Below are positions 1-47,677 of a stretch of DNA of 47,677 bases, piece after piece; position 1 is the first letter of the stretch, and each line of letters begins with the position of its first letter. The DNA is taken from positions 1 through 47,677 of the IMG/VR virus record IMGVR_UViG_3300031707_000030, one strand, 5' to 3'. Below the pieces are notes generated by a model. It saw only the letters and a list, made by a program, of their open reading frames with translations, had not been told where the DNA came from and did not search any database. Origin of the DNA: a virus. The translations under genes and the position numbers were made by a program.

Positions 1-47
1 TAAAAACTTTCTTGCTCGATCAGCCCGTTTCCTAGGCGGTCGATCCC

Positions 48-152
48 TTACTGGTACATGATGGCTAGGAAGGCCAGAGCATCCGCTAGGTAGATGAAAC
101 TATTGAGAAAGCAGCCGTCGAAGTTTGTGGAGTCAGGCGTCGAGAAAATTAG
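48..152 (-). other. Open in-frame stretch after the fibre gene's amber stop
   Basis: Directly after the TAG that ends the fibre gene the same frame stays open for 34 codons to TAA (rc of 48-50), mostly with C or G in third positions, and its last 17 residues are hydrophobic. There is no ATG, GTG or TTG that would make it a separate gene. It could be a readthrough tail, a decayed 3' end or chance. Nothing else is recognised in 1-152. Confidence 0.2.
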
Positions 153-809
153 CTAAGTCTTCAGCGTTGCGATCCATCGAACGCCGACGCCTGGGATAAG
201 AGTTCGCCCGTGAGCATGAGGCACATTGTCAGCGGGAGCGGGATGCCTGTGAGAAGACTCTGAGGCTGAGACTCCGCTGACTCCATGAGGGCCACTTTGA
301 GCCGAGACTCCCGCGACTCCAAAAGTGCCTGAGCTTCCATTGGTGCCAGCGGGAACCTCGACCGAGAAAGTACCAGGGGCATGATCGTGAGCTGCGGCTG
401 CGAAGGATCCGGGGCCATGTTGGTGAGCTTCACCCTGTCCCGTGTAGAGCCCTGCCTGTCCTTGATTCGCAATCTTTCCGACGCTGATCACGACTTGAGT
501 GGTCGAGATGGATTCAATGGCGGCAACAAGCTGATCGCCTCCCGAGTTGAGGACAGAGACAACCGCGACGGGCACGGCTGAATATGCAACGGGAAAAGTT
601 ACGGTGACTCTGCCATCGCCTCCTGTCACCGCTTCCCCTGCCTGAATCATCAGAGTTGGTTCTGCTCCGCCTGCGCCTCCTGCTCCGCCAGCTCCCCCTA
701 CTCCGCTTCTGCTCGAGATCGCTCGTTCAAGTTCCTCGATCCTATCCAAAGCATCGCTCAGCTGCTTGCCTAGAATCGGCGGCGTGATCGGTCTCCATTT
801 CGCGCTCAT
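153..809 (-). CDS. Tail fibre / receptor-binding-like protein
   Basis: 218 aa, last gene of the tail block. Residues 14-33 form a short amphipathic coiled coil, followed by a Gly/Ala hinge (about 38-49) and a beta-rich domain (about 52-110) with the valine-rich pattern of phage fibre-tip or H-type-lectin-like modules. The C-terminal half is Gly/Ser/Ala-rich with four His-x-His clusters (HQH, HDH, HRH, HAH); similar HxH motifs bind metal along trimeric tail fibres of T4 type. The start overlaps the stop of the hub gene by 4 nt, so the two are probably co-translated. Role: trimeric adhesin at the tail tip, inferred from architecture and position; the receptor is unknown. Confidence 0.6.
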   Translation of the reverse strand: MSAKWRPITPPILGKQLSDALDRIEELERAISSRSGVGGAGGAGGAGGAEPTLMIQAGEAVTGGDGRVTVTFPVAYSAVPVAVVSVLNSGGDQLVAAIESISTTQVVISVGKIANQGQAGLYTGQGEAHQHGPGSFAAAAHDHAPGTFSVEVPAGTNGSSGTFGVAGVSAQSGPHGVSGVSASESSHRHPAPADNVPHAHGRTLIPGVGVRWIATLKT

Positions 810-2464
810 GTCTGCTCGTAACCTCTACCTGAGATCATCCAACCTTGATCTTTCGAGAGATGATAGCTCAATTCTCGTATGACAAGCTGAACGCCTTCGA
901 GCGAGAACTTGTATCCGATCGGAATGTCCACGCGGCCAAGATTATCGAAGTCATAGTAGGTCTGAGGTTTGTCCAAGTTTTCGAGAAGAGCCTGACAGTA
1001 GAGAACTGCTTTCGCGTAGCTGTCGAAGGCGGTCGCATTGTGGATCATGGTTCTGCGAGTTGTCCCGCTCGACTTATTCACGACAAGCGGCTTGATGAAT
1101 CTGAATCCATCAAACCACACATCAAATCCCGGAACGCTTTTGCCAAGATCGAATACGCAGAATCGAACCTCCGCAATATTCGACCAATCAATCAGATCCG
1201 TCTCGCTCATCGGCTTGTAGTTGGCGCTTGGCCCGAAGGGAAGCTGGACATACTTCCAGACAGGCGTGAACCAATTCGCAATCGTAGCGCCTTCAAGGTG
1301 AACCTTCTCGCTCTGCGCGAGCCGAGCAGATCCATCCTTGACTTCTATGAGCACATCAATCGTCAAGACGTTTCGAATGAAGAAGCCTATCGCGTTGATC
1401 TCGCCCATAGTCTCAGTCATGGAGACTTCGTTGTAAGTGTTGAAGCCTCCTGCGGGATCCTGACCGGGCCATTTGGAGCCGCCGGGAGGATAAGGCGCTC
1501 CGAATGGAAACGGCATATACCAATAGCCACGTTGATCGCTGCCAAGCGCCGAGAACGGAATCTTGATCGAGTAGCTTCCAAAGATCTTGATCGTGTTGTC
1601 GTTCTGGATTCCTGCCCCTGCCACGTTGTCGCCGGGCTTGTAGTCGGCTGCATTGTTTTCAGTCCAAGGATCCTGACGGATCCCTGCACCAACATAACCT
1701 GTCTGCATCTCGAGCGGGATCGTTCCCGCGCTCGTGTTCCCCCAGAGCCAGATATCATTCTTGACGGTGAGCGAGTCAATCTTGTGCGTTCGCTTCATCG
1801 TCTCGAGATTCGCGGGAATACTGACCGCGCTATCACGATAGCCGATCTCTTCGAAATAGAGCCCGTCTGTTGGATCCACATAGAAGTCGAAGAATTGATT
1901 TTTCCCTCCAAGAGCGACAGGGGCTCCAAGTTGATCGGAAACATCACGAAGCATAGACCAAAGATTCTTTCGACGCCAGAGGAAAGCCATTGTGATATCA
2001 TCAGGCGCTCGGTTCGACTGAATCGAGATGGGCGGATCGCCTGCGAGTTTGCGGTTGTTGTATTCGCTCATGGTCTTCTCTACGATGGCTTTCGGCGTCA
2101 TGTTGACAACGTGGAGGCTTGCGAGAATATCCTCGAAGGCTCCGCCGTCTCCGCGCCCTGTGAGCTCGATGACTCGGCCCTCTTTCTTGCTGATTGAGCG
2201 GTCAGGTTCATCTATTCTACCTGTGAGGATCCCCACGCCGTCAATGCTCAGAGTGATGGGATCATTCCAAAGGAGCGCCGAATACTTGTCGTTGCGATTG
2301 TCAAGGCTGATTCGGAAGCTCGGAACTCGATTCGTGATCGCTTGCTCGACGTCCATGCTGATAGCGTCTTGGCTGAGATCAGTCGCTCCGCTCAGCAGCG
2401 AGAAGGTTGGCCGATAACGAGTCAAGTCAGGTCTGCCCTTCGAATTCAACGAAGGTGATAGCAT
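806..2464 (-). CDS. Tail hub / baseplate protein
   Basis: 552 aa. Residues about 30-110 resemble the first barrel of the gp27 / gpD / Tal tail-hub family (alternating strands, a GILTGRI-type turn), followed by a segment rich in Asp, Trp and Tyr. A later insertion (about 285-460) has the pattern of a jelly-roll carbohydrate-binding module; the C-terminus returns to a hub-like beta domain. Lying between the small tail gene and the fibre fits a hub that closes the tail tube and holds the fibre. It overlaps the upstream gene by 38 nt and the fibre gene by 4 nt. Assigned from position and fold pattern, not a confident family match. Confidence 0.55.
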   Translation of the reverse strand: MLSPSLNSKGRPDLTRYRPTFSLLSGATDLSQDAISMDVEQAITNRVPSFRISLDNRNDKYSALLWNDPITLSIDGVGILTGRIDEPDRSISKKEGRVIELTGRGDGGAFEDILASLHVVNMTPKAIVEKTMSEYNNRKLAGDPPISIQSNRAPDDITMAFLWRRKNLWSMLRDVSDQLGAPVALGGKNQFFDFYVDPTDGLYFEEIGYRDSAVSIPANLETMKRTHKIDSLTVKNDIWLWGNTSAGTIPLEMQTGYVGAGIRQDPWTENNAADYKPGDNVAGAGIQNDNTIKIFGSYSIKIPFSALGSDQRGYWYMPFPFGAPYPPGGSKWPGQDPAGGFNTYNEVSMTETMGEINAIGFFIRNVLTIDVLIEVKDGSARLAQSEKVHLEGATIANWFTPVWKYVQLPFGPSANYKPMSETDLIDWSNIAEVRFCVFDLGKSVPGFDVWFDGFRFIKPLVVNKSSGTTRRTMIHNATAFDSYAKAVLYCQALLENLDKPQTYYDFDNLGRVDIPIGYKFSLEGVQLVIRELSYHLSKDQGWMISGRGYEQT

Positions 2465-2873
2465 AGCGGAACCATCGTTTCAGGCCGCCCACATAGCGCC
2501 AGCTCCAACTCTTGATCGTGAGCCCTGACTGATTGATGATGCTGACTCCGCCTCCCGTGGTCATGCTCACGCTGAACCTACCGCCGGGATTAGCCACCGT
2601 GATCTGTGGCAAGAGAAAGAATGCTTCGAGTTTATCTCGGACATCTTGCAGGCTAAGGCCCTCGATCGTATATTCGCGTGAGTAGGCTCCCATATCCTGC
2701 CCGATATCACGATCGAGACCCGGGATCGGGTGCTGAACTATTGCGCGATTGTATGTCTTGCCGAGTCCTGATGGTGTGGGGCTCGCAGATTCTTGAGGAC
2801 TCGACTCATTGAGAGTGAAGACGATCGAGCCTGTCCCGCCCAAGTCCTGAATGGTGCAAGAAGCAGTCGGCAT
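2427..2873 (-). CDS. Small tail protein, distal-tail candidate
   Basis: 148 aa, beta-rich, many Gly/Ser/Thr residues and an aromatic C-terminus. It lies between the tape measure and the hub, where siphovirus distal-tail or tail-tip adaptor proteins are encoded. ATG at 2873 follows an AGGAGAGA ribosome site. The upstream tape measure ends in TAG in the same frame only four codons before this ATG, so amber readthrough would fuse the two; the good ribosome site makes independent initiation more likely. No family recognised. Confidence 0.45.
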   Translation of the reverse strand: MPTASCTIQDLGGTGSIVFTLNESSPQESASPTPSGLGKTYNRAIVQHPIPGLDRDIGQDMGAYSREYTIEGLSLQDVRDKLEAFFLLPQITVANPGGRFSVSMTTGGGVSIINQSGLTIKSWSWRYVGGLKRWFRYAITFVEFEGQT

Positions 2874-2885
2874 TTCCTCTCTCTC

Positions 2886-3545
2886 CTAATGACGATACTT
2901 TCGCATTTGCTGATACCATTGAGTTGCCATGTCGTTGACAGTTTCCTCGACGTCGCGCTTCGTGTTCATGTTCGCGTTTGCGATATTGATCTGAACCATC
3001 GGCTCCTGATAGGGGCCTTGGCCGACAGCAGGAATTCCGCCTCCGCCTCCCCGACCGAATCCGCCTCCTAGTGCATAGCCAGCTACTCCGGCAGCGAGCA
3101 ATCCGAGACCGAGCAGAGCCCATCCGACCGGGCCCATCGCTGCGTTGACGGCTGCGAATGATGCTGCGAGCCCATAGTTGGCTGCGGTCGCAGCGGCAGC
3201 GGTTCCCGTGTAGCCCATGTTTGCAGCAGCGGATCCGGCTGTGGCTGCTGCATGTGTCGTTTCTGCGGCTGCGAGATATGTGGTCACGACCGCCAAGACT
3301 TGCTTAGCTGCTGTGACCGCTCTCGCAACATGGCCGAGCAGGAGGATTCCCTGCACGATCTTGTCCACAACGGGGCTTTGGATGCCGAGCTCTCGAGTTA
3401 CGAAAGCGATGTTGGATCCTAGCAGGACAAGGCTTCTGCCGACGCCTGAGAGCTTTGGCGTAGCTCGGTCGTCGGCTTCGACTGTGATAACTACCTCTTC
3501 TGGAACTTCAGCCAAGGGCTCTCTCCATCCTTCTAGCTTTCTCAC
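2886..3545 (-). CDS. Very short tail tape measure protein
   Basis: 219 aa. The N-terminus has the typical tape-measure opening (VEADDRATPKLSGVGRSL pattern). The centre is a long Ala-rich, hydrophobic helix region (about 55-165), then a Gly-rich stretch and a short C-terminal helix. It starts with GTG inside the 3' end of the frameshifted chaperone frame, the usual order G-GT-tape measure. At roughly 0.15 nm of tail per residue it would set a tail of only about 30 nm, far shorter than most siphoviruses. Ends in TAG. Confidence 0.65.
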   Translation of the reverse strand: MRKLEGWREPLAEVPEEVVITVEADDRATPKLSGVGRSLVLLGSNIAFVTRELGIQSPVVDKIVQGILLLGHVARAVTAAKQVLAVVTTYLAAAETTHAAATAGSAAANMGYTGTAAAATAANYGLAASFAAVNAAMGPVGWALLGLGLLAAGVAGYALGGGFGRGGGGGIPAVGQGPYQEPMVQINIANANMNTKRDVEETVNDMATQWYQQMRKYRH

Positions 3546-3669
3546 TCAAGTATTCGGTCAGGAAGATTTGATCGCTCGCGAAGAGGTCGGCTAGTTCGCT
3601 TGGCGCTCTATGCAGGAGCTCGCAGATCTCTCCGAATCGGTATCCTTCAGGTGTCTGGATGAAATTTGA
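3508..3669 (-). CDS. Tail chaperone frameshift extension (GT-like T domain)
   Basis: A 53-codon frame without its own start, open from after TGA at 3670-3672 to TGA at 3508-3510. It overlaps the end of the 144-aa chaperone and the first 38 nt of the tape measure. Its product (PSELADLFASDQIFL core) has the acidic helical look of phage T domains. Reaching it needs a +1 (or -2) shift within about 20 nt (3650-3669); the codon pair TTT CAT, where tRNA-Phe could slip from TTT to TTC, is a good candidate, and the ACC TGA stop context is another. Lambda uses -1 and Mu uses -2, so +1 would be less usual. Confidence 0.6.
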   Translation of the reverse strand, partial: SNFIQTPEGYRFGEICELLHRAPSELADLFASDQIFLTEYLSEKARRMERALG

Positions 3670-4081
3670 TCAGGTCATCCACTTCTTTCGGCTTCAGAGA
3701 GCTCTTGTCAACAATCATGATGAAGAGCTTTTGCTCGATTCGTTCGTCATCTATTTCCTCTCTGATTCGTTTCGCAGGGATTCCCGTTGCGATCTCGATG
3801 TATCTCTTCATGAGTTCGCTGAGGTTCTCGGTCTGCTCAGGTGTGAGTGGGACATTCTCAATGCCCTTAGCCAAGTCGGGGTTGATCTCGCCCAATTCCC
3901 GGCGGAGCCTCTGAAGCTCTGTACCTTTCAGACGTCTCGCTAGAATCGTCGTCTCAGCGTTGCCTTCTCTGATCACGATCTTCAAAGGCCGCTTTAGAGA
4001 TGTGAGTGCTGCGAGCTCTTGATCAATTAGAGCCTGATCCTTCTCTATCGCTCGGAATAGCTTCTCTTCTTCTGCTCCCAT
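3647..4081 (-). CDS. Tail assembly chaperone (G-like)
   Basis: 144 aa, highly charged and helical, no membrane segment, rich in Glu, Lys, Arg and Leu. It lies between a HK97-gp10-like protein and the tape measure, the invariant place of the tail assembly chaperone in siphoviruses. The chaperone coats the tape measure while tail tube subunits assemble. The overlapping T-like frame just downstream supports this. Its ribosome site, GGTGAGA, overlaps the TAG of the preceding gene. Confidence 0.65.
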   Translation of the reverse strand: MGAEEEKLFRAIEKDQALIDQELAALTSLKRPLKIVIREGNAETTILARRLKGTELQRLRRELGEINPDLAKGIENVPLTPEQTENLSELMKRYIEIATGIPAKRIREEIDDERIEQKLFIMIVDKSSLKPKEVDDLIKFHPDT

Positions 4082-4092
4082 GCGATTCTCAC

Positions 4093-4548
4093 CTACCGTT
4101 TCAGGGCTTCTCGAATTCCATCTCGAACAGCTTGAACGATCTTCTCATAGTTGTCCTTCTTGGCTCGGTGCATGATGAGCTGAGGCACAGTTCCCGGATG
4201 ATGAACCCACTTAGCGAAGACAGTTTCTCCGTCAACTTCGAAGCGTAGAGCTCGCACATTCCGAGGCAGAATGAAGTGAGGCATAGAGCCGAACTCAATC
4301 ACGGCAGCATACTCGGCTCCTGCTCCGATAACGAATCTGCATTCTCCTTCCGCTCGGTAGAATATGCTATCTGCATAGTGTCCTGTCCGTTTCGGCGCGA
4401 TGCTGCGAGCGTAGTCAGCGATCTCTTGGCAGACTCGTTCGAGGTTTGTGTGGACAGCGGCTCGAAGCTCGGCGCTCGCCTCAGAGAAGAACTCCGCTGC
4501 TTCATCAGCACCCGTGACGTCAATGCTGATGAATGCGCCCTCGCTCAT
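4093..4548 (-). CDS. HK97 gp10-like neck / tail-completion protein
   Basis: 151 aa. It contains the family's landmarks in order: an amphipathic helix, IAPKRTGHYADSI near residue 50, the AEYAAVIEFGS stretch near 80, and a PGT.PQ turn followed by a C-terminal helix with many Lys/Arg. Such proteins lie at the head-tail joint and are needed to join tails to filled heads. The gene sits between tail tube and chaperone here rather than beside the terminator, a small permutation. Confidence 0.75.
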   Translation of the reverse strand: MSEGAFISIDVTGADEAAEFFSEASAELRAAVHTNLERVCQEIADYARSIAPKRTGHYADSIFYRAEGECRFVIGAGAEYAAVIEFGSMPHFILPRNVRALRFEVDGETVFAKWVHHPGTVPQLIMHRAKKDNYEKIVQAVRDGIREALKR

Positions 4549-4551
4549 GGC

Positions 4552-4962
4552 TCATGCCACCGCTGGATCCGTAGTCATGACGCCACGGAGCGAAGCGCGA
4601 ACCACGCCGTCAGCATTCGGAGGCCCGACTCGCTCGAACTCCCGAACCTTGATCAGCGCTGTAATCACTTTCTGGCCTTGCGGTGACTTCGTATCCTTGT
4701 CTGTGCCGACCACTGTGTAGGTGACGTCTCGGCTACTCGCTAGGCTAGCCCAGTTGTCATCGCTGACATAGATGGACTCGCATTCGGTCTCTCCGTGAAA
4801 GACTCCGTGGAGGACTCTAGGGATATCAGTGGCGCAGACAGGTTCCTCATGGACTCCGAGGCCATATCTGAAACGCCAGTTCTTCGCAGCAGCCATAGTG
4901 ACTCCGTTCACAGTTAGGACTGCATGTTTCGCGACGAATTCCGTATCGGCTGCTCCTACCAT
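4552..4962 (-). CDS. Major tail tube protein
   Basis: 136 aa, beta-rich, with opening strands around VLTVNGV and a GVMTTD-type C-terminus typical of small tail tube subunits. It directly follows the terminator and small protein and precedes gp10-like and chaperone genes, matching siphovirus order. No tail sheath gene is present, so a non-contractile tail is inferred. Confidence 0.55.
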   Translation of the reverse strand: MVGAADTEFVAKHAVLTVNGVTMAAAKNWRFRYGLGVHEEPVCATDIPRVLHGVFHGETECESIYVSDDNWASLASSRDVTYTVVGTDKDTKSPQGQKVITALIKVREFERVGPPNADGVVRASLRGVMTTDPAVA

Positions 4963-4978
4963 TTTCTAATTCACTCCA

Positions 4979-5140
4979 TTACTTGGATCTCAGGTCTCGT
5001 TCGCCTGAGTGACTGCCACTGAAACGCGCATAGGCGATCAGGCTGCGATGCTCAGCAACAAGCGCCTTGAGCGCGTCCAGCAGCGCCTTCTCATCTTCCT
5101 CCTTCTCCGCGTTCCCTCCAATTGCTACGCTGAAAGGCAT
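4979..5140 (-). CDS. Small acidic helical protein (53 aa)
   Basis: Starts at ATG 5140 behind a strong GGGGGTGAT ribosome site and ends in TAA. Residues 10-33 are an acidic then Leu/Ala-rich helix (EKEEDEKALLDALKAL), the C-terminus is Ser/Arg-rich. It sits between terminator and tail tube. The upstream gene ends in TAG in the same frame five codons before the ATG. Function not recognised; the strong ribosome site and codon pattern make it a real gene. Confidence 0.55.
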   Translation of the reverse strand: MPFSVAIGGNAEKEEDEKALLDALKALVAEHRSLIAYARFSGSHSGERDLRSK

Positions 5141-5155
5141 CCAATCACCCCCTTT

Positions 5156-5605
5156 CTACGAATTTCCCACGCTGCAAGTGACTTCGTAGACTAGGATATG
5201 ATAGGCCCGAGTCTTCATCGGTGCTGATGGAAATTGGTCTTGAACCTCCTTGTGATAGAGCCATCCCGTCCCGAGCCATTGAGCAGAGAACAGGATCTCC
5301 TTCATCCTCGATTTGAGAGACTTGCAGAGCTCTTCAGCATTCTCCTGACCTTCAACCGTTTTGACAACGGTTTCGATCTTGACATATTCGCGGATCTGTC
5401 CAGCTACTCCGCCACAATTCCATTCGAAGGGACCGCAGCGAGGTTTCGAGATGATGATCCGCTTGTTGCCCGGCTCGCTTGTGGAGGCGAGGGCTTTTCT
5501 ATCTACGATCTTCTCTACGACCAAACCTGCCGTATTCTTAAGCTGTGAATCGCTCGAGATCGTCTGATAGAAGAGATCCACGACGTCAGCCTGAACGAAC
5601 GGCAT
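5156..5605 (-). CDS. Tail terminator candidate
   Basis: About 149 aa from ATG 5605, which shares a TGATG overlap with the connector gene; an ATG at 5620 is also possible. Mixed alpha/beta: an N-terminal helix (VDLFYQTISS), a strand, a central helix (EELCKSLKSRMKEIL) and C-terminal strands, the pattern of lambda gpU / SPP1 gp17-type terminators. Position after the connector and before the tail tube agrees. Ends in TAG. Confidence 0.55.
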   Translation of the reverse strand: MPFVQADVVDLFYQTISSDSQLKNTAGLVVEKIVDRKALASTSEPGNKRIIISKPRCGPFEWNCGGVAGQIREYVKIETVVKTVEGQENAEELCKSLKSRMKEILFSAQWLGTGWLYHKEVQDQFPSAPMKTRAYHILVYEVTCSVGNS

Positions 5606-7041
5606 CAGACTACTCCCCATCTCCGCTTTCGGAATCCTTCGAGTGTCGCATCAATGTCTCTCTGAAGCTCCGCGATCGTGTGAGCGAAGGGCCCGGATCC
5701 TGCTTGCTGGCCGCCTTGCTGAGTGAAAGTCTCAGACATTCCCGCGATTGAGACGACTGAGGATCCTTGAGTGTCGGATGCTCCTTTCTTCTTGAGCATC
5801 TCAATTACGACCATCTTCATGCAGACGTCTCGAATTCCCGGCGGCGGAGTCACGAAGCCGTAGGTGTAGGTTGCTTCAATGTTCGCGATGCCACGCCCGA
5901 AGTGCGTTGTGTAATCGAAGGGTACGCCTGCGGCTGGGAAAGGCTGATACGCGTAGATGGGCGGATACCAACCTAAAGCTCCTAGCTGCGAGGCCAACAT
6001 CGGAATTCCTGCTGAGGGTAACGTGATGAAACCGTTCTGGGCGTCTATGATGAGTTCGCTTGCAAAGTTAGTGTCAGTGCTCTTAATGTCCGTCACAACT
6101 TGATTGTCTGGGTTTCGGATTTTGACTTCTTGAATGCTCACGATTGGATAGTTGTCGAGAACAATCTTCTGTTGTCCAGATCCATCATAGAGTTCAGTCA
6201 CAGTGGCTAGATCAAAGCGCCTTTTCGTTGCGCGGTCAATCTCATCAGCAGAGCGATAGATGAAATCCAGAAGTTCCTCATCCTTCGTGATCACTTCGAC
6301 GTTGATCGTTTGGAGATAGCTGCGAACCTGATGAATAGAACAGTACGCTCGGCTTCCCGCCACGTCGAAACGGATGCTACCGCTCGAGACGGTTCCTGAG
6401 AGAGCCTCAATCTTCCCATTGACAGCTCGCGGAGAGATGCTTGAGGTTTTGATCCAGACAGTCTTGACGGTGCCCGGAGCCATGACTCCAAGGTTGATCG
6501 AGCTCGAGAAGAGCGAACCGTCAAGGCTGAGAGTATCGGAGCCCTGCCTCGTCAGAACCATGCTCTCAAGCGTGTCGCTTCCAATGTTGCGGATTGAGAA
6601 TTGGAAAGTCTGCTCGGAAACATAGGTCGGCTTCTGATATCTCGCATAGAGATCCACGAGATCCCCTATATCCAACATGCCGATCTCGAGAAGGCTACCC
6701 CATCGGAAAGTGTCTGCGCTCAGTTGAAGCCAACCCGTCATGAGAACCGCCTCGAGCTCTTCAGGATCCTCCGTCATGACTGAGATCGGCCCGACGCCGA
6801 GAAACTGCTGCTCAGGCGCTCCGCTGCTATGTCGAGTGTAATCCATCTGGGCAATGGCTCGTTGTGCTAGTTGCGAAGCGTCTGCGACTGCGTGGCCGAC
6901 TTCTTCTAGGCGAACCTTGGCATTCTCAACTTTTGAGGATCCTGTGTTCTTGAGTCGGAAGATTCGATAGGTCGGCTGCACTTCGTCAAGGCGAAGAGCC
7001 TCCAATGAGAGGCCGTTGACATCTTGGAAAGCTAGACTCAT
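5605..7041 (-). CDS. Head-tail connector fused to an N-terminal beta-domain pair
   Basis: 478 aa. The C-terminal half (about 235-478) matches the HK97 gp6 / SPP1 gp15 connector family: a helical start (SIHQVRSYL), a helix with DEIDRATKRRF, a beta insert beginning ELYDGSGQ, and a final helix ending FRKRRW. The N-terminal half (about 1-220) is beta-rich with two repeats of an Ig- or CARDB-like pattern (FRLKNTGSSKVENAKV and FSIRNIGSDTLESMVL). Usual connectors are about 100-200 aa, so this is an unusual fusion, perhaps decorating the neck. The start overlaps the 965-aa gene by 4 nt. Confidence 0.7.
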   Translation of the reverse strand: MSLAFQDVNGLSLEALRLDEVQPTYRIFRLKNTGSSKVENAKVRLEEVGHAVADASQLAQRAIAQMDYTRHSSGAPEQQFLGVGPISVMTEDPEELEAVLMTGWLQLSADTFRWGSLLEIGMLDIGDLVDLYARYQKPTYVSEQTFQFSIRNIGSDTLESMVLTRQGSDTLSLDGSLFSSSINLGVMAPGTVKTVWIKTSSISPRAVNGKIEALSGTVSSGSIRFDVAGSRAYCSIHQVRSYLQTINVEVITKDEELLDFIYRSADEIDRATKRRFDLATVTELYDGSGQQKIVLDNYPIVSIQEVKIRNPDNQVVTDIKSTDTNFASELIIDAQNGFITLPSAGIPMLASQLGALGWYPPIYAYQPFPAAGVPFDYTTHFGRGIANIEATYTYGFVTPPPGIRDVCMKMVVIEMLKKKGASDTQGSSVVSIAGMSETFTQQGGQQAGSGPFAHTIAELQRDIDATLEGFRKRRWGVV

Positions 7042-9935
7042 TTCTTAATCCTCTTCCTTGCGACATAGATGACTCCGCCAGCAGTCACCGAGATGATTGC
7101 GATCACGATCATCGTGGCTGTGCCAGGGCCCGCTTGCTCCCAAGTGATGTAGATCTGCCCGTATGCGTAGCCGGGGATCGGTTGAACCGTCAGATCGTAT
7201 CGATATCCGGTCCATGTCCCGTTTCCGTAAGGTGCTGTGAGACCGTTGATCTGCGCCATTCTTGGGCCATAGGCGAATGTTCCCGAGTCAGCTTTCACAT
7301 GGAGGGCTCCGCTGAGAGTGAAGTTGCCCATCAAGCTCTGCTCACCGTAGATGCTTCTAGGCATAGGGCTATTCGAGAAGACCCATCCGACAGGCTTGTT
7401 GTAGACAGCCCAGGCCTCATTCTGCCCTGATGCGGTGTCATTGACGAGGATCCACCATGAGGGATAAGTCCAGCCGAGATTGAATCCTGTCCTTGAAGAG
7501 TTCACGATTCCAAGGCGCTCATTCGCAACCATGAAGCCCGTGAAATTCTTCGTGCCTCCCGAGCCTGTCCATGTGATCCTGAAGTATGGATACTCGAGAT
7601 GGAAATCGTAGTTGGTCGGATAGAAGACTTCAAGCGTATAGCTGTCCGTGAACGGAACGACTATTGAGACGTCTGCCACGTCTCGAGATGGATCCCAAAT
7701 GTACGAGTAGCTTGATGCTCCTGCGACATAGACTCCTGCGATCTCTTTGCCGCTTGCCACTGAGACCTTGATCGTTTCTCCCGACTTGACTGACATCTGA
7801 ACGCTGAGAATGCTCGAGCCCCATGATATCGCGGTCATGTTGACGCGGAGGCTTGAGAGGATCCCGGCAGGAGCCATTTGCGCGGATCCTGTGAGAGCAG
7901 TCGCTGCATCCATCCATTCCTTCCAAGCGATAGCTCCCCAAGGCTGCGTTTCACTGTTCGTCTCGTATTTGTCAGGGAAGATGTAGACGATGGTTCGCGT
8001 CGAATTCAGAGTGGCTTTCCACCAAAGCTGAGAGATCGCTCGCATAGCAATCGGTTGACCGTATCCGAGACTATCAAGAGTGCTCGAGTAGGCTTGAGCT
8101 ATCATCGCAGACTTGTAGGATGGCCAGGCCCAATCGTAGATTGTGGCGGTCGTATTCTGGCCGCCCACGATGATCCCGGCGGGAACAATGTGATATCGCT
8201 CGACTTGCGCGATGATATCCCATTCGACATATTGATAGTTGCTCGTTCCATCCGCGACTTTGAAGTGATTCGTCGCGATCGTGATGCGACTTAGAACTGT
8301 CGAGTTCCCTCGTGCATTGTAGTAATCTGCGAGCGCCCGAATCGCGGGAGCGGTGAAATCGAGATAGCTGTTTCCCCAATACTGGATTCCCGACGTCTCG
8401 TTGTACCAGCGCCATTCCTGAAAGCCTCCATAATTCGGCTTCGCGATGTCGAGCTGCTGCGTCTCAAGCAGCTTGTCCAGAGCACGAGCTATCGCCTCAT
8501 TCATTTGAGCTTGAAATCCGGGATCGCTTGAGAAGGAATAGAGAAGGAGCTCTCCGCGAAGCATGAAGGGGAGACTCTGCAAGTAGGTTCCTGCAACATG
8601 AGGATATGTGCCAGCACTTCGGAACATTCGATCCCAATTCGCCCAGATCCTGACGGCCAACGTGAGATACGCGGCGTCTCCTGTGGCCTGATACATTTTC
8701 GTGAGGCCGTAGACGAGAGCTCCATACTGATAGTTCTGACTTGGATCCTTGTCAGTCAGATTCCAAACATTGAAGATCTCGCTGTATGTCGGGGAGAGAT
8801 TCGTCCAGTCATGTCCGTCCAAGAAATAGTATTTGAGGCTGAAAGTCTTCGTTTGGCCTGCTGTCATAGCTGCGAGAAAAGCGTACTGTTTGAGCCAATG
8901 AAGGTTAGGAGAGTTTCGAAGAGACGGCAGCTCGGATCCTGTGAGCGCGTTATCTACGGCTCCGAGAACAGTCTTGTTGACTCCCCAATCGGCCACGATT
9001 GCGAGGCTCGCGCTCACCCCGTCAGGCTTGTCGTGCATGTGAACCATGTACCAGGTTTCATCCCATTGGCTCACGTTCGGGAGAAAGTGCTGATTCGCTG
9101 TGTCGTCGCTCATCTGATCTGCATAGCCTGGCATCCAAATCCATTGATAGCCTAAATGCGGCCCTCCCGCGAACATTGTGGAGCCGAACCAATCGAGCTG
9201 ATCCAGTGGAACGACAACTTTCACGTCAGTCATGTTCGCCTTCGCATAGAAACTGTATCCGACTTCGAGGTATGCGCGGTGTTCCCAGAATGTGTACTCT
9301 ATCGTCATCTTGAATCCTGTGAGATCCCAGATCTGAGTCAGTCGAGCGTATTCGAGGCCGCCACTTGTTCCCGACGTAACCGAGTAGTCAGTTGGAGGAT
9401 AGACATAGCTCAAGTCTAGATCTGCTGTGCCGTTCCAAACCACATGACCCTGAATGACCGTCATCAGGATTCCTTGCGGGAGATAGAGGATCTTGAAACT
9501 CCGATCCCTCGCTTTGCTGAGATCTCCATAAGCTTCTATCAGACGGTTGTGAACCACGAACGATAGCGGATTCTGGATTCCGATTGTTGGCTGCTGGATG
9601 ATGTCACGCCTGATTGCGCTTCCCGCGCTCGTGACATGGTTCGAGATGAATGAGCGAACCTGAGAGCCATAGCTCCAATGCGTCGGGCTTGCAGCGAGAA
9701 GCTCAAGCATCTTGCCTTGATCGTCAACCCAATAGTTGTAAGGCTCAGTGAGAGGCGAGGCTTTGAAAGCGCCTCTGCTCGAATCCCACAGATTCGCGAC
9801 AGCGGTTAGAGCGGCATTCGAAAGAAACGAGTTCGACGTCGAACTTGGAAGAGATGCCTCCGCCGAATTGAAACCTGAAGCTAGGAGAATCAGCATCGTC
9901 AGGGCTAGGATCCCGATTAACTTTATTCGCCTCAC
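7038..9935 (-). CDS. Large surface-anchored, glycosidase-like protein
   Basis: 965 aa with a signal peptide (residues 1-27), a long extracellular part and a C-terminal membrane helix (about 936-958) followed by RKRIKK. It should be exported and anchored outside the host membrane. Many N-glycosylation sequons occur (for example NGT, NMT, NLS, NTT, NFT). Residues about 390-680 alternate helices with Trp/Tyr-rich turns like alpha/alpha-toroid glycoside hydrolases or polysaccharide lyases; the rest is beta-sandwich-like. GTG start near GGAGG. It lies inside the head-tail operon with overlapping neighbours. Candidate roles: host-envelope remodelling, superinfection exclusion or egress; not assigned to a family. 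Confidence 0.55.
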   Translation of the reverse strand: MRRIKLIGILALTMLILLASGFNSAEASLPSSTSNSFLSNAALTAVANLWDSSRGAFKASPLTEPYNYWVDDQGKMLELLAASPTHWSYGSQVRSFISNHVTSAGSAIRRDIIQQPTIGIQNPLSFVVHNRLIEAYGDLSKARDRSFKILYLPQGILMTVIQGHVVWNGTADLDLSYVYPPTDYSVTSGTSGGLEYARLTQIWDLTGFKMTIEYTFWEHRAYLEVGYSFYAKANMTDVKVVVPLDQLDWFGSTMFAGGPHLGYQWIWMPGYADQMSDDTANQHFLPNVSQWDETWYMVHMHDKPDGVSASLAIVADWGVNKTVLGAVDNALTGSELPSLRNSPNLHWLKQYAFLAAMTAGQTKTFSLKYYFLDGHDWTNLSPTYSEIFNVWNLTDKDPSQNYQYGALVYGLTKMYQATGDAAYLTLAVRIWANWDRMFRSAGTYPHVAGTYLQSLPFMLRGELLLYSFSSDPGFQAQMNEAIARALDKLLETQQLDIAKPNYGGFQEWRWYNETSGIQYWGNSYLDFTAPAIRALADYYNARGNSTVLSRITIATNHFKVADGTSNYQYVEWDIIAQVERYHIVPAGIIVGGQNTTATIYDWAWPSYKSAMIAQAYSSTLDSLGYGQPIAMRAISQLWWKATLNSTRTIVYIFPDKYETNSETQPWGAIAWKEWMDAATALTGSAQMAPAGILSSLRVNMTAISWGSSILSVQMSVKSGETIKVSVASGKEIAGVYVAGASSYSYIWDPSRDVADVSIVVPFTDSYTLEVFYPTNYDFHLEYPYFRITWTGSGGTKNFTGFMVANERLGIVNSSRTGFNLGWTYPSWWILVNDTASGQNEAWAVYNKPVGWVFSNSPMPRSIYGEQSLMGNFTLSGALHVKADSGTFAYGPRMAQINGLTAPYGNGTWTGYRYDLTVQPIPGYAYGQIYITWEQAGPGTATMIVIAIISVTAGGVIYVARKRIKK

Positions 9936-9990
9936 TCCTTGAGCGACCTCCTACCAGTAACGGAGTGGTATGTGCTCCCATTTCAGCGTT

Positions 9991-10473
9991 TCAGCGAGGC
10001 TCTTCATCCCATTCGATACCCATTGATCCGTTGTTGGTTGCGCCAGACGAGTACGTGAATAGGATGCTGTTTCCAGGGTCAAGAACCCAGGGCGAGCGGG
10101 ATAGGTCTAGGATGACTGGTGTCGCTGGGTTCACCCAGAAGTCGTAGATTAGATCGCCTTCTGCGGTGACTGTGGGGCCATAGTAGAGTACGGCCTCGTT
10201 CGTTTGACCCTTGCCCATGCGTCGGTTCTTGATTGTTTGAGCGGTTCCATCGGCGGTTGTGGTCGGGGCCTGCGTGACTCTCCATCGGGCGCTTGAGTCA
10301 GAGCTGAAGATCAGTTTCGTTATTCGAATGACCTTCGAGCTGCCAGTTCCGAACTTCGCGAAGCGCATGTCTCCGCCAGCCGTGTTCGTGTGAGGCCCTG
10401 TCGATGAGACGAACCCTTTCCCTGATTCTACAGCGGCTTCGCTACGAGAACGCATGATTATGGATTGAGGCAT
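9991..10473 (-). CDS. Beta-rich minor virion protein
   Basis: 160 aa, almost wholly beta-strand with Gly/Thr/Asn turns, no membrane segment or signal. It is preceded by a good AGGTGA ribosome site. Together with the next upstream gene it forms a pair just after the capsid gene, where head decoration or head-fibre proteins are common. Family not recognised; the virion role is inferred from position. Confidence 0.45.
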   Translation of the reverse strand: MPQSIIMRSRSEAAVESGKGFVSSTGPHTNTAGGDMRFAKFGTGSSKVIRITKLIFSSDSSARWRVTQAPTTTADGTAQTIKNRRMGKGQTNEAVLYYGPTVTAEGDLIYDFWVNPATPVILDLSRSPWVLDPGNSILFTYSSGATNNGSMGIEWDEEPR

Positions 10474-10510
10474 CTTTTCACCTACTTACTTACTTTGTTG
10501 GGCGTAAAGC

Positions 10511-10525
10511 CCCGAATGTTTCGGG
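10511..10525 (-). terminator. Small hairpin between minor virion genes
   Basis: Perfect 6-bp inverted repeat CCCGAA / TTCGGG with a 3-nt loop in the 79-nt gap after the capsid-pair gene. It could lower transcription after the abundant capsid message or be an mRNA-end structure. There is no clear T-run, so termination is uncertain. Confidence 0.3.
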
Positions 10526-10552
10526 AAGAAAGCGGGGAATGATTTACTGAGC

Positions 10553-11056
10553 CTAGTATTGCGGTGGCTCGGTGTACTCTACGAGTGCGCCTTTGAAATC
10601 CAGAACTGTTGTGGCGGCTGCGGGGAAATCTACTTCCAGATGAATCCACTGTCCGTCTTGAATGTAAACGTCTACGCTGGGCGTCACTATGCATGTGTGA
10701 TCTCCAACGGCGAGACTTGTGGCATCTGAGATGTCTTTCGTTGCTGCAATGTTCGCGCTTGACACAGCGGTTCCATCGGCAGGCAGCGTTCCTCTTTGAA
10801 GTCGGAAAACAATGGCTGACGATAGAGCTGCGGTTGCAACGGTGTAGTAGAATCGTATCCGGTTCACTTTCAGTTTTGAACCGGGCCGAATCCGCATCTG
10901 CACTTCGAGAGGAATGACGACTGTTGAGGTTTGCGCTGCCGCTGTCTTTCGCATGAAAGCGACGGCTGAGGCAAGCGTTGCTGTCCATGTGCCTGTGAAG
11001 AACAGGCAGGCGAATGCGTGTATGAAGAATCGGGCTCCACGAACAAAGCCTGGCAA
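10553..11056 (-). CDS. Minor virion protein with hydrophobic N-terminus
   Basis: 167 aa from TTG 11056. Residues 8-34 are hydrophobic and could be a signal or membrane segment, or may be untranslated if the real start is the internal ATG at residue 35. The remainder is a beta-sandwich-like domain (strands around VQMRIRPGSKLKVNRIRFYY and WIHLEVDF), similar in style to the next gene. It directly follows the capsid gene, so a decoration or spike role is inferred. Ends in TAG followed two codons later by TAA. Confidence 0.4.
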   Translation of the reverse strand: MPGFVRGARFFIHAFACLFFTGTWTATLASAVAFMRKTAAAQTSTVVIPLEVQMRIRPGSKLKVNRIRFYYTVATAALSSAIVFRLQRGTLPADGTAVSSANIAATKDISDATSLAVGDHTCIVTPSVDVYIQDGQWIHLEVDFPAAATTVLDFKGALVEYTEPPQY

Positions 11057-11071
11057 GATGGGTCAGCTCCT

Positions 11072-12322
11072 TTAGGCGAGGCCGTATATGCGGCCCATCT
11101 TGGAGGTAGCGTCCGTTGAGGTCGGGTTCGTGTTGTACGTGTAGGTTGGCGGCTTCGAATCTGTCTTGTCTATGTAGTTGAAGAACCGTTTGATGACGAA
11201 GGGTTGCTGTATGCTGACTTTGGCGAGCATCTCCATCGTACTGTCCAAGAGTAGCCTTTGCGCGAGGAACTTGGTGTCGAGGAAGATGATCTCCCTTGAT
11301 CCTACTGTGGTGGGCATGAACTTGCTGCCTATGAATGGCATGACACCGTAAGGCGTAGCCCATGCTAATGCTTTGAGACCCCAAGCGATTTCGGTCTCGG
11401 GGTTCATGTACCGGACTATGCTCATCATGAGTTGCTTGATCTTCTGCCATGTCATCAAGTCTGTGACGGCCAAGTTGGGTTTGACGTTCAACTGGACCAT
11501 TTGTGCTATCATGTTGTCTATGTCGGTGTCTGTGGCGTCTGCTCCAGCTAGGTTTGACTGTAGTGCTGCGTAGGTTCCGGATGAGCCTATGATTTCGGCT
11601 CTTATGCCGTTGAATCCGACTGAGCCTGCGTTGAAGGCTGATTCAAGCGTGGTTCCTCCGTTGAGGATTTCGTTCTCATCAGTTTCGTTGAGGCTCCATG
11701 TCTTGTTGCGAATTTCGATGGCTCTGGCGTCACGGGTTGGGTACTGGCTTGCCATTGCAGCTAAGCCGAAGTCAGTCCATCCACCCCACGCTGTGAAGAT
11801 GCCTAATGTTTTCGAGGCGTTCACATAGGTGTCTGAGGCTGGTGTTTGAGCAGCAACGGTTTCAGTGACACCCAACGCGGATCCTCGGGCTGTTAGCACG
11901 TCGTAGTTGGCGACTTTGCCTCGGGCAGTTTCCTGGGCGATGAGTTCTAAGAGTGGCGTTTCTCTGCGTGTGGTGTCTATGATTTCTTGGTCGGTTGTCG
12001 TGTGCACGATGGCTGATGTGCTGTCCAAGAAGCCTTTGGTTCTGAGGCTGCGTATACGCATCTTCTTGCGTATCCATCCGAGGTACATTTGGCGGAAGTC
12101 TTTGCCGAGTTCTCCGTTGTCTTTGAGGCCTTCGTAGATTACTGTGCCTTCAGGGAAGGCTGCTAATCCAACGAGGCCAGCAAGGATACCTGCGGGTGTT
12201 CCTCCTTGAACGGGCGGTGTGAGAACTGCGTTGTCTACTGTGCTGTAGTATGGTCGAGCGTTTTCTCCTCCGCCTGGTCCGGCTCTGACTTGTTCGGGGT
12301 CAACTAATTTCAGGTGGCTCAT
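11072..12322 (-). CDS. Major capsid protein, HK97 fold
   Basis: 416 aa, directly after the protease-scaffold gene (2-nt gap), ATG behind a GGAGGT site that overlaps the end of the protease. Order, size and pattern fit an HK97-fold capsid: an N-terminal arm, an E-loop region with an AAQTPASDTY-type stretch, a long spine helix, and an A-domain region (residues about 270-340) with TDLMTWQKIKQLM. The C-terminus is a short Lys/Tyr/Pro-rich tail. It forms the icosahedral head. Confidence 0.75.
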   Translation of the reverse strand: MSHLKLVDPEQVRAGPGGGENARPYYSTVDNAVLTPPVQGGTPAGILAGLVGLAAFPEGTVIYEGLKDNGELGKDFRQMYLGWIRKKMRIRSLRTKGFLDSTSAIVHTTTDQEIIDTTRRETPLLELIAQETARGKVANYDVLTARGSALGVTETVAAQTPASDTYVNASKTLGIFTAWGGWTDFGLAAMASQYPTRDARAIEIRNKTWSLNETDENEILNGGTTLESAFNAGSVGFNGIRAEIIGSSGTYAALQSNLAGADATDTDIDNMIAQMVQLNVKPNLAVTDLMTWQKIKQLMMSIVRYMNPETEIAWGLKALAWATPYGVMPFIGSKFMPTTVGSREIIFLDTKFLAQRLLLDSTMEMLAKVSIQQPFVIKRFFNYIDKTDSKPPTYTYNTNPTSTDATSKMGRIYGLA

Positions 12323-12324
12323 TT

Positions 12325-14463
12325 TTATTGACCTCCTGCTTCAACGACTGCGAGCTGCGAGTCTATGCTGCCGTCGTCCTGTTGGATGGCTTGCATTCTG
12401 CGAACGCTCTCCGGCACTGGTCCGGCGTGTTCCGCGTAACCTTTCCGGACAACGATCTTTCTCTGAACAGTTTCGTCAACGACTTTTCTGACAAGTCCTT
12501 TCACATAGCGCTGTAGGCCTTTGACGCCGACGGGTTCTCCGCCGACTTCCTGATCTTCCGCGTCCTCAGTGTCCTCGTCGTCTGTTGGGAAGGTGCTGAT
12601 GAATCGTTGCGGGCGTGGCTTCAATTTGCCCGGCTTGACTTCAGGCGGCTTCTGCTCATCGGTTATCGTGGTGAAATCTTCGTAGACACCTAGAGTTTCA
12701 GGGGTGTCCTCGTCAATTCCTTTCGTCTCGACGCCCACCGCTTTCGCGATGGCTTTCAGGAATGCAGTGTGGCGTTGTGCTTGGCTTCTTAGGTGAAGCT
12801 CGTTGCCGTACAGGGTGTTCATTCCTTTGTTGAGGGCTCTGCTGCTATCGCTGAGGTACTTCTCGATTCGGTTGATGCGCTTGATAGCGGCGCGACCTTT
12901 TTCGAGGGCGGGATCTCCCCATTCACCTATCGCGGTTGTAGCCCTCTCTGGGGCAACATAACCGGTTTCCCGGTCGTAATCCTTACGCGAGTAGGGAAAT
13001 TCTGGTGTCCCGTCATCGTCATCATCGTCGCCATCTCCATCGTCCGAATCGCTGTCAGGTTCAGGCTCCGCTTCTTTGATGGCTGCGCGTGCAGGTTCAG
13101 GTTCGGGCTCTAGTTCAGGTTCGAGTTCTGGTTCAAGTTCTGGTTCTGGTTCGTTTTCGGGTTCCGCTTCCTTTCTTTTTGGCAATTTTCTTACTTCTCC
13201 TTTTGTTATTACGGTTTGTCCAAACCCAAGCGTGCTCTTCACACGAATGGGCAAGAACCGTGAAGAATTTGCGAACGCCTTCTCGTAGACTCGGGTTATG
13301 GTTGCGACTTCGTTCGCAGGCGCTCGCACTACGCTAGTCGCAAAATACTTGATGCTGGAAATGGCGTTGACAAGTTTAGTGCCTATCCATTTCTGCGATT
13401 GACGAATGGGCACGAACTCCATGCTCATGGCGTTGTAGAATCCGTTCTTCAGCTCGTAAGCGACCTGTTTGAAGTTCGGATGAGCTTTGTTGACAAGCCA
13501 CTGAGCCCAGAGGGCGGGTAATCCGCCGATCTTCAGAATCTTGGATTCAATGAATTTTCCAATCGGAGGCGTGCCCTGATTCTCAATCGGCTTCGCATAC
13601 GGTGACTCATGATCTAACCATATGAGGTTGTGTGGGGCTCTAACCATCGCTTCCTTGGCTTCAACGAGGGCTGGGGTTTCGAGAACATCGCCCTGTAGGT
13701 CTTTGATTGGTGCACTTACGAAGCCTTCAACCACGAGATCGCCTGCTTTGACTTCGCCGAATGATTTTGTGGCTACTTTGACTTCGAAGGGCATGAAGAG
13801 TGAGTATCGTTTGATTTTCAGAGGCAGAACGATTGGGCGCCCATAGAATTGCTTCTGAACTTTGGCTTTGCCTTCAACCACATCGCCCAAGTCAACGTAT
13901 GTTGGCTCTTCTCCGGCATCCTCATAGAATGGTTCGCCGTGAAATTCAGGGTCAGCTAAGGGGCCGAGATGGTCCTTGCCCCGGGCCACGCTTGCTACAA
14001 CTGTCCCAGGTTCTTGATGCTGTTCTTTCCGTTCCCCGGCTCGATAGCCTAGTCCAGCTCGTCTTTCTCTACGCTGCTCAATCCGAACCGGATTATCTGG
14101 GTTCGTGTAGCGTTCAAGTTGGTGAGTCTGCTTCTTGTCAAGTTGCGCCTGTCTTGAGCGTTGAACTTGGATTCCTCTCTGGCGATCTTCCTCTTTTCGT
14201 TCGCCTTCCCGGTATCCGCGCTCCCAATCCAGATTCTGCGAGGTCCAGCCGCCGAAGTCCTTGATTGCTTTCGCGATTATCGTTGGGAGATCGGGCGAGT
14301 TCTTCTCTAGCTTGCGGGTGAGAGATTCCTGTTTCTTGGGGCTGAAGCCATGCCAAATGCCTGCGGCGATATTGTCGAGCCTGTCCGCTGAATACTTGGG
14401 ATACTGCCGTCTCAGGGACGGCAGAACCTTCTTGAACCATTGTGAGGGCGGTCTCTCAGGCAT
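12325..14463 (-). CDS. Prohead protease fused to acidic scaffold
   Basis: 712 aa. The centre (about 210-400) is a prohead serine protease: a DLQGDVLETP motif near 255, His in HNLIWLDHE (278 and 285) and Ser in NAMSMEF (347), the catalytic pair pattern of phage head maturation proteases. The N-terminal 200 residues are charged, with many Arg/Gln/Glu. After residue about 425 comes a run of Glu-Pro repeats and an Asp-rich block, then helical coiled-coil sequence to the end, the expected scaffold. A cis fusion of protease and scaffold lying directly before the capsid gene is a known arrangement. Confidence 0.75.
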   Translation of the reverse strand: MPERPPSQWFKKVLPSLRRQYPKYSADRLDNIAAGIWHGFSPKKQESLTRKLEKNSPDLPTIIAKAIKDFGGWTSQNLDWERGYREGERKEEDRQRGIQVQRSRQAQLDKKQTHQLERYTNPDNPVRIEQRRERRAGLGYRAGERKEQHQEPGTVVASVARGKDHLGPLADPEFHGEPFYEDAGEEPTYVDLGDVVEGKAKVQKQFYGRPIVLPLKIKRYSLFMPFEVKVATKSFGEVKAGDLVVEGFVSAPIKDLQGDVLETPALVEAKEAMVRAPHNLIWLDHESPYAKPIENQGTPPIGKFIESKILKIGGLPALWAQWLVNKAHPNFKQVAYELKNGFYNAMSMEFVPIRQSQKWIGTKLVNAISSIKYFATSVVRAPANEVATITRVYEKAFANSSRFLPIRVKSTLGFGQTVITKGEVRKLPKRKEAEPENEPEPELEPELEPELEPEPEPARAAIKEAEPEPDSDSDDGDGDDDDDDGTPEFPYSRKDYDRETGYVAPERATTAIGEWGDPALEKGRAAIKRINRIEKYLSDSSRALNKGMNTLYGNELHLRSQAQRHTAFLKAIAKAVGVETKGIDEDTPETLGVYEDFTTITDEQKPPEVKPGKLKPRPQRFISTFPTDDEDTEDAEDQEVGGEPVGVKGLQRYVKGLVRKVVDETVQRKIVVRKGYAEHAGPVPESVRRMQAIQQDDGSIDSQLAVVEAGGQ

Positions 14464-14523
14464 GACTCCTAAGCTCCGCTGTTGGCTGAGATTGACGCGG
14501 AAGTGGGGTAATGTGGACTATTT

Positions 14524-14790
14524 TCAAGCGCATTCTATGGTGAGGCAGGCAGAGCAGACCCAGAGGAATTGTTTAGCGTCGTGTTCGCTTCGAAGGACGA
14601 CGCCCTGGCGCTGGGGTTTCCAAGCGCGACAGATCGGGCAGCGCAGCTTTCGGCGTGTCAAGATGCGACGAATCCAGCTTCGGTCCACTTGGAAGATCTT
14701 CGCGAGCTGGCTGAGGCTGTGCGAGCGGCTTGCCAACTTGATCACTAGGTAGTCTCGGCTCGACAGCTTGCGACGGCGGTCCACACTCAT
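14524..14790 (-). CDS. HTH plus zinc-ribbon protein
   Basis: 88 aa. Residues 10-45 form a helix-turn-helix pattern (SLSQLAKIFQVDRSWIRRIL); residues 50-85 hold CPIC and CSAC pairs, a zinc ribbon. Overlaps the preceding gene by 4 nt. It may be a DNA-binding late regulator or packaging factor; no specific family recognised. Confidence 0.5.
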   Translation of the reverse strand: MSVDRRRKLSSRDYLVIKLASRSHSLSQLAKIFQVDRSWIRRILTRRKLRCPICRAWKPQRQGVVLRSEHDAKQFLWVCSACLTIECA

Positions 14791-15299
14791 TTCTCGCGTC
14801 TTTCCCTTCGTGGTGGATATCGACGCTTCGGGGCAGGGCTCTCAACGTGTGGCCGAGCGGGAAGATTTGATACGGCTGCGAGTAAGCTGATGGATTGAGG
14901 TTTCGGTGGTAGCGATTCAGGCATGGCCGGTTTGGTTTCCTGCTTCAGAACTGGAAGCGGCGGTGTGCCAGTTGGCTGAGTGGGCATGGATGATTGAGGT
15001 TTTGGTGGTTGCGGCTCGTCGTATATGCAATTTTGTTTTGCTTCGAATTTGAGGCAGATGTAGCGTGGGTTTTCAGGCTCATCAGGTAAGCTGAGGCCGC
15101 CGAACATGTTGATTCTATAGTGCGGGCAAGTGTAACATTCTGAACGATATGCGTAATCTGTGGGTTTGCGAGGGCTCATCCGTTTGACGCAGTTCGGACA
15201 ATGCCAGCGCCCAGCCGACCACAATCCTTTCGTTGCGAATTGAGATTCTACTCTGCCGCAGATGAAACACCGAGCCCCTTGCTGCACGGTGGCCGTCAT
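14787..15299 (-). CDS. Cysteine-rich zinc-binding protein
   Basis: 170 aa. The N-terminal half has CFIC, CPNC, CYTC and two further Cys residues, enough for two zinc sites. The C-terminal half is Pro/Lys/Arg-rich and probably disordered. It overlaps both neighbours by 4 nt, so it is co-translated with the Hjc-like resolvase. Function unknown. Confidence 0.45.
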   Translation of the reverse strand: MTATVQQGARCFICGRVESQFATKGLWSAGRWHCPNCVKRMSPRKPTDYAYRSECYTCPHYRINMFGGLSLPDEPENPRYICLKFEAKQNCIYDEPQPPKPQSSMPTQPTGTPPLPVLKQETKPAMPESLPPKPQSISLLAAVSNLPARPHVESPAPKRRYPPRRERREK

Positions 15300-15583
15300 A
15301 GAGTTTCAACTTCAAGTGGCTGTCTCGGTTTAAAGATCCAGACTTGGGCTTTGGCTTGGAATCGTGAGGCCAGAAATTTGAGGGCGATTCGTTCTTGCTG
15401 TGTGGGCTTCGCGTTCCCTGATTTGACTTGTATGACGAATCTTTCACCGTCAGGGCTCGCAGCAATTAGATCGGCTGGTCCGTGGCTGCCTGCGCTTCTA
15501 ATGCAGAGAAAGTTGAGACGTCGCAGCTTGGCGATAGCTCTGTATTCAGCGGACCGCCCTTTGAGGTAGGCTCGATTTGGCAT
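15296..15583 (-). CDS. Hjc-like Holliday junction resolvase
   Basis: 95 aa, PD-(D/E)XK nuclease fold of archaeal Hjc type: Glu13 in GRSAEYR, the RSAGSHGPADLI motif with Asp38, and Gln52-Val-Lys54 in the place of the usual Glu-x-Lys. Length is slightly short for Hjc (about 120-140 aa). It likely resolves branched DNA before packaging. The Glu-to-Gln change at the metal site is worth noting, although some family members have Gln here. Confidence 0.7.
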   Translation of the reverse strand: MPNRAYLKGRSAEYRAIAKLRRLNFLCIRSAGSHGPADLIAASPDGERFVIQVKSGNAKPTQQERIALKFLASRFQAKAQVWIFKPRQPLEVETL

Positions 15584-15957
15584 CTGTGATCATCATGGAT
15601 TCAGAATTCAGAATTCGCAAAGGCTGACAGAGTCATCGGCGCTCCAAAACGGGGATATCCGTTGTTCCGTCCAGACGATCCAAATCGGCCCGTTTTAGGG
15701 GTTAATACGAGTCCGTGACCGATAGCATTATAGGGAATCGGCCTTTCCATTTAAGGCAAGGAAAAGGCGAGAGAATTGGGCGGATATGAGAAGAGAGACG
15801 TAGATTTAGGCGCGAGCGTTGCGAATGGCCGATTTTGTGGCGACCGAATTCGTGAATGCGAGCGCCGAATCGAACTGAGGCGCGTGGATGGAATGCGGCC
15901 CTGGGAAAGAGCTCGATGGATTGGCAAGCGCGAGAGCGCAGACAGGGAGGTGAGCAA
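15584..15957. promoter_or_regulatory. Divergent intergenic region
   Basis: About 375 nt between the minus-strand late block and the plus-strand operon, the only large divergent spacer on this side. It contains AT-rich stretches (for example ATTATAGGG near 15730 and CATTTAAGGC near 15750) that could be TATA elements, and an imperfect inverted repeat built of CCTTTCC and GGAAAAGG on either side of the latter. No gene is convincing; ORFs here are Arg/Ser-rich shadows. Confidence 0.4.
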
Positions 15958-15960
15958 GTG

Positions 15961-16794
15961 ATGAGAGGGAATTACGATGAGATGTCGTTTGACAGCCTCG
16001 ATCGCCTCGCGAAGATTGGCGAGAATATGCCATTGGCCGAGCGAGTCGTGCTAAGCGAGTTCGACCAATTCCGACAGCGGTTCCCGATTGACGCGGGAAG
16101 ATTCGCAGCGATCGTGAGCGAGGGGCGACTGCATCAGGTCGCAAGCGACGTCTACGATGTCGTGCAGAACCGTGACCTTGTGCGCTCAGTGGTTTCGACA
16201 TTTGCAGAACTCGGCTTGGAGGATCAGCACGGCCAAGTGGAATCATGGGATGGGCGGATTTGGATTTCGATGACTTCGAGCGAGAAGCATGAGCCAGTTC
16301 CCGGGGATCCTCACGCCTATGGGTTCCGCTTTTGGAACAGCTACGATGGTTCGACGTCTGTGGGCTGCGGCTTCTATGTCCTGCGACTTGTGTGCACGAA
16401 TGGCCTAGTGGCTTGGCGTCGAGAAATGGCTCAGACCCATATCCATATCGGAATCCAAGACGTCGCGAAGTGGCTGAAGAACGCGATCCAGCACGTCAGA
16501 GCGCAGCAAGCAGCTTTCGAGTCAGCAATTGAGGCAGCAACAAGACAGAGGATCGAGGGCGATTTGGATCCCGTGTTCGAGCAGCTTGGAATCGGCCCAA
16601 TGGTTCGCGAGAAAGTCCGACGCAACTTAGACATCGGCGTTGAGCACAGGACAGCTTACGATCTGATGAACGCGCTGACCTACTACGCGAGCCACGACCT
16701 GCATGAGCGACCGATAGCGGCTGACCGATACATGGGAGTTGCGCGAAGGATCCTCGAGAACCCGCAAGTTGTCGTGGTGAGGCAAGTCCAATGA
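15961..16794 (+). CDS. DUF932-family protein
   Basis: 277 aa from ATG 15961 (GTG 15958 adjacent) with the strong site GGGAGGTGA about 8 nt upstream. The central motif around FWNSYDGSTSVGCG and LRLVCTNGLV is the hallmark of DUF932, a family of phage- and plasmid-borne proteins of unknown function often found near recombination or DNA-modification genes. The C-terminal half is helical. First gene of a coupled operon running to 17737. Confidence 0.7.
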   Translation: MRGNYDEMSFDSLDRLAKIGENMPLAERVVLSEFDQFRQRFPIDAGRFAAIVSEGRLHQVASDVYDVVQNRDLVRSVVSTFAELGLEDQHGQVESWDGRIWISMTSSEKHEPVPGDPHAYGFRFWNSYDGSTSVGCGFYVLRLVCTNGLVAWRREMAQTHIHIGIQDVAKWLKNAIQHVRAQQAAFESAIEAATRQRIEGDLDPVFEQLGIGPMVREKVRRNLDIGVEHRTAYDLMNALTYYASHDLHERPIAADRYMGVARRILENPQVVVVRQVQ

Positions 16795-16907
16795 GCCGCG
16801 ATAACAAGCCTTGGATTTCTTTCCAATGCGAGCATGGAACCTTTGACGACGCAGAGAGCTTCGAGCGACATCTGATTCTCGTTCATGGGGAGGTACGATT
16901 CCGATGA
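16791..16907 (+). CDS. 38-aa zinc-finger-like microprotein
   Basis: ATGA overlaps at both ends: the start overlaps the DUF932 stop and the stop overlaps the next start. The peptide has CEHG, then H..LILVH near the end, a degenerate C-x-H...H finger. The coupling is the main evidence that it is real. Confidence 0.5.
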   Translation: MSRDNKPWISFQCEHGTFDDAESFERHLILVHGEVRFR

Positions 16908-17254
16908 GCTTTGAGAAATTTGAGGTTCATGTCACTGACGGTGACTTGAGTTATGGCTACCATGAAGTCTACGATGCCGAAGAAGTGGACGAGTGGCTGG
17001 AGAAACTGCGAAAGTTCCTTAGGGATGAAGCATACGACCGCCAGACAGTCCAGCACGGAAATGTCGCTCTGAGGATTCTGAATGAGTTCTTCAAGAGACC
17101 CTCGCGTGACTTAGCGCTTGAAGACAGTCAGCTTCGTGCAAAGGTTCAGGGAATTGTCAGAGAATACGCAAAGGCGCATCCAGGCGAAATCGTGCTTCCC
17201 TGCGAAAAGCATCATCGGTTGCCATGTCTTGAATGCGAGGCAAAGCAGTCATGA
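16904..17254 (+). CDS. Small protein with C-terminal Cys/His motif
   Basis: 116 aa. N-terminal strands then acidic helices (EEVDEWLEKLRKFLRDEAY); the last 20 residues contain CEKHH and CLEC, a possible zinc site. Coupled by 4-nt overlaps to both neighbours. No family recognised. Confidence 0.5.
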   Translation: MSFEKFEVHVTDGDLSYGYHEVYDAEEVDEWLEKLRKFLRDEAYDRQTVQHGNVALRILNEFFKRPSRDLALEDSQLRAKVQGIVREYAKAHPGEIVLPCEKHHRLPCLECEAKQS

Positions 17255-17514
17255 CTTTCAAGGTGACTGATCTTCTAGTCGGCGTGGATCTCTCGAAGTA
17301 TCGCAAGCGCCTTGATCGCCTGCATCGGCCAACGATGAATCCGATTCAGATCCTTGCGCTCGAGATCCATGTCCGACAGCGGCTCAAGGAGCTCGGTCGC
17401 GACTGCTTCAATGTTGACGTGGAGGGCGAGTTCCTCGATCATGTGGATCCAATGCTTACCTATGCGGAGAACAAGGCGCTGATGGATGAGCGGCTCAAGG
17501 GGGTGAAACTTTGA
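17251..17514 (+). CDS. Small conserved-looking helical protein
   Basis: 87 aa from ATG 17251, which overlaps the previous TGA; an upstream in-frame ATG at 17233 lies inside the previous gene. Mixed charged helix with the middle IQILALEIHVRQRLKEL. Unknown function; reality supported by coupling and codon pattern. Confidence 0.45.
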   Translation: MTFKVTDLLVGVDLSKYRKRLDRLHRPTMNPIQILALEIHVRQRLKELGRDCFNVDVEGEFLDHVDPMLTYAENKALMDERLKGVKL

Positions 17515-17606
17515 TATGGCCGACGACTGTAGATCCGACGTTTCTGATCTACATTCTGCTGACAATCGGGCTCGCGATTGCGCTGCGACGGAGTAGACGC
17601 CAATGA
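17511..17606 (+). CDS. 31-aa single-span membrane microprotein
   Basis: TTG start 17511 overlaps the previous TGA and lies 4 nt after GGGGGTGA. The peptide is a short polar start, one hydrophobic helix (FLIYILLTIGLAIAL) and a basic end RRSRRQ, so an N-out, C-in orientation is expected. The stop overlaps the next ATG by 4 nt. It may be a holin-like or regulator peptide. Confidence 0.5.
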   Translation: MIWPTTVDPTFLIYILLTIGLAIALRRSRRQ

Positions 17607-17737
17607 CGTCGGCGCTTTCAGAGGAATGCCAAGGCTCCGGGCACTTCGACTGCAAGGATCCTGACTGCGGCTGCCTTTGCCATGAGGCTGCGAGACATCA
17701 TGACTGGCACGATGAGGCTTTCAGCAATCTTTTTTGA
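17603..17737 (+). CDS. 44-aa Cys/His-rich microprotein
   Basis: ATG 17603 overlaps the previous TGA. Contains a dense metal-binding cluster (CKDPDCGCLCHEAARHH). Last gene of the coupled operon; the next gene has its own ribosome site after a 38-nt gap. Confidence 0.5.
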   Translation: MTSALSEECQGSGHFDCKDPDCGCLCHEAARHHDWHDEAFSNLF

Positions 17738-17775
17738 TCATCGGCGCATAATACGAATAGCGGAGTGGTGAGATC

Positions 17776-18576
17776 ATGGGGCCGAAGTCTAAGATCGAGT
17801 GGACCGAGGCGACTTGGAATCCGTCAACAGGATGCACGAAGGTCTCAGCGGGCTGCAAGAATTGTTATGCTGAGCGAACGGCTGTGAGGCTTAAGCAGGC
17901 AGGAGCTCCGAAGTATCGCCATGGATTTCAGTTCACGATCCATCCTGATACCCTAGACATTCCGATCAGATGGAAACGCTCCCGGCTGATCTTCGTCAAT
18001 TCGATGAGCGATCTCTTTCATGAAGAGATGCCTGTGCATTTCCTAGATTCATGTTTCAGCGTCATGGAGAAGGCTGACTGGCATATCTATCAAATTCTTA
18101 CGAAGCGACCTGAACGAATGTTTCAGTATGGCAGCGCTCACTATGGTTTCAGAGTTGGAGTCTTTGCGCCTGAGCATATCTGGATGGGTGTGACTGTTGA
18201 GGATGCGAGTGTCAAGCGTCGAATTGACATCTTGCGGCAGATGCCTGTATCTGTTCGATTCGTGAGCTGTGAGCCTTTGCTCAGTTCGTTAGGAACACTC
18301 GATCTGTCAGGGATTTCCTGGGTGATTGCAGGCGGAGAATCTGGCCCGAACTTCAGGCCGATGGATCCTGATTGGCCTCGTGAGATCCGCGATCAATGCC
18401 AAGCACAAGGCGTCCCTTTCCTCTTTAAACAGTGGTCTGCCGTGAGACCGAAAGCTCTGGGAAGAGACCTTAATGGGAAGATTTGGAACGACTATCCAGA
18501 GGCCGCAGCAAGTAGGCTCCGTAGACCGCTCGACCAGACTTCCCCCCGAACGCTCGACCAATTCGCCAAGACTTGA
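17776..18576 (+). CDS. Phage Gp37/Gp68-type protein (DUF5131)
   Basis: 266 aa. Opens with the family signature KIEWTEATWNPSTGC, followed by C...C..C with CKNCYAE, giving a three-Cys radical-SAM-like cluster; later ILTKRPERM, GVTVED and ISWVIAGGESG are also family landmarks. Known from phages and mobile elements; reaction unknown. ATG behind a GGTGAG site. The last 107 nt overlap the convergent methyltransferase gene. Confidence 0.85.
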   Translation: MGPKSKIEWTEATWNPSTGCTKVSAGCKNCYAERTAVRLKQAGAPKYRHGFQFTIHPDTLDIPIRWKRSRLIFVNSMSDLFHEEMPVHFLDSCFSVMEKADWHIYQILTKRPERMFQYGSAHYGFRVGVFAPEHIWMGVTVEDASVKRRIDILRQMPVSVRFVSCEPLLSSLGTLDLSGISWVIAGGESGPNFRPMDPDWPREIRDQCQAQGVPFLFKQWSAVRPKALGRDLNGKIWNDYPEAAASRLRRPLDQTSPRTLDQFAKT

Positions 18577-19168
18577 ATCGTCTGCGAGCTCCCAGGTTTC
18601 TCATCATCATATCATGGAACGTGCAGATCTCCCCAAGCGTGGGCGGCTTGGCTTGTTTCAAGGCGTACATATCGGACCAGTTGACTTGCTTCCAAGGTCT
18701 CATGTCAGTTGGGAAGCCGTCTGTCAACGCTGCGATCATCGGCTGCCTGACTCGATAGTTATCGAAGAATAGCTGAACCGTGCGGCCTGGCGAACCGTAG
18801 GCGTCGAAATCGACAAGGCTGACGTCAGGATACTTGCGGAGATATCCACGTTTGATGAATTGCTCGTTTGGCATCGGATAGAATTCTTTCTTTACGCCGA
18901 ATCTTGCCAGGCGACTCCTGGCTTTCTCTAAGGCTTGAGCATCATCATCGACTAGAACCATTCGGCGCGGATTGAGTTGAGCGTAGACTTTCTCGCTCAG
19001 GTTTCCTTCTCCCGCATAGAGCTCTAGAATCGTGTGATGATTCCTGAGATATCGAGCGGCCTCTGCTCGTTGCCGATGCTTTTCCGCGTTGAGCTCTTCA
19101 GGTTTCGTGATGTGGGCAGGAGCGCTCTTCTGGGCTAGGATTTCCTCGATTAGCTGCTCGCTGATCAT
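18470..19168 (-). CDS. Trm1-like SAM methyltransferase
   Basis: 232 aa from ATG 19168, which overlaps the MuF stop. Class I fold: motif I ELYAGEGN, an acidic motif II after MVLVDDD, and motif IV DFDAYGSPG, close to the DPFGSP motif of tRNA N2,N2-dimethylguanosine-26 methyltransferase Trm1. It is shorter than cellular Trm1 (about 370 aa) and lacks its zinc-binding C-terminal part. Substrate may be tRNA, but DNA or protein is possible. The 3' end overlaps the convergent DUF5131 gene. Confidence 0.6.
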   Translation of the reverse strand: MISEQLIEEILAQKSAPAHITKPEELNAEKHRQRAEAARYLRNHHTILELYAGEGNLSEKVYAQLNPRRMVLVDDDAQALEKARSRLARFGVKKEFYPMPNEQFIKRGYLRKYPDVSLVDFDAYGSPGRTVQLFFDNYRVRQPMIAALTDGFPTDMRPWKQVNWSDMYALKQAKPPTLGEICTFHDMMMRNLGARRRFKSWRIGRAFGGKSGRAVYGAYLLRPLDSRSKSSH

Positions 19169-19458
19169 TCTATTTCCCACCAGCATCTGCACATGACATG
19201 CCCGGGAATGACGGGCAGGAATGGATCATCGAAGGAGTATTCGCCTTCCTGCTCGTTGCAGTAGTCGCAGACCTTCTCATCTTCCATCGTGACCCAGAGG
19301 AGTTTTCGAGGCTCGCCAGTCTCAGGCTCGATCGGTTCAATGACTGCGATCGTCTCTTTGACGCCTGTGTTCAGGGAGCTCCAAGTCAGGTGATGTGCGA
19401 GATCCGCGAGCCTACCGAGAAGACCTTGAAAGGTCTTCCAGAAATCTGGCGCAGACAT
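19165..19458 (-). CDS. MuF C-terminal domain minor head protein
   Basis: 97 aa. The C-terminal half holds the classical MuF / SPP1 gp7 zinc-like end: CDYCNEQEG, then PGHVMCRCWW. The N-terminal domain of MuF is not here but appears at the end of the large portal protein 21 nt upstream, so the minor head protein is split between two genes. It probably acts inside the head next to the portal. Confidence 0.75.
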   Translation of the reverse strand: MSAPDFWKTFQGLLGRLADLAHHLTWSSLNTGVKETIAVIEPIEPETGEPRKLLWVTMEDEKVCDYCNEQEGEYSFDDPFLPVIPGHVMCRCWWEIE

Positions 19459-19479
19459 CTGAAAGTCGCCAGATTTTCC

Positions 19480-22400
19480 TTAGAGCGTCCTGGCCATGCG
19501 GGATGAGTTCGCGTCCTCTAGGATCCTGTCGAAGTCGCTGAGGGCTTGAGTGCGGATTGTTTCAAGTCTATTCGACACTTCTGGGGCGAGTTCGAGAATT
19601 TCTTTGCCGATGACTCGGCTTGCATGTTTCCGCGCTATCTCTGTGATTCGCGTTTGGTTATCATCTATGGCTTTGTGGCCTTCCGTGAGAGCTTGATGTC
19701 GAGTTAAGCGCCCGGCCAAGAAGTTCTTCAGGATCTCTTTGAGGCGTTTGGCTAGGCTCCGTTCGGCTTTCACAGGTCCACGGAAAGCGTCTGAATGCGT
19801 ATGCTTCGGGCCGAATTGCTTTCGTCCGACTCTGAGTTTGGCGCGGGCTGAGCTGCTGATGGGTTTGCGGCCTTCTCTTGCGGCCTGTTGAATCTGAGCT
19901 CTCTTTGGCGCTGAGACGAGATGTGTCTCTAATCGTCCGCCTTTCCATTCTTGGCGAGCATCGTAAGCGTTGACCTGTTTGCTTTCCGGGGCTGATGCGC
20001 TGCGCTGCACGTTATCATGAACTTTCGATAAGCCACGCTCCACAAAGCCCAAAGTCTCGCGGTGATCTGGGCCGAGGCTTCCCGTATCCGTGCTTTCAGC
20101 GGGTTTGAATGGTGGTGGAGCTCCCCGCTTATCTTGGAGAACGTATTTGGCTCCGCTTGGAGCCGTGGCTCTCATAGCGCCTACTGCGCCTGTATCAGGC
20201 TGAACGGGTGGAACATCTTTCGGATATTTCGGGCCTCGCGGAATTGTAGGTGTTGGTTTCAGTCGTGGGGCTTGTTCTGTGCTGGCTCCGCCCGTAGGAT
20301 CCAAATTCTCTCTCGGCTTGGCTAGCGGGGCGATGGGTGCGTTGTCAGGTTGAGTTGTTCGCTTCTTGGCTTTCGGAGCTAGTCCTTTCTGTCGATCAGC
20401 GTGAGGTTTAGAGGCGTCAATGATTTTCGGAGTTCCCGCCCGTGTGGGAACGATTCTTGATTCAACATCATAACCGCCGCCCTCAGTGATTTCCCGATGT
20501 CTGCCCGGGTAAGGTTTCTTCATGTAGTGCGGATCTATGTGAGCGTCGGATTCTTCCGTTACGGTTGCGATTGGCACATTGGTTTCGTCTCTTTCCCAGC
20601 GATGAGCTCCCATACCGCCTCGATGCAGGTCAACTTTCTCTTTCCGCTGCTGTTTGCCACGCCAAACTTTACCTGTAGATTGTGGTCCTTCGCCGGGCGG
20701 TGGGTGGCCGATCTTGCGTATGCGCCCGCCTTGCCGTCGCGGATAGACATGAATGTTTCCGGGTCCGCCTCTGAAACTTTCCTTCGGGCCAGTCCTGTAG
20801 GCGTCTGTGTCATGTTGAGGTCCAAAAGGCTTCGACGGACGAACATACTCTTGGCTCTGTCTACCTTCAACGATTCGCTCCCCTGTTTGTTCTGGGCCGA
20901 GGTCGCCTCTTGCGACTGGTTCATCAGGCCGATAGCCAAGTGTACCCATAGGGTAATCTGCTGATTCATCGCGAACTTGTTGCGGTCGCGCCTTTGTGCC
21001 TGCACTCGGTTCCTCTTCAACCGCTTCCCTAGACCTTACTTCTTCTTCAGGGTTTTCGCCGGGCAGCAGCATTCCGTCGCGGATATGTTCGTTTGGGCGT
21101 CCGCCTACGGCTGTGGGTGATTTTGGGGCAGGTCTCCGCATGGCCTCATAAGGGCCGATGAAAGGTTCCCGTGTTGGTTTCAGATATTGCTTCAGAACGT
21201 CATGTGCGGTGTCTTTGAAAGCTCGTTTCGCACCTGTTTTCTGCGGAAGCGAAGGCTTCGTTGGTTGAGGTTTCTTGGCTGGGATCTGGAAGATTTCGCC
21301 TTGCCGATTGACGTAGCGTCTGCCCGGGATCATTACTGTGGCTTGTGGGAGAACTTTCACTTGTCCAGTTCTATTATCCCATGTCAGAACGGGAGCTGCG
21401 TATAGGTCGTTGGCGCCGAGTGAACCTTCAGCGAAATCGTAGCCTTCACTTGGCACTCCACCCCAAGCCTTAGCGCCTTCAATGATGGCTTGGCCTTCCG
21501 CTGTGAGAGGAATCTTCGGTAAACTCTCTTCCGGTCCAGTTGGAATGCCTTCATGCGGACTCGTTCTGGACTGGGTGCCGAATAATTTGGGTTGTTGAGC
21601 TTTGAGTTCTGCTAGGGTTATCTGCATGGGTTTCTCACCCCAACTCACAGGCGCCCCCAGCTTCTTGCGTGCACGGTACTCGTTGATTTTCAGTAAGCCC
21701 TCTTGAATCTTCTGCAAATCCATCTGGTCATCCAGAGCTTCCTGCTCCTTGTCAACATACTTGAACGACAAAACTATGCGGTCAGAAATTTCGTTCAGGA
21801 TTTGATTGTTAAGGATCTGTTCTAGGAGTCTGAGTAATGGCAGGATGGCTTTGCGTTTTTGGATCGTGCCTTGAGCGGACATGGCTTTGCCTGTAGCTCG
21901 AATATCATCGGTAAAGCCGACTTCGCTTGGTGTGAGTTTGTAGATCGCCCACATAATTTTAGCGAACCATTCTTGGCCTTTGATGAACTCCAAGTCTCGG
22001 TTCGTGTAGGTTAACGGAGTGAATTTCGCTTCTTTGTTCAATATGGCGACTTTGTGGAATCGTCCTTTGATCTCGGTTCGGAAGTATTCTCTTAGGCGGT
22101 TCTCATCTTCCTCGCTGCCAGTGAAGGAAACCACACCTGAGGGCACAGCATATTCCTGGAACATCGTCGCGTTCGTGAAAGCCGAGTTGATGAGACAGTT
22201 CAGAATTGTTTCGGCGCTTTGAATCTCAGCCCAACCATAGACGCTGTACGAGCGGTTATAACGCATCGCATAGGCAATCTCATTCACATCAAACTCAATC
22301 GGGGCGACAGCGGGATGCAAATACGAGTATTGCCAGTAACGGTACTCGATGCCGTTCGCATCGGTTTCTTTGAGAAAGCTGGCGCCGTCGCGGCAGAAGA

Positions 22401-22947
22401 GTTCGCTGAGTTGCCGTTGGCCTCTGGGTTTAAGTTCGAATCCGCCTGCGGGATGCTGCACATAGCTGTTTAGTGAGAAGCCTTTCACGAATGCGGCTGC
22501 GTCAAGTTCTAGGCTGTCACGTAGGAGAGCTCGAAGAAGCGTGTTCAGAGTTTCGCCTTTGTTGTCGTTCGGATTGTTGAAGAAATATGTGGCTTCTTCA
22601 ATGTCCGCTAGAACATCTTCCGGCGGAGATTCGCGGAGTTTGGGATCCTTCGGAAGGATCTCCCACGGAATCTGAGCAACCTCTTCAATAATTGTCATGA
22701 CGCACATGGAAACCCATTCGGACGCGGCGAGTGACCTAAGCCGATACACATCCACATATCTCGGCTGACCTTTCAGCGGATTGTAGAACCATTCCGTCAT
22801 GACGGCGCGTCTTGGAAACTCTCTCTCATCCCACCACCAGGGATAGATCGTGTCCATGACGCCCTTCGCGACAAGATTGTCCTCTAGGCGGTTCAGTCTG
22901 TCCCGTACTAGAGGATCAGCGCCTACAATACGCAGAGCACTGACCAT
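19480..22947 (-). CDS. Portal protein with disordered linker and MuF-like tail
   Basis: 1155 aa. Residues about 1-460 are a phage portal: wing and stem pattern with SAASEWVSMCV, SYSVYGWAEIQ, and the long helical crown about 370-450. Residues about 470-960 are rich in Pro, Gly, Arg and Glu, of low complexity, and probably disordered. The final 150 residues are helical (LAGRLTRHQALTEGHKA and following) and fit the N-terminal part of MuF. Portals normally have 400-600 aa. It forms the dodecameric packaging channel; the extension probably lies inside the capsid. Confidence 0.75.
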   Translation of the reverse strand: MVSALRIVGADPLVRDRLNRLEDNLVAKGVMDTIYPWWWDEREFPRRAVMTEWFYNPLKGQPRYVDVYRLRSLAASEWVSMCVMTIIEEVAQIPWEILPKDPKLRESPPEDVLADIEEATYFFNNPNDNKGETLNTLLRALLRDSLELDAAAFVKGFSLNSYVQHPAGGFELKPRGQRQLSELFCRDGASFLKETDANGIEYRYWQYSYLHPAVAPIEFDVNEIAYAMRYNRSYSVYGWAEIQSAETILNCLINSAFTNATMFQEYAVPSGVVSFTGSEEDENRLREYFRTEIKGRFHKVAILNKEAKFTPLTYTNRDLEFIKGQEWFAKIMWAIYKLTPSEVGFTDDIRATGKAMSAQGTIQKRKAILPLLRLLEQILNNQILNEISDRIVLSFKYVDKEQEALDDQMDLQKIQEGLLKINEYRARKKLGAPVSWGEKPMQITLAELKAQQPKLFGTQSRTSPHEGIPTGPEESLPKIPLTAEGQAIIEGAKAWGGVPSEGYDFAEGSLGANDLYAAPVLTWDNRTGQVKVLPQATVMIPGRRYVNRQGEIFQIPAKKPQPTKPSLPQKTGAKRAFKDTAHDVLKQYLKPTREPFIGPYEAMRRPAPKSPTAVGGRPNEHIRDGMLLPGENPEEEVRSREAVEEEPSAGTKARPQQVRDESADYPMGTLGYRPDEPVARGDLGPEQTGERIVEGRQSQEYVRPSKPFGPQHDTDAYRTGPKESFRGGPGNIHVYPRRQGGRIRKIGHPPPGEGPQSTGKVWRGKQQRKEKVDLHRGGMGAHRWERDETNVPIATVTEESDAHIDPHYMKKPYPGRHREITEGGGYDVESRIVPTRAGTPKIIDASKPHADRQKGLAPKAKKRTTQPDNAPIAPLAKPRENLDPTGGASTEQAPRLKPTPTIPRGPKYPKDVPPVQPDTGAVGAMRATAPSGAKYVLQDKRGAPPPFKPAESTDTGSLGPDHRETLGFVERGLSKVHDNVQRSASAPESKQVNAYDARQEWKGGRLETHLVSAPKRAQIQQAAREGRKPISSSARAKLRVGRKQFGPKHTHSDAFRGPVKAERSLAKRLKEILKNFLAGRLTRHQALTEGHKAIDDNQTRITEIARKHASRVIGKEILELAPEVSNRLETIRTQALSDFDRILEDANSSRMARTL

Positions 22948-23043
22948 TTTTTATCTCACTCACCTATGATTTATTTTGTCAACACTGCCATGCAGTGCAT
23001 GACTGGGAACATGAGAACTGAACGTCAAGTCGCGATCGGCGCT

Positions 23044-23370
23044 TCAGATTCGGAGACGAAATCTCAGTTCATGCGAGAGCCAGAGAAGCCAGTCAGGGAT
23101 GCGCTCGATCGGAGAGGCGATGATTCGCCTGCCTCGGTAAGGATTCTCCGCGAGTTTCTCGGCAGCCTGCCTGATCTCCTGCTGGTCCGTTGAGCTTAGA
23201 GTTCGCAGTTGCTCTCTGAATGTTGGGGAGAGAACTACGCGGTATTGACCGGGGCGCCTTGGCTCAATAGTGCCATCATTGTGGAGGATGGCTTTGCTCA
23301 CGGGAGGGAAGCCAGCCTTTGCTCGCTTCGCGTGGATCCTCTCGAAATGTTTCCTTCTCTGACGGCTCAT
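23044..23370 (-). CDS. RelE/ParE-like small protein
   Basis: 108 aa. Residues 43-108 follow the RelE-superfamily toxin plan: YRVVLSPTFREQLRTLS, a helix, NPYRGRRI, a strand and C-terminal LRFRLRI. The N-terminal 40 residues are basic. No partner antitoxin adjoins it, and it is embedded among virion genes, so a nuclease or structural use is possible. The start overlaps the previous stop by 4 nt. Confidence 0.55.
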   Translation of the reverse strand: MSRQRRKHFERIHAKRAKAGFPPVSKAILHNDGTIEPRRPGQYRVVLSPTFREQLRTLSSTDQQEIRQAAEKLAENPYRGRRIIASPIERIPDWLLWLSHELRFRLRI

Positions 23371-23600
23371 CGCTTCTCAGTCTCGGTAGCAATGGGTAGT
23401 TGTTGTTGGCCTGTTGAGGCGAAGACGTAGGCGAGCGTGTCGTGGTACTCGAACCACATTTGGAAACAGTTGTGGCATTTGAAGTGAGGCATATCCAGTT
23501 TGCCGCGTGGCGTCATGACGCTCTCATGAATCTGATAGACCATGCCCTGCTTGCCGCAGCGAAAACAATAGAGATGGGGAACATGAGCCTCTCTCGACAA
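23367..23600 (-). CDS. Zinc-ribbon protein
   Basis: 77 aa from TTG. CFRCGKQG and CHNCFQMW, about 30 residues apart, form a treble-clef or ribbon. Coupled to the RelE-like gene. Unknown role. Confidence 0.5.
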   Translation of the reverse strand: MSREAHVPHLYCFRCGKQGMVYQIHESVMTPRGKLDMPHFKCHNCFQMWFEYHDTLAYVFASTGQQQLPIATETEKR

Positions 23601-23611
23601 AGTGCATCAAC

Positions 23612-23851
23612 CTAGACTAATAGGACGCAGTCGGGGCAGATCCATTTTCCTGCGAGCTCCTTTCCTAGCTGGGCGAAGTCGGTGCTCTTCTTGTTGCAGA
23701 ACACACAATATTTGATTTTCACGTCACCGAGACTTGCCTCTGCGACACGCGCCTCAACTGAAACGGTCGCGGGCTCTTCGGAGCTGAGTCGGACTTCTGG
23801 ACCTGGTTCCTCTTCTGGGTACGAGGGGGGATACGATCTTTTCTTTGGCAT
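23612..23851 (-). CDS. Small protein with C-terminal zinc ribbon
   Basis: 79 aa from ATG 23851, chosen because AGGAGGCGA lies just ahead; an in-frame ATG at 23869 is less well placed. The N-terminus is Pro/Glu-rich, the C-terminus carries CVFC and CPDC. Ends in TAG. Confidence 0.45.
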   Translation of the reverse strand: MPKKRSYPPSYPEEEPGPEVRLSSEEPATVSVEARVAEASLGDVKIKYCVFCNKKSTDFAQLGKELAGKWICPDCVLLV

Positions 23852-23890
23852 CGTCTCGCCTCCTAGCATTGGCGGCTCAGGTATGAAATT

Positions 23891-24043
23891 TCATGCCCAT
23901 GAGCGTCTAGCCTGAATCTCGGCTATGACCTCGATTCGATGATGCTGCCGGAGATCTCGAATGCAGACGGGAAACTCGGTTCCTTCAGGGCTGATGTATC
24001 GGAAGACTGCGAGCGAATGGCAGCCCTTCGTGGAGCACTTCAT
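23891..24043 (-). CDS. 50-aa Cys-containing microprotein
   Basis: ATG 24043 overlaps the TGA of the P-loop ATPase (ATGA). CSTKGCHSLAVF at the start and a second Cys near residue 27, then a basic helix. Supported by translational coupling. Confidence 0.5.
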   Translation of the reverse strand: MKCSTKGCHSLAVFRYISPEGTEFPVCIRDLRQHHRIEVIAEIQARRSWA

Positions 24044-24636
24044 GAAAGTATGTTCCGTACTGGTTTGACTTGATTGTTTGAGTAGCGCCTCGTGAGCCGC
24101 TGTTTCTCTCGATCAAATATGAAGTATTGAAATCGTGGCAGCTCGTTGGCTTCTGAAGCTATCTCGTCTGGAAGCCCGATGGTTTCGAGGCTCTTCTTGT
24201 CGCTGCGGAAGAGGATGAAGAGTTGAAATTGTTCAGGCAGCCATGAATCGAAGAGGCTTAACGTCTGCGTGCTTACGATAAGATTCTGTGTGACGTGGCG
24301 AGCCACCGAAATCCATCCGACCAGTCTCCTCAGTTTTCTCTCATCGTTGACGAGTTGAGGGAGATCTTCAATTATGACTACTCGTTTTCCTCTTGCTTTG
24401 CGCTCGTCGAATTCCCAAGCATCGAAAAATCCGATTGAGAAAGTCAAGGGGTCACGGAATCTTCGACAGAAGTTGTTTAGAAGGGTTGATTTGCCTGTTC
24501 CTGGTAATCCTACGACCAGCACCCATCTTCCGAATCCCTTCACTATTCTTAGCGCTGTGTGGACCCGTAGCGGACGAAAGCCCCTTCTTGGAGCACGAGT
24601 CCCAACCAATTGGGCCAACGACGGCATCCGTTTCAA
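24040..24636 (-). CDS. Small P-loop ATPase
   Basis: 198 aa. Walker A GLPGTGKST at 43-51, Walker B VVIIEDLP near 96, and a sensor-like NLIVSTQT near 140. TTG start 24636, or ATG 24627. It resembles compact packaging- or DNA-translocating ATPases of archaeal viruses more than AAA+ helicase loaders, but the family was not fixed. It lies between the portal and terminase blocks, so a role in packaging is inferred. Confidence 0.55.
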   Translation of the reverse strand: MKRMPSLAQLVGTRAPRRGFRPLRVHTALRIVKGFGRWVLVVGLPGTGKSTLLNNFCRRFRDPLTFSIGFFDAWEFDERKARGKRVVIIEDLPQLVNDERKLRRLVGWISVARHVTQNLIVSTQTLSLFDSWLPEQFQLFILFRSDKKSLETIGLPDEIASEANELPRFQYFIFDREKQRLTRRYSNNQVKPVRNILS

Positions 24637-24657
24637 GCCTCGAGAACGGCTGAGAAT

Positions 24658-25758
24658 GTGGCTTCGACTCGCAAAGTACTAAAGTGCAATCGAGTATCAA
24701 GACTGTGGACTACTTTGGCTGAATTGAAAGAGCTTGACAAGTACGTTAAGGAATTCGAGGTATATCTGAAGTCGGAACAAGGACAAAGCGATGTAAAGGA
24801 CCGACATGAGCGAGAGCAGAAGCTCCAAACTATCTTCTCTCGGAAGAATGTTACGCAGTTAGCCGAATCCGAGTTCGGTGAAGCGATAGCGGGATTGTGG
24901 GCAAACGCGGGTTGGACGAACAAGAGCTACCTGGTGAAGAAACTGATAGACGACAACGGATTAGACAATCTAAGACGGTCTTTCAACCAAGTGCTTTGGG
25001 GTGAAGAGAATCTGGCAAAAAGATATGACGATTTCAGGTCATCAGTAAAGGGAATGGGCCCTGCCCAAATTACTGAAATCATGAGCTTCGTTCATCCCGA
25101 CAAGTACGGATTGTGGAACGCTAGGTCAAGAAAAGGGTTAGACATTCTCGGTATGCTCCCGACTAAGAAGTATCAGATTGGCGGGGCTGAGTTTGAGAAG
25201 TGCGTAGACGCATTTCAAAAGCTAAGGTCAACGCTGGAAGAAAAGGGGATGCGGAATATTGATCTGATTGACGTGGATTTCTTCCTGTACTTTCTGCAAC
25301 AGCAGCGTCCGAAGGAGACTGAGGATACCGATTTTGAATTCGACCATGACGAGACCGCTGAAAAACTTGAAGCGCTCGGTGTTGGTTTGGGATTTGATGT
25401 GGAAAGAGAGAAGAAGGTCGCAAAAGGCGCACAACTGGATGTCGTTTGGAGTACGAAGATTGGAAACCTAGGTATGGTCAGCTACGCCTTCGAAGTCCAA
25501 GCAAAAGGAGGAAGCATCGACTCACTGTTACTTAATCTGCAAAGAGCCAGAAATGACGCTACCGTACAGAAAATAGTCGCCGTCTCGGACGCGAAGACAC
25601 TCGACAGAATTAGAGATGAAGCAAGCGGAGTGAAGGATTTGAAGGATACGATTGCCTACTTAGATGTCCATGATGTTGACAAAGCGTCAAAACTGATTCA
25701 GGAACTCGGACAGATACTAAACAAATTGGAACTCGTCAAATCGGCATATTCTGGTTGA
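24658..25758 (+). CDS. Restriction-endonuclease-like protein
   Basis: About 366 aa from GTG 24658 (TTG 24715 possible). Divergent from, and on the opposite strand to, all neighbours. Residues about 120-160 have GMGPAQITEIMSFVHPDKYG, seen in restriction-like accessory proteins; near 275-300 lies GAQLDVVW...AFEVQAKG, a PD-(D/E)XK pattern with Asp, Glu-x-Gln and Lys. The base composition looks more AT-rich than adjacent genes. Likely a recently acquired defence or anti-competitor nuclease (moron). Confidence 0.5.
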   Translation: MASTRKVLKCNRVSRLWTTLAELKELDKYVKEFEVYLKSEQGQSDVKDRHEREQKLQTIFSRKNVTQLAESEFGEAIAGLWANAGWTNKSYLVKKLIDDNGLDNLRRSFNQVLWGEENLAKRYDDFRSSVKGMGPAQITEIMSFVHPDKYGLWNARSRKGLDILGMLPTKKYQIGGAEFEKCVDAFQKLRSTLEEKGMRNIDLIDVDFFLYFLQQQRPKETEDTDFEFDHDETAEKLEALGVGLGFDVEREKKVAKGAQLDVVWSTKIGNLGMVSYAFEVQAKGGSIDSLLLNLQRARNDATVQKIVAVSDAKTLDRIRDEASGVKDLKDTIAYLDVHDVDKASKLIQELGQILNKLELVKSAYSG

Positions 25759-25811
25759 CAAATGCAGTCGTGCGGAATGGCGGAGACCGACAATCAAGAG
25801 ATTGAACTCCA

Positions 25812-27428
25812 TCAGAACAAGTCCTGTATGACTGCTGGCGGAGCCATGCGTCCGTATGCGTCAGCGATCAATGCGTAGATGAAGGCGTGAAGTGCGTCGT
25901 CAGGTTCGCCTTCTGAATGCGTGTAGTGATGATACTTCTTGCCGCTGACGGTCTCCTGCTCCTCCATCTCAATGCAAGTGAATTGATCAATGAGCCATTC
26001 GACTTCAAGCGGCTCTTTCCACGGGAGGACAAGCATCGGATTCGCTGCGCCAGTTGGATCCTTGTGTTTGATGTGCTCGATAGCGGTCTCGATCCAGAAC
26101 GAGCGATCTGCAAGGAGAAGCATCTGCGCGACTCGCTTGCCCTGCTCGTCTGAGGTTCGACGCTCAAGAGGGATCTCGGGTCTGCGAGTGTATTGGCAGG
26201 CGAGGACTCGATCTGCGAACTTCTTTTGGAGCTCGCTGACTTGGACTGCTCCATATCCGATGTCTGCCACGGCTTGCTTGACATTGAAGAGCGGGATCAG
26301 GTTGCCGATGATCTGAACCTGCTTCATCGGGTCTTTCTCATCGAACTTGCGAACGTAGATGAGCCGCCAGCGGTCAGATTCATCTTTGCCCATGATCCAG
26401 GCGACGGTGAAGGCGAATTCTCCGCCTCCCCAATCTACGCCCATGAATGAAGAGTAAGGCGGATCAAGATGGTCGAGCAGGCCCCAGCGGAAGTCTCTGC
26501 AAGCCAGCAAGTCCTCAGTGATCAGTGGTTTTGCGAGGCCGCGATAGAAGAGGCCGAGAACTTCGTTGAGGAATCTGCGCTCGCTTCGGTAGCGGATGCG
26601 TTTGGCTTCGATGCTGTTGGGATGAGTGGGCGGGAGGCTGATGATCCACGGAGCCATCCGTTGATCTATGTGATAGCCTGAGTAGAACTTATTCTCGGGC
26701 TTCTGAGGGACCCATGCGCGTGACTCTGGATCCCATTCCTTCATGTCTGACTGTTTCCAGACTCGACAGAATTCGCTGCCTTCATCGCTTGCGGTTCCGA
26801 CCATTATCATGTTTCCGAATGAGCTGTGAGAGAGCGTCTCTTCAATGACGGGCATTGCTTCGGATTGAACATCCTGCATTTCGTCTATGGCTGCGAAGTC
26901 TGCGGGAATGTTTCTTAGAGCGCCGAAGTCTCCCCATGCGCTGATCAGATAGCCGATTGATCCATTTGAGAAGGGGATTCTCCCGATCGCGGTTTCTCCA
27001 AGCTCTGCTTCTCTCGCTTTGCTGATGAAGTCGCGGAGCTCTGGACTGTCGAGTAGGGCTTTGCGGAATCGGTCGTGGCTGAACCTTGAGACTTGATCCA
27101 TTCTCGGCGCGGTGTAGATTGCGGTTGTGAATGGATGCGTGACTAGCTTATGCAGAATCCAGTTGACGATCCATTCAGTCATCTCCATCTGGCGAGCTTT
27201 CACGATGATGACTCGGTGTGAGTTGTCACGGTAGAGCGGAAGCAGATAGTCTCGATCCCGAAAGCTGAAAGGCTCTCCTTTCAGGATCCTGTTCTGCTTT
27301 GTCCATTGGACAGGATCAGTCGGCTTCGGCTTCGCTAGAGCTTCGACTTCTGCCTTTAGCTTCGCTATCTCGCTTGACCCGATCGAGATCTTGTCTTGTA
27401 TCTTTGACTTGAGATAGAAGCTCATCAA
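25812..27428 (-). CDS. Terminase large subunit
   Basis: 538 aa. ATPase: VKARQMEMTE at 77-84 in the Walker A position, Walker B AAIDEMQ (Asp182, Glu183), then a TASDEGSEF coupling motif. RNase H-like nuclease: MGVDWGGG near 345, an ADIGYG strand, and PDDALHA near the C-terminus. The P-loop lacks the GK[ST] signature; the Lys precedes Ala-Arg as in the lambda gpA type. It packages DNA into the prohead through the portal. The start overlaps the upstream gene by 113 nt. Confidence 0.85.
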   Translation of the reverse strand: MMSFYLKSKIQDKISIGSSEIAKLKAEVEALAKPKPTDPVQWTKQNRILKGEPFSFRDRDYLLPLYRDNSHRVIIVKARQMEMTEWIVNWILHKLVTHPFTTAIYTAPRMDQVSRFSHDRFRKALLDSPELRDFISKAREAELGETAIGRIPFSNGSIGYLISAWGDFGALRNIPADFAAIDEMQDVQSEAMPVIEETLSHSSFGNMIMVGTASDEGSEFCRVWKQSDMKEWDPESRAWVPQKPENKFYSGYHIDQRMAPWIISLPPTHPNSIEAKRIRYRSERRFLNEVLGLFYRGLAKPLITEDLLACRDFRWGLLDHLDPPYSSFMGVDWGGGEFAFTVAWIMGKDESDRWRLIYVRKFDEKDPMKQVQIIGNLIPLFNVKQAVADIGYGAVQVSELQKKFADRVLACQYTRRPEIPLERRTSDEQGKRVAQMLLLADRSFWIETAIEHIKHKDPTGAANPMLVLPWKEPLEVEWLIDQFTCIEMEEQETVSGKKYHHYTHSEGEPDDALHAFIYALIADAYGRMAPPAVIQDLF

Positions 27429-27726
27429 CCTTAGCCTCCAATTCGGAGGGCTTCAGAGCCATGAGGAAATTTCTGATTCCATCATTGATTGATCGAGCAT
27501 CAGCAGAATCGAGCTTGCGATCAAACAGCAGCCTGATCACTTGCTTCTGAAGAGCCAAGACTCCGCTGACGGTCGAAACGTCGAAATCAATCTTGATCGG
27601 CTCACCAACACGTTTCAGCCGCTTGATCAAAGCCCTGACGTAGGCTTGCTTGTCCTTACGTGGGAGGGAGGGGCGGGAGGGGGATCCACGCCGAAGACCG
27701 CGCTCCCTACGTGTGCGTGGGCCCAT
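27316..27726 (-). CDS. Small terminase subunit candidate
   Basis: 136 aa from ATG 27726 behind AGGAG (ATG 27771 lies inside the previous gene). Basic N-terminus, helical middle with DARSINDGIRNFLMAL, and a charged coiled-coil C-terminus that overlaps the terminase start in another frame by 113 nt. Position, size and helical character match TerS; no sequence-family match was recognised. Confidence 0.5.
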   Translation of the reverse strand: MGPRTRRERGLRRGSPSRPSLPRKDKQAYVRALIKRLKRVGEPIKIDFDVSTVSGVLALQKQVIRLLFDRKLDSADARSINDGIRNFLMALKPSELEAKVDELLSQVKDTRQDLDRVKRDSEAKGRSRSSSEAEAD

Positions 27727-27749
27727 GTGTGGTTTGCTCCTGTGTGTGG

Positions 27750-27965
27750 TTAGGGGCTGAAGAGTTTCCATAGGGCTGCGAGTAGTCCTGCGAGTGCGCT
27801 GAGGCTGATGAGTATGTTGATTGTGTTGAGGGATTCGAGCCTTGTGAGTCTTTTCTCTAGGTTGAGCTGGACTTTGAGGCAGGCTATTTGTGTGACGAAG
27901 GGGCCGCAGTCTTCTTTGGGATCATCTAGGGCGGCTTGTATCTCTTCGGGAAGGCCCTTGTTCAA
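27750..27965 (-). CDS. Holin-like small membrane protein
   Basis: 71 aa from TTG 27965. An acidic N-terminus, a short coiled coil (VQLNLEKRLTRLESLN) and one C-terminal membrane span (ILISLSALAGLLAALW) ending KLFSP. The plan resembles holin- or spanin-like phage proteins with a coil and tail anchor. Gene starts right after the previous TAG. Confidence 0.45.
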   Translation of the reverse strand: MNKGLPEEIQAALDDPKEDCGPFVTQIACLKVQLNLEKRLTRLESLNTINILISLSALAGLLAALWKLFSP

Positions 27966-27967
27966 GG

Positions 27968-28459
27968 CTATTCATCTACGACTATGATGACCTCGCAATC
28001 CCAGGCGTTGAATGTTTTCGCTGGATCTATGTTGAAGATGTCTCGGTTCACGATGACCCTGCTGCCTGCGTTGACCCGAATCGGTTTGAGCGCATGCAGC
28101 TCATTGAGCGGATAGTAGTCTTGCTGAGAGGTTGCACTCGTATGCCTGTGCATGTAGACTCCGCCAATGTAGACGTTGCCGCTGAAGGCGCTGCCAGGAT
28201 CCTTGGGCGGCACTGCGCCATCTGGAAGATCTGCGTCGGCTTCATCTGAACATGAATCATAGCTGTATGGGGTTGCAGGGGTTTCAGGGGGCAGTCTCTT
28301 TAGGGAACGCACAAGCGCTCTGAGATAGCGCCGTAATGAATTCACCTTAGGCTGAAGCCAGATTGACAGGGCGGCCTCGAACTTGCTTCCCTCATCATAT
28401 CCTACCCAAACCCGTCCAGCAATGAGGGTTGCAGCCTTCGGAAATTCGATCGTGATCAC
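27968..28459 (-). CDS. Beta-rich protein, possibly N-terminally extended
   Basis: 163 aa from GTG 28459, without a clear ribosome site. The frame continues upstream for 26 plausible codons to a TAG (28538-28540), and beyond it 15 codons to an ATG placed right after the preceding stop. Strands around ITIEFPKAATLIAGRVWVG and VIVNRDIFNI suggest a beta-sandwich with a central disordered Pro/Asp segment. Function unknown; ends TAG CCT TGA. Confidence 0.45.
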   Translation of the reverse strand: MITIEFPKAATLIAGRVWVGYDEGSKFEAALSIWLQPKVNSLRRYLRALVRSLKRLPPETPATPYSYDSCSDEADADLPDGAVPPKDPGSAFSGNVYIGGVYMHRHTSATSQQDYYPLNELHALKPIRVNAGSRVIVNRDIFNIDPAKTFNAWDCEVIIVVDE

Positions 28460-28585
28460 ATCGTTCTTTATGAGCCTCTGCCTTGGCTTCAGCGTGAAGT
28501 AGCCGAGATATTTTGCGTAAGTGTTCAGCGTCAGAGTCTATGCCCCCACATGAATTCTCATTGATGCCAAGAAAGTCTCGAACAT
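28460..28585 (-). other. In-frame upstream extension with amber codon
   Basis: Codons 1-15 from ATG 28585, TAG at 28540-28538, then 26 sense codons joining the 163-aa ORF. The ATG abuts the TAG of the preceding gene (TAGATG), with GGAG nearby, a better start than GTG 28459. Explanations: nonsense mutation or sequencing error, start at a non-standard codon such as CTG 28534, or amber suppression. Confidence 0.4.
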
Positions 28586-28918
28586 CTATGGCCCCCACTC
28601 CATCAAGATCAGCTCTTTCATTTCGCTAGCGATCAGAGCAGCGACCAGACCTGCAAGCATTGTAGCTACGAAGTCTTGGTTCAGAGCGAAGAGAATCCAG
28701 GTGATCGGAGCCAAGGCGAGACCGAAGAGAAAGTGATGCAGATGGATCCGTTTCGACTTTCCGATCTTGACGTATTGCAGAATGCTAAGATCGCCTCGCT
28801 TCCACTTGTGGTACCAGCGAACCTTCACGTAGTCAGCTAGGATGCGGATGATGAAAAGCCCTAAGCCGAACGTGAACCAAAACGGGGAAGTCAGGAAGGC
28901 GAGCAGTGAGGCCATCAT
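28586..28918 (-). CDS. Small multi-span membrane protein
   Basis: 110 aa with hydrophobic helices at about 3-24, 65-83 and 85-102, and a basic loop with KVRWYHKWKRGD between. Sits in the run of membrane proteins after the protease gene. Possible holin-like or envelope protein; no family recognised. Ends in TAG that directly precedes the next ATG in frame. Confidence 0.45.
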   Translation of the reverse strand: MMASLLAFLTSPFWFTFGLGLFIIRILADYVKVRWYHKWKRGDLSILQYVKIGKSKRIHLHHFLFGLALAPITWILFALNQDFVATMLAGLVAALIASEMKELILMEWGP

Positions 28919-28925
28919 GCAACTT

Positions 28926-29165
28926 CTACCTTCCGGGCTTCTTGAAGAACCGACTCAACCATCGGCGTGCTTCGCCCACGTAGAAGAGCACAGCAACGAT
29001 GGATAGGTAGAGACCGATCAGATTGATGCCCAGAAAGAGAACGAAGTTGGGGGCGATTCCTGTCAGCCCGCCAGCGAGAAACAGGCCGAAGCCTGCTGCC
29101 CAGCTTGCCGACGTCAGGAAGGATCCTGCGAGTAGATAGGCGAAGGCTGCGAGATACTTGTTCAT
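28926..29165 (-). CDS. Small membrane protein
   Basis: 79 aa from ATG 29165 behind GGAGGTGA. Two or three hydrophobic helices (starting YLAAFAYLLAGSFL, later NFVLFLGINLIGLYLSIVAV) and a basic C-terminus with RWLSRFFKKPGR. Membrane role inferred; likely acts with its neighbour in egress or in an envelope function. Confidence 0.5.
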   Translation of the reverse strand: MNKYLAAFAYLLAGSFLTSASWAAGFGLFLAGGLTGIAPNFVLFLGINLIGLYLSIVAVLFYVGEARRWLSRFFKKPGR

Positions 29166-29170
29166 CCGTC

Positions 29171-29335
29171 TCACCTCCGCTTTGCGGCTCCCATCGTCGA
29201 AGTATGGTAGGGCTTGTGTACGACTGAGAATTTCACAATGACTTCCGCGTCTTCCCAGACGAGCTTGACGTTGGCGGTCTCAGCTTTCTTGATTGCCTGG
29301 AAGAGTCTGCCGACTAGATCGGAGACGAAATCCAA
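29171..29335 (-). CDS. 54-aa protein after the protease gene
   Basis: TTG start 29335 follows the protease TGA within 7 nt. An N-terminal helix (VSDLVGRLFQAIKKAE), then strands ANVKLVW and VIVKFSVVH. A longer frame upstream overlaps the protease gene and is not credible. Unknown function. Confidence 0.4.
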   Translation of the reverse strand: MDFVSDLVGRLFQAIKKAETANVKLVWEDAEVIVKFSVVHKPYHTSTMGAAKRR

Positions 29336-29342
29336 CAGGACT

Positions 29343-30992
29343 TCAGGCCCTCTGCTCTTTGCTCTTGGCGCTGAAGTAGTGTTCGATCTCGCGGGCTGTG
29401 AGGCCGCCGAAGAAAGTGAACATCGGGAGTGCACTAGGGAACCAGATCGAAAGGGCACCGAAGATGCCGCATCCGAGCAACGTTCCGAGAGCGAAGGCTC
29501 CTCGATAGTCTTTCTCCTTTAGCTGGTACTTCTCCAAGACCTTGCTTACCTGCTTCTTATCTCGGGCCTTGCTCAACACCAGGTTGACTATTGCCTGCTT
29601 CTGTTTGCGCGTTATCATGCCCTGCTCTACCAGGCACACGACTAGGCCAACGATGCAGTTGATGAGATAGTCTAGATCAGAGCCATCCCAGCCCATGATG
29701 CATTCGAGGAATGGTGTCCAGCAATCTGTCGGCGGTTCTTCATCAGGGACACATTTGCCCTGGTCTGGATCCCAATGTTGCCCCGGAGGACATTCAGGCT
29801 GATCAGGTACACACTTGCCTTGTGTTGGATCCCAATGCTGGCCGGGCGGACATTCAGGCTGCTCACCATCAGGATGAGCGGCCCAATCGAACTCGACTCC
29901 GTAATCTCGAGCGATGGCAGGGAGAGCGATAGCGTAGTTCGTTGTCGAGGATCCTGCGAAGTTGATTCCTGCCAGACCGATTGCTTGGCCTGACGGCCTT
30001 GCTAGGAAGCTCGAGCCTGAGCTTCCGCCAGAGATCTTCGCTGTATGCTCGATGCAATGGTTCAGATAGGCGATGAAGAATTCATAGTTGACACCGATCG
30101 TGACTTCAGTGGCTATGATCTTACCTGAAGTGGTTCCTTCTGTCCGTGAAGAACTCCAGCATTCCCAATCGACCTGCGGTTCCCAATAGACGATGCTGAT
30201 TCCGCCAAAGTCTAGAACATCAGCGCTGACATAATTCAGATCGGCTGCGTTCGTCAGTAGATAGTCAAATTCGTTCTCCTGGTATGGCTGAACAGGAATG
30301 ATGAAAGTATGCCGATAGGAGACGATGTCGCTTGGACAGATTCCGCCGTCATAGGGGGAAGGTTGAGCCCATCCGTGGCCCGCAGGATAGGGCGAGCCGT
30401 CAGTGCTAAAGTTCATTCCGCAGTGGTAGTTCTGGGCGAGATGCCAGCAGCCTGTGTACTTCCTCCCAGCGAGCTCTATAGTGCCATACCATTTAGAGTT
30501 CAGACAGTCAGCATGGGCTTTGTGTTTTAGATCTCCTCGAACCCAGAAGTGTGAGCTGCAAGCCGAGGAGCCGCAGGCGATTAGTGAGACGCCTCCTGGG
30601 ACGGGGCGATATTTCTTCATGTGCTCAGCGGGGCCGCTGACGGGTTTCGGAATATCTATGATTGGCCGTTCAATGATGTCGGTGTGCATTCCGTCAAGGA
30701 TCTTGGGTATCATGACGGGAGCGACTTCAAGAGAGTGGCCGAGCGAATCAACGACTCGCGTTCTGCTTTCTGGCCCCGGCAACTTGCCTTTCTGGAATTC
30801 CTCGAAGAGTTTCCAGAATTCACTTTCGGTCATGAGGGCAGCGGGTTCGACCTTCTTGGGAAAGCCGATTGTGATGCAGGGGATGCTAGTCTCTTTGCCT
30901 CCGATAATCTTCATTCGAGTGTGAGTGATGTAGGTTGCTCCGAGCGCTATCAGGAATTTCTGGTACTTGTTCCTAACCGTTTCTAACGACAT
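29343..30992 (-). CDS. Trypsin-like serine protease with repeats and membrane anchor
   Basis: 549 aa. Residues about 150-385 follow a chymotrypsin-like plan, with the nucleophile region GGSSGSSFLARPSG and a following GLAGINF strand; His and Asp are not certain. Then come two copies of a PPGQHWDP...GKCVPD module (60-bp DNA tandem repeat) and a Cys-rich linker. The C-terminal part has a charged helix and two hydrophobic segments (about 500-535). No classical signal peptide. Possible role: cleavage of host envelope or S-layer proteins in egress, or virion protein processing. Overlaps the upstream gene by 20 nt. Confidence 0.55.
   Translation of the reverse strand: MSLETVRNKYQKFLIALGATYITHTRMKIIGGKETSIPCITIGFPKKVEPAALMTESEFWKLFEEFQKGKLPGPESRTRVVDSLGHSLEVAPVMIPKILDGMHTDIIERPIIDIPKPVSGPAEHMKKYRPVPGGVSLIACGSSACSSHFWVRGDLKHKAHADCLNSKWYGTIELAGRKYTGCWHLAQNYHCGMNFSTDGSPYPAGHGWAQPSPYDGGICPSDIVSYRHTFIIPVQPYQENEFDYLLTNAADLNYVSADVLDFGGISIVYWEPQVDWECWSSSRTEGTTSGKIIATEVTIGVNYEFFIAYLNHCIEHTAKISGGSSGSSFLARPSGQAIGLAGINFAGSSTTNYAIALPAIARDYGVEFDWAAHPDGEQPECPPGQHWDPTQGKCVPDQPECPPGQHWDPDQGKCVPDEEPPTDCWTPFLECIMGWDGSDLDYLINCIVGLVVCLVEQGMITRKQKQAIVNLVLSKARDKKQVSKVLEKYQLKEKDYRGAFALGTLLGCGIFGALSIWFPSALPMFTFFGGLTAREIEHYFSAKSKEQRA
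29750..29869 (-). repeat. 60-bp tandem repeat coding for PPGQHWDP modules
   Basis: Two adjacent 60-nt units within the protease gene, each encoding a 20-residue Cys-containing module of the same plan (ECPPGQHWDP then GKCVPD). Similar CPPGxxWD modules occur in secreted, chitin-binding-like or EGF-like proteins. Copy number could vary among relatives. Confidence 0.7.
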
Positions 30993-31404
30993 TTTCTTCT
31001 CTTTCCTTTATTTCTTTCAGTGAAGGCGGTCGAAGCCTCGGATGCACGTAGCCAGTCGGACGAATCTTCACATCACGCAAAACGTCGCCACGTTGAACAT
31101 CTGAGAGAGCCGCGTCTTCTTTGCTGATCGTCTCGATAGTGAACGGATCATATTGTCCGTGAGAGATCGCGTCGAGTTGTTCAGCGCGAATCTCCGCCAT
31201 GATCTTCTTTTCCTTGTGGAGTTCCCATCGGAAGAGATCGTAGAAGATTTTGGAGGGTTTCTTGTGATATTGGGCGGTGCTCTCCCTCGCGAGCTCGAGA
31301 TCATCGAGCGATGCGGCATGGTTGCTGGGCTTGTTGGCGTCAGCGTGATTGTTGCGTCGTTGATACCATAGGCTGCGTGGATCCAGCCCCTTGCGGAGCG
31401 GCAA
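30973..31404 (-). CDS. Unrecognised charged protein
   Basis: 143 aa from TTG 31404; no ATG occurs before residue 69, so the true start is uncertain. Strongly charged, helix-rich middle (KIFYDLFRWELHKEKKIMAEI) and Lys/Glu-rich C-terminus. First gene of the 31.4-29.2 kb block and overlaps the protease gene by 20 nt. Confidence 0.35.
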   Translation of the reverse strand: MPLRKGLDPRSLWYQRRNNHADANKPSNHAASLDDLELARESTAQYHKKPSKIFYDLFRWELHKEKKIMAEIRAEQLDAISHGQYDPFTIETISKEDAALSDVQRGDVLRDVKIRPTGYVHPRLRPPSLKEIKEREENVVRNG

Positions 31405-31487
31405 CAGCTTCGAAGCCTTCTTGGGTTTGTTCGAATGGCAAGTTTCTTAAGACGGTGCGCGTGCGATTAGCCTCATACGTGTTCGCT

Positions 31488-31517
31488 ACGAGTCTGAACG
31501 AGTCGAAAGGAGTCGAA
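31488..31517. repeat. Three tandem 10-bp repeats upstream of an RHH gene
   Basis: Units ACGAGTCTGA, ACGAGTCGAA and AGGAGTCGAA follow one another without gap, one helical turn each, 30 nt before the RHH start. The spacing suits side-by-side binding of RHH dimers, so this is a candidate operator that could also control the divergent minus-strand gene at 31404. Confidence 0.45.
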
Positions 31518-31547
31518 TCGAGGCAAATGCAAGCGGATTGATTCTGT

Positions 31548-31742
31548 TTGAGTACAGAACGCGAGAAACTCAGCGAGAATCACACTGTCCGCCTGACGAA
31601 AGAGGATTCGATGCGAGCGAAGAAAATGGCGAAGGCGTGGGGCTGTGCTGTGGGTGACGTGATCAGGCGAGCCCTCAAGGAACTCTATGCAAGGTACACA
31701 TACCTGGATGCTGAAGAGAAGAAGGCTCTAGGAATAACCTAG
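31548..31742 (+). CDS. Ribbon-helix-helix regulator
   Basis: 64 aa from TTG. The core HTVRLTKEDSMRAKKMAKAW plus a second helix VGDVIRRALKELYAR fits the CopG/Arc fold: a beta strand then two helices. It is the only plus-strand gene between 25.8 and 38.5 kb and has 10-bp tandem repeats just upstream, suggesting autoregulation and control of the late block. Ends in TAG. Confidence 0.65.
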   Translation: MSTEREKLSENHTVRLTKEDSMRAKKMAKAWGCAVGDVIRRALKELYARYTYLDAEEKKALGIT

Positions 31743-31753
31743 ACTCGTCATCT

Positions 31754-32026
31754 TCAATCAGGACAGTTCGGGCAAGCCTGATGTCTGCGGAACCAATCTC
31801 CGCAGTCGCATCGGCAGTTAGGATCCATGATTCTGCCTTGATCATCGTAGCAAGCGGCGGGACTTGAGATCTTGACGTGATGCTCGCAGATCCCGCATCT
31901 CGGAAGAGCCTGCGCTTCCTCTAGGCTGATGTCTCCGACTATTCGACGCGAGCTCTCTTGCTTTTCGACTTCGCGTTTGATGATGCAGGCGGCGGGAATG
32001 AATCTCACAAGATCCTCGTCAGCCAA
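31754..32026 (-). CDS. Cys-rich zinc-binding protein
   Basis: 90 aa from TTG 32026 behind GGCGGAG; an ATG at 32065 would overlap the upstream gene by 47 nt. The C-terminal half has CGICEHH, then CRCDCGDW and CPNC, enough for two metal sites. Convergent with the RHH gene. Unknown function. Confidence 0.45.
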   Translation of the reverse strand: MADEDLVRFIPAACIIKREVEKQESSRRIVGDISLEEAQALPRCGICEHHVKISSPAACYDDQGRIMDPNCRCDCGDWFRRHQACPNCPD

Positions 32027-32225
32027 GGCTCTGCTCCGCCTCTGCAAGTAACTGAGCAAGCTCATTATCCTGTGTGAGCGTTTGAACTCGATTCGCCTTA
32101 ATTGCGAGCTTAGCGAGTTGTTTCAGGAACTCAGGGAGGCTATTCGCCTCTGCTGTGAGGAATGTTCCGCAACAGTCCGCATGAAACCGAGGCACATCCA
32201 CCTGAACCACCGCGCAGGTGCTCAT
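32019..32225 (-). CDS. Small helical protein
   Basis: 68 aa. An N-terminal Cys/His segment (FHADCCG) then an amphipathic helix region LPEFLKQLAKLAIK. Overlaps both neighbours slightly. No family recognised. Confidence 0.4.
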   Translation of the reverse strand: MSTCAVVQVDVPRFHADCCGTFLTAEANSLPEFLKQLAKLAIKANRVQTLTQDNELAQLLAEAEQSLG

Positions 32226-32611
32226 TGTCGAAGTATGACCTCCGCTCTTTCCAGCAATTTGGACAGCCCTGAGTCTCGGGTTCTATGAAAGATGGGTTCA
32301 GCCACTTTGAGAGCTCTCAGCATGTCCACTTGGAATGTCTGTTTGAAGTCGGGGTTCGATTCCATGAGTTCTAGGACGCGTTCAAGCTCACTTTTCGCTC
32401 CGACAAGTGCCGCATACTCGAAAACTCGGCCTGCCGGATCCTGCCTTCTCGGATAGGCATCTAGAGTCTGCTGCCGCTCATTCTCCTTCAGGAACCTATC
32501 GATGAGGTCACTGATGATTTCGCCCTGCTTGAGTCCATGAGCCTTGCAGAAAAGCTCGAACTCACCTAGGGCAGGGTCACGTCCCCTGAAGTATTTCATC
32601 CTCGAAGTCAT
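32222..32611 (-). CDS. Helical protein with possible RHH-type N-terminus
   Basis: 129 aa. Residues about 14-45 (ELFCKAHGLKQGEIISDLI) look like the helix pair of an RHH DNA-binding domain; the rest is helical and charged. May be a regulator. The next gene overlaps by 4 nt. Confidence 0.4.
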   Translation of the reverse strand: MTSRMKYFRGRDPALGEFELFCKAHGLKQGEIISDLIDRFLKENERQQTLDAYPRRQDPAGRVFEYAALVGAKSELERVLELMESNPDFKQTFQVDMLRALKVAEPIFHRTRDSGLSKLLERAEVILRQ

Positions 32612-32623
32612 GGCAGGTCTGCC

Positions 32624-32932
32624 TCATTGTCTGACAGATTCTGTACAGACTCTGTCACTCTCATTCTCTCTCTCACTCTCTCTCGTCCGGGTGTAGGGGT
32701 AGGGTAGGGTAGGGGTCCCCACGACTGACTGACCGGGATCTGACTGATCTTGGAATGGTTCAGCAGCGGTGTAGACTGGACAATTATGGCCGAAGACGCT
32801 GCAAGTTACGAATGAACGGTCTCTTAGGAGAGGAAATTGCTCGACAAGAGCGCCATAGGGACAATAACCTAGCTTTCGGCAGGGTTTGTCCACGATCATC
32901 AGATGCCCAAATTTTCTGATAGCAAGGCTCAT
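32624..32932 (-). CDS. Cys-motif protein with charged low-complexity tail
   Basis: 102 aa. Cys residues in KPCRKLGYCPYGALVEQFP and CSVFGHNCP could form a metal or iron-sulfur site. The C-terminal 35 residues are Thr/Arg/Ser/Glu low complexity; at DNA level this is GGGTA repeats (near 32696-32716) followed by a GAGA-rich run. Overlaps the ASCH gene by 4 nt. Confidence 0.45.
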   Translation of the reverse strand: MSLAIRKFGHLMIVDKPCRKLGYCPYGALVEQFPLLRDRSFVTCSVFGHNCPVYTAAEPFQDQSDPGQSVVGTPTLPYPYTRTRESERENESDRVCTESVRQ

Positions 32933-33270
32933 GATTTGACCTCCTGGAGAATGATTCGCAGGAGCTTGAAGCGGTGAAAGAAGACAGGATTCTGCGCGTT
33001 GAGAAGTGGAAGGCGCTCTTTCTCGAGAAACGCGCCCATCGCCTCAGGCGAGTCGAATCCCTCTTCTCTGTAGAACTCTGCGATGACATTCTCAACTGTC
33101 GTCGGAATCCGATCCAGGATCTCGATCACAGCAAATGGGACAGCTTTGAATCGTGGGCCTGACACGGCTAGGAGCTCCCCCAAAGGGAGCGCACGTGTTC
33201 GCGTCGTGGCCGTCTTGCGGCCCGCCAGAATCGCTTCCCTCATTTCGCGCTTGAACCAGACTCTCCGCAT
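32929..33270 (-). CDS. ASCH-domain protein
   Basis: 113 aa. The N-terminal RRVWFKREMREAILAGRKTATTR is the typical ASCH start (a helix followed by a KT.T.R motif), then AVIEILDR and a YREEGF...SPEAM segment. ASCH domains bind RNA or modified nucleotides and occur in viruses and as translation-linked regulators. Full length for the family. Confidence 0.7.
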   Translation of the reverse strand: MRRVWFKREMREAILAGRKTATTRTRALPLGELLAVSGPRFKAVPFAVIEILDRIPTTVENVIAEFYREEGFDSPEAMGAFLEKERLPLLNAQNPVFFHRFKLLRIILQEVKS

Positions 33271-33283
33271 GAATCAAGCAGCC

Positions 33284-33445
33284 TCAGAACAGATTTGCGT
33301 AGGCCTCCAATTCCTGACGACGACGCTGTAATCTGACATGAAAAGTCGAAAGGCCAATCTGAACGTAGACATTCAACCCAATTCGATCTAGTCTGCCACT
33401 GACGAGGAAAGGAACAGCCCAGAAATGAAAAGTCTTGAAGTACAT
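33284..33445 (-). CDS. 53-aa unrecognised protein
   Basis: ATG 33445 lies directly after the TGA of the previous gene. Beta-strand pattern (FHFWAVPFLV, GLNVYVQIGLSTF), then a basic helix with QRRRQELEAYA. No family recognised, but codon use and spacing fit a real gene. Confidence 0.45.
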   Translation of the reverse strand: MYFKTFHFWAVPFLVSGRLDRIGLNVYVQIGLSTFHVRLQRRRQELEAYANLF

Positions 33446-33447
33446 TC

Positions 33448-33912
33448 TCAAGCAGCCTCCTTGCGTGTGAGGCCCAATTCCTCCAGGATGATGTTGGCGG
33501 ATAGGTTTGAGATGTCTATGCGACTCTTACGTTTCAGGTCGAAGCCTAACCGCACGAATATTCCCAACGCGCAGGCGACGAGGTTCGGTTGCTTGATTAT
33601 CTCGGCCGTGTAGAACCAGAGTGCTCGGTACCAGCGGCCATCCTTCAATAATTCACCGAGTTTCCAAATGTCATGTTCATGCCCGGTTTCAGTGTCCATT
33701 GGTCCGAATACTTCAACTGGAATATTCTCAACGCAGAAGTCACATTTTGCGGGCTCCTGACTCTTGAATGAGTATCCGCCATCCACTATGATTTGTCGCA
33801 TTGCTGGTTCGGCGCCAACATGCTCCTTCCCCACGCGATCCCTCCACGTTTCCTTGTGGAAAGTGACGCTCCATCGAGCGTGGTCTTGGGCGGTTCGTTG
33901 CGCGTGGCTCAT
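33448..33912 (-). CDS. Unrecognised protein, about 154 aa
   Basis: Start taken at ATG 33912 behind CGGAG (ATG 33921 also fits); a longer frame reaching 34098 overlaps the AbrB-type gene and is rejected. Contains a CDFC pair in the middle, then Trp/His-rich and helical segments. Unknown function. Confidence 0.4.
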   Translation of the reverse strand: MSHAQRTAQDHARWSVTFHKETWRDRVGKEHVGAEPAMRQIIVDGGYSFKSQEPAKCDFCVENIPVEVFGPMDTETGHEHDIWKLGELLKDGRWYRALWFYTAEIIKQPNLVACALGIFVRLGFDLKRKSRIDISNLSANIILEELGLTRKEAA

Positions 33913-33953
33913 GCGGGGCATCTCCGTAGAAGCATGAACTGAACCATGGTGCC

Positions 33954-34226
33954 CTAGTCCTCCTGAGTGATGAGGCGCTTCACTTCGGTAACGCGGACCT
34001 TGAGCCAGTCCCCGCTTGCAAGCTCGTAGTAGTCGATGAAGTCTTTCGGAACGCGAAGATAGTAGCTTGACCCGCGCACCGTCAGCTGTGAGGGCCATTC
34101 GGAAGAGATCTTGGCTACGCGAATCTTGATGCGTTCAATCTTCCTCAGAACATCGACCATGACGCGTTGGAGGGGCTGCTTTTCCCGATTTGTACGGTTT
34201 CTGGAAACTTGTTCTGTTTGTGACAC
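33954..34226 (-). CDS. AbrB/SpoVT-type DNA-binding protein
   Basis: 90 aa from GTG. The C-terminal half (SSYYLRVPKDFIDYYELASG) is the swapped-hairpin AbrB/MazE-like domain; the N-terminus is a basic helix. Probably a transcription regulator in the early block. Ends in TAG. Confidence 0.65.
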   Translation of the reverse strand: MSQTEQVSRNRTNREKQPLQRVMVDVLRKIERIKIRVAKISSEWPSQLTVRGSSYYLRVPKDFIDYYELASGDWLKVRVTEVKRLITQED

Positions 34227-34305
34227 TTTTCATGCCACTCCTAAGCCATTCCCCGAGCGTGACGGGGTGACAAAACCGGACATCGACAACCCGAGGGCTT
34301 TCCCC

Positions 34306-34443
34306 CTAGACTGCCTCCCGATAAGACACGGGCAAAAGCAGGTGTTTCTTCTTCTTGTTGATGTGAATGTGCATTCCTCGTTCGGCATGAACTAGGAGGA
34401 AGCTCTTTCCACAGTCGGGACATGTGACGATTCTCCCTTTCAT
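34306..34443 (-). CDS. 45-aa C2H2-like zinc-finger protein
   Basis: ATG 34443 overlaps the TGA of the HerA-like gene (ATGA) behind GGTGAGG. TCPDCGKSF then H..GMHIHI gives a Cys2His2-like finger, a common style in archaeal viruses. Ends in TAG; the rest of the gap to 34226 shows no gene. Confidence 0.55.
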   Translation of the reverse strand: MKGRIVTCPDCGKSFLLVHAERGMHIHINKKKKHLLLPVSYREAV

Positions 34444-36338
34444 CTGATCGGCCTCACCCGTTCTCTGAATTCGGGTGACTCCGAGTACTGCCACTGTGCC
34501 GATGTCCCTTGCCGGTCGAGGATGCCCTTCGACACCAACATGGCCAGAGCTTTTCCTACGCTCTCCCTGTTCCCTCCCGAATCGCTGACATCATATCTTC
34601 TAACGAGCTCCGTGACAACGCCGCCGAGTCGCCTAGGATCCTTGAAGAACCCCTCAATGCCACGAGCGAGGATCTTGCCCTCCCACGAGGACTCGTCGAC
34701 ATCGAACTTCTCGCGGTTCGAGGAGACTTTGAAGTCGCTCAAGACTCGATGCAGAGTGACATCAACCGGCACAACATTCGCATCGGTAGGTAACTGCGTA
34801 GGTACTTTCGTAGGTAACTCCGTAGATACCGATTGCCTCGTCTCAGATCTCTGCTCCAGCTCGTTGTGCTCTCGTCGCGCGTCTTCGAGCTGGTTTGTCA
34901 GTTCTTGTTCGATGGCGCGGCTCTTGCGCAATTGCTCTGCGAGTTCGGCCACCTTGGAGCGGAGCGCATCGGTCTCCTTTGCTTCTGCTTGGGCTTCCTG
35001 GGTGACGGGGAAGAGTTTCGCGAGTCTGCTGACGTAGCGGCCTTGCTGGTTCTCTATGAGTTTTGGTATCTTACGATTGATATCATACATGAAGTCGGGA
35101 ACGCTCTTCGGCTGGATCTCAAGGAAGAGGCTGCAATGCTCCGCATCCTGCGGTCCCTTGGTCTCGAGAAGTTGAACGAGCGATCGCTGCTTCTCTGTGA
35201 GTTTCTCCAGGTTCTTCTGTACAAGCGGGTGCGAGAGTAGGTCGCTGACTCCGCCCTTCATTGTCGCGTGTCGAACTGCATCATCGAGTTTGCGTCTGAG
35301 GTCAGCGATCTCAGTCTCATACTTTGCTTCGAGGCGGCTCTTGATCGATGAGAGTTCCTTATCTTTCCTAGCTAAGCGTGCCTGCCATTGCGCTTCGAAC
35401 TTCTCCCTGATTCGAGCCTCGATCTCCGCGACTTTCGGGACGGCTGGTGCCAGTTTCTCTTGGATGATTGCGGGAAGTTTCTCGGTTAGTTGTGCGAGGA
35501 TATCCTTCAGCTCTCTCGGCGCGGGCGGAATTATCTCAGGCGTAGCGCCGAGATGTGTTGTCATGACAGCGCCGACTTTGACCAGCTCGTCTTTGTCAAT
35601 GAAGTCTCCTGCGACGTAGAATTGGCCCTTCTCCAAGTTCTTGAGGCTGTGAGGATTCGTGGATTCTGGGTCGGCAAGTTTCTGAGGGATTCTTCCGAAC
35701 TTCCGTAGAATCGCCAAGTCATCAGGCCATTCCGTTCGGCCAATGATCTTGTTGGGGCACTGGCTGATGATAAATTTGGAGACGAATGCGGGTCGCTGTG
35801 TCAGGATGAGCGTGCCGAGTCCTCGTTTGCCGCCTTTCTTCACGAGTTTGCGAATCTGGCCGAGGCAGATGCTCCTAGCGATTCCCGTCTCTGGCGCCAG
35901 CTCATCCGCTTCCTCGAGGATCCAGAGGTAGGGCTTCCGCGCTTTCGTCTCGATAGCGATGAATCGGTCGATGAACCTGGCAAGGAATTCCTGGAAGGCG
36001 GCGATGTCGAGCTGCGGGTCGCTTCCGTCTATGATAGCACTGAGGTCGTGTTCAAGGACCTGGTCCGCTAGGAACTCGGCGCTCTCGGGTACCAGTGGGA
36101 CATCCTTGCCAACGATCAGGAGCGGGTACTTGTCTCTGAGAGTTGCGTACTCTCCCTCGACATCGACGATGATCAGGCCTGTCTTGCCGAAGATCTGTTC
36201 AACAATTCTACGGGCGGTCCAAGTCTTGCCCCAGCGGGAGATGCTACAGAGTAGTGTCCGGCCTGTGATGAGCTCTTGCAGGTCGAGTTCCGCCTTTCCA
36301 CCGCGCAGAGCTTCGCCCAATAAGATCTTGTCCTTCAC
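34440..36338 (-). CDS. HerA/FtsK-like ATPase with coiled coil and C-terminal winged helix
   Basis: 632 aa. Walker A SISRWGKTWT at about 33-42 (degenerate but with GKT), a DVEGEY motif, Walker B LWILEEADEL near 150, and a LILTQRPA motif near 189, as in HerA/VirB4-type hexameric translocases. Residues about 285-370 and 460-500 are coiled coil (EIEARIREKFEAQWQARL), and the last 90 residues look like a winged helix. Pumps or positions DNA; in archaeal viruses and plasmids such ATPases act in replication or DNA transfer. Starts at the stop of the upstream gene. Confidence 0.75.
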   Translation of the reverse strand: MKDKILLGEALRGGKAELDLQELITGRTLLCSISRWGKTWTARRIVEQIFGKTGLIIVDVEGEYATLRDKYPLLIVGKDVPLVPESAEFLADQVLEHDLSAIIDGSDPQLDIAAFQEFLARFIDRFIAIETKARKPYLWILEEADELAPETGIARSICLGQIRKLVKKGGKRGLGTLILTQRPAFVSKFIISQCPNKIIGRTEWPDDLAILRKFGRIPQKLADPESTNPHSLKNLEKGQFYVAGDFIDKDELVKVGAVMTTHLGATPEIIPPAPRELKDILAQLTEKLPAIIQEKLAPAVPKVAEIEARIREKFEAQWQARLARKDKELSSIKSRLEAKYETEIADLRRKLDDAVRHATMKGGVSDLLSHPLVQKNLEKLTEKQRSLVQLLETKGPQDAEHCSLFLEIQPKSVPDFMYDINRKIPKLIENQQGRYVSRLAKLFPVTQEAQAEAKETDALRSKVAELAEQLRKSRAIEQELTNQLEDARREHNELEQRSETRQSVSTELPTKVPTQLPTDANVVPVDVTLHRVLSDFKVSSNREKFDVDESSWEGKILARGIEGFFKDPRRLGGVVTELVRRYDVSDSGGNRESVGKALAMLVSKGILDRQGTSAQWQYSESPEFRERVRPIR

Positions 36339-36820
36339 TAAGCGACCGCTCCTGGAAACTGTGTCTGTTTTGGTTTGGTGCTTCCATATCGAGCTAGGAA
36401 ATCGCCCTCGACTCTATACTTCCATTTGCCGATTGTGTGATATCCAGTCGGGTCGATCTGACGCATTAGATTGAGAACAGGCCGCAGCTTCTCTTCATTC
36501 CTAGAGATGAGGATCCACTCTCGCCCCACCCTTGCGCCTGGCGTCCACTCTAGTGACTCGAGAAGGGAAGCGTAGAGCTCAGGGCTCTCCTTGGGTTTGA
36601 CCACTTGCTCTTTCGGAGCTTTCTGCGCTTTTTCTTTCATGAAATGCTCCAGGAGGGATTCGAGTCCTCGTAATCCGTCAAGAGGATTCTCACCAGGCGC
36701 GATGTCTCGGCTGATCTTCGCGAAGGTCTTCGTGAAATCGAAGGGTCCCGTCTGTTCCGTGCGCCCAATGGAGAGGCTTATTCTCTCAAGTTTTCCAATC
36801 TTCTCTTTCTCACTCAACAC
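36338..36820 (-). CDS. Partner protein upstream of the HerA-like ATPase
   Basis: 160 aa from GTG 36820, overlapping the tiny zinc gene by 7 nt and ending at the ATPase start. Helical N-terminus, Lys/Pro-rich linker (about 65-80), and a C-terminal alpha/beta domain ending with a KPKQTQF tail. Coupling suggests joint work with the ATPase, perhaps as nuclease or adaptor; no family recognised. Confidence 0.4.
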   Translation of the reverse strand: MLSEKEKIGKLERISLSIGRTEQTGPFDFTKTFAKISRDIAPGENPLDGLRGLESLLEHFMKEKAQKAPKEQVVKPKESPELYASLLESLEWTPGARVGREWILISRNEEKLRPVLNLMRQIDPTGYHTIGKWKYRVEGDFLARYGSTKPKQTQFPGAVA

Positions 36821-36909
36821 CTTTCAGCTCTATGACCGCAATTCGTGCAGACGCCCCAGCATGCTTGATCCTCTGCCAGTTCATTCCCGCAGCTTTCGCA
36901 GAGAGCCAT
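36814..36909 (-). CDS. 31-aa zinc-ribbon microprotein
   Basis: ATG 36909. Contains CESCGNE, a third Cys, then CTNCGH and a final Cys; six Cys in 31 residues, so a rubredoxin- or ribbon-like knuckle. The stop overlaps the next start. Confidence 0.55.
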   Translation of the reverse strand: MALCESCGNELAEDQACWGVCTNCGHRAERC

Positions 36910-36914
36910 TTGCC

Positions 36915-37061
36915 CTAGCTCGACCTCGCAAGAATGATGATAGTTTCGCCACCGTAGACGACCGCCCAGCCGTCCGCGCCGTGCTTGTTCAAGTCAGCTT
37001 CGAGACTTTCAGGCCGCTTGCCGAGGACTCGGAGGACTCTGTATTCGAATTTCTGGGCCAA
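36915..37061 (-). CDS. DUF4177-like small protein
   Basis: 48 aa from TTG 37061 behind GGTGAT, which also overlaps the end of the upstream gene; the longer frame to 37133 is not needed. FEYRVLRVL, a helix, then GADGWAVVYG is the DUF4177-type alpha/beta plan. Function unknown. Confidence 0.5.
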   Translation of the reverse strand: MAQKFEYRVLRVLGKRPESLEADLNKHGADGWAVVYGGETIIILARSS

Positions 37062-37063
37062 GT

Positions 37064-37552
37064 TCAGATCACCTCTTGGGCGATGGGAGAGATTGAGAGA
37101 TGTCGCAGCAGGTAATACCCGGGTTTCTTCCATTCGAGCGGCGGTGGCTTACAGATTCGCTCATCGGCCAATTCGTTCAGTCGTCTTCGTATCGTATCTG
37201 GTTTGCCAGCGTCCGGATATGCTTGAAGGAAATCGTTGATGATTTTTTCGAAGTGTATTCCATTAGGTTCGGATTCAGGATTCCATGAGGGCCAAACCCT
37301 ATCTCTGATCAGCTCGTAGAGTTGAGATCTGACAGTTGCGAAGCGGCTTTCGTTGTCCCTGTAGGATAGAGATTGATGTTGCCGCGTGATTTCGTCTTTC
37401 AGAGTCATCAAGGCTTGCTTGATTTCGCCGTAGCGAGTCTGATAGAAACTCGCTGTTGATTGACTTCTCTTCAATGCGTTCTCCATTCTCTTAACACGGT
37501 CGCGAACTTCGCTGAGCATACCTGCAAAATCTGCCAGGGTTGTCTGGGTCAT
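37064..37552 (-). CDS. Coiled-coil protein with winged-helix-like C-terminus
   Basis: 162 aa. Residues 1-70 are coiled coil (VRDRVKRMENALKRSQ), residues about 90-150 fit a winged helix (FEKIINDFLQAYP, DTIRRRLNELADE). Possibly a viral replication or transcription factor. Confidence 0.45.
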   Translation of the reverse strand: MTQTTLADFAGMLSEVRDRVKRMENALKRSQSTASFYQTRYGEIKQALMTLKDEITRQHQSLSYRDNESRFATVRSQLYELIRDRVWPSWNPESEPNGIHFEKIINDFLQAYPDAGKPDTIRRRLNELADERICKPPPLEWKKPGYYLLRHLSISPIAQEVI

Positions 37553-37842
37553 GGTTTGTCTCCGCGAAGGAATTGCCCGTCGATGCAGGAGCGGAATTTC
37601 ATCGCCAAGTAGAGGTTCAGCTGATCATCCGTAAGTCTCCACGGTTCTTCACTGCAACTCAGTTTGACTCGAGTTGGTTGCGGTTGCTTCTCGCTCATCC
37701 TTGACCGCTCCGTCTCCGGTGCCCGCTGCCGATCATCTGAGGACAGTTCGCAGTCCATCGGCCCGAGGCGAGATTTCTGATGAGGTCGAAGAGGTACGCA
37801 ACCGAGCCAGAACCTCGGCGTGTTTCCCAAGACCTCATTCAT
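37549..37842 (-). CDS. Small protein, about 97 aa
   Basis: Start at ATG 37842, overlapping the previous stop (ATGAATGA); the longer frame to 37920 is a shadow of that gene. Pro/Arg/Ser-rich middle, then an acidic C-terminal helix (WRLTDDQLNLYLAMKF). No family recognised. Confidence 0.4.
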   Translation of the reverse strand: MNEVLGNTPRFWLGCVPLRPHQKSRLGPMDCELSSDDRQRAPETERSRMSEKQPQPTRVKLSCSEEPWRLTDDQLNLYLAMKFRSCIDGQFLRGDKP

Positions 37843-37966
37843 CCTCATCCTCCTCAGGTGCAGGTTTCTTGACGAGCTCCTGATGGCGAGCGCCTTTGCA
37901 GATGCAGACGCACTTCTCACGCTTCGCCATGCCGCAGCGTTTCGTGTGAACTCTCTTCCTCTCCAC
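37835..37966 (-). CDS. 43-aa Cys-rich microprotein
   Basis: GTG 37966 overlaps the previous TAG (TAGTG); ATG 37930 is an alternative. Basic start, KCVCICKGARH metal-type cluster, and an acidic end DEDE. Unknown. Confidence 0.4.
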   Translation of the reverse strand: MERKRVHTKRCGMAKREKCVCICKGARHQELVKKPAPEEDEDE

Positions 37967-38091
37967 TAGGCCGTCACCCCCGGTTTCGCGGCTCGACCGC
38001 GTTGCTTCGCCAGCCATTCACGGTTGATTCGTACGATCCCTTCTTTCTCGCAGAGTGCAAGGAGGCTGGCTAGGAAATCATCGAACTTCAT
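37966..38091 (-). CDS. 41-aa small protein
   Basis: ATG 38091 overlaps the RHH stop region. An amphipathic helix (FDDFLASLLALCEKEG), a strand and a basic tail. Reality supported by spacing with both neighbours; ends in TAG. Confidence 0.4.
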   Translation of the reverse strand: MKFDDFLASLLALCEKEGIVRINREWLAKQRGRAAKPGVTA

Positions 38092-38255
38092 GATCGAGCG
38101 AGCCTCCTTTGGTGTTTGACGAGTTGCTCGAACCGGAAGCGAGAGGCTTCCTTCACAATCTCGGTGAGACTCGCGTAGCCACGCTTTCCTACGAACTGTC
38201 GGAGCTGACGGGCGAGCCCTTCTGGGAGGCTCACGGAGACGTATCGGTCCCGCAT
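38088..38255 (-). CDS. RHH regulator, 55 aa
   Basis: YVSVSLPEGLARQLRQFVGK then GYASLTEIVKEAS shows the strand-helix-helix CopG plan. Sits directly after another RHH gene of the same operon (TGA followed by ATG). Probably a DNA-binding regulator. Confidence 0.65.
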   Translation of the reverse strand: MRDRYVSVSLPEGLARQLRQFVGKRGYASLTEIVKEASRFRFEQLVKHQRRLARS

Positions 38256-38441
38256 TCAGGGATGAACCTCCCGGGGCTGAACGGGCTCGAGTTGTTCGAT
38301 TCTTCGTCGGCAGGAGTCCTTCACGAAGTCGGAGATGCCGGTGTAGCCATGTCTCTCCACGAGTTTCTTGATGTGCTGGTAGAGATTTTCAGGAATCGCT
38401 GTGGTTCGCCAGCGAGTCTTCGTCCGTCTTGGTGGTGGCAT
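38256..38441 (-). CDS. RHH regulator, 61 aa
   Basis: Basic N-terminus then WRTTAIPENLYQHIKKLVER and YTGISDFVKDSCRRRIEQL, the CopG-type core. First gene of the minus-strand early block, opposite to another RHH gene and sharing the operator region 38451-38498. Confidence 0.65.
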   Translation of the reverse strand: MPPPRRTKTRWRTTAIPENLYQHIKKLVERHGYTGISDFVKDSCRRRIEQLEPVQPREVHP

Positions 38442-38450
38442 TTGCCTACA

Positions 38451-38498
38451 ACTAGGTAATATCTAGGCAAGCACAAGCTATATAAGCTTTTACCTAGT
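38451..38498. promoter_or_regulatory. Bidirectional promoter with inverted-repeat operator
   Basis: Perfect 9-bp inverted repeats ACTAGGTAA (38451-38459) and TTACCTAGT (38490-38498) bracket a near-palindromic TATA element GCTATATAAGC (38477-38487). A further partial copy, TATCTAGGC, lies between. The TATA is about 35 nt from both divergent starts, at 38441 and 38518. Both genes encode RHH proteins, so binding to the repeats probably represses both directions. Confidence 0.65.
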
Positions 38499-38517
38499 CT
38501 TTAGTAATGGATGAGCA

Positions 38518-38682
38518 ATGCCTCAAGCTAAAGGATGGAAGACCATAGCCTTGCCGGAAGAACTCATACAGAAGATAGACAAGATGGTCGATTCGCAGCA
38601 GCACGGCTACCGCAGCCGAAACGAGTTCGTCACCGACGCGGTTCGCCGGAGGCTTGAAGAACTAAAAGCATTGGCACGCTGA
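38518..38682 (+). CDS. RHH regulator, 54 aa
   Basis: WKTIALPEELIQKIDKMVDS then YRSRNEFVTDAVRRRLEEL; a clear CopG/MetJ-like core. First plus-strand gene from the shared promoter, with a very short leader. Confidence 0.7.
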   Translation: MPQAKGWKTIALPEELIQKIDKMVDSQQHGYRSRNEFVTDAVRRRLEELKALAR

Positions 38683-38738
38683 CATGACGGTAAGACTATT
38701 ATGCGCTACTCGTACTTGACCCATCTAGGCGTTACCGG

Positions 38739-38915
38739 TTGAGGACAGCCATCCCGGGTCGAGGCAGATTCGTTTCCGTCAGCATCCCAGAGGAACTGAT
38801 CAAGGAGATAGACAAGATCCTCGCGAGCCACAAGGGAGGCTACGAATCTCGACCGGAATTCATCAAAGAGGCAGTGCGCAAACGCCTAGAAGAGATCAAA
38901 GCTCTCGCCAAGTGA
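38739..38915 (+). CDS. RHH regulator, 58 aa
   Basis: TTG start 38739. RFVSVSIPEELIKEIDKILA then YESRPEFIKEAVRKRLEEIKA, closely related to the preceding RHH (same end, EE.KALA.), so the two look like a tandem duplication. Lies 4 nt before the ParB gene. Confidence 0.65.
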   Translation: MRTAIPGRGRFVSVSIPEELIKEIDKILASHKGGYESRPEFIKEAVRKRLEEIKALAK

Positions 38916-38919
38916 TAGC

Positions 38920-39735
38920 ATGGGAAACCAGAAAGAAGAGAGAGAAGCAATGATGTCTCAAGTCGAGACCGTTCCAATCAAAGAGCTGCGTGTTTCTCCG
39001 CTTAATGTCAGGAAAAGAGTGGGTGAGCTTGATGATCTGCAATCATCAATCAAGTCGATAGGACTTCTACAACCCATAATTGTGCGCGATGTTCAAGGGA
39101 AACTTGAGGTGGTTATTGGACAAAGAAGGTTTCTCGCTTGCAAGGCTCTCGGTTGGGATACAATTCCGGCAGTCAGACGAAAGCTCAGTGACAGGGAGGC
39201 GCTGATCTTGTCGTTGACTGAGAATGTGCAGATGGACTCACTAGATCCAATTGACAGAGCTGAAGGCACCGAGAAGCTGATCAAGGATCTAGAAAAGGAG
39301 ATGCCTAGAACCAAGGCGGTGGATATAGCAGCTACAACCCTTGGTAAAGGGTCAAGCACGATCTACGATTGGTTGCGCCTACTTGAGACAACCGAGGCGG
39401 TAAAGAGAATGGTTCAAGAGAAAAGAATGGAGATAGAGATAGGGGCGAGACTGGCTTCTCTTCCCAAGCGGCAACAGACAGAGGTGGCAAAAGTCATTCA
39501 GGAGGAGAGCCTTCCCAGATCTCAAGCAGCAAAGGTCATAGATTATGTTGGCAGGCAGCCCAAACTGCCAGCAAGAGAGGCGATCAAAACCTTTCTGAGG
39601 GAGACAGAGGAATACTCTGTGACCGTTTCTCTGTCCGGTTCACTCTATAGGGCTCTTTCTGAGTTTGCGCGGACAAGAAAGCTCACAGTACAGGAGATAA
39701 TTCGAAGAGCGATCAGGAAATTCCTCGGATCATGA
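38920..39735 (+). CDS. parB: ParB-family protein with C-terminal RHH
   Basis: 271 aa. N-terminal ParB/Srx-type CTPase domain: VSPLNVRKRVGELDDLQSSI, LQPIIVRD, and VIGQRRFLACK with GQRR in place of the usual GERR; LTENVQMDSLDPIDRAEG follows. Then a helix-turn-helix near 130-160 (GKGSSTIYDWLRL). The last 45 residues (YSVTVSLSGSLYRALSEFA) form an RHH-like dimer domain. No ParA follows, so it may regulate the genes behind it instead of DNA partition. The next gene overlaps by 4 nt. Confidence 0.8.
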   Translation: MGNQKEEREAMMSQVETVPIKELRVSPLNVRKRVGELDDLQSSIKSIGLLQPIIVRDVQGKLEVVIGQRRFLACKALGWDTIPAVRRKLSDREALILSLTENVQMDSLDPIDRAEGTEKLIKDLEKEMPRTKAVDIAATTLGKGSSTIYDWLRLLETTEAVKRMVQEKRMEIEIGARLASLPKRQQTEVAKVIQEESLPRSQAAKVIDYVGRQPKLPAREAIKTFLRETEEYSVTVSLSGSLYRALSEFARTRKLTVQEIIRRAIRKFLGS

Positions 39736-40721
39736 ATCTCTCTCCGGAGAGAAATTCCATGTTGGGGGTGCGTACCGCCGAATACACCATGCTCAATGGG
39801 TCGAAGAACGAGCTTGTTAAACAAATTGGAGACGGCTCCATAATCAAGCGCTTCGACATGACGCCCTTCCCAGTCGGAGGGTCTGACATTGTTTGTCCTC
39901 ACTTTCTGGAATTGAAATGGGCTACTGGATGCCCTTTCGACTGTGCTTGGTGCTATTTGAGGGGCACGATGCGCCATTATCCGCGAAAGAAGAATCCGAC
40001 GTACAAAAGCCGTGAAAAAGTCAGGTCCCACCTACAGCGTTTCTTCAGAGTTGACTACCCTGCCGAGAAAGAAGTCTTGAATACTGGCGAACTTGCGGAC
40101 TCTCTCATGTCGGAACATACGAATACTCCTTTTTCGAGATTCGTCGTTCCTCTGTTTGAGACCCAACAGAGACACAAAGTCCTGTTCTTGACAAAGAGTC
40201 CTTCGGTAGATAACCTCTTGAGAATGAACCCACATAACCAAGTGATAGTGAGTTTCAGTCTGAACTCGGAAGCTGTTGCCAACAGGTGGGAGAGAGCCCC
40301 ATCAGTAGCCAAGAGAATTGAGGCGGCAGCAAAGGCATTCGAAGCAGGTTACGAAACTAGGATAAGAATAGATCCTATAGTCCCTTATCCGGAAACTGAG
40401 TGGCCCAAGCACTATCGCAAACTCATCGACAGCATCTTTTCCAATCTATATCCGGAGAGAATCACTCTTGGCTCTCTTAGGGGTCTACAGAGCACAATCA
40501 ATGAGGCTGTGGACAAGTCTTGGGTCGATTGTCTGAGAGAACCATCAAAGTGGGGCAAGAGGATACCATCGGAGCTTCGATACCGAACCTTCGAAGTAAT
40601 ATTGAACCATCTAGTAGAACACCATGGTTACAGTAACGTATCCCTCTGTAAGGAACCTGTGATGATATGGGAAAAACTAGGGCTGAATTGGAAAAACTGC
40701 GCCTGTAATTGCGTGTGGTAG
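39732..40721 (+). CDS. SPL-like radical SAM protein
   Basis: 329 aa. Cluster CPFDCAWC (Cys67, Cys71, Cys74) and landmarks of the spore-photoproduct-lyase-like group: ELKWATGCPF, FLTKSP near 165, and RIDPIVPYPETEW near 215. Extra Cys near the C-terminus (NCACNCVW) might bind a second cluster. It overlaps ParB at the start and TcmP at the end. In other genomes such proteins occur next to TcmP-type partners; the substrate is unknown, although the SPL group includes nucleic-acid-acting enzymes. Confidence 0.75.
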   Translation: MNLSPERNSMLGVRTAEYTMLNGSKNELVKQIGDGSIIKRFDMTPFPVGGSDIVCPHFLELKWATGCPFDCAWCYLRGTMRHYPRKKNPTYKSREKVRSHLQRFFRVDYPAEKEVLNTGELADSLMSEHTNTPFSRFVVPLFETQQRHKVLFLTKSPSVDNLLRMNPHNQVIVSFSLNSEAVANRWERAPSVAKRIEAAAKAFEAGYETRIRIDPIVPYPETEWPKHYRKLIDSIFSNLYPERITLGSLRGLQSTINEAVDKSWVDCLREPSKWGKRIPSELRYRTFEVILNHLVEHHGYSNVSLCKEPVMIWEKLGLNWKNCACNCVW

Positions 40722-41611
40722 GCTTGGCTTACCTTCACATCAAAGAACATTCACACAGAAAGTACCGCATCCTTGACAAATATCTACGTGCTTGTGAAAG
40801 ATTCAGCAACAAGTATCAAAACTTCGCCTATATTGACACCCACGGCGGTTCGGGTAGGGTTCTAGATGTATGCACAGACGAACTAACAGATGGTTCGACA
40901 CTCATCGCCGCCAGAATCACGCCTAGCTTCCCATGCTACGTTGTAGAGATAGACCGCGTGAAGTACGAACTGCTGACGATGTCTACCAGAGAGCTTCCTA
41001 ATGTCAAAGCATTCTTTGGAGATTGCAACAGAAAGATCCATGGCATCCTAGCGACCATTGCCAAGGGCCAAATGTTCGTTTTCTGCTTCGTCGATCCTGA
41101 TGGACTAGTCTATCATGGAAAAGATGCCTCCTATGATGAACTGACTTGGAACACCGTTCAGGCGATTGCAACATTTCCGAGGACTGAGCTGCTTCTGAAT
41201 CTTCCATTACAGGCGATAATGGAATGTGCTGGGTATGTCCGCAACCTCCCAGACAATGCGGCGTCTCAAAAAATGAGAGAAAGAATGTCGACATTCTTCG
41301 GTACTGAAAAGTGGCAGGATCTGGACCCAGGAGACTACAAGGGTTTCATGAGGTTGTATGCCTCAGAAAGGTTGGAGCGACATTACCAGTACATCGGTAG
41401 CATACTTGTCAGAAATATCATGCGAGGCCCCCAATACTATCTTCTGTACGGCTCCAAGAGCCTCATGGGAGGACAGATAATGAGGGACATAATGAAGAGG
41501 GAGTATATGACTACGGTAGGGGTTCCTCTAACAAGACACCAGCACAAGACCGACAAGGAGTGGCTGGATGCGGAGTATCCTCTGAATCAACCTTTCTTCT
41601 TTGAAGACTAG
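40709..41611 (+). CDS. tcmP: Three-Cys-motif partner protein TcmP
   Basis: 300 aa from TTG 40709. HSHRKYRILDKYL, then YIDTHGGSGR (41-50), VVEIDRVKYE near 78 and FCFVDPDGL (126-133) are TcmP landmarks; the same elements follow the Rossmann methyltransferase plan (motifs I, II, IV). TcmP is defined as the neighbour of three-Cys radical-SAM-like proteins; its activity is not established. Overlap with the radical SAM gene supports a functional pair. Confidence 0.8.
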   Translation: MRVVGLAYLHIKEHSHRKYRILDKYLRACERFSNKYQNFAYIDTHGGSGRVLDVCTDELTDGSTLIAARITPSFPCYVVEIDRVKYELLTMSTRELPNVKAFFGDCNRKIHGILATIAKGQMFVFCFVDPDGLVYHGKDASYDELTWNTVQAIATFPRTELLLNLPLQAIMECAGYVRNLPDNAASQKMRERMSTFFGTEKWQDLDPGDYKGFMRLYASERLERHYQYIGSILVRNIMRGPQYYLLYGSKSLMGGQIMRDIMKREYMTTVGVPLTRHQHKTDKEWLDAEYPLNQPFFFED

Positions 41612-41643
41612 ACTATGAAAACATTCGATGGAATGAAGACAGA

Positions 41644-42183
41644 ATGCATAGAATAAAAGTAGCGATGTTCGCTCCAGACCCTCATAGAATGCCAAAGAAC
41701 CTAGATGAGAAAGTGGACAGGCTCTATGGCAAGAATGTCGCATTAGAATTTTGCTTCTACTGGGAGCCTCCCACCGTTGAAGAGATGAGAGCCACAGGGG
41801 TATGTGATAAACTCGCTGAAGTGTGTTGGCAAGAGCATGATGTCAAAGATTTCTACTGCAAAACTCAGATCAGCTCACTGATTGAAAGAGTTGCCAACTA
41901 TGAGTATTTTCTCTTCTTGACTACTCAGAATCCGATTCTCCGGGGAACCCCTTGCGGCGTTGGAACTGGCTCTGTCGTTGGACATCTTGAAGGAAAGCAC
42001 TTAGCAGTCGCTCCTTTTTGGGATATGGAACACATACTCCATGAAGTCGGCCACATGATAGGTCTTGAACATTGCGAAGATGTAGATTGTGTAATGTACG
42101 AGGGCCATCTTCGTAGACAAAGTAGTTTATGCGAACGACATAGGAAAGAAGTACCGATGAACAGAGAAAAGGAAGTGCCCTAA
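41644..42183 (+). CDS. Archaemetzincin-like zinc protease
   Basis: 179 aa. HEVGHMIGLEHC (His133-Cys144), then C149-V-M151, is the archaemetzincin signature (HExxHxxGxxHC then CxM); one Cys, at 163, occurs where a final CxxC is expected. The N-terminal strand pattern also matches metzincins. No signal peptide, so intracellular. It follows TcmP by 32 nt and probably shares its transcript. Whether it cleaves proteins is not established for the family. Confidence 0.75.
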   Translation: MHRIKVAMFAPDPHRMPKNLDEKVDRLYGKNVALEFCFYWEPPTVEEMRATGVCDKLAEVCWQEHDVKDFYCKTQISSLIERVANYEYFLFLTTQNPILRGTPCGVGTGSVVGHLEGKHLAVAPFWDMEHILHEVGHMIGLEHCEDVDCVMYEGHLRRQSSLCERHRKEVPMNREKEVP

Positions 42184-42339
42184 TCAGCAATTTTGTAAGA
42201 CTCGCTAACTACGAAACTATGAGACCAAGTCATAGCCGCCGGAGGCGAACAGCCGAGTCGAACAGCTACAAACCGAACAGAGCCCCTGCTCACATGGTTC
42301 GCCTATCGCGTCGAAGCATTTCCGTGCCCTCTCTTGTAC
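42184..42339. other. Spacer without a convincing gene
   Basis: About 155 nt after the metalloprotease gene. One frame stays open into the next gene but holds no ATG, GTG or TTG until just before 42340. No repeat or terminator was clear. Confidence 0.4.
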
Positions 42340-42567
42340 ATGGACTCATGCCCAGTCGCTGTCATTCATCGAGGTCTTCCGCTAGCATGGGCAACCCAAC
42401 TGGATTGGTCCAAGCCGTGCCCGAGGGACTCGATCTTCCTTTGCCCGCCGATCACTGTACTAACAGTGGACTGGTTCGGGTTGACGATAGATCTGTTGGC
42501 TTGGATCCTCCTCTTCGCTGCCATTCTTGCTCTACTGATTTACAGGCGTCACTCGCCCACTAGATAG
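42340..42567 (+). CDS. Small tail-anchored membrane protein
   Basis: 75 aa from ATG 42340 (TTG 42334 adjacent). N-terminal soluble part with VIHRGLPLAWATQLDW, then one membrane helix (LLAWILLFAAILALLIY) and a basic end. Could be viral or chromosomal. Ends TAG, with a second TAG soon after. Confidence 0.45.
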   Translation: MDSCPVAVIHRGLPLAWATQLDWSKPCPRDSIFLCPPITVLTVDWFGLTIDLLAWILLFAAILALLIYRRHSPTR

Positions 42568-42571
42568 CTAG

Positions 42572-42784
42572 CTAGAGGACTTCATCGAATAGGTCTGCGA
42601 ATATTTGGTTCGCTCGGGCGTCTCTAGACTTGAGTTGGCGATTCAGGAACATGCGTGTCTCGCAGCTGTTGCCGCATTGGCATCTAGGCGCATCTTCCAA
42701 GAGTTCGAGGAACCTCTTGACCGCTGCCCCAGCTAAGATCTCATGCTTCGTGGTTGCCGCCATCTTGACTCTGAACTTACACAC
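42572..42784 (-). CDS. Small protein with Cys motif
   Basis: 70 aa at most; ATG 42763 (63 aa) is a good alternative. A helical start (AVKRFLELLED), a RCQCGNSCETR metal-type cluster and an acidic helix at the end. Convergent with the membrane gene. Function unknown. Confidence 0.4.
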   Translation of the reverse strand: MCKFRVKMAATTKHEILAGAAVKRFLELLEDAPRCQCGNSCETRMFLNRQLKSRDARANQIFADLFDEVL

Positions 42785-42822
42785 GAAGGATGCAACGACT
42801 TAAGCGAAGAGGGGATGAAGAC

Positions 42823-42860
42823 GGAAGCGGAGAGCTAGACGTAAGTGTGTCAAATATGTG
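42823..42860. repeat. 38-bp direct repeat, left copy
   Basis: Identical over 38 bp to 46880-46917; the bases just outside differ (C versus G on the left, G versus T on the right). It bounds the restriction-modification island. Both copies lie in a frame that reads SGELDVSVSNM, but coding is uncertain. Confidence 0.9.
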
Positions 42861-42878
42861 GGAAACTGCCCCTTGAAA

Positions 42879-42900
42879 GTTAGGGGATTCCTCCCCTAAC
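42879..42900. terminator. Perfect 9-bp hairpin
   Basis: GTTAGGGGA and TCCCCTAAC with a TTCC loop. It lies 19 nt after the left 38-bp repeat. It could be a terminator, a recombinase site or part of a non-coding RNA. No poly-T follows at once; a T5 run lies about 20 nt later. Confidence 0.5.
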
Positions 42901-42981
42901 CATTCAGGAACAGGCTCCATTTTTGTGTGTGTGTTCATTGGTGCGCGACGACGACGAAAAGAACTCCTCCCTACTCATGAT

Positions 42982-43006
42982 GGTTCAAATCCGGGTGCCC
43001 GCACCA
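42982..43006 (+). other. tRNA 3'-end fragment, candidate attachment site
   Basis: The 25 nt from GGTTCAAATCC to CGCACCA fit the T-loop (TTCAAAT), the T-stem 3' strand (CCGGG), an acceptor strand (TGCCCGC), discriminator A and CCA. The 5' side does not complete the T-stem, and no D or anticodon arm is upstream, so it is a fragment. A full gene would start with GCGGGCA. Such fragments mark the distal end of elements integrated in tRNA genes. Confidence 0.55.
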
Positions 43007-43095
43007 AGGGACCCACACCACCACCATGCTTCTTCCGTCAGTCTGAAAAGCGTGGACTGCGCAATGCATGAGCACTCTCAGCGGAGTGTCTTACA

Positions 43096-45195
43096 GTGAC
43101 GCAATCTGCCCCTCCAAAATTCGAGCAGCGTCTCAAACGATACCTAGAAGATGTCCAGAGGCAAAATTCCGAGGCAGGAAAAGCGTACCTCTATCTTGAG
43201 TTCGTGCGTGACGTGTTCAGCCAAATAAACGTGGACTACATGGAGCAGCTCTATCCCGACCTTGAAAGATACATGAAATACAAGTCGAAGACGCTCGTTG
43301 TGAAAGGCAAGCCCGATGCTTTCCTAAGCAACGTGATTGTCGAGTTCAAGATAGAACTAACCAAACCCGCTCGCGAAGAAGCCGAAGCCGAACTGCGAAA
43401 ATACATAGCAATCTTGTGGTCAAAGCAAGGGAAGAGCAGAGTCGCATACGTCACCGTTGCGACAGACGGGATTGACTCTATTGTTTACAGACCAAGAACC
43501 TCAGTATCTTCTGGAGAAGAGGTTCCGCCTGACGCAGTCTCATTAGACATCATAGACCGCCTTGCCCTAAACAAAGCTAGCCCAGGTCAGGTCTTCATCT
43601 GGCTTGACCGCTATATGCTCTATCGCACGCTGACGGTTGCGACAGCCGAGGGGATTTCGGACGAGTTCGGCTTGGGGAAATCGGCATACAATGATACCTT
43701 GCCGCTTATTGAGAAGGCTTGGGAAGAGACGAAAGAAAAGACCCTCTATGAGCAATGGGCATCCTATCTCCGCATCGTCTACGGCACCAAAGTTGAGTCT
43801 GAAGAACTGTTCCTCAGACACGCCTACCTGGCAACACTGGCAAAACTGATGGCTTACGCGACAATGTCAGGTGGAGCTCTTCCCATCTCTGAAGAAGAGA
43901 TAGTAAGGATTCTTGAAGGTGACAAGTTCAGTCAGGAATGGGGCATATGGAATTTCGTAGAAGAGGATTTCTTCTCTTGGGTGGCACGAGACCCGAATGG
44001 AATCCAAGCGACACAAAACCTGCTTGAGAGAATCTCTTCATACGACCTCACGAAGATAGATGAGGACATACTCAAGGGACTCTATCAAGGTCTTGTAGAT
44101 GCAGAAGAGCGTCACGATCTAGGCGAGTACTACACTCCAGACTGGCTTGCCGAATATGTGGTCTTGAAGACCCTTGCCCATAACACCTCTGGAAGTGTCC
44201 TAGATCCAGCCTGTGGGTCTGGGACATTCTTGGCGGCAGCGATCCGCGCCAAGAAGAACTCTCTAGCAGGAAAGATGACGGGAAGGAAGCTTCTAGAGCA
44301 TATCATAGCAACGGTCGCAGGAATCGACATTCATCCTCTCGCCGTCTTGATGGCGCGTACATCATACTTGCTCTCAATCGGTACCGAACTACTGAATCTG
44401 CGAGCAGGAGAGCTAGTCGTGCCTGTCTACATGGCTGATTCGATTCGGCTACCAGAAGAAAAACAAGCAGATCTGCGAGGCATTGAGTGCTTGACCGTGA
44501 ATGCAGACGGCGTCCAACTCAGAGTTCCGACAGTTATGACGAAAGATCCTGCCTTGGCAGACCCAGCGGTTGAAACCGCAAAACAGTATGCCAAGCTCAT
44601 CTTGAAAGGTGAAACACCCGAAGAACAAACGATTTTCAACGAACTCGTTCGGCGTAGTGAAGCACTCCGCAAACTGCTGCTGCAATCGAAGGAAGGAAAG
44701 TCGCTTGCAGGCGTAGTCCTTGCCTTGGCTCAGGACATGGCTAGCCTGATGAAGGCGAAGAAAGACACCATCTGGGGCTTCATACTCAAGAACAAATACA
44801 AACCCCTCTTTCTGCGAGATAGAAAGGTCGAGTTTCTGATCGGTAATCCACCTTGGCTGTCATATCGCTTTGTGGAGAGTCCTGACTATCAGGAGTTTCT
44901 GAAGCACGCAATACTGACCGAGCATGCTCTTCTTGCGAAATCTGATGCTGAACTGATAACCCAGATGGAATTGGGCACACTCTTTTTCGTTCGCTGCGCC
45001 AGCCTATACCTGAAGCAAGGTGGTCGTATCGGTTTTGTTCTGCCAAGGAGTATTTTCACAGCGGGACAACACGATAACTTCCGGAGACTGAAATTCGTTC
45101 CACTCCTTGCCATTAGTCAGATCATAGACCTCTACGACGTGAGACCAATCTTCAAAATGCCTGCGTGCGTCGTGATTGCACATAAGGAGAAGTAG
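43096..45195 (+). CDS. Type IIG-like restriction-methylation subunit
   Basis: 699 aa from GTG. An N-terminal nuclease with GKPDAF (Asp74) and VEFK (Glu83, Lys85), a PD-(D/E)XK centre; then a helical domain; then an adenine-N6 methyltransferase with motif I DPACGSGTF near 372 and motif IV NPPW near 583, plus GLVDAEERHDLGEYYTP ahead of motif I, typical of type I and IIG enzymes. It ends just after the methylase fold (CVVIAHKEK), where one-chain enzymes continue into the target recognition domain, here the next gene. Confidence 0.8.
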   Translation: MTQSAPPKFEQRLKRYLEDVQRQNSEAGKAYLYLEFVRDVFSQINVDYMEQLYPDLERYMKYKSKTLVVKGKPDAFLSNVIVEFKIELTKPAREEAEAELRKYIAILWSKQGKSRVAYVTVATDGIDSIVYRPRTSVSSGEEVPPDAVSLDIIDRLALNKASPGQVFIWLDRYMLYRTLTVATAEGISDEFGLGKSAYNDTLPLIEKAWEETKEKTLYEQWASYLRIVYGTKVESEELFLRHAYLATLAKLMAYATMSGGALPISEEEIVRILEGDKFSQEWGIWNFVEEDFFSWVARDPNGIQATQNLLERISSYDLTKIDEDILKGLYQGLVDAEERHDLGEYYTPDWLAEYVVLKTLAHNTSGSVLDPACGSGTFLAAAIRAKKNSLAGKMTGRKLLEHIIATVAGIDIHPLAVLMARTSYLLSIGTELLNLRAGELVVPVYMADSIRLPEEKQADLRGIECLTVNADGVQLRVPTVMTKDPALADPAVETAKQYAKLILKGETPEEQTIFNELVRRSEALRKLLLQSKEGKSLAGVVLALAQDMASLMKAKKDTIWGFILKNKYKPLFLRDRKVEFLIGNPPWLSYRFVESPDYQEFLKHAILTEHALLAKSDAELITQMELGTLFFVRCASLYLKQGGRIGFVLPRSIFTAGQHDNFRRLKFVPLLAISQIIDLYDVRPIFKMPACVVIAHKEK

Positions 45196-45199
45196 TAAC

Positions 45200-46381
45200 A
45201 TGCCGAAGTTCGATGCCGAAGTCATCTCGGGTAAGTTGCCTCAGAAGAATATGCGACTCAAGGCGGCAAAGCGACTGCTCAAAGTTGAGCCTACTAAGCT
45301 TGAGGTTTTCTCAATTGGTGACAGAACATTTCTGGAAGTAGCGGATTTTGCCAACGTGATGGAACTCATTGAGGCAAGACAAAGAAGCGACTACTATGAA
45401 TCCTTTGGTGCGGGTGCTGCCATTTACCCGAGGCAGTTTTGGTTTGTAGATGTTCTTGTCTCACCTCGCTTGGGGATCAATCCGCGGATGCCAGCTGTGA
45501 AATCCTCGCAACGAGCAATAACGCTAGCGAAGAAAGACTACGTCGGAGTTGAGATAGAGGGGCAGGTCGAGAGTGAATTCCTATTCCAAGCTACGACGGG
45601 TTCGGAACTCGTACCGTTTGGTCATTTGCCTTTTCCGTTGGTAGTTCTTCCTGTTGAGGCAAACTCAGCGACAGGAGGGAAATATAGAATCCTGGTCAGC
45701 GATGAGGCAAAGACGCGAGGGTTCAGTGGGCTCAAAGACTGGCTCTTGCAGGTTGAGCGCGTCTGGCACAGCAAGCGTGCGGAAAAGGCTGAAAGGCTAA
45801 CGGTCTATCAATGGCTCGACTACACAAGAAAACTAACACGGCAAACTTCCAGGGCGAGATTCAAAGTGCTTTACAATAGCTCTGGAACCTACCTAGTTGG
45901 TTGCGTTGCGCTCAATGGATCATTTGATGTGAAAGTCGATGACTCCAGCGTGAAATCCAACGGGGTCGTAGCAGAAATCACAACGTTCTATTGCGACATT
46001 GACAGTGAGGACGAAGCACATTACATCGTCGGTTTTCTGAACGCACCAATCATTGACAGACTAGTCAAGCCCATGCAAGCGAGAGGCGATTTCGGCGAGA
46101 GGCACATCCACAAGAAAGTGCTTGAGCTACCGATCCCAAAGTACGAACCTCATAACAAAACACACAAAGAACTCAGCGACCTAGCCAAGGCATGCGCGGG
46201 CAAAGTCGAGCAGGCGCTCCCTGCCTTGCGCGAGAAATATGATAGCATTGGCAAGATCAGGCAACTAATCAAAGAAGACCTGAGAGCCGAAATAGCCGAG
46301 ATAGATAAGCTGGCGAAGACAATCTTGCTCTCACGTCGCAAGGCTCAGAAGCTGGACAAACTCCTGCAATCAGATTCTTGA
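45200..46381 (+). CDS. Specificity / target-recognition subunit
   Basis: 393 aa from ATG 45200, behind AAGGAG that overlaps the end of the upstream gene. No restriction or methylase motif; the layout matches the C-terminal target recognition part of Eco57I-like enzymes, with GRLP-like SGKLPQKN at the start, a central TRD, and a long C-terminal helix bundle (KTILLSRRKAQKLDKLL). The ribosome site and own start show a true two-gene form and not a simple frameshift. Confidence 0.7.
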   Translation: MPKFDAEVISGKLPQKNMRLKAAKRLLKVEPTKLEVFSIGDRTFLEVADFANVMELIEARQRSDYYESFGAGAAIYPRQFWFVDVLVSPRLGINPRMPAVKSSQRAITLAKKDYVGVEIEGQVESEFLFQATTGSELVPFGHLPFPLVVLPVEANSATGGKYRILVSDEAKTRGFSGLKDWLLQVERVWHSKRAEKAERLTVYQWLDYTRKLTRQTSRARFKVLYNSSGTYLVGCVALNGSFDVKVDDSSVKSNGVVAEITTFYCDIDSEDEAHYIVGFLNAPIIDRLVKPMQARGDFGERHIHKKVLELPIPKYEPHNKTHKELSDLAKACAGKVEQALPALREKYDSIGKIRQLIKEDLRAEIAEIDKLAKTILLSRRKAQKLDKLLQSDS

Positions 46382-46419
46382 GAGCAGAGCAACCCTTGTT
46401 TAGACCGGGCGCGCCGCAT

Positions 46420-46602
46420 ATGATACGGGATAGAAGTCGGAATGACGTGGAAGGAATAGTCTTCCCAATACTCCCAAACCACCTCGAACGATTTTCCAAG
46501 GGTCAGAAGACTGTGTTCGTGAAATTTGTTGGCAGGGGCAGTCTTCCCGAGACGATACAGCGAGGTTCTAGGTTGTTCTTCTACGAGTCCAGATCAAAAT
46601 GA
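46420..46602 (+). pseudogene. Truncated DUF365 protein
   Basis: 60 aa from ATG 46420; a TTG start at 46378 overlaps the upstream stop. GIVFPILPNHLERFSKGQ, VFVKFVGR and RLFFYESR follow the N-terminal half of the archaeal DUF365 family (about 130 aa, related to ASCH/EVE-type RNA-binding folds). The C-terminal half is missing. It may be a fragment left by recombination at the island edge. Confidence 0.5.
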
Positions 46603-46870
46603 GATGTTTAGCGGTGACACCTTCCCCTGTCGCACTCTGTCGCATTTCATCGCATTCTGTTCTCTACCTCCCTCTTCACCCCCTTGTTTCCACTGGACGC
46701 GACGTTGAGGAGTAGTTGCGGCAAGCCTGGGGCGCTGGAATGGAGTATATATGGCGTAACGCACGCCCCAGCTCTTGAGGATATTCCGCTGACGGGTAGA
46801 GACGGGACTCTTGTGCCATCCCAGCCATCCCCCCCAACTCAAGGTCAAGGAGAGAGAGTCAAGGAGAGAG
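46603..46870. other. Repeat-rich spacer
   Basis: No gene is convincing. Near 46629-46660 lie three imperfect 10-bp repeats (GTCGCACTCT, GTCGCATTTC, ATCGCATTCT). From 46845 a GGAGAGAG-type purine run is repeated. A TATA-like element with flanking inverted repeat is listed separately. Confidence 0.4.
46727..46771. promoter_or_regulatory. TATA element inside an inverted repeat
   Basis: CTGGGGCG (46727-46734) and CGCCCCAG (46764-46771) flank TATATAT (46746-46752). This looks like an operator around a promoter. No clear gene follows within 100 nt except a 32-codon ORF beginning at ATG 46873 that runs through the right 38-bp repeat, so the transcript could be non-coding. Confidence 0.4.
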
Positions 46871-46872
46871 AG

Positions 46873-46971
46873 GATGCCGGGAAGCGGAGAGCTAGACGTA
46901 AGTGTGTCAAATATGTGTGCAAATGAGGCAACGTATTTTAACTTCTTGTCATTATCCGCGTGCGACTAGCA
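46873..46971 (+). CDS. Possible 32-aa ORF through the right repeat
   Basis: ATG 46873 follows GGAGAGAGAGG. The ORF runs through the right 38-bp repeat and ends TAG at 46969-46971, next to the start of the following gene. The left repeat copy can be read in the same frame. Weak candidate; could be chance. Confidence 0.2.
46880..46917. repeat. 38-bp direct repeat, right copy
   Basis: Identical to 42823-42860. It lies about 16 nt before a TATA-like element of the next chromosomal gene. Confidence 0.9.
46933..46940 (+). promoter_or_regulatory. Probable TATA box of the membrane gene
   Basis: GTATTTTA, within ACGTATTTTAACTT, is about 32 nt upstream of ATG 46972, fitting an archaeal promoter with a short or absent leader. 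Confidence 0.5.
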
Positions 46972-47433
46972 ATGTCTGTAGGACTGAGGAACTGGCTCAG
47001 GCGCGTGCCTTGGAGAATCAAGCGCATTCTCGGAAACGTAGCGTATAGACTTCGCTTGGTCCGGGCGCCTGGAGGAGCTGGATTGAAACCTTCGTGGTTC
47101 ATTATCTTCGTCGTGGTAGTCGGATTGGCCACGTTCTTTCTAGCAGGCGGAATTTATGACCTCCTAGAGAAACCGGTCTCTCTTCTCCCGAAATCCGGTC
47201 AACAAGGCTGGACGTTCATTTATCCAAGCGGCCTCTCAGGCCAAACACTCAACGAGAGCATACTGTCTGCATTGCTGTATCTGATCGGCATGTCAGGCCT
47301 TTACATGCTCTTCAGAAGTACCAGGTTTGCATATCGACCCAGAAACGCGTACATTCTTCTCATCGTCGGATTCCTGACGACGGTACTGGTAATTTACTAC
47401 ACAGGACAGCTTCTCGCTCAGAAGGGCGGCTGA
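46972..47433 (+). CDS. Ost3/Ost6-like archaeal membrane protein
   Basis: 153 aa from ATG 46972 (GTG 46960 possible). Basic N-terminus, three or four hydrophobic segments: about 44-63, 102-118 and 130-148. GGIYDLLEKP, a QTLNESI turn and FRSTRFAYRPRNAY recall a conserved archaeal family annotated as Ost3/Ost6-like oligosaccharyltransferase components. Likely chromosomal. Convergent with carS, with stops 14 nt apart. Confidence 0.5.
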   Translation: MSVGLRNWLRRVPWRIKRILGNVAYRLRLVRAPGGAGLKPSWFIIFVVVVGLATFFLAGGIYDLLEKPVSLLPKSGQQGWTFIYPSGLSGQTLNESILSALLYLIGMSGLYMLFRSTRFAYRPRNAYILLIVGFLTTVLVIYYTGQLLAQKGG

Positions 47434-47447
47434 CTGGAGACTGAGAC

Positions 47448-47677
47448 CTACCATCGGCGGTTCTTCAGCCGCAACATGTACGCTACTGCATTAGAGAGCA
47501 GATGAATCGGCAGAGTCGCGATCACCAAGATCAAGACAGCGCCCACGGTTACGTTGAGTAGCGGACGAGTAAACAGAATCGCTCCTAGAATGAAGTCCAA
47601 CTGATCTACTACGGGAAGAGGATTTCCCGGGGCGATATCGAGTCTCCGTTTGAGGAAAGCTCCGAATAGATCACCGA
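47448..47677 (-). CDS. carS: CDP-archaeol synthase, C-terminal part
   Basis: 76 codons of the 3' end run off the window. GDLFGAFLKRRLDIAPG, then LPVVDQLDFILGA, a hydrophobic helix, and HLLSNAVAYMLRLKNRRW at the end are the C-terminal landmarks of CarS (DUF46), the CTP-dependent enzyme making CDP-archaeol for archaeal lipids. It marks host chromosome and an archaeal host. Stop is TAG. Confidence 0.9.
   Translation of the reverse strand, partial: GDLFGAFLKRRLDIAPGNPLPVVDQLDFILGAILFTRPLLNVTVGAVLILVIATLPIHLLSNAVAYMLRLKNRRW

Follow-up and report, generated by a model that had tools for sequence, protein, structure and literature searches.

Why would a tailed virus keep, among its head genes, a gene whose product seems built for the outer face of a cell membrane? 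The window, by which we mean the whole 47,677-base IMG/VR virus record analyzed here, raises this question with a 965-aa protein encoded on the minus strand (9935 to 7038), with a GTG start and a TGA stop. The parts of the protein and its locus, all on the minus strand, are as follows.

7038–9935, minus: gene for the exported, membrane-anchored 965-aa protein (open reading frame, translation, relatives, dN/dS)
9855–9935, minus: predicted signal peptide, residues 1–27, with probable cleavage between AEA and S (sequence, hydropathy, hydrophobic N-termini of relatives)
9501–9854, minus: N-terminal helical region, residues 28–145, a candidate first hairpin (secondary structure, low-confidence models)
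9711–9740, minus: YNYWVDDQGK, residues 66–75, with D71 and D72 as candidate catalytic acids (alignments A7 and A9)
8796–9500, minus: putative beta-rich domain, residues 146–380 (secondary structure, low confidence)
7866–8783, minus: helical-hairpin, alpha/alpha-toroid-like region, residues 385–690, including a GH127/GH76-like hairpin at 400–433 (profile matches, weak models)
8424–8435, minus: NYGG motif, residues 501–504, common to the second viral type (alignment)
7935–7958, minus: NSETQPWG, residues 660–667, with a candidate catalytic Glu (alignments)
7131–7838, minus: putative C-terminal beta-rich part, residues 700–935 (secondary structure, very low confidence)
7041–7127, minus: transmembrane anchor and basic tail, residues 937–965 (sequence, hydropathy)
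5605–7041, minus: head-tail adaptor gene, 478 aa, with an ATGA overlap (phrog_442)
9991–10473, minus: upstream gene of 160 aa, a possible decoration protein (phrog_5335 match, function not annotated)
11072–12322, minus: HK97/SU10-like major capsid protein (SU10_MCP match)

Sequence reading and a hydropathy scan indicate a hydrophobic N-terminal signal with a plausible cleavage site and, at the C-terminus, a hydrophobic segment (residues about 937–957) followed by RKRIKK. The protein carries 16 N-x-S/T sequons, compared with 7.1 expected from composition-preserving shuffles (s.d. 2.5, z = 3.6), and in the same test every other window protein has z ≤ 2.0. Ten of the 16 are sequons in all relatives covering the position. 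There are no cysteines in the protein. Its stop codon overlaps the start of the adaptor gene by 4 nt (ATGA), as is also the case in L002–L005, and a dN/dS of about 0.12–0.23 indicates that the gene is under purifying selection. The signal peptide, the many sequons, the anchor with its basic end, the short overlap and the location inside a virion operon had each been proposed in the first-pass annotation, and all are borne out; the relatives have an equivalent N-terminus, the adaptor matches the phrog_442 head-tail adaptor (E 1.7e-14) and the major capsid protein gene lies upstream (SU10_MCP, E 5.9e-10).

The host of this virus is probably archaeal. The sole phage-record match of the window capsid protein is the haloarchaeal tailed virus HHTV-2 (23% identity), a Haloarcula virus with a similar head-gene order. 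An Hjc-like Holliday-junction-resolvase match (15296–15583, minus) and an archaemetzincin-like gene (41644–42183, plus), together with the cellular homologues described below, point the same way. The archaeal host assumed at first pass thus gains support, all of it indirect. Elsewhere in the window, a 549-aa protein (29343–30992, minus) shows a phrog_20754 protease match, two ECPPGQHWDP-type repeats matching CBM_14 and two hydrophobic segments, and its gene is adjoined by those of two small membrane proteins (28586–28918 and 28926–29174). A radical-SAM gene resembling spore photoproduct lyase, followed by a gene for a TcmP three-Cys-motif partner protein, occupies 39732–41611 (plus).

Members of the exported-protein family occupy the same slot in seven related IMG/VR contigs. 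Five carry proteins 72–92% identical to that of the window. A capsid-protein scan of IMG/VR brought in L116 and L117. Their capsid proteins share 89% and 85% identity with that of the window, but in the slot they encode another exported protein (862–864 aa), which has the same anatomy and whose gene overlaps that of the adaptor by 4 nt. This second viral type aligns with the window protein at 23–24% identity, largely misses the C-terminal beta-rich part and shares the motifs YNYWxDDQGK, NYGG and N-S/T-ETxP. The window-type HMM scores L116 and L117 over 200 shuffles (E 2e-4 and 6e-4), and global alignment of the two types gives z 4.7; sequons are not significantly enriched in L116 or L117. Neither the adaptor nor the C-terminal region nor L005 recovered additional relatives when used as scan queries, and the phage collection held no match to the window protein, the second viral type or the cellular toroid region. 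A motif scan of IMG/VR returned 39 matches, of which those in a YNYW-DDQGK context belong to this virus clade and the rest lie in unrelated contexts.

More distant viruses differ at this position. In L120 and L121 (capsid 59%) and in HHTV-2, no gene for a large exported protein separates the adaptor from the head genes, and the adaptors measure 256–259 aa, compared with 466–481 aa where the exported gene is present. Among the relatives examined, including L116, L117, L120 and L012, an N-terminal adaptor extension of about 230 aa occurs only where the exported gene does. In L120, a 332-aa beta-helix-like protein (L120:11161–12159; PF13229, below cut-off) is encoded downstream of the capsid gene. 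The co-occurrence of extension and exported gene bears on the possibility that the protein belongs to the virion, as a glycoprotein that binds receptors or degrades glycans in the manner of SSV19 VP4 or the HFTV1 turret protein. Its gene lies among head genes and overlaps that of the adaptor, archaeal viruses have glycan-active virion proteins, and the ectodomain swapping described next would suit a host-range determinant. However, HK97-type heads assemble in the cytoplasm, whereas the signal peptide and anchor would put this protein outside the membrane, and no envelope gene was recognized among the window proteins examined. We therefore regard a place in the virion as unlikely.

The ectodomain has been exchanged between viral backbones. 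L002 and L005 have capsid proteins only 25–26% identical to the window's, and their adaptor genes differ from each other by a dS of 0.03; the exported protein of L002 is nevertheless 92% identical to that of the window. Between about 10150 and 12600, L002 DNA is mostly 91–99% identical to the window per 100-nt block (block L002:10100–12640), while the flanks of this block follow L005 and the signal-peptide region is mixed. These boundaries indicate that the anchor region remains tied to the backbone while the ectodomain is transferred. That L002 is an assembly chimera appears unlikely, because, among the longest runs listed, exact matches of at least 17 nt between L005 and the other type are missing at both breakpoints, with the exception of a single 17-nt match to L004 near the second. 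Exchange of this kind fits a region that has to suit the surface of the host, although function is not thereby demonstrated.

Cellular homologues came to light only with the second viral type. Its profile (A6) gave matches at E ≤ 0.01 (best 4.5e-36) in six of the 398 genomes scanned from one archaeal phylum, this being the phylum of a genome titled Thaumarchaeota (Thermoproteota in GTDB). Profile A1 found no relative in these 398 genomes, in 294 genomes of a second phylum or in a scan of genome contigs. The best cellular match, L168:11502–15359, shares 37% identity with the second viral type over the toroid region and has two Laminin_G_3 stretches and a membrane anchor. It lacks the DD motif (Y-x-Y-W-x-DD-x-GK), and its sequons are not significantly enriched. 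Its neighbors are lysine-biosynthesis-like genes, as named from a reading of their N-termini, so L168 looks chromosomal. Three further proteins (L170:6435–8429, L171:760–2874 and L172:1458–3389) carry the DD motif and N-T-E. An N-terminal hydrophobic segment is present in L170 and L171 and a C-terminal one in L171 and L172, the L172 reading frame beginning within the gene beside an ambiguous base. The genes of L170 and L171 adjoin SBP_bac_5 solute-binding proteins, which were considered as family members and rejected as neighbors only; L170 also lies near Gfo/Idh/MocA and xylose-isomerase-like genes, and L172 near a sugar-acid-kinase-like gene.

Like the window protein, the Thermoproteota proteins are exported or membrane-anchored, with the DD motif in three of four, N-T-E, and sugar-related neighbors for three; unlike it, they are apparently chromosomal, and the three that are full-length align with it at about 19% identity and are missing a large share of its C-terminal beta part. 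Profile comparison links the second viral type to the cellular set at E 7.7e-8 and the window type to it, at the DD motif, at E 3e-4. In a joint test with the window-type profile, none of the 450 shuffles reached the score of any real member, although the three motif-bearing cellular members cleared them only narrowly. By itself, the evidence tying the window type to the cellular proteins is weak; the connection depends on the second viral type as an intermediate. Across the viral types and the Thermoproteota proteins we found export, the Y-x-Y-W-x-DD-x-GK and N-S/T-E motifs (L168 lacking the first) and homology over most of the length, the features by which we define the family.

The search for homologues proposed at first pass has thus found them both in viruses, in the same slot, and in archaeal cells. 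The outcome named there as refuting the reading, no toroid and homologues among host S-layer proteins only, is not what emerged; three of the cellular relatives lie near genes for sugar uptake or catabolism, and one has lectin domains. The lectin part of L168 resembles a PDB S-layer-domain protein; for the viral proteins themselves, no match supports reading them as S-layer proteins.

The sugar-related neighborhoods would also fit nutrient scavenging. On that account the gene would be an auxiliary metabolic one, its product a carbohydrase at the surface that would supply the infected cell with environmental sugars, much as the cellular homologues sit beside solute-binding proteins and sugar-catabolism genes. 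We consider this very unlikely for a gene that lies inside the head module and overlaps that of the adaptor; the window proteins examined include none recognized as serving sugar transport or catabolism.

Two motifs stand out in the alignments. Y66, Y68, W69, D71, D72, G74 and K75 are invariant in aligned viral and cellular members (A7, A9), as are N660, E662 and P665. That D71, D72 and E662 persist at an overall identity of about 20% fits a retained chemistry, and it argues against a catalytically dead surface protein that would act as a lectin-like decoy or receptor blocker excluding superinfecting viruses. Such a protein would agree with an anchored ectodomain exchanged between viruses, and L168, with lectin domains and without the DD motif, offers a cellular parallel; we nonetheless judge it improbable. 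Because L168 lacks that motif, catalysis may not hold for every member.

The first-pass annotation had also likened the middle of the protein to toroid glycosidases. GH127 beta-L-arabinofuranosidases (PF07944) and GH76 mannanases (PF03663) are six-hairpin toroids. Every one of the six close members matches the GH127 profile, at E 8.5e-6 in the best case. The score of the window protein itself is 18.5 bits, under the curated cut-off of 24.9, over 34 residues (profile 224–257), a stretch too short to place the family catalytic residues; its GH76 score is 14.9 bits over profile 209–258, under the cut-off of 25.9. The similarity is local, at residues about 393–441, where only one hairpin aligns, and the DD motif sits outside it in the N-terminal helical region. 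Matches to PDB profiles were weak and mostly to alpha/alpha-toroid carbohydrate enzymes: 6ex6, a six-hairpin glycosidase (E 0.003), and 4mu9 (E 0.12) for the window type, and PL17 alginate lyase (E 0.02) and GH127 enzymes (E 0.33) for the family-wide alignment. With the intermediate alignment A7, the 6ex6 match weakened to E 0.28 and Clp protease chains were added, and the toroid-region alignment A10 found no PDB relative.

AlphaFold gave a pLDDT of 32.8 for the whole protein from one sequence and 32.7 for residues 28–700 with six sequences. Both models, at about 33, were rejected as structures, and fold matches made with them count as weak support only. The secondary structure of the 28–700 model suggests a hairpin at the N-terminus, then a beta domain, then five more hairpins. 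The better region of this model (40–69) matches GH127, GH76 and epimerase toroids with Z about 9–11, values that may be common for helical arrangements, as the fold-comparison tool warns, and most fold matches cover positions 357–564 of this poor model. Given the GH127 matches in all six members, the toroid matches in the PDB and a predicted secondary structure that fits six hairpins, the middle likely resembles an alpha/alpha-toroid carbohydrate enzyme. The earlier assignment survives in this form, tempered by the low pLDDT and by the curated cut-offs that the window protein misses; likewise, the structure prediction and fold search suggested with it returned many toroid enzymes, but from a poor model.

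For the question posed at the outset, we favor the answer that the virus has captured a carbohydrate-active protein of the archaeal cell surface, which would be made late in infection and tethered to the outside of the infected cell, where it would trim surface glycans; we consider this reading about as likely to be right as wrong. The source of the gene would be a family of archaeal carbohydrate-active proteins of alpha/alpha-toroid type that are anchored at the cell surface, and the gene product would be a type I membrane glycoprotein. Judging from its position, it would be transcribed late with the head genes; the protein would then be exported by Sec, N-glycosylated by the host and kept at the outer side of the cell membrane, where it would probably cleave or remodel host surface or S-layer glycans, with acidic residues among D71, D72 and E662 as candidates for the chemistry. 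The likeliest benefit would be removal of glycan receptors, preventing both superinfection and re-adsorption of progeny, and/or a loosened S-layer for release. The protein is a concrete, testable candidate for how tailed archaeal viruses handle a glycosylated S-layer at exit and against competitors, and the YNYWxDDQGK and N-S/T-E motifs are handles for finding further members. New here are the second viral type in the slot, the Thermoproteota homologues and the swapped ectodomain of L002.

Two archaeal viruses offer the closest comparisons. Virions of SSV19 (Fuselloviridae) hydrolyze host N-glycan, and their VP4 tailspike has a putative endo-mannanase domain resembling a Bacteroides mannanase (PMC12042106). 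VP4 is, as we read the window protein, a glycan-active protein of an archaeal virus; it is, however, the tailspike of a spindle-shaped virus, whereas the window protein is membrane-anchored and encoded in a head operon of HK97 type. The phage collection and the PDB profile search gave no VP4 match to the window protein, VP4 itself possibly lying outside both sets. In HFTV1, the turret head protein gp31 is predicted to modify glycans and has been proposed to weaken the S-layer (PMC12494034). It would share with the window protein a glycan-modifying role in an archaeal tailed virus, and it differs in being part of the virion turret, with a polysaccharide-deacetylase-like domain and another proposed enzyme class. 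Since the glycan-active proteins of SSV19 and HFTV1 are virion proteins, a membrane-anchored form would be new. More broadly, and only tentatively, archaeal tailed viruses may display a captured, anchored receptor-destroying enzyme whose ectodomain is traded among lineages according to host surface glycans, much like the receptor-destroying surface enzymes of enveloped viruses.

What the first reader, a model, noticed from the sequence alone, without database searches (positions are those of the whole stretch)
38518..42183. ParB-RHH / radical SAM / TcmP / archaemetzincin operon
Seen: two tandem RHH genes, a ParB with a fused C-terminal RHH, an SPL-like radical SAM protein, TcmP and an archaemetzincin-like protease on one strand with 4-nt or similar overlaps between ParB, radical SAM and TcmP. 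Known: TcmP is named for being next to three-Cys proteins, its activity is unknown; archaemetzincin substrates are unknown. Inference: a nucleic-acid-modifying pair controlled by ParB/RHH, with a protease that could act as effector, makes a plausible undescribed defence, anti-defence or modification system. There is no ParA, so ParB is more likely a regulator or DNA-recognition part.
Basis: partly seen in the sequence, partly recalled or inferred. Interest (0 to 1): 0.8.

Follow-up and report, generated by a model that had tools for sequence, protein, structure and literature searches.

The report
Viral radical-SAM and methyltransferase gene cassette
An archaeal-type virus carries a swappable gene cassette whose core is a conserved pair of enzymes, a radical-SAM protein and a methyltransferase-like partner; a sister virus has a DNA restriction-modification system in the same slot, so the pair probably chemically marks nucleic acid in the virus-host conflict, while the protease next to it is only a local neighbour.

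Summary
The genes are real and correctly placed. The core is a two-gene module: an SPL-like radical SAM protein (CX3CX2C plus an invariant C-terminal CNC) and TcmP. In 45 loci of this radical SAM family, TcmP is within 1.3 kb in 36 (27/32 with enough contig on both sides; 0/20 in SPL controls), and the two are fused in two bacteria. TcmP folds like the rRNA N6-adenine methyltransferase RlmJ. A census of 44 TcmP loci finds a radical-SAM-type partner in 42, from three or four families that swapped repeatedly; DUF5131 is the usual one (PADLOC candidates PDC-M30/M41). ParB directly upstream recurs once outside the window, in a Thermoplasmatota-phylum genome whose TcmP is the window's nearest relative. 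The archaemetzincin never recurs beside the pair. A sister virus is identical up to the ATG after the RHH pair and resumes at 42.56 kb; in between it carries an EcoRII-type restriction-modification cassette. So ParB-rSAM-TcmP-M54 occupies an exchangeable R-M slot, and the RHH pair with its TATA box belongs to the slot. Best reading: a nucleic-acid-modifying module of the virus-host conflict, a new variant of an untested defence candidate. The four-part system with protease effector is not supported; the chemistry is unproven.

The parts
38478..38486 (+). archaeal-type TATA box of the slot promoter; conserved in sister virus G1435
   Evidence: read by eye
38518..38682 (+). RHH (CopG-like) regulator 1; part of the viral slot, shared with sister virus
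38739..38915 (+). RHH regulator 2; part of the viral slot, shared with sister virus
38923..42562 (+). exchangeable cassette: sequence unrelated to sister virus G1435, which carries an EcoRII-like R-M system between the same two borders
38920..39735 (+). ParB (ParB_N + HTH_ParB) with C-terminal RHH domain
39732..40721 (+). SPL-like radical SAM protein, CX3CX2C at C67/C71/C74, invariant extra cysteines C55, C306, C325, C327 (C-terminal CNC)
40709..41611 (+). TcmP, RlmJ-like class I SAM-dependent methyltransferase fold, motif Y-x-D-xxx-G-x-G (41-49) and DPDG (129-132)
41644..42183 (+). archaemetzincin-like (M54) metalloprotease; a passenger of this cassette on present evidence
42823..42860 (+). 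38-bp direct repeat, copy 1 (left border of the R-M segment)
43096..46381 (+). type IIG R-M enzyme in two overlapping frames (43096-45195 and 45176-46381); homologue of the 1078-aa enzyme next to TcmP-radical SAM in L011
46880..46917 (+). 38-bp direct repeat, copy 2
17776..18576 (+). DUF5131 (Gp37/Gp68), the usual TcmP partner, standing alone about 21 kb from the radical SAM gene; not shown to belong to the module

Best explanation
The core is a two-enzyme module, radical SAM + TcmP, with ParB as an accessory part in this lineage. Shown: the two genes are held together across bacteria, archaea and viruses, are sometimes fused, sit near restriction-modification genes more often than controls, and here occupy a virus slot that holds an EcoRII-like R-M system in a sister virus. 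Inferred: both enzymes work on the same nucleic acid. TcmP binds SAM in an RlmJ-like fold and holds or methylates a base; the SPL-like radical SAM protein makes a 5'-deoxyadenosyl radical and abstracts hydrogen from that base or its methyl group, so the pair installs (or removes) a complex base modification. ParB, a DNA clamp-type protein, would direct the pair to DNA. In the virus this most likely serves virus-host or virus-virus conflict: marking DNA against restriction or excluding competitors. DNA is favoured over RNA by context, about 60:40.
For: TcmP within 1.3 kb in 27/32 loci of this radical SAM family against 0/20 SPL loci (Fisher p 4e-10); fusions of 730 and 695 aa. 42 of 44 TcmP loci have a radical-SAM-type partner, with 17 partner changes on the TcmP tree. 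TcmP fold: pLDDT 81.5, pTM 0.83; the top 14 PDB matches are RlmJ or its family DUF519, best E 3.9e-8. R-M genes within 6 kb in 9/32 against 0/20 (p 0.009). Slot exchange with C5-MTase + HhH-GPD + EcoRII-C + HATPase. DISARM DrmA/DrmB beside a distant CNC radical SAM. TcmP and DUF5131 are PADLOC candidates PDC-M30/M41. ParB-rSAM-TcmP in L157.
Against: No activity is known for TcmP or this radical SAM family; none was found in the literature searched. RlmJ acts on RNA, and fold similarity does not give the substrate. R-M neighbours are present in a minority of loci, and the controls come from one phylum. TcmP's motif IV is DPxG, not the DPPY of RlmJ (own knowledge). The slot comparison rests on one sister contig. 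ParB adjacency is known from one other locus. The fusion model was too poor to show an interface.
Confidence: 0.5

Rival explanations
1. The pair modifies RNA (rRNA or tRNA), either as an immune effector that disables translation or as RNA modification/repair; the closest fold, RlmJ, is an rRNA N6-adenine methyltransferase.
For: RlmJ is the top fold match and also the top profile match, weakly (E 0.24). DPxG motifs are known in tRNA methyltransferases such as Trm1 (own knowledge).
Against: SPL, the nearest solved relative of the radical SAM protein, acts on DNA (own knowledge); R-M and DISARM neighbours, the R-M slot and ParB point to DNA.
Confidence: 0.25
2. DNA repair: an SPL-like photoproduct or base-damage repair enzyme with a helper.
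For: Radical SAM protein matches spore photoproduct lyase; ParB-N genes also lie just upstream of SPL genes in 8/20 Desulfobacterota-phylum loci.
Against: Scores far below the SPL cut-offs (76.8 against 400; 40.4 against 437.55). SPL controls never have TcmP. Patchy spread (12/394, 11/293 genomes) and R-M neighbours fit mobile conflict genes better.
Confidence: 0.12
3. One reading: modifying pair plus protease effector under ParB/RHH control.
For: Same strand; M54 lies 32 nt after TcmP and inside the same exchanged cassette.
Against: M54 beside the pair in 1/45 loci, the window itself; in L011 and L014 an archaemetzincin lies 6.0 and 4.0 kb away beyond other genes; the RHH pair is shared with a sister virus that has an unrelated cassette.
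Confidence: 0.05
4. Host-restriction evasion only: the virus marks its own DNA, with no exclusion function.
For: Virus location; the sister's slot holds a DNA methyltransferase.
Against: The sister's slot also holds an EcoRII-type endonuclease, and the pair is common in cellular genomes.
Confidence: 0.2

Closest known systems
PADLOC phage-defence candidates PDC-M41 and PDC-M30 (TcmP + DUF5131)
   Same: The window's TcmP matches PDC-M41A (E 2.2e-10); relatives match M41A or M30A; DUF5131 matches M41B and M30B; adjacent or overlapping two-gene layout.
   Different: Adjacent partner is an SPL-like radical SAM protein that matches no PADLOC model, plus ParB; DUF5131 is about 21 kb away. These candidates have no tested function that I found.
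Spore photoproduct lyase (SPL, radical SAM)
   Same: CX3CX2C core and SPL-like barrel (PF20903 61.6 bits; PDB 4rh0, 4fhe by profile, E about 4e-15).
   Different: Far below TIGR04070/TIGR03886 cut-offs; invariant C-terminal CNC and other extra cysteines; partner TcmP, never seen beside SPL.
RlmJ, 23S rRNA (A2030-N6) methyltransferase
   Same: Fold: top 14 PDB matches of the TcmP model are RlmJ or its family DUF519, best E 3.9e-8, TM about 0.5.
   Different: 13-14% identity; DPxG in place of RlmJ's DPPY motif (own knowledge); nearly always paired with a radical SAM protein.
EcoRII-type R-M cassette of sister virus G1435
   Same: Occupies the identical slot after the same RHH pair and ATG.
   Different: C5-MTase, HhH-GPD glycosylase, EcoRII-C endonuclease, HATPase; no gene in common with the window cassette.
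Type IIG restriction enzymes (Eco57I-like)
   Same: Next to TcmP-radical SAM in L009, L011, L014, L017, L132, L133, L167 and 2.4 kb downstream in the window.
   Different: Separate enzyme; in the window it is in two frames and lies between its own 38-bp repeats.

Membership tests
TcmP (TIGR04474) | score above the curated cut-off of 53 bits | tested here: met
   109.6 bits
TcmP (TIGR04474) | encoded next to a three-Cys (radical-SAM-type) partner | tested here: met
   radical SAM overlaps by up to 13 nt; partner general in 42/44 loci
PADLOC PDC-M41/M30 | A component is TcmP | tested here: met
   PDC-M41A E 2.2e-10
PADLOC PDC-M41/M30 | B component DUF5131 adjacent | tested here: not met
   DUF5131 is at 17776-18576; the adjacent radical SAM matches no PADLOC model
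Spore photoproduct lyase | TIGR04070 / TIGR03886 cut-offs | tested here: not met
   76.8 against 400 and 40.4 against 437.55
Spore photoproduct lyase | CX3CX2C radical SAM motif | tested here: met
   C67, C71, C74 invariant in the 19-row alignment
Spore photoproduct lyase | repair of thymine photoproduct | not testable with these tools
   needs enzymology
ParB partition protein | ParB_N and HTH_ParB domains | tested here: met
ParB partition protein | ParA partner next to it | tested here: not met
   no ParA among the neighbours scanned; the whole window was not searched with a ParA model
Archaemetzincin M54 | PF07998 gathering score | tested here: met
   27.5 against 24.4
Archaemetzincin M54 | NF033823 cut-off and full HEXXHXXGXXHCX4CXMX17CXXC signature | tested here: not met
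   30.9 against 145; X17CXXC absent
Restriction-modification system | restriction nuclease within the cassette 38923-42562 | tested here: not met
   no nuclease domain among its four genes
RlmJ | methylation of 23S A2030 | not testable with these tools
   fold resemblance only

The most novel reading that the evidence does not exclude
TcmP with interchangeable radical SAM partners is a widespread two-SAM-enzyme nucleic-acid hypermodification system: a methyltransferase-fold protein presents or methylates a base and a radical SAM enzyme with an extra Fe-S cluster adds a radical-made group. In this virus lineage a ParB clamp loads it on DNA, and neighbouring type IIG enzymes restrict unmodified or modified DNA.
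Probability: 0.2. Interest if true: 0.88.

Novelty: new variant of a known kind. Interest (0 to 1): 0.62.

Why it matters
TcmP is a common protein of unknown activity, listed as a phage-defence candidate through DUF5131. The data here suggest a general rule: TcmP goes with a radical-SAM-type protein whichever family supplies it, has swapped partners many times, and can be fused to it. Together with the RlmJ-like fold and the exchange with an R-M system, this makes the function testable (new base modification, defence or anti-restriction) in a simple two-gene expression.

Tried and rejected
Single-sequence scans of viral contigs with TcmP, radical SAM and M54 found no relative, and a CPxxCxWCYL pattern gave only chance hits; an alignment was needed. 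Phage records gave three weak TcmP hits and none for the radical SAM. AlphaFold of the TcmP-radical SAM fusion: pTM 0.42, not used. DUF5131 against the radical SAM profile: the motifs align (E 0.0086), but probability is only 4.7%, so common descent is suggested, not shown. A role for MTAP/MtnA (5'-deoxyadenosine salvage) was considered: seen only in Chloroflexota loci, probably a local gene order. The M54 gene as a fixed part was rejected. A four-gene RHH-ParB-rSAM-TcmP match in L157 was first read by eye; Pfam does not confirm its small first gene as RHH.
Full report
WHAT IS THERE. The window is an IMG/VR virus record of 47,677 bases, a tailed virus with portal and SU10-like capsid proteins. 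ParB and radical SAM overlap by 4 nt, radical SAM and TcmP by up to 13 nt, and the M54-like gene follows after 32 nt. An archaeal-type TATA box lies before the first RHH gene.

THE PAIR. A scan of 84,980 species genomes with the radical SAM protein gave 18 full-length or nearly full-length relatives of 46-58% identity in Chloroflexota, ANME-1 and related archaea, Thorarchaeota, Planctomycetota and others. The family is well conserved (68% mean column identity), with invariant CX3CX2C, CPHF, LCKE and C-terminal CNC, that is C55, C306, C325 and C327 besides the cluster triad. This would fit an additional Fe-S cluster (inference). Further searches added 12/394, 8/301, 11/293, 31/216 and 109/218 genomes in five phyla (the larger counts include distant kin and true SPL) and three viral contigs. 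Of 45 loci of the close family, 36 have TcmP within 1.3 kb; of 32 with enough contig on both sides, 27 do; of 20 SPL control loci, none (Fisher p 4e-10). The order varies (TcmP first, radical SAM first, or convergent), and two loci encode a TcmP-radical SAM fusion of 730 and 695 aa. Shared function is therefore more likely than inherited gene order.

TCMP IN GENERAL. A family search in two phyla gave 45 rows, 44 distinct TcmP loci (L264 and L275 are one locus). Of these, 20 lie beside DUF5131, 9 beside the close radical SAM family, 4 beside distant CNC/SPL-like radical SAMs (one truncated, L242), 9 beside COG1533-like radical SAMs (some of these, L251, L253, L262 and L274, rest on weak scores), and 2 have none in the flank. 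On a TcmP tree of 70 rows the three partner kinds need 17 changes (least possible 2); starred branches force at least 7 for the SPL-like kind. The tree is a quick one with several long branches, so the count is indicative. PADLOC lists TcmP as PDC-M41A/M30A and DUF5131 as PDC-M41B/M30B; the SPL-like partner matches no PADLOC model. Six literature searches found no tested function. A TcmP gene is listed beside the Hna defence gene of Sinorhizobium in an expression table (PMC12445080). The archaeal immune survey PMC12988326 states that most PDCs lack experimental validation.

STRUCTURE. The window's TcmP is predicted with pLDDT 81.5 and pTM 0.83. Its 14 best PDB matches are RlmJ, the E. coli rRNA N6-adenine methyltransferase, or its family DUF519 (best E 3.9e-8); a profile search points the same way, weakly. 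SAM-binding motif I and a DPxG motif IV are present. The fusion model was poor and is not used.

PARB. ParB lies directly upstream in only one other locus of the close family, L157, in a genome drawn from the phylum of the Methanomassiliicoccales MAG (Thermoplasmatota): ParB, radical SAM and TcmP in the window's order with the same kind of overlaps. L157's TcmP is the nearest relative of the window's TcmP on the tree (support 84), although its radical SAM is more distant (39% identity). ParB-N genes also sit just upstream of true SPL genes in 8/20 Desulfobacterota-phylum controls, and a ParB-N/N6-N4 methyltransferase fusion sits beside a CNC-tailed SPL-like gene in L161. So ParB-type proteins and SPL-like radical SAMs meet more than once; ParB is a plausible accessory, not a constant part.

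M54. Only the window has it beside the pair. In L014 and L011 an ordinary archaemetzincin lies 4.0 and 6.0 kb downstream behind MTAP, MetE-like and other genes.

THE SLOT. Seven sister viruses share the capsid protein at 72-94% identity. In sister G1435 the DNA is 97% identical over 1,022 bp up to base 38922, which is the ATG after the second RHH gene, and similarity resumes near 42563. Between these borders the sister has 5.2 kb with a C5 DNA methyltransferase, an HhH-GPD glycosylase, an EcoRII-C endonuclease and an HATPase; the window has 3.6 kb with ParB-radical SAM-TcmP-M54. The promoter and RHH pair thus belong to the virus slot, and the cassette behind them is exchanged. Further right, a type IIG R-M enzyme in two frames (43096-46381) lies between 38-bp direct repeats. 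Its 1078-aa homologue in L011 stands immediately upstream of TcmP-radical SAM.

DEFENCE NEIGHBOURS. R-M genes lie within 6 kb in 9/32 loci (7/21 with full flanks) against 0/20 controls (p 0.009). A distant CNC radical SAM follows DISARM drmA-drmB in L158. The controls come from one phylum, so the enrichment is moderate evidence.

HOW IT MOST LIKELY WORKS. Shown: a conserved, fusible radical SAM-TcmP pair; a methyltransferase-type fold; an R-M slot in the virus. Inferred: the pair modifies a nucleic acid base, more likely in DNA; ParB targets it; the virus uses it to evade restriction or exclude rivals. RNA modification is the main rival. Chemistry, substrate and phenotype are untested.

NOVELTY. 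TcmP with a three-Cys partner is a known kind (candidate defence). The SPL-like CNC partner family, the fusion, the repeated partner exchange and the ParB form are, as far as I could search, undescribed: a new variant of a known kind.

LIMITS. Most loci are from metagenome-assembled genomes with contig edges; phyla are those of the seed loci; the slot comparison rests on one sister contig; E-values in the small local searches are relative to those sets.

Noticed in passing
window 17776-18576: DUF5131 (usual TcmP partner) stands alone in the virus core; sisters G1434 (78%) and G1437 (47%) keep it.
   Followed up: partly
window 42823-42860 and 46880-46917: Exact 38-bp direct repeat bounding the type IIG R-M segment; sister G1435 has one copy (2 mismatches) followed by an F420H2-dependent reductase-like gene, perhaps host DNA.
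   Followed up: partly
window 43096-46381: The type IIG R-M gene is split between two frames with a 20-nt overlap; broken gene, sequence error or two subunits not distinguished.
   Followed up: no
window 42982-43018: tRNA-3'-end-like sequence (GGTTCAAATCCGGGTGCCCGCACCA), 83% alike over 36 nt to a place near the other end of sister G1437 (L208 11826-11861); possible attachment site.
   Followed up: partly
L114, L116-L119, L124-L127, L131: ParB-N genes directly upstream of spore photoproduct lyase-like genes in genomes of the Desulfobacterota phylum; no paper found that holds both terms.
   Followed up: partly
L009, L014, L016, L023 (and L011): In Chloroflexota loci the pair abuts or lies near MTAP, and in L016 also MtnA: methylthioadenosine/5'-deoxyadenosine salvage genes; 5'-deoxyadenosine is a radical SAM by-product.
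   Followed up: partly
L038-L040: Viral contigs with two tandem radical SAM genes (close and distant type) and a convergent TcmP; L040 also carries a type I R-M operon nearby.
   Followed up: partly
L158 2917-9412: CNC-tailed radical SAM gene directly after DISARM drmA-drmB.
   Followed up: partly
L006 (Gordonia phage BaxterFox gp42-gp43): TcmP-like hypothetical protein gp42 overlaps the annotated immunity repressor gp43 by 4 nt; no radical SAM annotated in the stretch shown.
   Followed up: no
L203 13249-17476: Sister virus EcoRII-like R-M with an HhH-GPD glycosylase and an HATPase in the same cassette.
   Followed up: no
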